Origin: Archangiaceae bacterium
GTDB taxonomy: Bacteria; Myxococcota; Myxococcia; Myxococcales; Myxococcaceae
Direction: 5' to 3'
DNA: 47,326 nucleotides
NCBI GenBank assembly: GCA_016879935.1
Contig: JAACJQ010000268.1
Span: 1-47,326 of the forward strand
The stretch's first letter is position 1; each line of letters begins with the position of its first letter. Of this stretch, positions 1-47,326 are shown piece by piece. The notes under the pieces are model-generated. The model did no database searches. It saw nothing but the letters and a program-made list of their open reading frames with translations, and was not told the origin of the DNA. The position numbers were made by a program, and so were the translations under genes.

Positions 1-957
1 ACCCGCCGCTGGCCATTCGTCATTGCAGCCCTCGTCGTCGTCGCCGTGCCTGCGTACTGGTGGTTCCTGCTCGAGTCGGGCGCGCCCGAAGGCACGTTCT
101 CCATCGACCTCGCCGAGGTACGAAAGCTCGCCAACCTGATGCCGGGCGACAAAGCCACGGCGATTCACTTCGAGCCCGTCGGCCGCTTCGAGTTCCCGAA
201 GACGGCCGTCGTCGCCGGTGATGGCTGGGCGATGGCGGACATGACGGTGTACTCGTACCAGCTCGTCTTCCCCTCTCAGCGCGTCATCGTCGACACCGCG
301 ATGGACGAAGCGACGGGCAAGAAGGGCGGCGCCGTGTGGTTCGACGCCGCGGCGTTCGCGCGGGTGCTGGCCGGGCTCTCGGAGGCCAGCGTCATCGTCG
401 TCACCCACGAGCACTTCGACCACCTCGCCGGCCTCGCCATGCACCCCGACGTGAAGGCACTGATGAAGAAGGCGGTGTTGACCGAGGCGCAGCTGGCCGA
501 GCCCAAACGAATGGACCCGCTCGTCTTTCCACCTGACGCGCTCGCCGGCTACCGACCGCTCGCGGCGAAGGCGCTCATGCCCATCGCGCCGGGCGTCGTG
601 CTCATCAAGGCTCCGGGCCACACGCCGGGCAGCCAGCTCGTCTACGTGCAGCGCGCAGACGGCGCGGAGTACCTCTTCCTCGGCGATGTCGCCTGGCACC
701 TGCGCAACGTCGAGCTCGTGCGGGAACGCGCACGGCTGGTGACGCAGCTCTTCCTGAAGGAAGACCGCGCGAACGTGCTGCGTGAGCTGGCCGAGCTGAA
801 CCGGCTGTCGAAGGCCGAGCCGAAGCTGAACCTGATTCCCGGGCACGACGCGCCCCACCTCGAGGCGCTCACGCAGCAGGGGCTGTTCGTGAAGGGCTTC
901 CTGCCGCCCGCGCCGCCTGCGCCCGAAGCAGCGCCCGCCGACGCCGGCACGCCGTGA
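1..957 (+). CDS. Metallo-beta-lactamase-fold hydrolase, 5' end outside window
   Basis: The reading frame is open from base 1, so the start lies upstream. The first visible residues (RRWPFVIAALVVVAVPAYWW) form a basic-then-hydrophobic membrane anchor or signal. A GTG at 46 would cut this anchor and is probably not the true start. The metal site of the metallo-beta-lactamase superfamily is clear: THEHFDH (HxHxDH), then APGHTPGS, then the bridging Asp in FLGDVAW, and a late His in IPGHDAPH. The C-terminus is Pro/Ala rich. I infer a membrane-anchored or secreted zinc hydrolase. The substrate is not readable from sequence, since the superfamily includes lactonases, glyoxalases and lactamases. It converges on the epimerase gene with only 12 bases between stops. 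Confidence 0.85.
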   Translation, partial: TRRWPFVIAALVVVAVPAYWWFLLESGAPEGTFSIDLAEVRKLANLMPGDKATAIHFEPVGRFEFPKTAVVAGDGWAMADMTVYSYQLVFPSQRVIVDTAMDEATGKKGGAVWFDAAAFARVLAGLSEASVIVVTHEHFDHLAGLAMHPDVKALMKKAVLTEAQLAEPKRMDPLVFPPDALAGYRPLAAKALMPIAPGVVLIKAPGHTPGSQLVYVQRADGAEYLFLGDVAWHLRNVELVRERARLVTQLFLKEDRANVLRELAELNRLSKAEPKLNLIPGHDAPHLEALTQQGLFVKGFLPPAPPAPEAAPADAGTP

Positions 958-969
958 CCAGCCGTTGCC

Positions 970-1944
970 TCAGCCTCGCGCCTTCTTCAGCTCGTCGAGC
1001 CCCGTCGCGCGCGCCATCACTGGCGCGTAGCCGAGCTCTTCTCGCGCGCGCGCGTCGTTCACCGTCACCTCGTGCGCCATCAGCGCGAACGTCTGCAGCG
1101 GCAGCGGCCCGGGGTTCTTTCCACCAGAGACCGTCTCGACGAGGCTGCTCACCGAGGTGAGGCCCTTCGCGAGCCAGCGGGGAACCTCACGGGTCGGCGC
1201 CTTCACGTGCTGCGTCTCGAGCAGCTCGGTGACGAAGTCGCGGAACGGCACCGGGTCTCCGTCGGAGACGAAGTAGACCCGCCCGGCACGGCCCTTCTCG
1301 AGCGCGAGCACCAGCGCGTGCACGAGGTTGTCGACGTGGGTCGTCGAGGTGAGAAACCGGCCGCCGTCGATCCACGCCAGCTGCCCCGACTGCGCGGCCT
1401 TGATGAACGCGGGCATGAGCGTCGTGTCGTCACGGCCCCAGACCATGCGCGGGCGCACCACCATTACGTCGAGGCCGCCGCCGTTGCCGTCGAGCGCGGC
1501 CTGCTCGGCGAGGGCCTTCGAGCGCGAGTAGCCACCGGCGAACTTCGCGGGGAAGTGCCTGGTCTCGTCGACCTGCACCAGCGGGCCACCGTCGGCGAGC
1601 ACGGCCTCGGTGCTGACGTGCACGCCACGCTTCACGCCCTGGTCGCGCGCCAGACGGAAGAGCAGCCGCGTACCGTCGATGTTGATGCGCTCCTGCGCAG
1701 CGTTGCCCGACGTCTGCCCCGTGTCGGCTGCGGCGTGCACCAACCACTGGCACCCGGCCAGCCCCGCCGCGAGCGCCTTCTCGTCGAGCAGGTCTCCTCG
1801 CACCGCCGTGGCTCCGAGCGCTTCGACCGTCTTCACGCTGGCATCGCTCCGCGCGAGCGCCCGCACCTGATGGCCCCGCGAGACGAGCCCACGAATGAGG
1901 TTTCTGCCGACATAGCCGCTGCCACCGGTGACGAAGACGTTCAT
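970..1944 (-). CDS. NAD(P)-dependent epimerase/dehydratase (extended SDR)
   Basis: A 324-residue extended short-chain dehydrogenase/reductase. The N-terminus VFVTGGSGYVGRNLIRGL contains the GxxGxxG dinucleotide motif at about residues 7-13, and the catalytic pair is in GGYSRSKALAE (YxxxK). Other family marks are RGDLLD and VHAAADTG after the second strand and VRPRMVWGRDD in the substrate region. The length and the STEAVLADGG/TTHVDNLVHAL pattern resemble 3-beta-hydroxysteroid dehydrogenase or nucleoside-sugar epimerase-like members. The substrate cannot be assigned. It is a single gene transcribed leftward from the 1945-2322 intergenic space, divergent from the ADP-ribosylglycohydrolase. Confidence 0.9.
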   Translation of the reverse strand: MNVFVTGGSGYVGRNLIRGLVSRGHQVRALARSDASVKTVEALGATAVRGDLLDEKALAAGLAGCQWLVHAAADTGQTSGNAAQERINIDGTRLLFRLARDQGVKRGVHVSTEAVLADGGPLVQVDETRHFPAKFAGGYSRSKALAEQAALDGNGGGLDVMVVRPRMVWGRDDTTLMPAFIKAAQSGQLAWIDGGRFLTSTTHVDNLVHALVLALEKGRAGRVYFVSDGDPVPFRDFVTELLETQHVKAPTREVPRWLAKGLTSVSSLVETVSGGKNPGPLPLQTFALMAHEVTVNDARAREELGYAPVMARATGLDELKKARG

Positions 1945-2322
1945 GACGCCCGCTGTCTACGGGGGGCCCGCGAAGGCGACCATGAAGAAGCGTGAACCAC
2001 GCATGCGCGCGAATGAGTGCGTTCGACTCGAAGCGCTTCGACTTTCGCGCTTGAGGCGAATTGTTCGCGCGGTGTACGAGTCGTCAGGTCCGGCGGCGTC
2101 AGTCGGGCCCTCTTCTCCATGGCAACCGGCGACGACGAGCGCGCACGAGGCGCAAGGCAGGTTCGTTTCACGCGCGAGCGGCGTGGCGTGTCTTCCGAGG
2201 CGATGACGGCGTGGGCACGACCCATCACGAGCGAAGAGGCACGGCGAAATGCTGAGCTGCTGGTGACATCGCGATGGCCAGCGACCGGCAGTCACGCGTA
2301 TCCTCCCCGGCCTCCGCCCACC
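1945..2322. other. Divergent intergenic space, probable promoters
   Basis: These 378 bases separate the leftward epimerase from the rightward ADP-ribosylglycohydrolase. Rightward frames stay open through it, but nothing before ATG 2323 resembles the hydrolase family, so I read it as noncoding. It holds a perfect 14-bp palindrome at 2028-2041. No tRNA or small-RNA gene was recognised. It probably carries both promoters. Confidence 0.5.
2028..2041. promoter_or_regulatory. Perfect 14-bp palindrome, possible operator
   Basis: TCGAAGCGCTTCGA is a perfect inverted repeat. It is flanked by a direct repeat of TTCGAC (2022-2027 and 2037-2042). Its place in a divergent promoter space makes an operator possible. 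TCGA-type words are common in this genome, so chance is a real alternative. Confidence 0.25.
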
Positions 2323-3351
2323 ATGCCGCTGCGACTCGCCGAGCTCCAGGACCGGTTGCGTGCGTCAGTGCTGGGCTTCGCCATCGGTGACGCTCTGGGC
2401 TTCCCGCTGCGTGGGCTGCCACCGCCGGGGCTGACGCGGCTCTCGCACGTGGCCGACGACTTCGCGGCGCGCCCGCGTGGCCGGTTCGCCAAGGGGCAGT
2501 TCAGCGACGACACGCAGATGCTGCTGGCGACCGCCGAGGCCGTGGCGAACGAGAAGCGCATCGACGGCCGCAGCATCGCCGCGCACCTGTCGTGGCTGTG
2601 GCAGGAGGGCGTGATTCTGCAGCCTCCGACGAGCGCGACCGACGCAGCCCAGGCGCTGCTGGCCGGCACGCCGTGGATGAGCTCTGGCGCGGCCATCGGC
2701 GTGCGCGACCCGTCGTGTCTGTCTCGCGCGCTCGTGCTCGGTTTCTGGAGCGAGTCGTCGCCTCCCCGGCTCGTACACGACGCGCAGGTGCTCACGGTGG
2801 TGACGCACAAAGACCCGCTGTGCACGGCGGCGGCCGCAGCCTTCGCGCGCGCGGTTCAGCTCGGGCTCTCGGGAGAGACGCACGACGCCTCGTCGTTCTG
2901 CGGTGAGGTCTCGAAGGCGGCCGCGCCCGCGCACCAGGAGCTCGCCGAAGAGCTGTACTACCTGCCACGCGCCCTCGCGTGGACGCCCGACCGTGCGCTG
3001 CCGGCCCTGCGTCGCGTCGGCGTCTCGTCGACCGAGTACGACCTCGAGGCTGGTTTGCCGGCGCACGTGACGCCGGTGCTGCTGACGGCGCTGTACTGCG
3101 TGCTCAAGGCGCCGACCGATGTTCGTCAGGCGCTGACGCTCGCGCTCTCGAGTGGTGGAGAGGTCGACATCGCCGCCGGGCTCGTCGGTGCCATCGTCGG
3201 TTCGCACGTCGGCACCGAAGGCCTGCCCGCCCGCCTGCGCCGTCAGGTGCTGTATGCCGACTCGCTCGTCGACGCGGCTGACCGGCTCTTCGACGCGCGG
3301 CTCGCGAAGGAGCACGTCGCCGTCACGCAGTCGGTCACCGTTCGACGCTGA
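2323..3351 (+). CDS. ADP-ribosylglycohydrolase family protein
   Basis: A 342-residue protein from the ATG at 2323; the frame is open further upstream but only this start gives the family N-terminus (LRASVLGFAIGDALGFPLRG). Family marks in order are the first metal motif FSDDTQM at residues 60-66, SSGAAIGVRDP, VTHKDP, and the C-terminal SGGEVDIAAGLVGAIVG at about 277. Canonical members remove ADP-ribose from arginine, dinitrogenase reductase or O-acetyl-ADP-ribose using two metal ions. In the C-terminal motif the usual GGDTDT appears as GGEVDI, so one metal ligand is changed to Glu and the Thr is lost. No ADP-ribosyltransferase partner is adjacent, so the substrate is unknown. Confidence 0.85.
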   Translation: MPLRLAELQDRLRASVLGFAIGDALGFPLRGLPPPGLTRLSHVADDFAARPRGRFAKGQFSDDTQMLLATAEAVANEKRIDGRSIAAHLSWLWQEGVILQPPTSATDAAQALLAGTPWMSSGAAIGVRDPSCLSRALVLGFWSESSPPRLVHDAQVLTVVTHKDPLCTAAAAAFARAVQLGLSGETHDASSFCGEVSKAAAPAHQELAEELYYLPRALAWTPDRALPALRRVGVSSTEYDLEAGLPAHVTPVLLTALYCVLKAPTDVRQALTLALSSGGEVDIAAGLVGAIVGSHVGTEGLPARLRRQVLYADSLVDAADRLFDARLAKEHVAVTQSVTVRR

Positions 3352-3444
3352 GGCTGGTCGACACGCAGTCACTCACCGTCCCTCCAGCTGCCCCTCGAGC
3401 GCGGTGCTACAACCTTCGCGCCTGGCCGGAGTTGGAGGCGTTTC

Positions 3445-5874
3445 GTGAACAAGACATGGTGGCTGTTGCTCCCGGTGCTGTCGCTCGGGTGCGGGGTGAG
3501 TGCACGCTTCGAGGAGCCCACGCGCCCCGTCGAGCGCAAGGCGAACCAGGCGTTCCCCGCCGGAGCGCCGGCCCAGACGACACTGAACCCGCTGGGCACC
3601 GTGCAGTCGTGGTGGCCGCTCGAGCTCGCGGGGCCGGTCGAGGTCGAGGCCGGGCCTGAGGAGCACTCCGTCGTGTTGCCCATCGCGCGCTCGGTGCAGG
3701 GCGTGCTGGCGGCGGTGACGAGCCCGACTCCGGTGACGCTGCTCGTCGACGGCGCGCGCGTCGAGGTGTTTCAGCGAACGGTCGTCTTCCTGCCCGCGAA
3801 GGACGGCGCGGTGCTCGTGAAGGTGGCGCAGCAGACGCCGGTGCGCCTGAGCCTGTCGCCGGTGCTGCGCCTCGACACCATGGGCGGCGGCTTCGTGGCC
3901 GCAAGCGAGGCGGCGGTGCGGGTGGAGCTGACGGGCGGCTCGGTGCGGCGCCTCGCGGCTCCCGTCACCGCGACGGCCGACGACACCATGCTCCAGCTCG
4001 TGACGGCGTCGGTGACGGGCAGCTCGAGCGTGAGCATCGGGCGCTGCGTGGGCACGCAGCTCTCGGCCGACGCGCTCCTCGTCGAAGCAGGCCGCTCGTC
4101 GACGGTGTGGCTGCCGCCGGGCGCGTGGTGTCTCGACGCTGCTGCGCCCGCCTCGGTGACGCTCACCACCGTGGGCCGGGTGCGCCGCTTCGCCACCACC
4201 GCGCTCCGCCCCGTCACCCCGTCGACGGTCATCGACACGAAAGCGGGCGTCTCGTGGGTGGGTGCCCCGGGCGTCGGCCAGGTGCTCGAAGCGCCGCTGC
4301 CGAAGCTCGCGGGCGCGACGCACCTGCTGTTGAGCCTCTCTGCTGGCAGCGCGACCGCGACCGTTCAGCCGTGTGGAGAGGCGGCTCCGCCCGCCGTCGA
4401 GTCCACGCCCGGCCTGTGGCTCGTCACGGGCGACCGCGTGTGCGTGCACACCAGCGGCAAGGAGCACCTCTCGCTCGCCGTCATCGGCGCGGTGACGCCG
4501 CGTGACGAAGCGCCGCCGGCGTGCAGCAGCGAACGGCCCGCCTTCGAGTGCAGCGCGGCCAGGAGCGACGTGCTCGGCCAGCTGCGCTGCGTGCCCGGCG
4601 TCGTCATGGCCGCACCGCACAGCGGCATGAACCCCCGCCCCGGCGTCGGCCAGTACGACGTGTGGTTCGAGCAACCCGCCGACCACACCCGCCCCGAGCG
4701 CGGCACCTTTCGCCAGCACCTCATCGTCAGCGTGCGCACCCTCGAGACGCCGATGGTGCTGCACACGCCCGGCTATGCCATCGCCGACTACTCCTCCGAC
4801 GTGTCGCGCGTGTTCCCCACGAACGAAATCGAAGTGGAGCACCGCTTCTTCGGCACCTCGGTGCCCGACCCGATGGACTTCGACACGCTCACCATCATGC
4901 AGTCGGCGGCCGACTCGCATCGCATCGTCGAGGCCTTCTCGCCGCTCTTCACCGGGCCGTGGGTGAGCACGGGGCACTCGAAGGGCGGCATGACGGCGCT
5001 CTTCCACCGGCGCTTCTTCCCCTGCGACGTCGAGGGTACGGCGCCGTACGTGACGCCGATTTCGCTCGGCCGCAGCGACGAGCGGTACGGGCCGCACCTC
5101 ACCCGCATCGGCGGCACGCGGTGGGCGTCGTGCCGCGAGGCGTACTTCTCGGTCGACCGCGCGGTGATTCACGACGTGGCGACGCGCGCCAGCACGCTGC
5201 CGGGCACGTACTCGCGCATGGGCGGTGCCGAGAACGCGCTCTGGGCCACCACGGGCGCGGGCTACTGGGGCACCTTCCAGTACGGGCTGATGGAGGACCC
5301 GCAGTACGGCTGCGCCGTCGTCGAGTCGTCGGTGGCTGCCGACCTTCCGCGCTGGGTGAGCCGGCAGGTGCGTACGGCGCAGCGGTATGCCGACCAGTAC
5401 GACCCGCAGGTGATGGGCGACGACCTGATGTACCCGTTTCAGACGCTCAACGAGCTCGGCGCGCCGGGCACCACGCGCGCGCACCTGACGTCGCTCGGGC
5501 CCGTGCCGATGCTGAAGCCCGACGCCGAGTTCAACATTCCCCTCGCGCAGCAGCCGCTGTTCGAGCCGCGCGCGATGCCCGACGTGTTGTCGTGGCTCTC
5601 GCGGTACGGCACGCGGTTTCAGTTCCTCTACGGCGGGTGGGACCCGTGGACCGGCGGCGCCGTCGACAGCCCCGGCGTGAGCGACGCGGCGAAGTTCATC
5701 GTGCCCGAAGGGTCGCACGGCATCAGCGCGCGCGACCTTCAGCTGGGTGACCGCATCGCGGCCATCGGCCGGCTGCAGCGCTGGCTCGGGGTGCCGCCGC
5801 TCATTCCCGCCGGCAACTTCGCGCCCGAGCGGGTGCGCTCCTACGCAGACGTCATGCAGGAGCACCCGCTCTGA
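3445..5874 (+). CDS. S37/PS-10-type aminopeptidase lipoprotein
   Basis: The protein has 809 residues and a GTG start at 3445 behind a GGAGG at 3434-3438. It begins with a lipoprotein signal ending in LSLGC (Cys16), so it should be lipidated and sit in the cell envelope. About the first 370 residues are a beta-rich region I do not recognise. From about 380 it matches peptidase family S37 (Streptomyces PS-10 tripeptidyl aminopeptidase): VGQYDVWFEQPADH, EVEHRFFG, the nucleophile motif GHSKGG (Ser512), an Asp candidate in YGGWDPWTGG and a His in VPEGSHGI. The PS-10 reaction is removal of tripeptides from N-termini. The extra N-terminal half is unusual. It converges on the RND pump gene with a 4-base gap. 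Confidence 0.85.
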   Translation: MNKTWWLLLPVLSLGCGVSARFEEPTRPVERKANQAFPAGAPAQTTLNPLGTVQSWWPLELAGPVEVEAGPEEHSVVLPIARSVQGVLAAVTSPTPVTLLVDGARVEVFQRTVVFLPAKDGAVLVKVAQQTPVRLSLSPVLRLDTMGGGFVAASEAAVRVELTGGSVRRLAAPVTATADDTMLQLVTASVTGSSSVSIGRCVGTQLSADALLVEAGRSSTVWLPPGAWCLDAAAPASVTLTTVGRVRRFATTALRPVTPSTVIDTKAGVSWVGAPGVGQVLEAPLPKLAGATHLLLSLSAGSATATVQPCGEAAPPAVESTPGLWLVTGDRVCVHTSGKEHLSLAVIGAVTPRDEAPPACSSERPAFECSAARSDVLGQLRCVPGVVMAAPHSGMNPRPGVGQYDVWFEQPADHTRPERGTFRQHLIVSVRTLETPMVLHTPGYAIADYSSDVSRVFPTNEIEVEHRFFGTSVPDPMDFDTLTIMQSAADSHRIVEAFSPLFTGPWVSTGHSKGGMTALFHRRFFPCDVEGTAPYVTPISLGRSDERYGPHLTRIGGTRWASCREAYFSVDRAVIHDVATRASTLPGTYSRMGGAENALWATTGAGYWGTFQYGLMEDPQYGCAVVESSVAADLPRWVSRQVRTAQRYADQYDPQVMGDDLMYPFQTLNELGAPGTTRAHLTSLGPVPMLKPDAEFNIPLAQQPLFEPRAMPDVLSWLSRYGTRFQFLYGGWDPWTGGAVDSPGVSDAAKFIVPEGSHGISARDLQLGDRIAAIGRLQRWLGVPPLIPAGNFAPERVRSYADVMQEHPL

Positions 5875-5878
5875 AGCG

Positions 5879-8800
5879 TCACGCCTTCTCGAAGCGTTGG
5901 GCGTAGAGCCGGTACATCACCGGCAGCAGCACCAGCGTCAGCGCGCACGCCGACAACGTTCCGAAGACGATGACGACGGCGAGCGGGCGCTGCGTCTCGC
6001 TGCCCATGGCGCGGCTGACGGCGGCGGGCACGAGGCCGAGGGCAGCGAGCGCGGCCGTCATCAACACCGGGCGCAGCCGCTCCTTCGCGCCTTCGACGAT
6101 GGCGTGCTCGAGCCCCATGCCGTGCTGCCGTTTCTCGGCGATGGCCGACATCACCAGCACGCCGTTGAGCGAGGCCTGCCCGATGAGCGCGATGAAGCCG
6201 ACGGCAGCGGCGACCGAGAGCGGCATGTCGGCGAGCCACAACCCGAACACGCCTCCCGTCAACGCGAACGGCACGTTGAGCAGCGTCAGCACCGCGCGGG
6301 GGAACGAGTCGAACGCCTTGAAGAGCAGCAGCAGGGTGAGCAGCAGCGCGACCGGCACCACCTGCTGGAGCCGCTTCATCGCGCGCTCCTTGTTCTCGAA
6401 CTCGCCGCCCCACTCCATCGACTGGCCGGGGCCCAGCGGCGCTTCGGCGTCGACCTTCGCGCGGGCTTCGTCGACGAAGCCACCGAGGTCGCGGTCACGC
6501 ACGTTCATGCGAATGCCGATGTAGCGCCGGCCATTCTCGCGGTTGATGCTCGCGCGGCCCTGGCCGGTCGACACGTGCGCCAGCACCTCGAGCGGCACCG
6601 TCACGCCGCCTTCCACGGGCACGCGCAGCTTCTTGAGCTTCTCCAAATCGTCGCGTTCGCTCTTGGGCAGCCGCAGCACCACGTCGAAGCGGCGCTCGCC
6701 TTCCCAGAACTCGTCGACGGGCCGGCCACCGACGGCCGTCTGGAACACGTCCTGGAACGCGCCGAGCGTCATGCCGTAGCGGGCGAGCGCGCGGCGGTCG
6801 GGCTCCACGCGGAGCTGTGGCACCTCGCCGCTCTTCACGACGCCGAGGTCGGCGACGCCACTGACTCGCGAGATGGTCTGCTTCACCTTCTCGGCCTGCG
6901 CCTGGAGCGCCACCAGGTCGTCTCCGTAGAGCTTCACGGCGATCTGCCCGAACTGGCCGCTGATGCTCTCGTTGACGTTGTCGCGAATGGGCTGGCTGAA
7001 GTTCACCTCGAGGCCGGGAATCTCGTCGATGGCGTCGCGCAGATCGCGAATCACGTCACCGAGCTCGGGCGTCGACTTTGGCCATTCGGAGGCGGGCTTC
7101 AGCTTCACGAAGAACTCGAGGTTGTTCGTGAGCGTCGCGTCGGTGCCGTCTTCAGGGCGGCCGAGCTGACTCAACACCGCGGCGACCTGCGGCTTCTCGC
7201 TGATGAGCTCGGTAATCTCGGGCACCAGCTTGCGCCCCTCAGAGAGCGAGATGTTCGAGGGCAGCGTGAACGTCATGTAGAGCGCGCCTTCGTTGAGCTC
7301 AGGGAGGAACTCGGAGCCCAGTCGGCTGCCCAGCACCATGGTGCCACCGAGCAGCGCCGAGGCCGCGACCAGCACCGCGACGGGCCGGTTGAGCGCGAAC
7401 CGCAACGTCGGGCCGTACAGCTTCTGCGCGAAGACCAGCACCGGCGAGTCACGGTGGTGCACGGGCTTCGGGTACAGGTACGAGGCCAGCACGGGCACCA
7501 GCGTCACCGAGAAGAGCAGCGCGCCGACGAGCGCCGCCGCGACGGTGTTGGCCATGGGCGAGAAGATGCGGCCCTCGACGCGCTGGAGCAGGAAGATGGG
7601 CAGGTACGCCGCGATGATGATGAGCAACGCGAACACTGTCGGCCGCACCACCTGCACCGCCGACTTGCGAATGCGGTCCTGAATGGGGCCGGGGTTGTGG
7701 TCCTTCACGGCGAGCGTCACCAGAATCGCCTCGATGATGACGACGCCGCCGTCGACGATGACGCCGAAGTCGACCGCGCCCATCGAGAGCAGGTTCGCCG
7801 ACATGCCGCGCTGCTTCAGGTAGATGAAGGCCGTCGCCAGCGAGAGCGGAATGAGCGTGGTGACGATGAGCGACGCGCGCAGGTCGAGCAGGAAGATGAA
7901 GAGCACCAGTGTGACGAGCACCGCGCCCTCGATGAGGTTGTGGCCCACGGTCTCGAGCGTCGCGTCGACGAGCTCTTTGCGGTCGTAGAAGGCCGTCACC
8001 TGCGCGCCGTCGTCGGCGAGGCGCTGGTTGATGAGGTCGACCTGCGTCTTGAGGCGGTCGAGCACCACCGAGGGGTTCTCTCCGCGGCGCATGAGCACGA
8101 TGCCTTCGACGGCGTCGAGGTTCTTGCCCTCGCTCACCACGCCCTGCCGCGGCGCCCACGCGTCGCTGACCGAGGCGACGTCGCCGACCGTCACCGGCGT
8201 GCCATCACGTTCGGTCACGCCCACCTTGCGAATGTCGTCGAGCGACTTGAAGAGGCCCTCGCTGCGCAGCACGAACTGTTCGCTGCCACGCTCGAGCACG
8301 CCGCCCGACGCGTTCTGGGAGCCGCGCTTCACGGCCTCTTCGAGGTCTTCGATGGTGAGCCCGTACGAGGCGAGCTGCTGCGGTGACGGCTGCACCTGCA
8401 CGACGCGCTGCAGGCCGCCGTAGCTGACGACGTCGGCGACGCCGTTCACGCGCAGAATCATCGGGCGCACCACCCAGTCCTGCAGGGTGCGCAGCAGCAT
8501 CGGGTCGCCCTTCGCGCCCGTCAGCGTGTACCGGTACACCTCACCGATGGGCGTCGCGTAGGGGCCCAGGTCGGGCGTCACGCCTTCGGGCAGCTCGGCC
8601 CCGCGCAACCGCTCGAGCACCTGCTGCCGCGCCCAGAGGCCATCGACGCCGTCGCCGAAGGTGAGCGTCACCTGCGAGAGACCGAACATCGACAGGTTTC
8701 TCAGACGCGTCATGCCGGGCACGCCGTTGAGCGCGCGCTCGAGCGGCAGGCCAATCTGCCGCTCCACCTCTTCGGCGGGTTGCCCATCGAAGAGCGTGAT

Positions 8801-8947
8801 GACGGTGACCTGCGTGTCGGTCGGGTCGGGGAAGGCCTCGATGGTGAGGTCCTTGAACGAGACGTACCCGAGGACGGCGACGACGGCCGAGGCGAACACC
8901 ACCGCGGCGCGGTTCTTCATGCTGAAGCCGACGATGCGCTCGAACAC
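5879..8947 (-). CDS. czcA: CzcA/CusA-type heavy-metal RND efflux pump
   Basis: A 1022-residue inner-membrane RND transporter of the heavy-metal-efflux family, of the usual length. The N-terminus (FERIVGFSMKNRAAVVF) is the standard first transmembrane helix and is followed by EAFPDPTDTQVTV. The proton-relay helix reads VDFGVIVDGGVVIIEA, matching the DFGxxxDGxxxxxE pattern of CzcA-like pumps exporting Zn, Co, Ni or Cd rather than the Cu/Ag type. I infer divalent cations, with moderate certainty. It starts with GTG at 8947, three bases after the stop of the adaptor gene, and is the last gene of a TolC-adaptor-pump operon. No metal-responsive regulator is adjacent. Confidence 0.9.
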   Translation of the reverse strand: MFERIVGFSMKNRAAVVFASAVVAVLGYVSFKDLTIEAFPDPTDTQVTVITLFDGQPAEEVERQIGLPLERALNGVPGMTRLRNLSMFGLSQVTLTFGDGVDGLWARQQVLERLRGAELPEGVTPDLGPYATPIGEVYRYTLTGAKGDPMLLRTLQDWVVRPMILRVNGVADVVSYGGLQRVVQVQPSPQQLASYGLTIEDLEEAVKRGSQNASGGVLERGSEQFVLRSEGLFKSLDDIRKVGVTERDGTPVTVGDVASVSDAWAPRQGVVSEGKNLDAVEGIVLMRRGENPSVVLDRLKTQVDLINQRLADDGAQVTAFYDRKELVDATLETVGHNLIEGAVLVTLVLFIFLLDLRASLIVTTLIPLSLATAFIYLKQRGMSANLLSMGAVDFGVIVDGGVVIIEAILVTLAVKDHNPGPIQDRIRKSAVQVVRPTVFALLIIIAAYLPIFLLQRVEGRIFSPMANTVAAALVGALLFSVTLVPVLASYLYPKPVHHRDSPVLVFAQKLYGPTLRFALNRPVAVLVAASALLGGTMVLGSRLGSEFLPELNEGALYMTFTLPSNISLSEGRKLVPEITELISEKPQVAAVLSQLGRPEDGTDATLTNNLEFFVKLKPASEWPKSTPELGDVIRDLRDAIDEIPGLEVNFSQPIRDNVNESISGQFGQIAVKLYGDDLVALQAQAEKVKQTISRVSGVADLGVVKSGEVPQLRVEPDRRALARYGMTLGAFQDVFQTAVGGRPVDEFWEGERRFDVVLRLPKSERDDLEKLKKLRVPVEGGVTVPLEVLAHVSTGQGRASINRENGRRYIGIRMNVRDRDLGGFVDEARAKVDAEAPLGPGQSMEWGGEFENKERAMKRLQQVVPVALLLTLLLLFKAFDSFPRAVLTLLNVPFALTGGVFGLWLADMPLSVAAAVGFIALIGQASLNGVLVMSAIAEKRQHGMGLEHAIVEGAKERLRPVLMTAALAALGLVPAAVSRAMGSETQRPLAVVIVFGTLSACALTLVLLPVMYRLYAQRFEKA

Positions 8948-8950
8948 GGG

Positions 8951-10066
8951 TCAGCGCTCCCGTGACAGCTCGACCTGGTTGAGCAGCAACAACGCGCCAC
9001 GCGACACGTACTTCGCGCCCGGCTCGAGGCCTCTGCGAATCTCGGTGCGCCCCGAGTTGCGGCGGCCGACGACGACGGGCACCGGCTCGAGCCGGCCACC
9101 GTCTCGCGCGACGAAGAGAATGCTCTGCTTGCCCTGCGTGACGATGGCCGCGTCTGGCACCGTCACCACCTTCAGCGTGGAGTCGGGCTCGGCGATGACC
9201 TCGACGAAGGCGTTGGGGCGCAGCACGCGGTCGGCGTTCTTCGAGCGCACGCGCACCTCGACGGTGCGGCGCCGCGGGTCGACGACCTCGCTGATGTACT
9301 CGATGACGCCGTCACGCTTCAGCGTGCCCCCCTGCAGCAGCACGCTCACCTGCTCGCCCACCGACAGCTCGACGACGTCGCCTTCGGGCAGGTCGGCGAT
9401 GACGAGCACCTCGTCGAGGTCGGACAGGCGCATGAGCGGCTTGTCGCGGTCGGGCGTCACTTCCTGGCCGGTGTAGACGTCGAGGTCGACGACGGTGCCC
9501 GAGCGCTGGGCGCGCACCCAGAACAGGTTGTCGCCCGCCGACTGCACCTGAAGGCTGCGCTGCTTGGCCTCGGCGGCCTTCAGCGTGAGCTCGGCTTCGT
9601 GCAGCTCGGCTTCGGCGGCGAGCATCTCTTTCTGTGCGGCGGCTTTGAGCTCGTAGAGTTCCTTCGCGCGCTCGAGCAGGCGCTGGCGAACGGCGACCTG
9701 CGCGCGGGCACCTTCGGTCTCGCGGTCGAGGTCGGCCCAGGCAGCGCTGCGCACCGAGAAGAGCCGGTCACCCTGCTTCACGCGCGCGCCGAGGCGAACC
9801 TCGACCGACTCCACGCGGCCGGCGAGAGGAGCGCCGACGCTCGACGTTCGCTTCTCGTCGAGGTCGACGCGGCCTGGCACGGGCAACGCGGCGAGCGGAG
9901 CCTCCTGTGCGGCGGTCGAGAGCTCGACGTAGCGCCACTGCGGCGCGTCGGCGGGCAGCGTCACCGAGTTTCCATCAGAGACGATGACGGCCGCGCCCGC
10001 GGGTTTGACGGGCTCGGGGCAGGCCGGCAGCGCCAGCACCAACAGCAACAGCTCACTCGTTCGCAT
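8951..10066 (-). CDS. RND periplasmic adaptor lipoprotein (CzcB-like)
   Basis: A 371-residue membrane-fusion protein that links the inner-membrane pump to the outer-membrane channel. I chose ATG 10066 because it gives the lipoprotein signal MRTSELLLLVLALPAC and has GAGGA about 8 bases upstream. A longer frame exists but adds a non-signal Pro/Ser/Arg stretch. The body has the expected order: barrel-sandwich entry (GAPLAGRVESVEVRLGARVKQGD), a charged helical hairpin at about 130-190, the second lipoyl half (VRAQRSGTVVDL), then beta-barrel segments with RRRTVEVRVR. The start overlaps the 3' end of the TolC-type gene by 14 bases, suggesting translational coupling. Confidence 0.9.
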   Translation of the reverse strand: MRTSELLLLVLALPACPEPVKPAGAAVIVSDGNSVTLPADAPQWRYVELSTAAQEAPLAALPVPGRVDLDEKRTSSVGAPLAGRVESVEVRLGARVKQGDRLFSVRSAAWADLDRETEGARAQVAVRQRLLERAKELYELKAAAQKEMLAAEAELHEAELTLKAAEAKQRSLQVQSAGDNLFWVRAQRSGTVVDLDVYTGQEVTPDRDKPLMRLSDLDEVLVIADLPEGDVVELSVGEQVSVLLQGGTLKRDGVIEYISEVVDPRRRTVEVRVRSKNADRVLRPNAFVEVIAEPDSTLKVVTVPDAAIVTQGKQSILFVARDGGRLEPVPVVVGRRNSGRTEIRRGLEPGAKYVSRGALLLLNQVELSRER

Positions 10067-11351
10067 CGGAGAGTTCCTCGGGAAGCTCGATGGGCGCGCC
10101 GGTGAGGCGGGCCTTCTCGAGGCGCAGGCCATAGGCCGTGCGGTCAAGGTCGTTGGCGAGCAGCCGCAGCTCGGCGTACGAGCGCCGGGCGAGCAGCAGC
10201 TCTTGAATCGGAGCGGCGCCGCGCGTGACGGCAGCGTTCAACCGCTCGACGACGGAAGCACCGAGTGGCAGCGCCTGGGTGTGAATGCGGCGATGCCTCG
10301 CTTCGAGGTGCGCCTCTTCTTCGTCGAGCCGTTGGAGCAGCACGGGCGCGGTGGCGAGCAGGCGCTCCTTCGCGGTCTCGGCGGCGCGCTGCGCTTCGGT
10401 CGCGGCGCGCGCGTCGGCCTGGCCGTGGTCGAAGAAGGGCATCGGCACCGAGACGCCGACGAAGAGGCTGTTCTGCTGGTTGCCCGAGATGACGAAGCGG
10501 TCGTGCACGTAGCCGGCGCGCACGGTGAGGTCGGGGACGGCGCGGTTGTGGGCGAGCTCGAGCGCGGCTTCGGCTGCACGCGCAGCGGCTTCGAGCGAGC
10601 GCACGTCGGGGCGGCGCTTGAGTTCGGGGCCGCTGGCGACGTCGGACTCGAGCCACGCGGCGGCCTTCGACGCGTCGGCGAACGGCAGGCACTGAACGCC
10701 CGCGAGCGAGGTGCAGCTGCGAAGCGCCGTGTTCACGCTCTCGATGGCGTCACCGAGCAGTGCGCGCGTGGCCTCCTGCTCGAGCTGGGCGCGGTCGGCG
10801 TCGAGCGATGACGAGTCACCTTTGTCGGCGCGGGCGCGCTGAAGCTGCGCCAGGCCCTCGGCGTCGGAGGCGAGCTCGGTCAAGGTGGCGACGCGCACCT
10901 CCGCGACGGCGACGTCGGCGATGGCCGCCTGCAGCGCCAGCACCCGCTGCCGCAGCTGCTCGAGGGCGTCGAGGCTCACCGCGCGCGCGTTCTCGCTCGT
11001 GCTGCGCTGCCGCGGGCTCCGTTTGCCCAGCTCGAGCAGCACCGACACGCCCGCCGAGACGTTGGGCACGTTGAGCAGCGGGTCTTTCAGGTCGGGGGGA
11101 TTGAGGGGACCGACGGGAATGGTGCCGACCGCCAGGTCAGCAGAGGGGTTCGGGAGCAGCTTCGCGCGCTCCGCGTCGGAACGGGCCGCCGCGACGCGTG
11201 CCCTGAGTTCCTGGAGATCTGGAGCAAATTGCCACACCCCGGGTGAAAGTGACGCACCGGGCGTCAGCGTGGAGAGGTCGAGTGGAGAGGGTGTACTGGC
11301 GAGGAGAAAGGCAGCTGTGAGCCAGACCATGGCGACGGCGCGTCGTGCCAC
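10053..11351 (-). CDS. TolC-family outer-membrane efflux protein (CzcC-like)
   Basis: The first gene of the metal-efflux operon, encoding 432 residues from GTG 11351 or 425 from ATG 11330. The ATG gives a cleaner signal peptide (MVWLTAAFLLAS). The protein has the two long heptad-rich outer-membrane efflux repeats of TolC-type channels: the first around AELRARVAAARSDAERAKLLPNP, the second around PDVRSLEAAARAAEAALELA followed by VPDLTVRAGY. Such proteins form the trimeric channel and periplasmic tunnel. Substrate specificity comes from the pump downstream. The 82-base space to the next gene should hold the operon promoter; I do not see a clear operator. Confidence 0.85.
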   Translation of the reverse strand: MARRAVAMVWLTAAFLLASTPSPLDLSTLTPGASLSPGVWQFAPDLQELRARVAAARSDAERAKLLPNPSADLAVGTIPVGPLNPPDLKDPLLNVPNVSAGVSVLLELGKRSPRQRSTSENARAVSLDALEQLRQRVLALQAAIADVAVAEVRVATLTELASDAEGLAQLQRARADKGDSSSLDADRAQLEQEATRALLGDAIESVNTALRSCTSLAGVQCLPFADASKAAAWLESDVASGPELKRRPDVRSLEAAARAAEAALELAHNRAVPDLTVRAGYVHDRFVISGNQQNSLFVGVSVPMPFFDHGQADARAATEAQRAAETAKERLLATAPVLLQRLDEEEAHLEARHRRIHTQALPLGASVVERLNAAVTRGAAPIQELLLARRSYAELRLLANDLDRTAYGLRLEKARLTGAPIELPEELSDANE

Positions 11352-11433
11352 CGCCGTGCCAGCGCTGCAGTGGTGCCGGACCCGTCAGCTAGGTTGGTGA
11401 GTCCGTTACGCGTCCGTCGCAGCCTTGGCTCTT

Positions 11434-12345
11434 CTAGGGGTTCGGCGGCGCGGGACGGAGTGGTCCCACGAAGTCGACGAACTCGTAGCCGAGCGCGACT
11501 CGGGATGCGTTCGTCGCTTGAACCGCGATGATCAACTGCCCAATCCACCGCGACTCGGCAGATGCCTCGATCGGCTCGAGTAGCATCTTGTTGGAGCGAA
11601 CGATCTCAAGCTGCATCTCGTTCATGAACGCAAGTTCGACAACAACGCCCAACGCGTCCGACTCAAACTTAGGGAACTTCGCGGACGCCTTGGCGAGGAC
11701 GCGCCTGCGAAACTCGGAAGCGAGCGTGTCGACCGATGCGCCGGTCGGGTCGTGCCACATCTCAACTTCGAGGAGAATCCGGCCCTCCCTTGTTTCGAGC
11801 AGCAGGTCGGTCGTCTTCGCGCCAAGACCGGTCGGTCGCTCGAAACCTCTCACGCTCGCTCCATGCCGAACCGCAAAGTGACAGTTCGCGACAACAGACC
11901 AGAAGCATGGATCGTTTGCGTCCATTGGCTGCGTCCAGAGCGCACTCAGGGTCTCCCTTGCGCCGGGAAAGGTGCCGAATCGAGCAGCAAACGTCTCCAA
12001 GACACGCAAGAGGGAAAGTGCATTGCTCCTCGCGTTTGGAACTGCGTCAGCACTCGCAGCCAAGCTCAGCACCAGCGGGAGGTTGAAGTTGTGCTCGTGA
12101 CGAGAGTTACGCTCATCTTCGAACAGCATCGCCCTTGAGTAGTCGACCTTCCCTCGGCCCTTACGTGGGTAGCCGCCGGGCAGAAGCGCACAAAGTGAAG
12201 GCGCCAACAACAGGCCCGGTGCGATCGCAGAATAGAACTCGTCCGGAGTAGGCGGGCGCAGAAGAGCGACATGGCAGTCGCGAGTCAGCCGACCGCTCCA
12301 GCACGGACATGGCTTGTCAGCGAGCGCCGTTCGGCGTGCCTGCAT
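11434..12345 (-). CDS. SEC-C motif protein with PD-(D/E)xK nuclease-like core
   Basis: A 303-residue protein from ATG 12345, which has GAAGG upstream. An ATG at 12459 would add 38 residues of low-quality sequence. Near the new N-terminus is KPCPCWSGRLTRDCH, matching the SEC-C zinc motif CxC-x8-C(C/H). The middle is helical and unfamiliar. Around 11758-11808 the protein reads TTDLLLETREGRILLEVEMW: an Asp, then a strand ending in E-x-E, as in the PD-(D/E)xK nuclease fold but with Glu where Lys is usual. By eye the gene is richer in A+T and in TTG/AAC/CAA words than its neighbours, suggesting horizontal gain. The nuclease function is inference only; no phage or restriction gene is nearby. Confidence 0.65.
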   Translation of the reverse strand: MQARRTALADKPCPCWSGRLTRDCHVALLRPPTPDEFYSAIAPGLLLAPSLCALLPGGYPRKGRGKVDYSRAMLFEDERNSRHEHNFNLPLVLSLAASADAVPNARSNALSLLRVLETFAARFGTFPGARETLSALWTQPMDANDPCFWSVVANCHFAVRHGASVRGFERPTGLGAKTTDLLLETREGRILLEVEMWHDPTGASVDTLASEFRRRVLAKASAKFPKFESDALGVVVELAFMNEMQLEIVRSNKMLLEPIEASAESRWIGQLIIAVQATNASRVALGYEFVDFVGPLRPAPPNP

Positions 12346-12622
12346 GTCTGGGCCTTCAGTGCCGTTCACGGCTTGCTCCAAGTTCACGGATGACCGTGCC
12401 TCAAGAACCTGACCTCCAGCTCTCCACCGCGTAGCGCATAGTCGAGCGGCATGGCGCATGTCCGCCCATCAGGTCGGCGGAGGCCGATGCGACAGCGTGC
12501 GGCAGATCACGTCCGACGCGCAGCGAGTGCACTGCAGATGCTGCGTGCGCCGGGGAAGTCGCCAGTTCCTGCTCGTGTGCGCCGTGCGCCTCGATGGCAT
12601 GTCTGGAGCACGACGCGAGCAC

Positions 12623-14248
12623 ATGGCTCGGGCACACGTGCATCGGTCGCTCGTCTGGTGGTCTCTCGTGCTTGCGCTCGGTCAGGGTTGCAACTGCGGC
12701 TCCGAGCCCGGGCTCGACGGTGGCCGGCCCGATGGCTCCGTGCTGCTCCCCGATGGTGGCGCTCCCGATGCGTCGGTCTCGTGTTCGCCCACGGGCGTCG
12801 AGGTCTGTGACGGCGTCGACAACGACTGCGACGGCAAGGTCGACGATGGCTTCACCCTGCTCTGCGCGCCGTGCAGCAGCGGTGGCACGTGCATCGAAGC
12901 GAAGCTCACGGGCGGCGGGTTCAAGTCGGGCGCGCGCCGAAACCTCACCATCGGGAACGACCGTGGCATCGCGCTGCCTCCGGTGCCGCTGCCGCAGCCG
13001 TACATCTTCATCTCGAACTCGGGCGACGGAACGGTCTCGAAGATTCGCACCAGCGACGCGGTCGAGGTCGGCCGCTTCATCGTCGGCGACAACCCGTCGC
13101 GCACGGCAGTCGATGGAAACGGAGACGCGTGGATCGCGATGCGCGGCGACACGAGCGACCGCGGCGGAGGCCCCCTCGAGCACGTCGTGAAGCTCGCCGG
13201 TGCGTGCACGCCATCGACACGGCCTCCGACGCCGACGCGTGAGTGCATTCTGCTCGACCTCGCCGACGTCGGAAATCTGCTGCGTGGCGTCGCGGTCGAC
13301 GCGGCCAACGACGTGTGGATTGGCTCGTACGCGACGAGCGAGGTGGTTCGACTCGACGGCGTGTTCGGTACGGTGCTCGAGCGCATCGCCGTGCCCGGCC
13401 ACCCGTACGGCATCGCCATCGACGAGCACGGCAACCTCTGGCTCTCGGCGCACGACCAGACGACCTACGCCGCGGGCCACGTCATTCGCGTCGACACCGT
13501 GACGAAGACGGCGACGTTGCACCTGTCGGGCCCCGAGCTCGAGAACCACTCGACGTACGGCCTCGCGGCCGACGGTGAAGGCGGCGTCTGGTTCGCGGAC
13601 TACGGCGCGGCGGTGTACCGCATCGACGCCGAGACGGGCGCGTTCGGGCCCTCGTGGGACGTGGCCGGCATCACCCGCGGCGTGGCCGTCGACGACCAGG
13701 GCTTCCTCTGGGTGGCTGACTCCGCGGGCTCGCAGCTGGTGCGCGTGAACCGACGCACGGGCGAGACGCTGGCCGCACACGTCGGCGATGGGCCGGTCGG
13801 CGTCGCGGTCGACCACGAAGGCAACATCTGGAGCGTCAACACCAACTCGAACGACGCCACCAAGGTCTCTCCCGACGGCGGGCTGCTCGCGACGGTGCCG
13901 GTCGGCAACGCGCCGTACACGTACAGCGACATGACGGGCGCCGCGTACCGGCTCTTCCGCAAGCTCAACGGCACCTTCACTGGCAGCTACGACACGGGCA
14001 TCGCGGGCGCGACGTGGGAGTCGCTGCGGTTCGCCGGCAACGTCCCGCCTCCGTCGACGTTGAAGCTCAAGCTGCGCGCGAGTGACGGCTACCTCTCCAC
14101 CGCAGCGTGGAGCGAGGTGACGCTCTCGGGTTCGACCGCGGTGCTGAACCTCGTCGGCGCGAAGCTGCAGGTCGAAGCGCTCCTCTTCACCGACGACCGG
14201 CGCGCGCAGCCGAACGTCGAGAGCCTCACGTTCACCTTCCGCCGCTGA
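12623..14248 (+). CDS. Exported beta-propeller lipoprotein with MopE-like motif
   Basis: A 541-residue protein from ATG 12623. The N-terminus (MARAHVHRSLVWWSLVLALG then QGC) looks like a lipoprotein signal, although the lipobox is weak. Next comes CDGVDNDCDGKVDDGF, the MopE-type Asp-rich motif common in myxobacterial surface proteins. The rest is a repeated propeller of the NHL/virginiamycin B lyase (Vgb)-like kind: GVAVDAANDVWIGSYATS, GIAIDEHGNLWLSAHD, GLAADGEGGVWFADYG, GVAVDDQGFLWVADSAG and GVAVDHEGNIWSVNTNS. It is probably a surface binding protein; lyase activity is not supported. Its stop overlaps the ribosome-binding site (GAGGG, 14247-14251) of the next gene, so the two are probably coupled. 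Confidence 0.8.
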   Translation: MARAHVHRSLVWWSLVLALGQGCNCGSEPGLDGGRPDGSVLLPDGGAPDASVSCSPTGVEVCDGVDNDCDGKVDDGFTLLCAPCSSGGTCIEAKLTGGGFKSGARRNLTIGNDRGIALPPVPLPQPYIFISNSGDGTVSKIRTSDAVEVGRFIVGDNPSRTAVDGNGDAWIAMRGDTSDRGGGPLEHVVKLAGACTPSTRPPTPTRECILLDLADVGNLLRGVAVDAANDVWIGSYATSEVVRLDGVFGTVLERIAVPGHPYGIAIDEHGNLWLSAHDQTTYAAGHVIRVDTVTKTATLHLSGPELENHSTYGLAADGEGGVWFADYGAAVYRIDAETGAFGPSWDVAGITRGVAVDDQGFLWVADSAGSQLVRVNRRTGETLAAHVGDGPVGVAVDHEGNIWSVNTNSNDATKVSPDGGLLATVPVGNAPYTYSDMTGAAYRLFRKLNGTFTGSYDTGIAGATWESLRFAGNVPPPSTLKLKLRASDGYLSTAAWSEVTLSGSTAVLNLVGAKLQVEALLFTDDRRAQPNVESLTFTFRR

Positions 14249-14256
14249 GGGCCACC

Positions 14257-17200
14257 ATGAAGACCGCGATCCTCTCGACGCTGCTCCTCTCGGCGCTGGC
14301 ACACGCCACGCCCGCAGACGTCTTCATTCTCATCGACACCTCGGGGAGCATGGCGCGCCCGCTCGGCACTGGAGATGCGCGACTCACGCTCGCGAAGCAA
14401 ACCGCGCGTGACGTCATCGCCGCCATCCAGAACGACCACCGCGTGGGGCTCGCGCGGTACGCCCAGCTCGAGCGGGTGTTGCCCGGGGGTGAAGGCAAAC
14501 GCGCGGTGCTCGGAGAAGACCCGCTGCAGTGCGACCACGGCTCGAACCTGCTCGCGGGCATGGACGTCGCGGGCGCGAACGAGGCGCTGCGCTGGCTCGA
14601 TGGCGTCGAGGCCCTGGGCAACCCCGAGCTGGTGCCGATGGGTGACTCGCCGCTGGTGCGTGGCGTGGAAGTCGCCGTCCAGTACATCCGGAACAAGCGG
14701 AGGGCCGACCCACTCCGGCACTGTGTGAACGCGGTGCTCCTCGTCATCACCGATGGGCTCGACACCTGTGTCGGAGGCAGTGAACTGCGCGGCACGCTGG
14801 CTGACCTGGCGACGAAGGCGAGCCGTGAAGACATTCGCACGCTGGTGCTCACGTACACGCCCGACGCCGAAGCGGCGAAGGCGGTCGCGAAGATCGGCAA
14901 CGCTGACGGAGTTCCTTTCACCGACGCGGCGCAGTTCCTCGCTGCTGCGCGCAACATCACCGGCCGGCTCGCTCCCGAGGCGTGCCTCGCGTCGGGCGTC
15001 GAACCTTCGAAGCTCGGCATCGTCTCGACCGAGGCTGACGCTGGCGTGACCTGCACACCCACCGCACCCACCGGGTGTGGCTGCGGCTCGACCGAGACCT
15101 CTGGCCTCATCGCGCTCACGGCCGTGCTCGTCGTGGCGAGCGCGCGCAGAAGGCGATGGCTGCTCGTCTCGGTCTTCGCGCTGGGCCTGGGCTGTGTGCA
15201 GACGAAGCCGACGTGCACCACCGACGCGGGGACGCCGGCGACGACGCTGAAGGAGCCCGCTGCCGTTCGTGACGAGGCGCTCGCGCGTGTGCCCATGCTG
15301 GTCGCCGGCGCCGAGGCCGTTCGTCGCGACGTCTTCGACCCGCTGCTCGTGCCCGAGAAGGTCTTCGCGAAGGTGAGTGACACCGACGGCTGTCTGGCGC
15401 TCGTGCGTGGCATCGGCTTCGAGCCGTACGTCGGCGTTCAACGCGGCGTGGCCGGCTGTCTCTCGACGCGGCGGTGCAACAGCTTCGACAAGGCGCTGCT
15501 GCTGAAGGCCTGCCTCGACGCGAAGGGCGTGAGCTCGGAGCTGCAGGTCTGCAACGACACGCCGGCCTCGATGCGCGCGCTGCTGCTGGCCGAAGCGAAG
15601 AAGGCGCTCGTGTTGCCAGACCTCTCGGCGGCGACGGCGAAGGAGCGTGAAGTCGCGCTCCAGCTGTTCGGTGACCCGGCCATCGTCGCGCGCCTCGACA
15701 CGGCGACGGCTGGCCGCGACGAAGCGGTGAAACAGTTCTTCTCGACGGCCATCGCGGGCGACGTCTCGACGCTGCTGCCGCTCGCCAACCTCGACGCCAC
15801 CGCGACCGACACCGAGGCCACCGCGCGCGCGAACGTCGGGCTCGAGCGCTACGGCTTCGTGAAGGTGGGCACCCGCAACCTCGACCCGACGCTGGCCGGC
15901 TCGGCGGTCGAGATGGGCTCGTGCGGCGATGGTCCCTTCGTCCCAGCGACCGAGGCCATCACGCTGAAGGCCGAGGTGGTGCTCCAGTACGTCGGCGGTG
16001 TTGGCGCGTGGAAGCGGCCCGAGCTCATCGCTGCCACGCTCTCGGTGAAGCCGTACGAGGTCTTCGGCCAACACCTCACGATGGGCCTCGCCGAAGCGAC
16101 CGTGGGCACGCTGGGCTTCGCAGTGCCGGCGGTCTCGACGACGGGGTGTCTGCGCGCGTTCCTCGAGGTGGGCTCGACGAAGGTTCGCGGTGAGCCGTTT
16201 CACATCGGCTCACAGGACTCGACGAGCTGTCCTTCGATGTCGCTCTCGCCTGACGAGCCGGGCCGGCGCCTGTCGAAGGTGACGCTGCGCCTGACGACGA
16301 ACGTCGCGAACAAAGAGACCGTCATCGACCGCGTGATGGTCGACCGCTACGGCTACGCCGCGAGCGAGACCGCCGCAGAGGCCACGGGCCCGATGTACTC
16401 CGACGGCACGGCCCGGCGGCTGCTCCCGATGCGCGCCGACGTTCTGCTGCTCTCGGGTCTGCCGTCACCTGCAGCGCTGCGCGACGTCGCTGCTCGAGAG
16501 GCCATCGTTCGCCGCGCCGACTTCGAGGCGCAGCTGGCTCAGCTCGCGGGCATGCCCGTCGCGACGCCGCCTCCAGGGCCGCCGTCTCCGCTGCCGTTCG
16601 CGATTCTCGGAGCCGTGACCCACTTCTCCCCGCCCGAACTGGGCACGGGGCTCGCGCTGGTCGTCGAGCGCCCGTGGCTGTTGAGTCAGGTGCGCCGGCG
16701 CGGCTTTGGCGTCAGCGGTGCCGCGCTCGACATCGTCGACCAGACCATCGTCGACGTGGTGGACGCGCCGCTGCTCGTCGTTCGTGCAGACAACACCACC
16801 GCTCCGTCTGCGCGTCTGCGAGCGCAGGTCGCGATGGCGGCGCTGGTGACCGAGGCCGAGACCGTCGCTGCGCGCATCAACGGGCTCGATGGCGTGGTGA
16901 GCGCCGCGACGATGCTTCGTGACCCGTCGCTCGCAGGCAAGTGGGCCGCGATGGATCCACAGAACCTCGACCACTCGCTCTTCCCCGACGCGGTCGTCGA
17001 AGCAGCCTCGGTCTATTCAGGGCAGGTCGTCGTCGCGACGCCGGGCGCGGTGAAGAGCGACGCGGCCGACCCCATCATCGCGTGGTGGCGCTTCGACAAG
17101 CGCACGGGCCAGGGGCTTGGCGAGCTGCGCTTCGAAGGCACGTTCTACGGCGGTGTGCCCGGCATGCTCGCGACGGCGAAGCTGCTCGTCGACCTCGACA

Positions 17201-17454
17201 AGTGTCTCTACGCGGGAGCCAGCGCGGCGCTCATGGGCGGTGAGGAGTGCGACCTGCGGCCGTGTTTCAAGGCGGCGTTCGACTACTACAAGCAGGCGCT
17301 CGCCATCGAGTTCGCGGGCGGAGCGCTCGTCGCCTACGGCGGCTACGCCCACTGGAGTCACTCGCTGGTCGAGGTGATGGAGTACTCGTGGGAGGTCTTC
17401 GGCGAAGCGGTCAGGGCCTGGCTGCACGGCGGCAAGGTGATCACCTGTGGCTGA
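14257..17454 (+). CDS. vWA-domain exported protein fused to transglutaminase-like lipoprotein
   Basis: A 1065-residue frame from ATG 14257, eight bases after the propeller gene. A cleavable signal (MKTAILSTLLLSALAHA) is followed by a von Willebrand A domain with the MIDAS motif DTSGSM (27-32) and TDGLDTC. At 274-300 it reads like a MYXO-CTERM tail: CGC, a hydrophobic stretch, then RRRR. The frame does not stop there. It runs on through WLLVSVFALGLGC, which with the Arg run looks like a second signal peptide with a lipobox (Cys313). The C-terminal part has a transglutaminase-like RRCNSFDKALLLKACL around Cys407 and then about 600 residues I do not recognise. Either this is a true fusion or a stop has been lost between two exported proteins. 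A GTG at 15133 could start the second part. Confidence 0.75.
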   Translation: MKTAILSTLLLSALAHATPADVFILIDTSGSMARPLGTGDARLTLAKQTARDVIAAIQNDHRVGLARYAQLERVLPGGEGKRAVLGEDPLQCDHGSNLLAGMDVAGANEALRWLDGVEALGNPELVPMGDSPLVRGVEVAVQYIRNKRRADPLRHCVNAVLLVITDGLDTCVGGSELRGTLADLATKASREDIRTLVLTYTPDAEAAKAVAKIGNADGVPFTDAAQFLAAARNITGRLAPEACLASGVEPSKLGIVSTEADAGVTCTPTAPTGCGCGSTETSGLIALTAVLVVASARRRRWLLVSVFALGLGCVQTKPTCTTDAGTPATTLKEPAAVRDEALARVPMLVAGAEAVRRDVFDPLLVPEKVFAKVSDTDGCLALVRGIGFEPYVGVQRGVAGCLSTRRCNSFDKALLLKACLDAKGVSSELQVCNDTPASMRALLLAEAKKALVLPDLSAATAKEREVALQLFGDPAIVARLDTATAGRDEAVKQFFSTAIAGDVSTLLPLANLDATATDTEATARANVGLERYGFVKVGTRNLDPTLAGSAVEMGSCGDGPFVPATEAITLKAEVVLQYVGGVGAWKRPELIAATLSVKPYEVFGQHLTMGLAEATVGTLGFAVPAVSTTGCLRAFLEVGSTKVRGEPFHIGSQDSTSCPSMSLSPDEPGRRLSKVTLRLTTNVANKETVIDRVMVDRYGYAASETAAEATGPMYSDGTARRLLPMRADVLLLSGLPSPAALRDVAAREAIVRRADFEAQLAQLAGMPVATPPPGPPSPLPFAILGAVTHFSPPELGTGLALVVERPWLLSQVRRRGFGVSGAALDIVDQTIVDVVDAPLLVVRADNTTAPSARLRAQVAMAALVTEAETVAARINGLDGVVSAATMLRDPSLAGKWAAMDPQNLDHSLFPDAVVEAASVYSGQVVVATPGAVKSDAADPIIAWWRFDKRTGQGLGELRFEGTFYGGVPGMLATAKLLVDLDKCLYAGASAALMGGEECDLRPCFKAAFDYYKQALAIEFAGGALVAYGGYAHWSHSLVEVMEYSWEVFGEAVRAWLHGGKVITCG
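15076..15195 (+). other. MYXO-CTERM-like tail running into a lipoprotein signal
   Basis: Within the vWA gene, 15076-15156 encodes CGC, a Gly/Ser/Thr spacer, about 15 hydrophobic residues and RRRR. This is the layout of the C-terminal MYXO-CTERM sorting tag. The same RRRR is directly followed by WLLVSVFALGLGC (to 15195), a typical lipoprotein signal core. An end tag and a start signal therefore share four arginines with no stop between them. GTG codons at 15124 and 15133 are possible starts for a separate lipoprotein. Confidence 0.6.
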
Positions 17455-18012
17455 TCACTGAAGCGCGAGCACGAGAACGGTGACCGACGTCGCGAGCATC
17501 ACGCCGCCGCCCGCGACACCGAGCACACCGCGCTGAGTACCGGGAGGCGCAGACACGAGGGCCGACATCACCGCGCCGCCGATCAGCCCAACGCCTGCCG
17601 CGATGATGCCGACGACGCCGATGGCAATGGCGCGCCCAACGTCGCCGACGACTTGTCCAACCACGCCGCTGGGCGAGGTGGCCTGAGGCTCTTTCGGCAT
17701 GATGGCTGCGGCCAGCAGCATCGCGACGCCGCCGACGAGCATCGCCGTGCCGAGCGTGCCTGACGTGATGGCGCTGATTCTCCCGAACGTACCATCGCGG
17801 TCGAACCACGCGCCGAGGCTGGCGCCGATGCCGATGGCCGACCCGGCGATGCCGAAGCCCAGCGCGGTTCGCTGATCGTCGTTGAGAGAAATGCCCGACT
17901 CGACCGGCGGCGCGGGCGCGAGCACGGGAGCGGGTTCGTTCACGGGCTCCGTCGCAGGCGTTGGCTCGGGAGCGGTCTGCGCGACGAGCACCGAGACGAG
18001 ACAGGCGATCAT
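17455..18012 (-). CDS. Exported Pro-rich protein with four membrane segments
   Basis: A 185-residue protein starting at ATG 18012, which gives the N-terminus MIACLVSVLVAQTAPEP. The first hydrophobic segment and Pro/Ala/Glu-rich stretch look like a signal or anchor plus a spacer. Four glycine-rich hydrophobic segments follow (ALGFGIAGSAIGIGASLGA, TLGTAMLVGGVAMLLAAAIM, AIAIGVVGIIAAGVGLIGG and VLGVAGGGVMLATSVTVLVL). I recognise no family. It follows the cytochrome-like lipoprotein gene with a 7-base gap, so the two are probably one transcript. Its stop abuts that of the vWA gene, forming TGATCA at 17452-17457. Confidence 0.7.
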   Translation of the reverse strand: MIACLVSVLVAQTAPEPTPATEPVNEPAPVLAPAPPVESGISLNDDQRTALGFGIAGSAIGIGASLGAWFDRDGTFGRISAITSGTLGTAMLVGGVAMLLAAAIMPKEPQATSPSGVVGQVVGDVGRAIAIGVVGIIAAGVGLIGGAVMSALVSAPPGTQRGVLGVAGGGVMLATSVTVLVLALQ

Positions 18013-18019
18013 CGGTGGC

Positions 18020-18529
18020 TCACTTCGCGTCGAGCGCGAGCCCGTCGATGACCGCGATGGGTCCATCACAGGTCGCTTCGTGACAGGTGCGGCAGGCACG
18101 AACGACGTCGGAGTACGCGGCCTTCATGTCTGCGGGCTTCGCGTCGAGCGCCTTCACCTGGGCCAGGTAGTTCTGCGCCATCGCGTCGAACGCCTCGTTG
18201 CGGTCGCTCGCAGCGGTCGGCCAGGTGCAGCGAATCTTCCGGTGCTTCGCGAACAGCGTCGGCACCGGCTGGCCCGCGAGCACCTTCGACTTCGCGTCAC
18301 GCACGTCGTCCACCATCATGCGCATGTGCGTCGCGAGCTCGCTGGCGCCGTTCGGGTTGCGCTCCGAGGCGATGAGGTGGCCGGGGCTGCCGGGAACGCC
18401 GGGCACCAGCTTCGTCTCGAACGTGCAGTCATCGACGGGCGCAGGCGGTGGAGGCTGCGCGAGGGGTGCCTCCTCCTTCTTCGGGCACGCACAGAGCGTC
18501 AGGACCACCACGAGCGAGAACGAACGCAT
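18020..18529 (-). CDS. c-type cytochrome-like lipoprotein (cytochrome c'-like)
   Basis: A 169-residue protein from ATG 18529. The N-terminus MRSFSLVVVLTLCACPKKEE is a lipoprotein signal with the lipidated Cys at 15, followed by a Pro-rich linker. Near the C-terminus is ACRTCHEATCDG: a CxxCH heme motif with Cys146, Cys149 and His150. One heme motif at the end of a mostly helical chain resembles the four-helix cytochrome c'/c556 group, but helix content was judged by eye. A role in envelope electron transfer or small-ligand binding is inferred. It lies just upstream of a four-span membrane protein in the same direction. Confidence 0.7.
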   Translation of the reverse strand: MRSFSLVVVLTLCACPKKEEAPLAQPPPPAPVDDCTFETKLVPGVPGSPGHLIASERNPNGASELATHMRMMVDDVRDAKSKVLAGQPVPTLFAKHRKIRCTWPTAASDRNEAFDAMAQNYLAQVKALDAKPADMKAAYSDVVRACRTCHEATCDGPIAVIDGLALDAK

Positions 18530-18600
18530 GGGTCCCTCGTAGCGGAAGTCGCGACGTGTTTCCGCTTCAGGGTGAAGGCATGGGTCGGCAAGCTCGGGGC

Positions 18601-20949
18601 ATGTCCGACTCCGCTGGGCTGTTGAAGCGGGCCTCGAAGGCTGCCTCGGTGACCGACGCGCTCGAGAAGCTCGTGCTCGTTTGGCAGGTGCGGCCGACGC
18701 GGGAGCTCGAAGACGCCATCGTCGCGCTCGATGCAACGGTGACGCCCTTCGAAGGCGACACGAAGGCGTTCAAGGCGGCCGCGAAGAAGGCGACGGCGAG
18801 CGACCGCGGCGCACTGCTCGCCAGTGTCACCAAAGGCACGCTCGCCGACGCGCAGGCCCGGCTCGAAGCGGTGACGACCTGGTCGAGAGACCCACGAACG
18901 TCGCGCACGCTCGTGCAGTTGCTCTCGGGCGTTCCCTGGTCGTCGGACTCGTCGAAGCCCGCGTGGACCGCTGCGTTCGCGTTGATGGTGAAACAGAACG
19001 ACGCGCGGTTCGTGACGCTCGCGAAGGAGCTGCCCTCGAAGTGGAAGGTGCGCTCGTCGATGCAGGGCTGGCTCGAGCGGGCATTCGCGCGGGCCGTGGA
19101 GACGCTGGAGCCGGTCGAGGTGACCGCGACGGCCGAAGAGAAGAAGAGCCTCGACGCGGTGGTGAAGGCGTTCGCGGCCGCGAAGCCGAAGAAGACCGTG
19201 GGTGGAAAAGACGAGCAGTCGCTGCTCGCTGCCATCTACGCGAACCCGGCCGACGACGCGCCGAGGCACGTGCTCGCCGATCTGCTGCAGGAGAAGAACG
19301 ACCCGCGCGGTGAGTTCATCGCGCTCCAGCTCGCGGGAGACGAGAAGGCGGCGAACAGACTGCTGAAGGCGAACGCGAAGAAGTGGCTCGGTGCGCTCGC
19401 GCCCGTGCTCGGAGCCGACGTCGAGTTCCGGCGCGGCTTCCCCGCCGTGGGCAAGACGAAGTTCCGTCATCAGGCCGACGCCGAGAAGTACGGCGGGCTC
19501 AGCGAGTGGGCGACGCTCGAGCAGCTCGAGTGGGGAACACCGACGCCGATTCCGAAAGGCCAGACGCCGTTCTGCCGCTTCATCGGGCCCTCGTTCCGTC
19601 ACCTGCGTCATGCCGAGGGGCCGTACCTGCCGAGCCTGCTCGAGGCGTCGGAGCCGTGGGGTCTCGAGTCACTCTCCGTCTCGGTCAGGGATTCGAACGA
19701 CGTGCGCACGCTCGGAGAGAAGCTGCCGACGCTCTTCCCGAAGTTGAAGCGCCTCGTGTTCTGGAACGCGAAGCCCGAGTGGCTGGCAGCGATGCCGAAC
19801 TCGAGCCAGCTCGACGAGCTTGGAACGGGCGGCTTCGTCGATGATTGGGCGCCACATTGGAGCGCGCTGCAGGGGCTCGGCGTGAAGACGCTGACCATCG
19901 TGGTCCGTCACCTCACAGGAGACTCGGCGTGGCGCTTCACGCGCGGGAGCGACGGCCGCTACTCGAAGCTCGTCGTCTCATACGAGGCGGCGATTCCGCC
20001 CCAGCAGCACCTCGACCTGGCCGCAGGACTTCCGGCGGGCTTTCTCGAATCGTTCGAGGTCGTCGCGGGCAAACGCGCGACGCCTCAGAGCGTCGCTGCC
20101 GTCACGAAGGCGCTTCAAGCTGCCGCGAAGAAGTTCGGCACCGCCGCTCCCGTGACGTCGAAGAAGACGACAGCCGAGCCGCGCGCGTTCATGCGTGTCT
20201 TCTCCGTCGACGAGACGGCCGACGGAGCGGTGCTCGTCGTCGACTACTCGGGTGCACAGCTGATCGACGCCGAGACCAACCGACTGGTCAGCAGCTTCGG
20301 CTGCAAGGGCGTGAGCGCCTCGGCGATGACGCTCGACGGAAGACACGTCGCAGTGCTCACCCGTGAGCTGAAGCTCTTCTCGCTGCCTGACTTTCGCGAG
20401 GTGTGGAGCTCGAAGGTCTCGGTCGAAGACTCGCGCGGCATGCAGGTGACGGAGGACTCGGTGTGGCACTTCGCGCGCACCGGCTCCGAACGCTACGACC
20501 TGAAGACGGGCAAGGTGCTCCAGAAGACGGGACCCGCCTCGCGCCTCATCGGGGTTTCACCGACGACGTGGCTCTCGCTCGGGTTCGGGCTCGCGCCAGC
20601 GGGCAAGCGGCCGAAGCTCGAGTTGCCTGGCGCGGCGGCCTGTCTGGTTCAGAACGAGCAGGTGCTGGTGGCCAGCGAAGCCAACGGCAAGGTGACCCTG
20701 ACGCTCTCGAGCGTGACGACGGGTGAGGCCCGCGGCCAGGCATCGTGTGCGGGCTCGCGCGTCGAACTCTTTCCATCGCGGAGCGGGCGGCTCGTCGCGG
20801 TGGCTCACGACAAAGGCTGCATCGTGCTGGACGTCTCGACGATGACGACGAAGGCCTTCGCGATGAAGAAGCTCAACGCTGCCGGGTTCACGCGCGACGA
20901 GAAGCACGTGCTGCTCGCGGCGCAGAAACTCGAGCGCCGGCCCCTCTGA
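18601..20949 (+). CDS. TIGR02996 repeat-companion domain protein
   Basis: A 782-residue protein from ATG 18601. Earlier in-frame starts run into the opposite-strand lipoprotein gene and lack family sequence. At about residues 205-235 it reads LLAAIYANPADDAPRHVLAD followed by LLQEKNDPRGEFIALQL, a good match to TIGR02996, a short domain found mainly in myxobacteria and planctomycetes. The next part has leucine-rich spacing (LEQLEWGTPTPIPKG, LKRLVFWNAKPEWLAAMPNS). The C-terminal 230 residues look like WD/PQQ-type blades (VLVVDYSGAQLIDAETNRLV, HVAVLTRELKLFSLPDF). No signal peptide is seen, so it is probably cytoplasmic. The function is unknown. Confidence 0.8.
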   Translation: MSDSAGLLKRASKAASVTDALEKLVLVWQVRPTRELEDAIVALDATVTPFEGDTKAFKAAAKKATASDRGALLASVTKGTLADAQARLEAVTTWSRDPRTSRTLVQLLSGVPWSSDSSKPAWTAAFALMVKQNDARFVTLAKELPSKWKVRSSMQGWLERAFARAVETLEPVEVTATAEEKKSLDAVVKAFAAAKPKKTVGGKDEQSLLAAIYANPADDAPRHVLADLLQEKNDPRGEFIALQLAGDEKAANRLLKANAKKWLGALAPVLGADVEFRRGFPAVGKTKFRHQADAEKYGGLSEWATLEQLEWGTPTPIPKGQTPFCRFIGPSFRHLRHAEGPYLPSLLEASEPWGLESLSVSVRDSNDVRTLGEKLPTLFPKLKRLVFWNAKPEWLAAMPNSSQLDELGTGGFVDDWAPHWSALQGLGVKTLTIVVRHLTGDSAWRFTRGSDGRYSKLVVSYEAAIPPQQHLDLAAGLPAGFLESFEVVAGKRATPQSVAAVTKALQAAAKKFGTAAPVTSKKTTAEPRAFMRVFSVDETADGAVLVVDYSGAQLIDAETNRLVSSFGCKGVSASAMTLDGRHVAVLTRELKLFSLPDFREVWSSKVSVEDSRGMQVTEDSVWHFARTGSERYDLKTGKVLQKTGPASRLIGVSPTTWLSLGFGLAPAGKRPKLELPGAAACLVQNEQVLVASEANGKVTLTLSSVTTGEARGQASCAGSRVELFPSRSGRLVAVAHDKGCIVLDVSTMTTKAFAMKKLNAAGFTRDEKHVLLAAQKLERRPL

Positions 20950-20950
20950 A

Positions 20951-21421
20951 TCACCAGGGTGTGCCGTCTTTGTGCGTGAAGCGCCAGACGCCGTCGACGA
21001 AGGTCGCGGCAAGATCGTCCTGCGGGTATTCGACCGTGTCGCCTGGCGAGCGGTCACCGACCTCGAGGTACACGACCTTCGCGGCAGAGCGGTTCACCAC
21101 CTGATGCGCGCCGCTCGCTGGAGAGAAGCCCGCGCACATGCCTGGTGAGAGCACCTGTTCTCCTGAACTCGTCACGAGCGTCGGCGTGCCCTCGAGCACG
21201 TAGAGAAACTCCTGCTGGCTCGAGTGCGCGTGGAGCAACGCCGACTGCGCTCCGGGCGCGAGCGTCGTGAGGTTCACGCCGAAGTGAGTGAGCCCGAACA
21301 GGTCGCCGAGCACGCGCTTCTCACGGCCTTCCATGCGCGCGGCGAACACGGGTGGGTAAACGGACTTCTTCGCGCGCGGAGGAATGTCGCTGGCGACGAC
21401 AGCGCTGGGTTTCGTGGTCAT
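20951..21421 (-). CDS. Cupin-domain protein
   Basis: A 156-residue small beta-barrel protein. The cupin motif 1 region is LLHAHSSQQEFLYVLEGTPT, and motif 2 is PGMCAGFSPASGAHQVVNRS. The candidate metal ligands are two His and one Glu in motif 1 and a His in motif 2. The C-terminus (DDLAATFVDGVWRFTHKDGT) resembles single-domain cupins sometimes annotated as XRE/cupin or sugar-binding proteins. The reaction is not readable. Its stop is one base from that of the TIGR02996 gene. The alpha/beta hydrolase gene starts divergently 96 bases away. Confidence 0.85.
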   Translation of the reverse strand: MTTKPSAVVASDIPPRAKKSVYPPVFAARMEGREKRVLGDLFGLTHFGVNLTTLAPGAQSALLHAHSSQQEFLYVLEGTPTLVTSSGEQVLSPGMCAGFSPASGAHQVVNRSAAKVVYLEVGDRSPGDTVEYPQDDLAATFVDGVWRFTHKDGTPW

Positions 21422-21517
21422 GCCGTGAGTGTGCGTCGCGGTTCGTGTGGCTGCCGCTCAAAGAGGTGCACGAACCGCTCACCCGTTTTCGGAGCGGGTG
21501 GGCCAGACTGCGGCCCC

Positions 21518-22389
21518 ATGCGCAGCGACGTCGTGTTGGCAGCCGATGGAACCCCCATCTCGATTCACACCCACGGCGACGGCGGCGGCCCGACGGTGCT
21601 GCTCACCAACGGCATCGGCACCACGGCGAACTTCTGGCGCTTCCTCATCGCCGACCTGAAGACCGATTACACCGTCGTTCACTGGGACTATCGCGGGCAC
21701 GGCCAGACGCCGGTCGCGACCTCGGGTGACTACACGCTCCACACGCACGCTGATGACCTCGCGCGCGTGACGCGCCACGTGATGAAGCGCGAGGGCAGAC
21801 CGCCCGTGCACGTCGCGTTCTCGATGGGCGTCGCGTGCTGCTCGAGCTGTATCGGAGTCAACCCGAGCTCGTTCGCGCGATGGCGCTCATCGCAGGAGCC
21901 CCCGACGCGCCGGGCACCGGCACCTGGCTGTTCCGCGCTCCGGGGAGTCTCGCGGCGCTTCGTGCGGCCGTGGCGCTCAGTACGCCCGTCGTGCCGCTCG
22001 CTGCGCCGTTCGTGAAGGCGTTTCTCCGCTCACGGTTGCCGTTTCCCCTCGCGCGAATGGCCGGGGTGCTTCGGGCCGGTGCGTCACGTCACGACATCGA
22101 CGAGTTTCTGGCCGGCGTCGCCGCGATGGATCCACTCGCGTACTGGAAGACGCTGCGCGGGTTGCTCGGTGCGAAGGGCTCCGACGTGTTGCCGAGCGTG
22201 TCGGTGCCCACGCTCATCGTCGCCGCCGCGCAGGACATGCTCATGCCGGTCGCACAGCTCGAGGCGATGCGACGTGGGTTGCCGAACGCCAAGTTCGTGT
22301 TGATTCAAGACGCCGGCCACGCCGGTCTCGTCGAGAAGGGCCCCGAGATGGCGGCCGCCGTGCGCGAGCTGCTCGGCTCCGTGCATTGA
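21518..22389 (+). pseudogene. Alpha/beta hydrolase, broken by a one-base frameshift
   Basis: Two adjoining frames make one alpha/beta hydrolase of about 290 residues. The first starts at ATG 21518 (VLAADGTPISIHTHGDG, NGIGTTANFW, HWDYRGHGQTP) and runs to the nucleophile elbow AFSMGVA (Ser102). The second continues from about 21835 with LLELYRSQPELVRAMALIAG and carries the acid candidate in VAAAQDMLMP and the His in QDAGHAG. The change is from frame 2 to frame 1 at 21833-21836, right after SMGVA. One extra base there, for example a second G, would restore GVAVLLELY. The gene is either a recent pseudogene or intact with a sequence error. The first Gly of GxSxG is Ala. Its stop is 8 bases from that of ureG. 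Confidence 0.8.
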
Positions 22390-22397
22390 GCGGAAGG

Positions 22398-23159
22398 TCA
22401 CGCGCCCGCGTTCAGCTGCTTCGCCGCGCGCGTCACCGCTTCCCGCCAGGCGCCGATGATCTGCCTGCAGATGTCGTCGACGCCCACGCCCTTCGTCACC
22501 TGCGCGAACACCGTCGGCCCATCGCCCCGCATCTTCTTCGCGTCGCGCGCCATCACCTCGAGGTTCGCACCCACGAGCGGCGCGAGGTCGGTCTTGTTGA
22601 TGACGAGCAGGTCTGACTGCGTGATGCCGGGGCCGCCCTTGCGCGGCACCTTGTCTCCGCCCGCCACGTCGATGACGTACACGGTGTAGTCGACGAGCTC
22701 GCGACTGTACTGCGCGGCCAGGTTGTCACCGCCGGACTCGACGAGGAGCAGCTCGGGCTTCACCGCGCGCATCAGGTCTTCGAGCGCGAGCAGGTTCGGC
22801 GTGATGTCTTCGCGAATCGCCGCGTGCGGGCAGCCACCCGTCTCGACCGCGCGAATGCGCTCGTTCGGCAGCGCCTGGTTGCGCATGAGAAACTCGGCGT
22901 CCTCCTTCGTGAAGATGTCGTTGGTGACGGCGCCGAGCGACACGTCGTCTCGCAGCGCGCGACACAGCGCGAGCATGAGCGCGGTCTTTCCGCTCCCGAC
23001 GGGCCCGCCGATGCCGACCGTGAACGCACGTTTCGTGTAGTCGCGGTTCAGCGGAGCGTCGCGCTCGTGAAAGAGGCCGGGGTGCAGCCAGTGCTCGTGC
23101 GTGTGGCCGTGTTCACCGTCGTGCGAGTGCGGGCCGAGTCCGTCGTGGTCGTGGCTCAT
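22398..23159 (-). CDS. ureG: Urease accessory GTPase UreG with His-rich N-terminus
   Basis: A 253-residue GTPase that couples GTP hydrolysis to nickel delivery into urease. The P-loop [10 protein letters not shown] has Lys58, the nickel-binding Cys-Pro-His is in [13 protein letters not shown], and the guanine-specificity motif is NKTD. The first 31 residues contain ten His (starting [20 protein letters not shown]), an extension that typical UreG lacks. Because no ureE is present, this His tail may store or donate nickel in its place; that is inference from composition and gene absence. It is the last gene of the operon, 12 bases after ureF. Confidence 0.95.
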
Positions 23160-23171
23160 GGTGCGGTCCTC

Positions 23172-23804
23172 TCAAGATTGAAACAGGCGCGAGTACAGCC
23201 GGTCGTGCGCCGACTGTGCGAGGTCGAGCAGCGGCGCAGTGCTGGTCGCGTCGTTCGCGGTGAAGTCCTTCGTCTCGTTCAACGCTTCGTCCATCACAGG
23301 GTGCAGCTCGAGCAACACCCGCTGCGCGCGAAGCGGTCCCGCTCCACCCAGCCGGACGATCGCCGACAACGCCGCGCGCGTGACACCGAAGAGAAACAAC
23401 CGCCGCGCATCGGCCAGCGTGAAACCCTCGGCCTTCAGCGTGTGCCCCATCGCCACCGCGACGTGACCGAACGGCAACGCGCCACGCAGCGCCTCGTTCG
23501 CGAACGTCGCCTCGGCCGCCAGCAAGAACGCCTGCCCCTGCGCCCGGCTCGCGCGGTTCGCCACCTGACTCGAGAGGAACACGTCGCACGCTGCATCGGC
23601 CTCCACCGCCGAGCGCAGGAACGCGTCGTTCAGAAACGGGAGCGCACTCGACGCCGCGCTCCACACGAGTTCACGCAGCCGCAGCACCAGCGCGTCTTCA
23701 CCCTTCAGCAGGCCCAGCTGCCGCAACGCCTCGAAGCCCGCCGAGTGCGCGAACGAGCCCGCAGGGAACGCGGAGTCAGCGAGCTGGAGGAGGCGCGAGT
23801 CCAT
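23172..23804 (-). CDS. ureF: Urease accessory protein UreF
   Basis: A 210-residue all-helical accessory protein. The N-terminal signature LLQLADSAFPAGSFAHSAGF is the conserved UreF opening. Downstream MGHTLKAEG and FGVTRAALSAIVRLG match the family's middle and dimer regions. UreF binds UreD on apo-urease and recruits UreG to form the activation complex. The gene begins two bases after the ureC stop, and ureG follows after 12 bases, so all are on one transcript. Length and motifs are normal, with no sign of decay. Confidence 0.93.
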   Translation of the reverse strand: MDSRLLQLADSAFPAGSFAHSAGFEALRQLGLLKGEDALVLRLRELVWSAASSALPFLNDAFLRSAVEADAACDVFLSSQVANRASRAQGQAFLLAAEATFANEALRGALPFGHVAVAMGHTLKAEGFTLADARRLFLFGVTRAALSAIVRLGGAGPLRAQRVLLELHPVMDEALNETKDFTANDATSTAPLLDLAQSAHDRLYSRLFQS

Positions 23805-23806
23805 CG

Positions 23807-25519
23807 TCAGAACAGGAAGTACTTCTGCGCGAGCGGCAACACGTCGGCGGGCGCACAGGTGAGCAGCACGCCGTCAGCCCGCACCTCGTATGTCTCGGGG
23901 TCGACCTGCAGCTTCGGCAGCGCGTCGTTCAGCTTCATGTCCTTCTTGCCGAGGCCGCGGCAGCCGCGCACCGCGACGACGCTCTTCTGCAGCCCATACC
24001 GCGCGCCCACCCTGCCCTGCTCCGCGGCCTGCGACACGAACGCGAGGCTCGTCTTCGCGCCCGCGTTCCCAAAGCCGCCGAACATCGGCCGCATGCGCAC
24101 CGGCTCGGGCGTCGGAATGGAGGCGTTCGCGTCACCCATCTGCGCCCACGCGATGAAGCCACCCTTGATGACCAGCTCGGGCTTCACGCCGAAGAACGCC
24201 GGCCGCCACAGGACCAGGTCGGCGAGCTTTCCCACTTCGACCGAGCCCACGTGCTCCGAGACGCCGTGCGCGATGGCCGGGTTGATCGTGTACTTCGCGA
24301 CGTAGCGGCGAATGCGCAGGTTGTCGTCGTGCACGTCTCCCGCGAGCCGGCCACGCTGCAGCTTCATCTTGTGCGCCGTCTGCCAGGTGCGCGTGATGAC
24401 CTCACCGACGCGGCCCATCGCCTGACTGTCGGACGAGAGCATCGAGATGGCGCCGAGGTCGTGGAGGATGTCTTCGGCCGCGATGGTCTCTCCCCGAATG
24501 CGGCTCTCGGCGAACGCCACGTCTTCGGGCAGCGATGGGTCGAGGTGGTGACACACCAGCAACATGTCGAGGTGCTCATCGAGCGTGTTCACCGTGAACG
24601 GTCGCGTCGGGTTCGTCGACGACGGCAGCACGTTCGGCTCACCACACACCTGGATGATGTCGGGCGCGTGCCCGCCGCCTGCGCCTTCGGAGTGGTACGT
24701 GTGAATCGTGCGGCCCTTGAAGGCCGCGATGGAGTCGTCGACGAAGCCCGACTCGTTGAGCGTGTCGGTGTGAATCGTCACCTGCACGTCGAAGCGCTCG
24801 GCCACCTCGAGGCACGTGTCGATGGCCGCAGGCGTGGTGCCCCAGTCTTCGTGCAGCTTCAGCCCGAGCGCGCCCGCCTCGAGAATGTCGGCGAGCCCTT
24901 CGGGACGCGAGGTGTTGCCCTTGCCCGTGAAGCCGAAGTTCATCGGGAACGCGTCGGTCGCCTGCAGCATGAGGCGCAACTGCTCCGGCGACGGCGTGCA
25001 CGTCGTCGCGTTGGTGCCCGTCGCGGGGCCCGTGCCACCGCCAATGAAGGTGGTGACGCCGCTCGCGAGCGCGACCTCGATCTGCTGCGGCGCGATGAAG
25101 TGAATGTGCGAGTCGATGCCGCCGGCCGTGACGACGTGGCCTTCGCCCGCGATGACCTCGGTCGTCACACCGACGACCATGCCCTTCGTCACGCCCGCCA
25201 TCACGTCGGGGTTGCCGGCCTTGCCGAGCCCGACGATGCGGCCGTGTTTGATGCCGACGTCGCACTTGAAGATGCCGGTCCAGTCGATGACGAGCGCGTT
25301 GGTGATGACGACGTCGAGCGCGTCCTTCGCCGGCACGCCCGCGGCCTGGCCCATGCCGTCGCGCAGCACCTTGCCGCCGCCGAACTTGCACTCGTCGCCG
25401 TAGACGGTGGCGTCTCGCTCGACGCGCGCGACGAGGCCCGTGTCTCCCAGCCGCACCGTGTCGCCCGTCGTGGGCCCGAAGATGTCGGCGTAGCTCGAGC
25501 GCTTGAAGAGAAAGCTCAT
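23807..25519 (-). CDS. ureC: Urease alpha (catalytic) subunit UreC
   Basis: A full-length 570-residue catalytic subunit, which hydrolyses urea to ammonia and carbamate. Nickel-site residues are all visible: HIH in [12 protein letters not shown], the carbamylated Lys in GLKLHEDWG, His in TIHTDTLNE and [17 protein letters not shown], and the Asp in SSDSQAMGR. The mobile flap has the active-site Cys and His in [17 protein letters not shown]. The start ATG (25517-25519) overlaps the stop of ureAB in a 4-base overlap, so translation is coupled. Nothing suggests loss of activity. Confidence 0.97.
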
Positions 25520-26277
25520 GGCGTCACCTTGCCGTTCGAGAAGCCGAGGTGGCCGATGCGCTCCATCGCCGCGTCGTGCTGCGTGCTGACCGGCCCATCG
25601 ACGAGCGCGTTGCCGCCACGCACGACGCGCGCACCGGCGATCTCCACCAGCGACACCGAGCGCGTCTCTCCAGGCTCGAAGCGCACCGCCGTGCCCGCGG
25701 GAATGTCGAGGCGCATGCCGAGTGTCGCTGCTCGGTCGAAGGCCAGCGCGCGGTTCGTCTCGATGAAGTGGTAGTGGCTGCCGACCTGAATCGGCCGGTC
25801 GCCCGTGTTCGTCACCGCCACCACGATGGAGCGCCGCCCCGCGTTCAGCTCGACCGAACCCTCGACCGTCTGCACGAGGCCCGGCACGTCGACCGTCGGC
25901 GCGACGTGAAACTTCTCGTTCGGCGGAATCGGGAGGAACGAGCCGTAGAGCGCGAGCGAGAGGTCGCCGTACTCGGCGGCGACGGGGTGGTGCACCGTCA
26001 CCAGCTTCGACCCATCGGGGAACGTGCCTTCGACCTGCACCTCGGTGACGAGCTCGGCCACGCCGTCCATCACGTTGCGCCGCCCGAGCAGCTTCTTGCC
26101 AAGGTCCATCAACTCGACGACGCGGCGACCGTCACGAATGAACTCGAGCAGCTGCGTCGCCAGCAGCGCGACCGTCTCGGGGTAGTTGAGCCGCAGCCCC
26201 CGCGCGAGCCGCTTCTGCGCGAGCACTCCAGCCTGATGCAGCACCAGCTTGTCGATCTCTTGCGGAGTGAGCTTCAC
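25516..26277 (-). CDS. ureAB: Fused urease gamma-beta subunit (UreA-UreB)
   Basis: A 253-residue single chain containing both small subunits. Residues 1-100 are UreA ([48 protein letters not shown]). After a linker, residues of about 140-240 are UreB ([60 protein letters not shown]). Most bacteria encode these separately; fusion is best known from Helicobacter. It overlaps ureC by four bases. The product should assemble with UreC into the urease core. Confidence 0.95.
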
Positions 26278-26345
26278 GCCGCCTGATTAGCACCGGTGCC
26301 GCAATGCGTCACACGCGCACGTCTTCGAGGGCGGGGCTCTCTGGG

Positions 26346-27167
26346 TCACCACTTCCGAGCCCACGGGTCTTCGTCGAGGGCGAGCACGAGCGCCTCGGTG
26401 AGGAGTTCCCGCATCGTCGACACCAGCGCGGCCGTCGTCGGAGCTCCCAGCCGCAGCACGAGCCCCCACGGCCAGCGGCTCGACGTCACCAGCGTCGTCG
26501 GCAACCGCTCGAGCGGCATCGCGGTGATGCGCGCGTGCAACGGGTCGAGCAGCGGGTCGAACCGCGGGCCAATCAGCACCACCGTCGACATCACCTCCAC
26601 GCCAGAGAGGCGCGCCTCGAGCGAACCGTGCCGTGGCGACAACGTCTGTGCGTCGACGAAACGCGACACGCCCTTCGACGAGATGGAGAGGCGCAGCTCG
26701 AGTGACTCCATCGCCCAACGCTCGCCGCTCGCGACCCGCCCTGCCGTGAAGGAGTCGACGCACACCAGCGACGCGCCTTCGTCGAGGTGGAACTGTTGCC
26801 GCTGCGAGAGCCGCGAACCCGCGAACGCCATCAGCGGGTCGGGCCAGCTCACCAGCGTCGCGCCCGGCTTCACGCGGGCCGTCAGCGCGAACGAGCTGGT
26901 CGTCGCGCGGTACACCTTGCCCGCGGCCTGCGACGAGAGGAACGCCACCGCGCCTTCACCGACCTCGACCTCGAGCGAGAGCGCGTCTTCGGTGACGAAG
27001 CCTCCGCCGAGGCTCGACTGGTACACCCACGCGCCCTGTCCCCGATTCTGCGGCGTGAGCAGCTTCAGCGGGCCCTGGCCTCGGGCCGACGTCACCACCG
27101 AGCGGTCGAGCACCCGCTCGACGACGAGTCGCGCTGAGTCGTTCACGTTCCGAAGTTCGGTGACCAA
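26346..27167 (-). CDS. ureD: Urease accessory protein UreD (UreH)
   Basis: A 273-residue accessory protein, the scaffold that first binds apo-urease and then UreF and UreG. Family marks include LLTPQNRGQGAWVYQSSLGG, then FLSSQAAGKVYR (the family SQxxxKVYR-like segment), and WPDPLMAFAGSRLSQRQQF. The apparent start is TTG at 27167 with no good ribosome-binding site; GTG 27146 is an alternative. Only 7 bases separate it from the stop of the upstream Gly/Ser-rich lipoprotein, so read-through from that gene is likely unless a promoter lies inside it. A 68-base gap precedes ureAB. Confidence 0.9.
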   Translation of the reverse strand: MVTELRNVNDSARLVVERVLDRSVVTSARGQGPLKLLTPQNRGQGAWVYQSSLGGGFVTEDALSLEVEVGEGAVAFLSSQAAGKVYRATTSSFALTARVKPGATLVSWPDPLMAFAGSRLSQRQQFHLDEGASLVCVDSFTAGRVASGERWAMESLELRLSISSKGVSRFVDAQTLSPRHGSLEARLSGVEVMSTVVLIGPRFDPLLDPLHARITAMPLERLPTTLVTSSRWPWGLVLRLGAPTTAALVSTMRELLTEALVLALDEDPWARKW

Positions 27168-27174
27168 GGGTGTT

Positions 27175-28308
27175 TCAGAACACGATGTGCACGGTCAGAT
27201 TCGCCATGCCCGCGTCAGCCGGGCCGCCTTCGTATGGCAACACCGCGTCGAGCGTGCCGTGCCCCGAGTAGCGGCTGTACCCGGCGTCGCGTGGAAACGG
27301 GTCGATGCCCTCGAAGGTCAACGACGTCAACGCGAGGTTGAAGCTCGGAGGCGGCCGGGCGCGATAGACGTTCGCGCTCCACGAGCGCAAGACGCCCGGC
27401 GAGAGCTGCTCGTCGACCCGCAGCTCCGCGCCGCGCGCCGAGATGTCTGGCCATTGGTACGTGCGCACCGCGACGTCGATGGGCAGCGCATTCATCGCGA
27501 TGTTGAGCGAGAGCGGGCCGCCGTTTCCACGAAGCAGCTGCATGGTGAACGGGTTCGTCCCCGCGTCGGGTGGAGCGATCGCCGCGGTGAAGGCGCAGGG
27601 CACATCGCCGCTCGTGGGCCCGGAGAGCGTCGCCACACAACCGCCGCCAACTGGAATGAAACCGCCACCGCTCGAACCGCCGCCACTCGAACCGCCGCCG
27701 CTCGAACCGCCGCCACTCGAACCACCGCCGCTCGAACCGCCGCCGCTCGAACCGCCGCCGCTCGAACCGCCGCCGCTCGAACCGCCGCCGCTCGAACCGC
27801 CGCCGCTCGAACCACCAGCCGCCGAACCACCAGCCGCGGAACCACCTGCCGCGGAACCACCAGCCGCCGAACCACCTGCCGCGGAGCCACCAGCCGCGGA
27901 GCCACCAGCCGCCGAGCCACCACCGGTCGCCCCACCGTCGCCCATCACCGAAACACGAATCGTCTCGGTGACGATGCCGCCTTTCGAGACCCACGAGGCA
28001 GTCACGGTGACCGACTCGGTGCCGCAGCGAGGGCACGAAAACCGCGTCTGTGCGGAGCCGAAGGAGTCGAGGCTCACGCTCGTCGCCTCGAGCTCGCCTT
28101 TGGCCACCGAGAACGTGATCGTGCCCGCGCCGATGAGGTCTCCGGGCTCGCGGGCGTCGACGGTGATGGTGCTCCTGGCCGCGCCGACGATGCTGGTGGG
28201 CGAGGCCCGAAGTGTGAGCGTGCCGGGAGCCGCCGGCCCGCAGGCCACGACGACCAACACCGTCACCATCGCGACGACAACCGACGAACGAAGCAAACGC
28301 TGGTGCAT
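27175..28308 (-). CDS. Lipoprotein with 17-unit Gly/Ser repeat linker
   Basis: A 377-residue protein from ATG 28308 (a GTG five codons earlier is possible). MHQRLLRSSVVVAMVTVL followed by VVVAC is a strong lipoprotein signal. Residues of about 25-125 form a beta-rich Ig-like domain (LRASPTSIVGAARSTITVDA, with CPRCG inside). Next is a linker of seven GSAAG and ten GSSGG pentapeptides. The C-terminal 150 residues form an unknown domain containing GGCVATLSGPTSGDVPC. The layout suggests a surface protein with a flexible tether between two folded domains. The function is unknown. It lies upstream of ureD on the same strand. Confidence 0.75.
   Translation of the reverse strand: MHQRLLRSSVVVAMVTVLVVVACGPAAPGTLTLRASPTSIVGAARSTITVDAREPGDLIGAGTITFSVAKGELEATSVSLDSFGSAQTRFSCPRCGTESVTVTASWVSKGGIVTETIRVSVMGDGGATGGGSAAGGSAAGGSAAGGSAAGGSAAGGSAAGGSAAGGSSGGGSSGGGSSGGGSSGGGSSGGGSSGGGSSGGGSSGGGSSGGGSSGGGFIPVGGGCVATLSGPTSGDVPCAFTAAIAPPDAGTNPFTMQLLRGNGGPLSLNIAMNALPIDVAVRTYQWPDISARGAELRVDEQLSPGVLRSWSANVYRARPPPSFNLALTSLTFEGIDPFPRDAGYSRYSGHGTLDAVLPYEGGPADAGMANLTVHIVF
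27661..27915 (-). repeat. 15-bp tandem repeat, 10 + 7 units
   Basis: Seventeen contiguous 15-base units within the lipoprotein gene. Bases 27661-27810 hold ten units encoding GSSGG, and 27811-27915 hold seven encoding GSAAG. Units differ by few silent changes, so the tract probably grew by slippage and may vary in length between strains without shifting the frame. Confidence 0.9.
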
Positions 28309-28359
28309 GTGCCAGAGCTTCACACGCGTTCGGCGTCCATCAATCCCGAATCGCGCTCA

Positions 28360-30942
28360 CTACTGAATGTAGTACTCGATGTCGGGCGCTTCGGTCGGCC
28401 CGTTGTGCGCGGTGAACATGGTGAACGGCGCCGCGAGCTGAATCGCCGTTCCTCCGCACACCGGGTTGCAGAGCCTGAACGAGATGCTCGTCGCGTAGTC
28501 GGGCCACGACACGAGCTGCACCGTGCCGACGCCAATCTGCATCGCGTTGTCGAACAGCGTGTACGCGCCCGTCGGCAAGAAGCGCATGCGCCGCGTGCGC
28601 AGCATGCCGTTCGAGAGATAGGCCCCGTCCCAGTTCGCTGCGGTGCCGAAGTTCGTCAGCATCTGCTCGAGCGTCGGGTTGTCGATGCTGATGGTCGTCG
28701 TCTGCCCTGCCGTGATGGTGGCTGTGCCCGAGTAGAGGAACCAGACCTCGCGGTTGGAGCCGTTCCAGAACCCGACGCCAATCTCGTAGCCGACGGTGCC
28801 AGGCGGGAAGACCGCGTCGTAGCTCTGACTCACCGGCAGCTGGTACGTGAAGTTCGTGTGCTGCACGCCGTTGAGCCGCAGGTCGATGACGTCGTAGTGC
28901 GAGCCATTCACCACGCGAAGAATGCCGGTGCTGGCGGGGCGAGAGACGGTCACGCACGCGGCGTTGCTCGTCATCATCGGCGTGCGCACGCGGTAGCAAT
29001 ATCGGCCGTCGGCCTTGTTCGTGTACGCCTGCGACGTCGCCGCGCCGGGCATCGTCGTGTTCGGGTTTGAGAACGACGAGTTCACGTCTTCGTCGAGCGT
29101 GTAGGGCATGCCACACGTGCCGGCCGCGCAGCCCCACGAGACCGTGTACGTGCCGTTCGTGCTGCCCGTCGGAACGGTGACGGTGAGCGAGCCCACCATG
29201 ATGCCGAAGAAGGCCGTGACGGTCGTCGCCGCCGACATCGACACCGTGCAGGTGGTGGCCGTCGAGCTCGAGCAGCCGCTCCAGCTCGTGAAGGTCGAGC
29301 CTGACGAAGGCGCGGCGGTGAGCACCACGACGGTGCCGCCTGCGAGCGTCTCGTTGCAGTCCATGCCGCACGAGATGCCCATGGGCGCGCTGGTGACGGT
29401 ACCGCTGCCGAGGCCGGCCTTCACCACGGTGAGCGGGTACATCGGCGGTGCGATGGTGAGCACCGCGGTGTTCGACGGCGCAGAGGAGCCGCCGGTGTTC
29501 GTCGCGCGTACGCGGAAGTAGTGCGTGCCGATGCCGAGCGACGGAATCGTCGCCATGGTGCTGTCAGCCGGGAGCGTGGCGATCTCCATGAAGCCCGACG
29601 TCGGCAACACGCTCCGGTCGATGCGGTAGTCGACCTCGTTCGAGGCCACGTCCATCCACCGCAGCTCGGCCGCCCCGCTCGCCGTGATGACCGCCGTGAG
29701 CATCGTCGGGGTCGCTGGCGCCGCGGTCGCGGTGAACGTCGCCGTCACCGTGCGGTTGCTGCTCATGGTGACGATGCAGTCGAGGCCCGACACCGTGTCG
29801 CAGCCCGCCCAGTTCGAGAGCACCGAGCTGCCCGACGGTGTCGCCGTCACCGTACGCATCGTGCCCATCGGCACGACCTCGTTGCAGTCGGCGCCGCACG
29901 CAATGCCCGTGCCCGTCACCGTGCCCGTGCCGCTGCCCGCCTTCACCACCGTGAGCGTGTAGTCGCTCGCGGCGATGTCGAAGGTCGCCGTCACGGTGCG
30001 GCTGCCGTTGAGCACCACGGTGCAGACGCGCCCCGCCACCGCATCGCAGCCGACGAAGCCGGCGAAGTTCGCGTTCGTCGCAGGCATCGCCGTCAACATC
30101 ACGCTGGTGCCGACGGCGATCGACTCGGTGCAATCGGCGCCACACGAGATGCCCATGCCCGTCACGGTGCCCGAGCCAGTGCCCACCTTGTTCACGGTCA
30201 GCGTCACCATGCCCGTCGAGCTGCCGGTGAAGTTGGCCGTGACGGCGCGGCTGCTCGCCATCGTCACCGAGCACGTCGCGTCCATCACCGAGTCGCAGCC
30301 AGTCCACCCTGCGAACTGCGAGCCCGCCATCGCCACCGCCGTCAGCGTCGTCTGCCGATTGATGGGCCCGAGCTCGGTGCAGTCGGTGCCGCAGTTGATG
30401 CCCATGCCGGTGATGAGGCCCGAGCCCGTGCCCGACTTCGACACCGTGAGCATCGCCGTCGTCGGCGCCGTGCCCGTGCCCGTCAGCGAGGCCGAGACCT
30501 CTCCACCCGGCGTGCCCCGAATGGTGAGCCGCCCAACCGAGCCAGCCACCGCCACCGGCGCGAAGGTGACGCTCACTTCACAGAACGCGCCCGAGAAGAC
30601 CGTGTCGTTGGTGCAGGAGTTCGTCGCGAGCCGAAACCGGTCTCCCGTCAGCACGACCTCGAGCGGGCCCGTGTAGTCGCCGCCGGCGTTGGAGATTTGA
30701 AACGTGATGGGCGTCGACACGCTGCCCGCCGCCAGCTCGCCGAACGCGCCAACCATCGAGTCGATGCTCAGCTTCGGAGCGGCGACCGTGCCACCTCCCA
30801 TGCCTCCACTGGTCGCGCGACCACCAGCCGAACCGCCGCCACGGGGCGGGTCGATGCCTGCGTCCATCTCCGACGGCACAGGACTGCAAGCGGCTGAAAC
30901 CACTGTCAGGGTGAGCGCGACAGGGCGAAGAAACGAGCGCAT
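28360..30942 (-). CDS. Lipoprotein with four InlB-like repeats and a fibronectin III domain
   Basis: An 860-residue protein from ATG 30942. MRSFLRPVALTLTVVSAAC is a lipoprotein signal, followed by a Gly/Ser linker. An Ig-like choice-of-anchor domain comes next (FGELAAGSVSTPITFQISNA, CEVSVTFAP). Three divergent InlB-type repeats follow (pattern LTVxKxGxGSGTVTG...CGxDC...GC...C...RTVTATF), then a fibronectin type III domain (AELRWMDVASNEVDYRIDRS), then a fourth InlB-type repeat. The last 250 residues are unrecognised and end in IEYYIQ. Each repeat keeps four Cys at equal places, suggesting two disulfides. This is probably a surface adhesion or binding protein. Confidence 0.85.
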   Translation of the reverse strand: MRSFLRPVALTLTVVSAACSPVPSEMDAGIDPPRGGGSAGGRATSGGMGGGTVAAPKLSIDSMVGAFGELAAGSVSTPITFQISNAGGDYTGPLEVVLTGDRFRLATNSCTNDTVFSGAFCEVSVTFAPVAVAGSVGRLTIRGTPGGEVSASLTGTGTAPTTAMLTVSKSGTGSGLITGMGINCGTDCTELGPINRQTTLTAVAMAGSQFAGWTGCDSVMDATCSVTMASSRAVTANFTGSSTGMVTLTVNKVGTGSGTVTGMGISCGADCTESIAVGTSVMLTAMPATNANFAGFVGCDAVAGRVCTVVLNGSRTVTATFDIAASDYTLTVVKAGSGTGTVTGTGIACGADCNEVVPMGTMRTVTATPSGSSVLSNWAGCDTVSGLDCIVTMSSNRTVTATFTATAAPATPTMLTAVITASGAAELRWMDVASNEVDYRIDRSVLPTSGFMEIATLPADSTMATIPSLGIGTHYFRVRATNTGGSSAPSNTAVLTIAPPMYPLTVVKAGLGSGTVTSAPMGISCGMDCNETLAGGTVVVLTAAPSSGSTFTSWSGCSSSTATTCTVSMSAATTVTAFFGIMVGSLTVTVPTGSTNGTYTVSWGCAAGTCGMPYTLDEDVNSSFSNPNTTMPGAATSQAYTNKADGRYCYRVRTPMMTSNAACVTVSRPASTGILRVVNGSHYDVIDLRLNGVQHTNFTYQLPVSQSYDAVFPPGTVGYEIGVGFWNGSNREVWFLYSGTATITAGQTTTISIDNPTLEQMLTNFGTAANWDGAYLSNGMLRTRRMRFLPTGAYTLFDNAMQIGVGTVQLVSWPDYATSISFRLCNPVCGGTAIQLAAPFTMFTAHNGPTEAPDIEYYIQ

Positions 30943-30992
30943 GGCCGAAGTGATGCACCGATGAGGTGCCGAGTGCATCTGCTTTGTGCAGC

Positions 30993-31817
30993 TCAGGGAC
31001 CCGGCGCGTCTTGACCGGTCACCTCGCGCACCCACGCGTCGATGAGGCGGCGCGCGATGCTCAGCTTCGGCGGAATCCTCGGCAGCTCGTCGGCGCGGAA
31101 GAAGCGCGCCTCTTTGATCTCCTTGCCGTCGACCACGATGTCGCCGCGCTCCCACTGCGCGGTGAAGGCGATCATCAACGAGTTCGGAAAAGGCCATGGC
31201 TGCGAGCCGAAGTAGCGAACGTTGCCGGCGTGCACGCCCGTCTCTTCGAAGACCTCACGCACCAACGTCTCTTCGAGCGACTCGCCGACCTCGGAGAACC
31301 CGGCGAGCGTGCTGAAGAACGGAATCGGAAAGCGGCCCGAGTTGGCGAGCAGCGCGGTGTCTCCTTTTCGCACCAGCGTGATGATGGCGGGCGCGATGCG
31401 CGGGTAGTTCACGAGGCCGCAGGCGCCACAGCGAAACGCGCGCTCGACGCCGTCGGGCTTCATCGCGGCTCCACACCGGCCGCAGAAGCGATGCGTCGAC
31501 GCGAAGTGCGCGAGCTGGTTCGCGCGACCGGCGATGGCGAAGAGCTGCTCGTCGAGCCTGGCCCACAACGCCCGCAGGCCGATGAACTCGAAGCCGTCGG
31601 GCGTCGGCTCCTGGTCGGGGAAGCGCACCGACACGCAGGGCACGCCGTCGAGCTCTCCCACCATCTGCGGCTCGACCGCGTCGAAGGAGGGGCCGCTGGG
31701 GAGCTGCTCCACTCCAACCGCGTCCTTCTTCAGCAGCACCTCGTTCTCGCGACAGATGAACCACCGCGTCGAAGCAGGCAACGGAACCGGCACGACGACC
31801 TTCGGGGTGAACGCCAT
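30993..31817 (-). CDS. nudC: NADH/NAD-RNA pyrophosphatase NudC
   Basis: A 274-residue Nudix hydrolase starting at ATG 31817; a longer frame runs into the ligase gene's leader and is rejected. The order of motifs is that of NudC: a four-Cys zinc ribbon (CGRCG...CGACG), the Nudix box GFSEVGESLEETLVREVFEE followed by TGV, and the NudC signature SQPWPFPNSLM. The enzyme hydrolyses NADH to NMNH and AMP, and in other bacteria removes the NAD cap from RNA. It diverges from the acyl-CoA ligase gene across only 43 bases, so the two promoters must overlap or lie in the flanking genes. Confidence 0.93.
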   Translation of the reverse strand: MAFTPKVVVPVPLPASTRWFICRENEVLLKKDAVGVEQLPSGPSFDAVEPQMVGELDGVPCVSVRFPDQEPTPDGFEFIGLRALWARLDEQLFAIAGRANQLAHFASTHRFCGRCGAAMKPDGVERAFRCGACGLVNYPRIAPAIITLVRKGDTALLANSGRFPIPFFSTLAGFSEVGESLEETLVREVFEETGVHAGNVRYFGSQPWPFPNSLMIAFTAQWERGDIVVDGKEIKEARFFRADELPRIPPKLSIARRLIDAWVREVTGQDAPGP

Positions 31818-31860
31818 GCGTGGTGGAGTAGTACATCCCTCGCCCGTCCGGAGCCCCCGC

Positions 31861-33477
31861 ATGAACGGCCTCATGATGCAGCAGCCGCTGCTCATCTCTT
31901 CTCAGCTCGAGTTCGCCGCGCGTTTTCACCAGAGCGTCGAGATCGTCACCCGCACCGTCGAAGGCCCCATCGTTCGCACCACCTGGAGCGGCCTCGCGAA
32001 GCGTGTTCGTCAGCTCGCCAATGCCCTCTCGGCCTCGGGCATCAAGCGCGGTGACGTCGTCGCCACCCTCGCGTGGAACACCCAGCGCCACCTCGAGCTG
32101 TACTTCGCGGTCTCGGGTCTGGGCGCCGTGCTGCACACCATCAACCCGCGCCTGCCGCCCGATCAGCTCACGTACATCGCCAACGACGCCGGCGACGTGA
32201 TGCTCTGCTTCGACACCACGTTCCTGCCGCTCGCGAAGCACCTCGCGTCGGTGCAGACGCCCATCAAACACTTCGTCGCGCTCACCGACGACGCGCACCT
32301 GCCGAAAGACTTTCAAGGCCTGCGCTCGTACGAGTCGTTGCTGGTCGGGCAGCCCGAGACGTTCACGTGGCCTTCCTTCGACGAGAACACCGCGAGCTCG
32401 CTCTGTTACACCTCGGGCACCGTCGGCCTGCCGAAGGGCGTTCTGTACTCGCACCGCAGCACCGTGCTGCACAGCTACGCCATCTGCATGGTCGACGCGC
32501 TCGCCATCTCGGGCCAGGACGTCACGCTGCCCGTGGTGCCGATGTTCCACGTGAACGCGTGGGGCGTGCCGTACGCCGCGGCGATGGTGGGCTCGAAGCT
32601 GGTGCTGCCCGGCCCCGCGCTCGACGGGGTGAGCCTGCTCGATCTGATCACCACCGAGCACGTCACGAGCGCGCTGGGCGTGCCGACCGTGTGGCTCGGC
32701 CTGCTCGCCGCTGCGAAGACGAAGCAGGTCAAGATGTCGATGCTCCAGAAGGTGACGATTGGCGGCTCGGCGTGCCCGCCGTCGATGATCACCGCGTTTC
32801 AGGAAGAACACGGCGCGCGGGTGCTGCACGCGTGGGGCATGACCGAGCTCTCGCCGCTGGGCACCGCGAACGTGCTGCTGCCCAAACACGCGTCGCTCTC
32901 GAAAGAAGAGCGCCTGCAGGTGCAGCTCAAGCAGGGCCGCCCCATCTTCGGCATCGACCTGCGGCTGGTCGACGACGACGGCAAGGTGGTGCCTCACGAC
33001 GGCAAGACGTCGGGTCACCTCGAGGCGAAGGGCGGCTGGGTCGCGAGCGCGTACTTCAAGTCCGATGATCACTCGCACCACGACGGCGAGTGGTTCGCGA
33101 CCGGCGACATCGCCACCATCGACGGCGATGGCTACATGCAGATCACCGACCGCAGCAAAGACGTCATCAAGTCCGGTGGAGAGTGGATCAGCTCCATCGA
33201 CGTCGAGCACGCGGCGATGATGCACCCTGCCATCGCGCAGGCCGCGGCCGTCGGCGTTCCACACCCGCGCTGGGTCGAGCGACCGCTCCTCGTCGTCGTG
33301 AAGCACAAGGACAAGGAGGTCTCGAAGGAAGACCTGCGCGCGTTCCTCGAGACGAAGCTCGTGAAGTGGTGGTTGCCCGACGCCATCGAGTTCGTCGACG
33401 CGCTGCCCATCGGGCCGACCGGCAAGGTGCTCAAGCGTCAGCTGCGCGAGAAGTTCAAGGACTACGCGCTGCCCTGA
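31861..33477 (+). CDS. Long-chain fatty acid-CoA ligase (AMP-forming)
   Basis: A 538-residue adenylate-forming enzyme from ATG 31861 with a GGAG upstream. Motifs in order are the P-loop YTSGTVGLPKG at about 183 (usual TSGTTGxPKG, one Thr is Val), VVPMFHVNAWGVPYAAAMVG, the A5 motif HAWGMTELSP, ATGDIATIDGDGYMQITDRS followed by KDVIKSGGEWIS, and the final Lys motif GPTGKVLKRQ. The middle region closely resembles the Thermus-type long-chain fatty acyl-CoA synthetase. It activates fatty acids as acyl-AMP and then acyl-CoA for degradation or lipid synthesis. It ends base-to-base with the next gene on the opposite strand. Confidence 0.93.
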   Translation: MNGLMMQQPLLISSQLEFAARFHQSVEIVTRTVEGPIVRTTWSGLAKRVRQLANALSASGIKRGDVVATLAWNTQRHLELYFAVSGLGAVLHTINPRLPPDQLTYIANDAGDVMLCFDTTFLPLAKHLASVQTPIKHFVALTDDAHLPKDFQGLRSYESLLVGQPETFTWPSFDENTASSLCYTSGTVGLPKGVLYSHRSTVLHSYAICMVDALAISGQDVTLPVVPMFHVNAWGVPYAAAMVGSKLVLPGPALDGVSLLDLITTEHVTSALGVPTVWLGLLAAAKTKQVKMSMLQKVTIGGSACPPSMITAFQEEHGARVLHAWGMTELSPLGTANVLLPKHASLSKEERLQVQLKQGRPIFGIDLRLVDDDGKVVPHDGKTSGHLEAKGGWVASAYFKSDDHSHHDGEWFATGDIATIDGDGYMQITDRSKDVIKSGGEWISSIDVEHAAMMHPAIAQAAAVGVPHPRWVERPLLVVVKHKDKEVSKEDLRAFLETKLVKWWLPDAIEFVDALPIGPTGKVLKRQLREKFKDYALP

Positions 33478-33891
33478 TCAGCGGAACGTCAGGCTCGGCC
33501 CGCCGCCGAACCACAGCACCTTCTCGGTGCCGGCCTGGCGGGTCTCGACGACGACCGTGAAGGCGCCCTTCTCGTCGTTTCGCGAGATGAAGCCCTGCGT
33601 CAGGTTCCACACCTCTTCGGGGTGGAAGGTGACGTCGCGCCAGATCTGCTCGTGCAGCTGCGTGCCGTCGGTGCGAATCGCGCGCAGCACCACGTCGACG
33701 GTGACGAGATCGCTCGAGTGGCTCACCAGCTCGACGTTCAGGTTCACCATGCGCCCGGCCACCGGCGTCTCGGGGTTCACCTTCACGTCAGCGATGAACT
33801 CGTACCGCTTGAGCTCGTCAGCCGTGGCCGAGGCCTCACCCAGGCAGCCCATCGTGAGCACACAGCCGAGGGCGAGGGTGAAGGCGCGCAT
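33478..33891 (-). CDS. Small exported lipoprotein, unknown
   Basis: A 137-residue protein. MRAFTLALGCVLTMGC is a lipoprotein signal with two possible Cys (10 or 16; the LTMGC context favours 16). The mature part looks like a single beta-sandwich (VNPETPVAGRMVNLNVELVS, TVDVVLRAIRTDGTQLHEQI, GAFTVVVETRQAG), resembling bacterial Ig-like or FixG-type accessory domains. I recognise no family. Its stop codon directly abuts that of the acyl-CoA ligase, together forming TGATCA at 33475-33480. Confidence 0.7.
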   Translation of the reverse strand: MRAFTLALGCVLTMGCLGEASATADELKRYEFIADVKVNPETPVAGRMVNLNVELVSHSSDLVTVDVVLRAIRTDGTQLHEQIWRDVTFHPEEVWNLTQGFISRNDEKGAFTVVVETRQAGTEKVLWFGGGPSLTFR

Positions 33892-34102
33892 GGAGCGGCC
33901 TCACTGCGAGGGCCTTGCCAGCGAGATCGGCCGAGCGTGAATGCCGAACAGTTCTCACCGGTTCGGTGCGAGCGCCACCGAGCGACTGTCACGACTCTTG
34001 GCGTTCCTGGAGCCTGGCGACGCCTGCTCCGCCGTGCACTCGATCGAGCACCTGATGACTGCACTGCACAGCGTCACTCTCGGGCGACGAGGGCCACGAA
34101 AC

Positions 34103-34876
34103 TCACTTCTTCTCGGGCTCGACGTCGGCCTCGGTGGGCCGGGGTGCCGACAGCTCGAGCTTGAAGCCCTTGCCCGCGTTGCCCGCGTCGTCGAACAACT
34201 CGATGTTCAACTTGTACGCGCGGCCGTCGTCGAAGCCGAACGACCCCGAGCAGACGTCGTGGCCGAGCAACGCGTTCTCACCGTCGATGGGCACGAAGTA
34301 CTGCTGCTTCGACGCCACGCCACGCGCCCGCTCCATCGAGACGAGCAGGTACGCCGCGCCGATGTCCTTCACCTGAGAGCGCAGCTTGAGCGTGCGCGTC
34401 AGCCCATCGCGCGTGCGCTGGTAGAAGCCCTCCGACACCGCCGGCTTCTGCGTGAACTTCGGCGCCGTCGTGTCCGAGGTGGGGCCGGTTCGCCAGCGCG
34501 CCGTGTTGTCGCCCCAGGTGTCGTTGAGCAGCTTCACCTTCGGCAACGCGCGCCCCAGCGTCAGCGTGTATTCGGTGTTCGGCTTGAGCGCCTGCTTCGG
34601 CTTGAGCCGCACGGCCACGCGGTTCATCGTCGAGCTCCAGCCCTTCTCGACGACGACGGTGACGGGCTCGCCACTGCTCAAGAGCGCCAGGTCGGAGCCA
34701 CCCACCAGCTTGCCCACGCGCTCCTGCTCGGCCAGCACGCCCTCGAGCACGAAGACCACGTTGGTCGGCACCGTCGCGCCGGGCGCGGGAAACAATCGCA
34801 CACCGTCTTCGCACGCAGCGTCGGCCCGAGCGGCCAGCAGGGCGACCAACACGCTGACGTGAAGACAGAGGCGCAT
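34103..34876 (-). CDS. Exported Ig-like domain protein
   Basis: A 257-residue protein from ATG 34876. MRLCLHVSVLVALLAARADA is a cleavable signal peptide. Residues of about 25-125 match the bacterial Ig-like Big_5 pattern (PAPGATVPTNVVFVLEGVL, STMNRVAVRLKPKQALKPNT, EYTLTLGRALPKV). The rest has further beta strands and a CSGSFGFDDGRAYKLNIELF segment. It ends in a charged tail. A periplasmic or surface role is likely, but no enzyme motif is seen. The 211 bases at its 3' side (33892-34102) contain only a weak 6-bp inverted repeat (33944-33966). Confidence 0.7.
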   Translation of the reverse strand: MRLCLHVSVLVALLAARADAACEDGVRLFPAPGATVPTNVVFVLEGVLAEQERVGKLVGGSDLALLSSGEPVTVVVEKGWSSTMNRVAVRLKPKQALKPNTEYTLTLGRALPKVKLLNDTWGDNTARWRTGPTSDTTAPKFTQKPAVSEGFYQRTRDGLTRTLKLRSQVKDIGAAYLLVSMERARGVASKQQYFVPIDGENALLGHDVCSGSFGFDDGRAYKLNIELFDDAGNAGKGFKLELSAPRPTEADVEPEKK

Positions 34877-34922
34877 GAGCTTCAGCGACGCGGTGACGAC
34901 GACGGCATTCACAGGCCGGGGC

Positions 34923-35213
34923 TCAGTGAACGGGCGTGCCGGGGTCGATGATCTCCACCGGCCCGAACTTCTGCTCGTACTTCGCGAGGTTCTCTTGAAT
35001 CGCCATCAACAGGCGCTTCATGTGCTTGGGGTTGGTGATGATGCGCGAGAGCACCTTCGCGCGCGGCTGCTGCGGCTGCACGTAGATGAAGTCGAGCGTG
35101 AACTCGGTCTCGGTGTGGTTCACCAGCGCCATGTTGACGTAGCGGCCGTTGGCTTCGGCGTCGTCGAGCTGAATCTGCAGCTGAATCTCGGGTGGCTTCG
35201 GCGTGTCGCTCAT
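34923..35213 (-). CDS. DUF3467 family protein
   Basis: A 96-residue cytosolic protein from ATG 35213 (an ATG three codons earlier at 35222 is also possible). The family features are YVNMALVNHTETEFTLDFIY, then RAKVLSRIITNPKHMKRLL, and finally ENLAKYEQKFGPVEI. DUF3467 proteins are widespread and have no assigned role. The gene sits 46 bases upstream of the Ig-like gene in the same direction and diverges from the carboxylesterase. Confidence 0.85.
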   Translation of the reverse strand: MSDTPKPPEIQLQIQLDDAEANGRYVNMALVNHTETEFTLDFIYVQPQQPRAKVLSRIITNPKHMKRLLMAIQENLAKYEQKFGPVEIIDPGTPVH

Positions 35214-35300
35214 GGCGCTCATCTACTCCGCCCCTTCAGGGTGAACCAGCGAGCAAAGCGGTTGCGCTCGCGTGCTGGCCTGTCACCATCGGCGGCGCTC

Positions 35301-36068
35301 GTGTCATTCCCGCTCGACCCTGCCCGCACCGCTGCCTTCGACCTCGGGCCACCCGACGCGCACACTGCGGTGCTGCTGCTCCACGGCTTCACCGGCAGCC
35401 CGTGGGAGGTGCGCCCGCTCGCCGAGTCGCTCGCCGACCGCGGCTTCTTCGTGCGCGCACCACGACTGCCCGGTCACGGCACCATTCCCGAAGACATGCT
35501 CTGGGTGACCTGGCGCGACTGGCTCGCTGCCGCCGAGACGTCGTTCGACTCGCTCTCCCGATACCCTCGCGTGTGCGTCGCCGGTCTCTCGATGGGCGCG
35601 CTGCTCGGGCTGCTGCTCGCCGAACGGCACGGCGCCCGCGTCGCGAAGCTGGTGTTGATGGCGCCGGTGATGCGCGTGCAGCAACGCCTCGGCCGGCTGC
35701 TCGACGCGGTGGGCCCGGGCGTGTCGAGCGGGCTGACGCCACGGTGGCTCGAGAAGAAGGGCACCGACCTCGAAGACGACGAGGCGCGCCAAAAGTCGCC
35801 CGTGCTGCCCCGCTACCCGCTCGCGCGGCTGTTCGACTTGTTCGAGCTGCAACGCATGGCGAGGCGGGTCGCGCCGCGTGTCACCGCTCCGACGCTCATC
35901 GCCAGGGCCGTCAACGACCACGTCGTGCAGCCCGAGAGCATCGAGGCGCTGCACCACGCGATGCGCGGCTCCACGCTGCTCGTGCTGCAGCGTGGCTTTC
36001 ACATTCTGCCGCACGACCTCGACCGCGCCCGGCTCATCACCGAGGTGGCCGAGTTCGTCGACGGCTGA
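35301..36068 (+). CDS. Carboxylesterase / monoacylglycerol lipase-like hydrolase
   Basis: A 255-residue alpha/beta hydrolase from GTG 35301; GTG 35241 would add 20 basic residues unlike the family. The oxyanion segment is LLLHGFTGSPWEVRPLAESL, the lid side has APRLPGHGTIPEDM, the nucleophile elbow is GLSMGA (Ser97), the Asp lies in ARAVNDHVVQPES, and the His is in RGFHILPHDLD. The length and order resemble the Est30-type thermophilic carboxylesterases. The substrate is probably short-chain esters or monoglycerides. The stop is three bases from the RNA ligase stop. Confidence 0.9.
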   Translation: MSFPLDPARTAAFDLGPPDAHTAVLLLHGFTGSPWEVRPLAESLADRGFFVRAPRLPGHGTIPEDMLWVTWRDWLAAAETSFDSLSRYPRVCVAGLSMGALLGLLLAERHGARVAKLVLMAPVMRVQQRLGRLLDAVGPGVSSGLTPRWLEKKGTDLEDDEARQKSPVLPRYPLARLFDLFELQRMARRVAPRVTAPTLIARAVNDHVVQPESIEALHHAMRGSTLLVLQRGFHILPHDLDRARLITEVAEFVDG

Positions 36069-36071
36069 ACG

Positions 36072-37090
36072 TCAGTCGCGCTCGTCGAGCAGGTACCGGT
36101 TCGAGATGGCCTTGAACGAGAGCCGCCCGCCCAGCACGTCGGAGCGCAGCTCCTCCTTCGGCCGCACGACGACGCCTTCGCGCTGGTTCGAGGTGCCCGG
36201 GTAGAGGCCCTCGGCGCGCAGCAGCAGCGACTCCACCGTCTCGTCGAACGACGCGCCCTCGAAGGCCACCGGCACTGGCGTGAGCCCATGGCGCGCACAC
36301 AGCGCCCGCAGCTCGCCGTCGGTGAGGAACCGCCCGGCCTGCCAGTCGTACGCGCTGAAGACGAACAGCGTCTTGTCCTCAGCCCTGCCGGGTTCTTCTG
36401 AATGCCCGGCCCCACGACTTCGCCCTGCAGCGCGAGCGTCGGGTGCGCCTCGAGACACTCGGCGACGCGGTGCTTCTTCGCGACGTACCAGTAGAGGTTC
36501 TCACCCTCGGCGATGGAGTGGTTGCGCCCGCAGACGTGGAGCTCGCCCTCGACGCGCACGAAGGTCACGCTGGTGCCGTCCATCTTCACGGTGGCCACGA
36601 ACGGCTTGCCGCGCAGCTCGTCGAGCACCGCGGGAAACGACTGCACCCGCAGCTCGTCGGTCTTCGGCACGATGCTGGGGAAGGGAGCGCGGTAATCGCC
36701 CATGCCCGACGGGGCAGGCGGCTCGTAGCGCGTGATGCCCAGGCGCTCGGTGAGGTCGTCACCCGGCTTCACGTCAGAGAGGCCGAGCTGTGCGAGCGGC
36801 AGCACGAGCCCCTGCGAGAGCGTGCCCCGCAACCGCAGCGTGCGAATGCGAAACGTCTCGGGGCGCGGCACACGCGCAGTGGCGCTCTTCGGCTGCCACA
36901 GCCACGCGAACGTCTCGGTGTCGGGCGGAACGGAGTCGATCTCGAGGTACACGGCCAGCTCGCCCGGCGTGACCTCGCCCTTCTTCACCACGCACTGCCA
37001 GCCCGCCACGCGCGCCACCTCGATGCGGTCGGCACCTGCGATGGGAGACACCTGGCCGACGGTCACGACGGAGGCGAGCTTGCGCTTCAT
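36072..37090 (-). pseudogene. DraRnl-type RNA ligase, broken by a one-base frameshift
   Basis: Two frames make one RNA ligase of the Deinococcus DRB0094 (DraRnl) family. From ATG 37090 the N-terminal OB-fold is clear (KRKLASVVTVGQVSPIAGAD, RIEVARVAGWQCVVKKGEV). Then come the adenylated Lys motif VKMDGTSVTF, motif III HVCGRNHSI and motif IV LQGEVVGPGIQKN. At 36380-36381 the frame shifts. The other frame continues with EDKTLFVFSAYDW and motif V (EGVVVRPKEE, LSFKAISNRYLL). With one base added the product is 339 residues, close to the family's usual length. All catalytic motifs are intact, so the break is recent or a sequence error. These ligases seal 3'-OH/5'-phosphate nicks in RNA-containing duplexes. 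Confidence 0.85.
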
Positions 37091-37137
37091 GGCGATCATG
37101 GCCGGTTCGACGGAGGCGGTCGGAGAGACTGACGCGC

Positions 37138-38717
<1,580 letters not shown>

Positions 38718-38718
<1 letters not shown>

Positions 38719-39887
38719 CAGAACCGGGTCGACCATGAGGCCACCGCTCCGTTCGCAGAGGGCATGAGGAAGAAGTGGGCGTCGGGGTCGGAGCCCACAC
38801 CCGCGACGCTCACGATGGTGGCGATGACACCGCCCGCGATGGCCGCTGCCGAGACACCGATGAAGACGCCCGCGAGCGTCTGGTCTCTCAAGCCGCCAGC
38901 CTCCACGCCCGTGCGCATCGAGTCCCACGGGCCGCCGATGCGGTAGAACTCGGAGACCTGCTTCGAGGCGTTGCCAGACTGCACTGCGAACAACACCGCG
39001 AGGCCCGCCGAGACGACGCCGACGCCGAAGAGCACCACGCCCACGACGGGGAACCGGCCGGAGCCACCGCCTCCACCGCTGGTGGCGCCGCCCGCCACCA
39101 GCTTGAGCTTCACCGTCCGCGGCTTGCCGGCTTCGACCATGACGTCGGTTCGCGTCGACTGAAAGCCATCCATCTCGGCGATGAGTTCGTGCGAGCCCGG
39201 CGTGAGCTCGACCTTCGTCGGCGACACGCCGGCGAGCTTCCCGTCGAGCATCAGCACCGCATCGCGTGGGTCGGTCTCGATGGTGATCTCGACCGGGCCC
39301 GCGGCGGCCTTCGGCTTCAGCACGAGCGAGACCTCCTTCGTCGAGCCTGACGCCAGCTCGAACGTCTCTTCGCCGTCGGGCTCTCCGTCACGGCTGGCGC
39401 GAATCGTGTGTTTGCCAGGCCCCAGCAGCACCGGCTCGGCGAGCGGCGTGGTGCCCACCTCTTCACCGTCGACGAACACCTTCGCGGGCGCGCCTTCGAC
39501 CTTCACCGTCACCTTCGAGGTGAGCGCACGAATCTGAGACAACTCGGTCTCGACGCTCTCTCGGCGGTCGGCCGGCACCTTCTTGCCGCCTTCTTCGAGG
39601 TAGCGGTTGAGCGTCTTGACGGCCTGGCCGTATTTGAAGAGCCGGCGCTCGGTGAGGCCGATGTTGTAGAGCACCTCGAAGCCCGGCACCGCCTGGTACG
39701 CCGCGCGGAACTCGGCGAGGGCCGAGCCGAAGTCACCCTCTTTGAAGAGCGCGACGCCCTTCTTGTAGTGGTCGGCGGCTTCGTTCTTCTTTGCCGCCGC
39801 CTCCTTCTTCGCGGCAGCGGCGTTCTGAGCGAGGGCGAGCGGCGACGAGCACAACGTCAGCGCGAGCAGCCAGCGGGTCAAGGGCAC
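38718..39887 (-). CDS. TPR and PEGA-domain membrane protein
   Basis: A 389-residue protein with a GTG start and a signal peptide (PLTRWLLALTLCSSPLALAQ). An Ala/Lys-rich helix and TPR-like repeats follow (ADHYKKGVALFKEGDFGSAL, FEVLYNIGLTERRLFKYGQA). Next are two PEGA domains: SKVTVKVEGAPAKVFVDGEE with TTPL...LGPGKHTI, and VEITIETDPRDAVLMLDGKL with VSPTKVELTPGSHEL. The C-terminal third has two hydrophobic spans (VVGVVLFGVGVVSAGLAVLF and VFIGVSAAAIAGGVIATIV). TPR plus PEGA is a common myxobacterial envelope layout. The role is probably scaffolding with the MopE-like partner it overlaps. Confidence 0.85.
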
Positions 39888-40205
39888 GGGGCGGAGTGTA
39901 GTCCAGCCAGCGGGCGCGTCACGGAGCGGGATTCACCTCGGCGGGCTCCCGACCGGGGTGCTGCGTGATTTGAGTCTGCTCGGAGCCGAACGATGCGCGG
40001 GAACAACGCCAACCACGACCCAGGTGGTTGAACTCGTGCTCGCTGCCGGGCCGCCCGAGAACAACGCGACCACGACCAACGTCGTTGAACTCGTGCTGGA
40101 TGCCGCGCCGCCCGAGAACTACGCCAACCACCACGCAGGTGGTTGATCTCGTGCTGGATGCCGCGCCGCCCGAGAACTACGCCCGCTCCGGCGCGAGCGA
40201 CCACG
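39888..40205. other. Intergenic space with palindromic tandem repeats
   Basis: These 318 bases lie between the PEGA gene and the kinase gene, both leftward. About 39888-39998 shows nothing clear; 39999-40189 is the repeat array described separately. A rightward frame stays open through part of it but only because the repeat length is near a multiple of three. Confidence 0.7.
39999..40189 (+). repeat. Palindromic repeat array A (58/57/58-nt units)
   Basis: Three units at 40001-40058, 40059-40115 and 40116-40173, plus a partial fourth to 40189. Each contains an inner stem AACCAC-N-GTGGTT followed by GAACTCGTGCT. In unit three the stem is perfect: CAACCACC (40125-40132), ACGCA loop, GGTGGTTG (40138-40145). 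Units end in CCGCCCGA. The element is a member of the family at 42355, 44634 and 46235. Confidence 0.85.
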
Positions 40206-41855
40206 TCACTCGTACGGATTCGTCTCGTCGACGGTCAACTTGCCGCCCTTTGGCTTACCGCTACCCGTTTTCGTCGTCCCACCAGACTTGGGGGACTTCA
40301 CGGGCGGTGTGGGGTCCACCACGGGTCCCGTTCCCGCAGTCGCCACCAGCCGGGTCAACGTCAGCGACTCTTCGTGACTCTCCTTGAAGGTGAGGCGCAT
40401 CGACTTCGGCTCGTACCCCTGGGCCGTAGCGATGACCGACACCGCGCTGTCCTTCTCGCGGGTGAGCGACAACGGGTTACCGTCGAGCTTCTCTCCGTCG
40501 ACCTCGAAGCGCGTCGTCGCTGGCTCGGCCTTGAGCGTGACCACGACGTTCGCAGGAATCTTCGGATCATTCGCCTTCGGCTCGACGGCCTTGGTTGGCT
40601 TCGTCGGCTTCGTCTGCGGCTCGACGGCGATGGGCTCCTCGCCGCCCTTGCCCAGCGCGAGGAAGAGGCCGGCGCCAATCGTGAGCCCGACGAGCGCGAT
40701 GGCGACGCCGATGAACGGGCCAGCGCGACTCCGCTGCGGCGGTGCCTCGTTGACCGACTCCAGTGAGGTCGCCGAGGGAGGAGGCGTGGCGGGTCTCGAT
40801 GGCTTCGGGGCCCGCTTCACCGAAGGGCGCGGTTGGGGCGGCTCCTCGTCGACGGTTTGCGCGGCTTGCGCCGGCATCTTCGTGACGGAGTTGCGGCGGC
40901 CCCCCGGAGACGTGTTCGGCAGACGTGCGGGCCCGGAGGGAGGGCGCGGCGTTCCGCTCGTGTTCGTGCGCGCGGCCGACTCGGCTGCGATGTCGAAGAG
41001 CGCGCCCATGTCGCCGGCCTTCACGATGGCGAGCAGCGACTCCTTCACCTTGAGGGCGTCTTTCGCGCGGCGCTCGGGCTCCTTCACCAGCAGCGAGTCG
41101 ACGAAGGCGCAGAGCTTCGCGGGCAGCTCGGGGCGCACGGTCGCCAGCGGGTCGTGCACTTCCTTGAGCAGCTTGGCGAGGGTGGCGATGTCGCTGTCGG
41201 CGTCGTACGGCGCACGGCCACCGAGCAGCTCGTAGAGCACCGCGCCGACCGAGTAGATGTCGGCGCCAGGCCCGAGCGTCTTCTCTCCGAGCACCTGCTC
41301 GGGAGCCATGTACTTCGGCGTGCCGACCGCGGTGCCCGAGTGCGTGAGGCCCGTCGACTGGCCGAAGCGCGAGATGCCGAAGTCGAGCAGCTTCACGAGG
41401 CGCTGTGGCTTCGTGCAGAGAAAGATGTTCGCCGGCTTGATGTCGCGGTGAATCACGTTCGCCGTGTGCGCGGCGGCGAGCGCGTCGAGCAGCGGAGCGA
41501 TGATGCCCGCGGCCTCGGCGGGCGCGAAGACACCACGCTTCTTGAACACGGCCTTGAGCGTGGCGCCTTCGAGGTACTCCATGACGATGAAGGGTTCGCC
41601 GTCGCTCGTCTCGCCCATGTCGAGCACGTCGACGATGCCCGGGTGGTTGATGAGCCCCGCGGCTTTCGCTTCGAGGGCGAAGCGCTCCTTGACGTCCTCG
41701 CGGTCGGCCAGGTCGGCCACCAGCACCTTGATGGCGACGCGGCGGCCGATGGACTTGTTGGTCGCCGAATACACGGCTCCCATGCCGCCTTTTCCGAGCA
41801 CGCCGTCGATCAGGTACTTGCCGGCAAACGTGGTGCCGGGCTCGAGCACTGTCAC
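40206..41855 (-). CDS. Membrane-anchored Ser/Thr protein kinase
   Basis: A 549-residue Hanks-type kinase with GTG start 41855. The kinase domain (about 13-275) has every key motif: GKGGMGAVY (21-29), the ATP Lys in VAIKVL (Lys43), HRDIKPAN (136-143), DFG (158-160) and APE (184-186). A Pro/Ser-rich linker leads to one membrane span at about 380-400. The 140-residue extracytoplasmic tail has a PEGA-like segment (RFEVDGEKLDGNPLSLTREK) and ends in a Thr/Gly/Lys-rich stretch. It probably senses an envelope signal and phosphorylates cytoplasmic targets. Its partners are not visible here. Confidence 0.93.
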   Translation of the reverse strand: MTVLEPGTTFAGKYLIDGVLGKGGMGAVYSATNKSIGRRVAIKVLVADLADREDVKERFALEAKAAGLINHPGIVDVLDMGETSDGEPFIVMEYLEGATLKAVFKKRGVFAPAEAAGIIAPLLDALAAAHTANVIHRDIKPANIFLCTKPQRLVKLLDFGISRFGQSTGLTHSGTAVGTPKYMAPEQVLGEKTLGPGADIYSVGAVLYELLGGRAPYDADSDIATLAKLLKEVHDPLATVRPELPAKLCAFVDSLLVKEPERRAKDALKVKESLLAIVKAGDMGALFDIAAESAARTNTSGTPRPPSGPARLPNTSPGGRRNSVTKMPAQAAQTVDEEPPQPRPSVKRAPKPSRPATPPPSATSLESVNEAPPQRSRAGPFIGVAIALVGLTIGAGLFLALGKGGEEPIAVEPQTKPTKPTKAVEPKANDPKIPANVVVTLKAEPATTRFEVDGEKLDGNPLSLTREKDSAVSVIATAQGYEPKSMRLTFKESHEESLTLTRLVATAGTGPVVDPTPPVKSPKSGGTTKTGSGKPKGGKLTVDETNPYE

Positions 41856-41963
41856 AGGGGCCGACTGTAGCCCAAGCCGCCGCCACGTCTCGTGGATTGC
41901 CCTGCGAACGGGCTGATCGGTGCGTGGCCACGGTAGGCTCGCAGCTTCACCTCAGGAGCCTAC

Positions 41964-42314
41964 ATGCCTCGATTCGTCGCCATCTACACGATGAAGGCCG
42001 AAGACCGCGCCGCCTTCCACGCGAAGCCCAGGTCGGAGCGCGACGCGATCGACCAGGCAGGCCTGAAGGCGTGGGAGGCGTGGCGAGCCCGCAACGCCGC
42101 CTCGCTCGTGGGCGCCGACGTCATGGTGGGGCGGACGAAGCGGGTCAGCAGGAGCGGAATCAGCGATGCGCACAACGAGGTCGCCGGATTCGTCATCGTC
42201 GAGGCCGCCGACCTCGGAGCCGCCGCCAACCTCTTTCAAGACCACCCACACTTCACGATTTTCCCTGGAGACGGCATCGACCTCATGCCGGTCGTCTCGG
42301 ACCCGAAGGACTGA
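41964..42314 (+). CDS. YCII/DGPF-family protein
   Basis: A 116-residue protein from ATG 41964, with AGGAG six bases upstream. The fold signature is at both ends: MPRFVAIYTMKAEDRAAF and DLGAAANLFQDHPHFTIFPG followed by DGIDLMPV. YCII-related proteins are small ferredoxin-like dimers, sometimes near ECF sigma factors, with a conserved His-Asp pair. No reaction is known for this kind. It is divergent from the kinase gene across 108 bases and is followed by the long repeat array. Confidence 0.85.
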   Translation: MPRFVAIYTMKAEDRAAFHAKPRSERDAIDQAGLKAWEAWRARNAASLVGADVMVGRTKRVSRSGISDAHNEVAGFVIVEAADLGAAANLFQDHPHFTIFPGDGIDLMPVVSDPKD

Positions 42315-42354
42315 GCGGCGTACTCGCGTGAGCGAGTTGTGCGGGAGGCCACGC

Positions 42355-42397
42355 GAGCACAACGTCAACCACCTCCGCCGTGGTTGAACTCGTGCTC
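42355..42397 (+). repeat. 43-nt palindromic element, copy B1
   Basis: Left arm GAGCACAACGTCAACCACC, loop TCCGC, right arm CGTGGTTGAACTCGTGCTC: 19 + 5 + 19. Fifteen of 19 positions pair; position 9 is a C-C mismatch as in the other copies. Confidence 0.85.
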
Positions 42398-42400
42398 CAA

Positions 42401-42790
42401 AGCGTTGCCGCGCGACCATCTCGGCGGTTGATGGACCTGCGCTCGGCGCAACCTGAACCAGCCTTCCTTGAGCTCGTCCTCGCGGCGTGAGCGTCGCCGC
42501 GCGACCACCTCGGCAGTCGATGGACTCGTGCTCGGCGCGTCGCCGCGACCACAACCGAGCACCTTCGCCATCCGCAGCGTGAGCGTCGCCGCGCGATCAC
42601 CTCGGCGGTTGATGGACCTGCGCTCGGCGCGTCGCCGCGACCACAACCTGAACCACCTCAGCCGTCCTTGAGCTCGTCCTCGCAGCCTGAGCCTCGCGCG
42701 CGACCACCTCCGCCGAGTGCTCGGAGCCTCACCGCGACCACAACGAGAACACCACTCAGGTGGGCACACTCGCGCTGACCAGCACCTCCT
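42401..42790 (+). repeat. Decayed tandem array B of the same element
   Basis: A run of larger repeats begins near 42397, 42487, 42579 and 42687 (spacing 90, 92 and 108). Each contains diverged versions of the element core: 42413-42444, 42454-42481, 42502-42533, 42594-42625, 42649-42681 and 42701-42724. The copy at 42502 reads CGACCACCTCGGCAGTCGAT then GGACTCGTGCTC, which aligns base by base with B1. Stems are mostly lost. Confidence 0.75.
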
Positions 42791-42820
42791 CGAGGTTCGT
42801 GTGCTCGCCGCGACAGCTGC

Positions 42821-44242
42821 TCAGAACACCCGCAGCCGCCAGAGAATCGCGAGCAGCAGCAGCATTCCGCCGACGCCGATGGCCACGTACCGCACGCTCG
42901 CATTCACCGGCTGCGGCATCAGCTTCTCGGTGATGTTCGGCATCGGTGACGGCTGGGTCGGCCGGCTCGGGCGCATGGACTCGGGGTCGGTCGGCTCGAT
43001 GGACGGCTCGCTGACTGGCCCGACGGGCGTCACGCCCGACAAGCCGGGCGCCTCGGGCTCGGTCACCACCGGCCGCCGCTTGTGCTCGAGCTCGGGGTTC
43101 TTCCGCCGGCCCGACTCCTCGGCGCGGTCGAGCTTCCCGCGCACCTGCAGCTTGCTCCGGCTCGGGCGCTCATCGTCATCGAGGCGCGTCAGCGTCGGCT
43201 TCGGCTCGATGGGCGCCTCCATCGTCTCGCGCCGCCCGACGTTCTCGTTCATCGGCACCGTCGTCTTGCGGCTGGGGCGCTCATCGGCGAGCACCGGCCG
43301 CTTCTTCGACGGGCGATCGTCTTCGAACACCTTCGCCACCTTCGGCTCCGAGCGCTGCGTCGGCGTCGGAGCCACCAGCCCCTGTCGCCCGCTCGTCTTC
43401 ACCGCGGGTGCGGCAGGCTCGGTCTTCGGCACCAGCCCACGCGCAGCCGCGGGCAGATCGAACGCGCCCTGCGTCTTCTCGTCGGTGAACGTGTTCGCGG
43501 GCTGCAGCTTCGCGCCCTTCCCCTCCGAGGCCTGCACGCGCGTGGGCGCGAAGTCGCCGAACGGATTCGCCTCGGGCCGCACCTCTCCGACCTTCGCGTT
43601 CGAGAGGTCCTGGAAGGTGGCGGCGGTATTGACGACGTCGGCGGGCTCGGGCGTGGCGAGCGGGTCGAAGCGCAGCGACATCGCGTAGGTCTCGGCGCGG
43701 GCGAGCGTGGTCGACGGCTCACCCGACAGGTCCCACACGTAGTCGGCGCCGGCGAGCGACTGCGCGGGCACGAGCGTGTCGCCGATGCCCCGCTCGAGCT
43801 CGGCCTTCAGCTGCTCCTCGTCGAGCGAGAGCACCTCACACAGCTCGGGCCCGGGAATGCCCTCGCACAGGCGCCACAGCACGCGCTCGCGCACCTCGTC
43901 GGGTAGCAGCCGCAGCCGCTCGAGCCACTGGCGCCCCTCGGCGATGGTGGTGTCCGAGCTCGGGCGCTCCTGCAGGGTGGCGGGCTTCGTGCGCTTCGCG
44001 AGCCTGCGCGCGATGGAGACCGCGTGGCTGACGAACTGCGAGTCCTTCGTCACCTGCTCGGGGCTGACGAGCAGCGTGTCGAGCGCCTCGGGCATGAGCG
44101 CGTTCGCGAGGTGGTGCGGCATGCGGGCGAGCAGCGCGCCGTGCACGAAGGGCGTGACGTACTCGCGCAGCCGCTCGGTCGCGTTCGCGTCTCCAGCCCT
44201 CCACTGCTTCACGTCGTCGAGCCACTCCACGAGGAGCGGCAC
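42821..44242 (-). CDS. Membrane-tethered sigma-factor-like protein
   Basis: I favour GTG 44242 (473 residues, VPLLVEWLDDVKQWRAGD) over ATG 44350, which would overlap the opposite promoter. The first 180 residues look like an ECF-type sigma factor: a region-2-like helical part, then LPDEVRERVLWRLCEGIPGP and ELCEVLSLDEEQLKAELERG, which resembles the region-4 helix-turn-helix. A 230-residue low-complexity stretch rich in Pro, Glu, Arg and Ser follows. The C-terminus has one membrane span, YVAIGVGGMLLLLAILWRL. A DNA-binding-like head tied to the membrane suggests a signalling protein released by proteolysis or acting as an anti-sigma. The match is by eye, so the sigma assignment is tentative. Confidence 0.6.
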   Translation of the reverse strand: MPLLVEWLDDVKQWRAGDANATERLREYVTPFVHGALLARMPHHLANALMPEALDTLLVSPEQVTKDSQFVSHAVSIARRLAKRTKPATLQERPSSDTTIAEGRQWLERLRLLPDEVRERVLWRLCEGIPGPELCEVLSLDEEQLKAELERGIGDTLVPAQSLAGADYVWDLSGEPSTTLARAETYAMSLRFDPLATPEPADVVNTAATFQDLSNAKVGEVRPEANPFGDFAPTRVQASEGKGAKLQPANTFTDEKTQGAFDLPAAARGLVPKTEPAAPAVKTSGRQGLVAPTPTQRSEPKVAKVFEDDRPSKKRPVLADERPSRKTTVPMNENVGRRETMEAPIEPKPTLTRLDDDERPSRSKLQVRGKLDRAEESGRRKNPELEHKRRPVVTEPEAPGLSGVTPVGPVSEPSIEPTDPESMRPSRPTQPSPMPNITEKLMPQPVNASVRYVAIGVGGMLLLLAILWRLRVF

Positions 44243-44350
44243 TGTAGCCGGTCGCGCGCGGATCACCGAGGCGTCGTGTGCGCGCAAGTTTCCGCGCGAA
44301 TCGCCACCGAATTTGCGAGCACGTTCGAACCGACGGACAACTCGCCGCAC

Positions 44351-44626
44351 ATGGCCGACATCATCGACCTGTCCCTCGTCGCAAACGCCCGTCGCACGCT
44401 GGAGAAGCTGCTCGACACGCGCGGCATCAACTACTTCCTCAAGGTGGATGCGCGGCAGCCGTTCCGCCTCGACCCCACACGCGTCGACCTCGTGATTCGC
44501 ACGGCCGCGAAGCTGGGCAAGTCAGCCGGCACGCCCGCGCCGAAGGCGTACGAGCACGCCCGCAAGTTGATTCGCCGCGAGCTCATTCGCCGCGTCGTCG
44601 GCGAGATGCTGCAAGTCGGGCTCTGA
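44351..44626 (+). CDS. 91-residue protein, unknown
   Basis: A small soluble protein starting at ATG 44351 (MADIIDLSLVANARRTLEKL). It has no signal or membrane span. A middle motif reads GINYFLKVDARQPFRLDPTR, and the C-terminus is basic and amphipathic (KLIRRELIRRVVGEML). I recognise no family. It diverges from the sigma-like gene across about 108 bases and ends eight bases before the single palindrome at 44634. Its small size and its pairing with the sigma-like protein make a regulatory role possible but unproven. Confidence 0.6.
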   Translation: MADIIDLSLVANARRTLEKLLDTRGINYFLKVDARQPFRLDPTRVDLVIRTAAKLGKSAGTPAPKAYEHARKLIRRELIRRVVGEMLQVGL

Positions 44627-44633
44627 GCAGGGT

Positions 44634-44676
44634 GAACACGACTTCGACCACCGCGCAGGTGGTCAAACTCGTGTTC
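44634..44676 (+). repeat. 43-nt palindromic element, copy C
   Basis: Left arm GAACACGACTTCGACCACC, loop GCGCA, right arm GGTGGTCAAACTCGTGTTC. Seventeen of 19 positions pair; mismatches are at positions 9 (C-C) and 12. It fills most of the 71 bases between two convergent genes and could act as a two-way terminator or processing hairpin, though no T-run follows. Confidence 0.9.
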
Positions 44677-44697
44677 GGTCTTGGGAGCACCGTCGAC

Positions 44698-46128
44698 TCA
44701 GAGCGCGCAGCTGCCCCACGCGGCGTTGCAGAACGTCACGTCACGCACCACCGAGCGCGTCACGTCGCGCGTCCACGAGCGGCCGTCGGTCGAGAACCGC
44801 AGCGTGTACTCGAACTTCTTCCACTTCGGCCCGTAGTACAGGCCGCTCTTGGGCAGCTCGAAGCGGTAGCGGTAGTCGTTGCCGAAGCGCCCGAGGAAGC
44901 TGAGCGCCTGCGCGGGCTGCGCGACACCGTCGAGCGAGAGCTCGGCCTCGGCGAACACGGCGTACGACTTGAGGCCGCCGACGCCATCGGTGAGGCCGGG
45001 CACGTAGACATCGGCCTCGACCCACACGCACGCGCGCTCGTTGAGGTAGCTGTCGAGGGTGATGACGTCGGGAGCGCCTTCGCTGCGCGCGCACGCCCGT
45101 GACGTCGACGCGCCGGGGCGGCCGACCCACTGCACCGCCGCGAAGGGCCGGGCCTCGACGGTGAAGCGGTAGTTGTTGCCGAGGTTCGAGTCCCACGCCT
45201 CGCAGGTGGAGCCGGCTCCGGTGAAGTTCTTGAACCACACCTCGGCCGAGGTCGCGCCGCGGGGCACGTCGAAGGACCACGGCTGCGAGACGGCCGACGC
45301 GTTCGACGGCGTGCCGCCCGGGTTGTTGAAGCCACGCACCGAGCCGGTGACGACTTCACCGCCGGGCGAGAAGCGCACGAAGCCGGTGACGTCCCACGCG
45401 GGGTAGCCGTTGTGCGTGCCGCGGCAGGTGGGCAGGCGGTCGAGGTTGTACGTGATGACGCCCTTGCCACCGGCGACGAGCGCGCCCTGCTGCGCCTGCG
45501 TGAAGCCTCCGAAGAAGTCGAGCTTCGCCGGAGCCGCGGGCGGGCCGCACACGCCGGCGTCTTCCGCGACGACCCAGTTGGTGGCCTGCGAGAGCGTGTA
45601 GTTCTGGAAGTCGGTCTGGCCGCGCTGCTTGTCGAAGAGGCGAGCGCCGTTGGCGAGCTTGATGAACGGCGCGACGTCGATGCGGGCGCGCGAGAGGCCA
45701 GTGGCCGACATGCCGTCTGACATCGTCGCCTTCTGCAGCGTCACCTTGTACCGCTGGTACCCCGCGGGAGCGCCCGTCACCTTCGTCGGCGTCACCTGCG
45801 TCCACGTCGCGGCGTCCTGGTTCTTGTACATGACGTACGGCTTGGCGCCTTCGGCGAGCGCGGCGGCGGAGACGTCGAGGAAGCCGCTCCACACGACCGA
45901 GCAACCGGTGGTCGCGGTGCACTTCGTCGTGAAGCCCGGGCCGTTCGGCACGCGCGCGAGTGAACGGAGCACCACGTTGCAGGCGCGGTCGCTCGAGTCC
46001 TGGCCGGCGACGCCCAGCGGGCCTTCGGTGACGTCGGTCTCGTCGAAGCCCTCGTCGTCGATGACGGCCGTGCCGTTGCCACACGCCGCCATCACCACCA
46101 TCGCTGCGCCTACGAGTGCCTGCCGCAT
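44698..46128 (-). CDS. DUF6209-like exported lipoprotein
   Basis: A 476-residue protein from ATG 46128, which has a strong GGGAGG six bases upstream; the longer frame adds repeat-derived sequence and is rejected. MRQALVGAAMVVMAAC is a lipoprotein signal. The body resembles the two-domain DUF6209 proteins of myxobacteria: YQRYKVTLQKATMSDGMSAT, PAWDVTGFVRFSPGGEV, and a second half with FTGAGSTCEAWDSNLGNNYR, ACVWVEADVYVPGL and KFEYTLRFSTDGRSW. It has paired Cys near both domain ends. The family assignment is from memory. The role is unknown; carbohydrate or surface binding is a guess. Confidence 0.75.
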   Translation of the reverse strand: MRQALVGAAMVVMAACGNGTAVIDDEGFDETDVTEGPLGVAGQDSSDRACNVVLRSLARVPNGPGFTTKCTATTGCSVVWSGFLDVSAAALAEGAKPYVMYKNQDAATWTQVTPTKVTGAPAGYQRYKVTLQKATMSDGMSATGLSRARIDVAPFIKLANGARLFDKQRGQTDFQNYTLSQATNWVVAEDAGVCGPPAAPAKLDFFGGFTQAQQGALVAGGKGVITYNLDRLPTCRGTHNGYPAWDVTGFVRFSPGGEVVTGSVRGFNNPGGTPSNASAVSQPWSFDVPRGATSAEVWFKNFTGAGSTCEAWDSNLGNNYRFTVEARPFAAVQWVGRPGASTSRACARSEGAPDVITLDSYLNERACVWVEADVYVPGLTDGVGGLKSYAVFAEAELSLDGVAQPAQALSFLGRFGNDYRYRFELPKSGLYYGPKWKKFEYTLRFSTDGRSWTRDVTRSVVRDVTFCNAAWGSCAL

Positions 46129-46234
46129 GATGCCTCCCGGGTGCTTCTCGGCCTGCGTGTAGGGAAAGTTGCTACCCAACGCAAGGTGGGTGGCAAGTGG
46201 TTGAAACCAAGGTGGTTCTCCGAGTTCGCGCGCC

Positions 46235-46277
46235 GAACACGAGTTCAACCACCTGGGCGGTGGTTGGAGTCGTGGTC
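46235..46277 (-). repeat. 43-nt palindromic element, copy D (inverted)
   Basis: Left arm GAACACGAGTTCAACCACC, loop TGGGC, right arm GGTGGTTGGAGTCGTGGTC. Sixteen of 19 positions pair; position 9 is G-G, so on the minus strand it is the same C-C mismatch as in the other copies. It lies in the 237-base divergent space between the DUF6209-like gene and the Lys/Ala-tail gene. Confidence 0.85.
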
Positions 46278-46365
46278 GCGGCGGCGGCCGCCGCAAGGTG
46301 AGCCTCGATCCGTGCGCCGGGCCCGCTAGAGTCCGCCCGGTTTTCGATTCCTGGGAGGGACCACC

Positions 46366-47226
46366 ATGGCAGCGAAGAAGAAGGCAGCAGCGGCGAAGAA
46401 GCCGGCGGCGACGAAGGCGAAGGCTCCGGCGAAGCAGCGCATCGCGGTGAAGTTGCTCACCGAGCTTCCGCCACTGGATGAGCGGCGTCGGCGCGTCTAC
46501 CGCGCGGCGTTCTCGGACGAGGCCTGCGACGCGTGGGGCTCGCGCACGAAGGCCAACGAGGTGGAGGGTGAGGCCGAGCGCTTCGTCGGAACACTGCACT
46601 CGATTCTAAAGAAGACGCCGGTGACGGGGTACAGCACCTACCGCCTCGCGTGGCTCTGTCACCTCGTCGGCGAACTGAACGATGCCGTCGACGCCGATGG
46701 AACCGAATCGGTCGACGCGGCGAGGACCGATCGCGCGGCCGCGGTCTCCATTGCCGACAAGGCGCGCAAGAGGCTGGTGAACGGGCTGATGGCGGTCGCG
46801 CTGGGCAATGAGGCGTTCGCGAATGAGATCACCAACCGCAACGAGTCGAGCAAGTCGGCGCACGCGTTGGAGTCGACGCTGACGGGTCTGCTCGAGTTGG
46901 CAACGCGGGCGCGGCGCTCCGACGACGGCGAGCTGCTGAGCGAGGACGCGGGGCTCACCACCGAGTTCCTGAGTTCCGTTTCGGCCATCATGGAGTCGCT
47001 GCGCGAGACGAACGAGGCGACGTACTCCGAGGTGCGGGGGAAGGACTCAGCGAGAACGAACCGCATCGAGGGCCGCGTGCTCCGCGAAATGGTGTTCGCA
47101 GCCGCGAGCCTTCGCCGCGCTCGCGAAGCTGGCGAGGCCGTTCCGGCCCTGCCTCCGTCAAAGCTGCTCGCCAGGGTGACGGGAGCAGGTTCCGAGCCCG
47201 CCCCTGCGACGAAGACCGAAGGCTGA
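46366..47226 (+). CDS. Protein with histone-like Lys/Ala tail, unknown core
   Basis: A 286-residue protein from ATG 46366 with GGAGG (46354-46358) seven bases upstream. The first 24 residues are nearly all Lys, Ala, Pro and Thr (AAKKKAAAAKKPAATKAKAP), like the tails of histone H1-like and HU-like bacterial proteins. The remaining 260 residues are mainly helical (LPPLDERRRRVYRAAFSDEA, DKARKRLVNGLMAVALGNEA, SAIMESLRETNEATYSEVRG) and match no family I know. A DNA- or RNA-associated role is suggested by the tail only. It is divergent from the DUF6209-like gene. Confidence 0.8.
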   Translation: MAAKKKAAAAKKPAATKAKAPAKQRIAVKLLTELPPLDERRRRVYRAAFSDEACDAWGSRTKANEVEGEAERFVGTLHSILKKTPVTGYSTYRLAWLCHLVGELNDAVDADGTESVDAARTDRAAAVSIADKARKRLVNGLMAVALGNEAFANEITNRNESSKSAHALESTLTGLLELATRARRSDDGELLSEDAGLTTEFLSSVSAIMESLRETNEATYSEVRGKDSARTNRIEGRVLREMVFAAASLRRAREAGEAVPALPPSKLLARVTGAGSEPAPATKTEG

Positions 47227-47275
47227 GTAACCGCCCGGCACCTGCGCGCAGAAGAATCGCGCTCGGGCGCTCCAG

Positions 47276-47306
47276 CTTGCAGGCCTGAGTTCGCGAGACC
47301 TGCAAG
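47276..47306 (+). terminator. Hairpin downstream of the Lys/Ala-tail gene
   Basis: CTTGCAGG (47276-47283) and CCTGCAAG (47299-47306) are perfect complements around a 15-base loop. It lies 50 bases after the stop at 47226. No T-run follows, so it may be a Rho-dependent end or just part of the repeat that starts at 47290. Confidence 0.35.
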
Positions 47307-47326
47307 TTGGCTTCGCGAGACCTGCA
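47290..47326 (+). repeat. 22-bp direct repeat at the window edge
   Basis: TTCGCGAGACCTGCA occurs at 47290-47304 and again at 47312-47326, a 22-base period. The second copy is cut by the window end, so the number of copies is unknown. Confidence 0.7.

Follow-up and report, generated by a model that had tools for sequence, protein, structure and literature searches.

We analysed a window of 47,326 nucleotides, the whole stretch of DNA from contig JAACJQ010000268.1 of an Archangiaceae bacterium (GCA_016879935.1, genome G000 in what follows). By translation of the window, a single stop-free frame of 1065 aa runs on the + strand from ATG 14257 to a stop codon ending at 17454, and holds in order a signal peptide, a von Willebrand A (vWA) domain, a MYXO-CTERM, a second signal (WLLVSVFALGLGC) and a second half of 753 aa (Table 1). 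The Pfam match of the vWA domain covers residues 21–70 (PF00092, 25.1 bits against a cut-off of 23.8) and includes the metal-site motif DTSGS, of the DxSxS type, at residues 27–31. Searches of the second half with profiles and against PDB sequences returned neither Pfam nor PDB matches, and an AlphaFold2 model of this half (four sequences) was unusable, with a pLDDT of 37. One segment of the second half, RRCNSFDKALLLKACLDAKGV (15469–15531), recalls what we take to be the Cys region of transglutaminase-like domains; profile searches gave no support for this likeness.

Table 1 Features of the fused gene and of its upstream neighbour in the window. Slashes mark putative cleavage points.
Feature	Positions	Strand	Basis
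Upstream gene, lipoprotein-like, with MopE metal-binding motif and NHL/Vgb-type propeller	12458–14248	+	Pfam matches
First signal peptide, MKTAILSTLLLSALAHA/TPADV, signal peptidase I type	14257–14307	+	Sequence, by eye
vWA domain, proposed product 1 of the precursor	14311–15042	+	Pfam PF00092
Internal MYXO-CTERM: GCGC, hydrophobic stretch, RRRR	15073–15156	+	TIGR03901, residues 273–300
Common RRRR, which would anchor the first segment on the cytoplasmic side and form the n-region of the second signal	15145–15156	+	4/4 residues kept
Second signal, lipoprotein type, WLLVSVFALGLG/C, lipobox Cys313	15157–15195	+	Conserved Cys313, Gly at −1
Proposed lipoprotein formed by the second half (753 aa, Cys313 onwards)	15193–17451	+	No recognised domain

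The two sorting signals meet at residues 273–313 (15073–15195), which read GCGCGSTETSGLIALTAVLVVASA-RRRR-WLLVSVFALGLGC, and no stop codon separates the parts. The MYXO-CTERM is not C-terminal, as 765 further residues follow in frame. TIGR03901 scored 17.2 bits on the whole protein, below its curated cut-off of 20, but this rose to 21.0 bits with the protein cut after RRRR, and the genome search gave 23.8 bits. The protein also has an N-terminal signal peptide (MKTAILSTLLLSALAHA, recognised by eye), as expected of a MYXO-CTERM protein. The second signal, called like the others from motif and hydropathy, comprises a basic n-region, a hydrophobic core and a lipobox Cys (RRRR-WLLVSVFALGLG-C, with a 12-aa hydropathy peak of 2.46); it is internal (residues 297–313) rather than N-terminal and lacks a conserved start codon. 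The original prediction, that a MYXO-CTERM tail runs in frame into a lipoprotein signal with which it has an Arg run in common, was thus right in sequence and coordinates; the frame is stop-free, and orthologues conserve the arrangement.

Only two other species hold this protein among 40 relatives. Both are separate MAGs of the same genus as the window, G002 (JADCJJ01) with 69% and G003 (JAUXRI01) with 49% identity, and both have the identical stop-free fusion arrangement, adjoined by the MopE/NHL lipoprotein-like gene as in the window. Their junctions read ...SGCGCDSSSAVPFIATLAVTAAFSTRRRRRVLVSSLVVMLFVGC in G002 and ...TGCGCALGSGAQSHGPGLLIVGALLAVATLRRLRARRALVVGVLGLTLAIGLSFAGC in G003. GCGC, four basic residues, Cys313 and the Gly at −1 are invariant in the three species, the lipoboxes of which end in LGLGC, LFVGC and SFAGC; apart from GCGC and the basic run, the CTERM stretch is merely 42–54% identical among the orthologues. 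Neither a split orthologue nor either half alone was found: the second half was absent from the other 93 of 96 family genomes and from the rest of 195 phylum genomes, bar a weak match of 22.5 bits in G013, and the vWA half was absent from 142 other genomes of the order (145 searched). Convincing matches to either half were confined to G000, G002 and G003 across the 96 family, 145 order and 195 phylum genomes. Two candidate homologues, an FtsK (L004) and the G013 match (L012), were rejected as weak and chance-like.

Substitution patterns between G000 and G002 differed along the gene. With pN/pS values of 0.27 and 0.45, respectively, the vWA part and the second half are both protein-coding and constrained. 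The hinge between them is fast-evolving (0.79), close to the first signal peptide (0.74). All four residues of RRRR were nevertheless kept despite near-saturated synonymous sites (pS 0.92–0.96), which indicates conservation at the amino-acid level. No constraint on synonymous sites or at the nucleotide level was found at the window joint, and codon identity around the Arg run was among the lowest of the gene (rank about 540–610 of 635 windows), evidence against a conserved ribosome-binding site inside the gene.

Joints of this kind are not confined to the window gene. We searched five genomes, one of them a single 9.0 Mb contig, with TIGR03901, the second signal playing no part in the search. 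In G000, 25 of the 30 best matches ended at most 13 aa before the stop and five were internal, while the four further genomes gave one internal match of 14, three of 19, eight of 18 and one of 13. Summed over the five genomes, 18 of 94 MYXO-CTERM matches were internal, where the per-genome counts are lower bounds with part of the candidates scored, thresholds differed slightly (the best 30 matches in G000, E up to 0.02 in the other four) and MYXO-CTERMs with tails up to 20 aa were classed as terminal. Seventeen of the 18 internal MYXO-CTERMs directly precede a second hydrophobic segment (binomial P about 2e-17, against a rate of 8.8% in random 30-mers of fused ORFs). Given this recurrence, and as both orthologues retain the fusion, GCGC, the basic run and the lipobox Cys, the joint is beyond chance. 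In all five internal cases in G000 (the window, C73, C14, C255 and C164) a second signal follows on from the Arg run, and two of these (C255 and C164) are adhesin-like proteins fused to beta-barrel/OmpA proteins.

L153 (G002:C122:368-448) has an internal MYXO-CTERM match followed by a 45-aa Arg-/Glu-rich extension without a second signal. In L052, L053 and many others, an adhesin-like part, a MYXO-CTERM, an AxA signal and a beta-barrel with OmpA follow one another in one frame (compare MXAN_5598, below), an order that resembles a TraA/TraB-type pair in fused form.

When 195 genomes were searched with a profile built from six hinges, matches that were full-length and free of stops came from many genera in several Myxococcota families. 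We read 46 of these hinges; because the profile included the second signal, this set shows range rather than frequency. The majority of second signals have an AxA ending of the signal peptidase I type, in many cases followed by Gln, and the others have a lipobox. The lipobox hinges fall into at least three orthologous families: that of the window (3/3 fused), a metalloprotease/CAP-like family with 12 loci fused in six genera, and the C134 family, in which 10 loci of five genera are fused and one further locus is cut by a contig edge; the lipobox Cys is present in all fused loci of the latter two. Three genomes (G078, G010 and G076) instead encode the second half of the metalloprotease/CAP-like family as a separate lipoprotein that starts at its own Met. 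In the Ig/CARDB family, where the second signal is of the AxA type, 25 of the 30 loci inspected were fused, and the fusion spans several families and two orders. Of its remaining loci, three are cut by a contig edge, G028 is apparently stand-alone and G128 has no hinge.

Individual loci extend this picture. L050 (G000:C73, 2246–8677) combines a metalloprotease-like part, a MYXO-CTERM and the lipobox LLAGC in one frame of 2143 aa, the second half of which carries MopE motifs and then a second, terminal MYXO-CTERM; its orthologues are L171–L179, L181 and L184. L051 (G000:C14, 3222–8246) has two alike Ig/CARDB modules in one frame, each ending in a MYXO-CTERM and with a signal peptide between them. 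The hinge DNA of L170–L175 contains CGCCGGAGGCGGGAAAGGCG, a purine-rich stretch of 20 nt with AGG codons that does not vary among six species; it is followed at a fixed position by ATG or GTG in six of seven species and by CTG in G006. Codon identity at this hinge lies in the top tenth, and CGCCGGAGGCGGGAAAGGCG may mark an internal ribosome-binding site with a retained start in the metalloprotease/CAP-like family of this genus.

We consider it likely that the window gene encodes a polyprotein which is translated straight through and from which MrtX and Lgt/LspA would cut free two lipid-anchored proteins. The first signal peptide would export the vWA domain, the hydrophobic stretch of the MYXO-CTERM would then halt transfer with RRRR staying in the cytoplasm, and the same RRRR would serve as the n-region of the second signal, so that the remaining chain would be exported as well. 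A cut by the myxosortase MrtX near GCGC would produce a C-terminally anchored vWA protein, whereas lipidation and cleavage at Cys313 by Lgt and LspA would produce an N-terminally anchored lipoprotein. The two partners would be made in equal amounts, and a two-helix hairpin would be left over. The original prediction had pictured an element that is cut inside; the cleavages expected here lie at the two outer ends of the hairpin and not within it.

In favour of this model, beyond the conserved fusion with its invariant motifs and the recurrence of such joints in the phylum, the genome of the window has an mrtX gene (G000:C442:3049-3336; NF040593, 343 bits, cut-off 180). Published work shows MYXO-CTERM to be cleaved by MrtX in a manner that depends on its cysteines, the lipidation of which has been proposed, and internal tripartite tags are reported to undergo processing in other systems (PMC11980579 and its references 45 and 46). 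Some features of the window count against the polyprotein, including the Gly at −3 of the lipobox, which is permitted yet uncommon, and the score of the CTERM on the whole protein, below its cut-off. So does the fact that we know of no case in which LspA acts on an internal signal downstream of a membrane segment; a search of the open-access literature on internal LspA sites or fbcH yielded nothing usable.

Three other explanations were weighed. The stop codon could be missing through sequencing, assembly or a very recent mutation, and the evidence is indeed sequence-based and drawn from mostly draft genomes, the window-group genomes being draft assemblies and G002 and G003 MAGs. However, three species at 49–69% identity have a common stop-free frame, and hinges are also carried by single-contig genomes, for example G089 and G040. 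A check of the orthologues for one gene or two found a single fused gene in 3/3, none with a stop after RRRR; since all known orthologues are fused, a stop lost to sequencing or assembly error, one of the options originally put forward, is refuted, and a missing stop in any form can be practically dismissed. The gene likely originated as an old in-frame gene fusion. The other option put forward was internal translation from GTG 15124 or 15133, whereby the lipoprotein half would also, or mainly, be made from its own start in the hinge as a nested separate lipoprotein. We regard this as unlikely. The GTG codons do exist, that at 15124 is common to G002, and the metalloprotease/CAP-like family in the same genus has its ATG or GTG at a fixed hinge place in 6/7 species. 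G003, however, has CTG and GTC where 15124 and 15133 align, neither GTG is preceded by a clear Shine-Dalgarno sequence, codon identity at the window hinge is low, as described above, and the stop-free frame would still yield the full-length chain. Start codons were also not enriched in the 46 hinges (ATG 2.96, GTG 2.96 and TTG 3.48 per 100 codons) compared with 30 terminal MYXO-CTERMs (3.88, 5.44 and 2.91, respectively). ATG was absent from 31 of the 46 hinges, and ATG, GTG and TTG were all absent from eight; together with these rates, this makes hinges in general unlike start sites. With differing codons in G003, no start enrichment and no nucleotide-level constraint, internal translation in the window is unsupported.

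A membrane hairpin that stays uncut is likewise improbable. The fusion of two genes would then yield one protein with two periplasmic domains, and the signals would be relics. Uncut hairpin anchors are common in biology, and the Arg run meets the positive-inside rule for both hairpin helices. Such a hairpin gives no reason, however, why GCGC and Cys313 should stand at its outer edges and be invariant in a fast-evolving hinge, nor why all 22 fusions in the metalloprotease/CAP-like and C134 families should keep the equivalent lipobox Cys. Many relatives, moreover, end in a beta-barrel OmpA half, which must leave the inner membrane.

Beyond the window, we find it somewhat likely that Myxococcota use a standard hinge, a MYXO-CTERM plus signal peptide with a common Arg run, that would split polyproteins, with one edge cut by a myxosortase and the other by LspA or signal peptidase I. 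Since the same joint recurs across the phylum, Myxococcota probably cut many surface proteins in pairs from longer precursors, much like some viruses. To our knowledge, there is hardly a precedent for bacterial polyproteins processed by two different membrane proteases. If the polyprotein is processed as proposed, one translation would give two partner surface proteins, and a pair in which both partners carry lipid anchors, as predicted for the window, would be a new variant. Single genes would then supply matched pairs of surface proteins in a fixed ratio, such as an adhesin with an outer-membrane anchor, a vWA protein with a lipoprotein, or a protease with a lipoprotein, and some “MYXO-CTERM proteins” would be wrongly annotated as single products. 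Searches restricted to the C-terminus would then miss part of the substrates, from 1/13 to 8/18 of the matches in four of the five genomes searched. The putative enzyme that lipidates MYXO-CTERM could also be tested on natural substrates that carry a classic Lgt/LspA site about 40 residues away.

Several known systems resemble parts of this arrangement. In viral glycoprotein polyproteins (e.g. of bunyaviruses), a stop-transfer helix is followed by an internal signal peptide and the chain is cut into surface proteins; unlike the window gene, these use eukaryotic signal peptidases, and there is no evolutionary relation. The fbcH cytochrome b/c1 precursor of Bradyrhizobium is a polyprotein cut at an internal signal peptide after membrane segments, but by signal peptidase I only, without a sorting tag or lipobox. 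Abdul Halim reportedly described in 2017 a Haloferax volcanii ArtA substrate whose tripartite signal is not C-terminal and which is still processed. That substrate and the window protein both hold a C-terminal-type sorting signal within the protein, although ArtA is an archaeal system. In TraA/TraB of Myxococcus xanthus, as in the window, a MYXO-CTERM protein and a second exported partner are encoded directly adjacent, however as two overlapping ORFs rather than a single one (PMC11980579).

The closest likeness is to MXAN_5598 of M. xanthus, which has an atypical internal MYXO-CTERM, perhaps owing to gene fusion, in a study that calls internal motifs rare and whose authors propose that the N-terminal part is processed and anchored (PMC11980579). 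Both MXAN_5598 and the window gene have an internal MYXO-CTERM followed by a second exported part in a single ORF. The first region of MXAN_5598 is an adhesin and its second part a beta-barrel OmpA protein, whereas the second half in the window has no OmpA or other domain, OmpA-type fusions occurring elsewhere in the window genome. The main text on MXAN_5598 describes no Arg run common to a second signal, no lipobox version and no frequent occurrence (PMC11980579). MXAN_5598 also appears in a published list of vesicle proteins (PMC4158809). The novelty originally claimed for a bifunctional sorting element therefore holds in part: the internal MYXO-CTERM had already been published with MXAN_5598, and the cuts expected in the window protein flank the hairpin.
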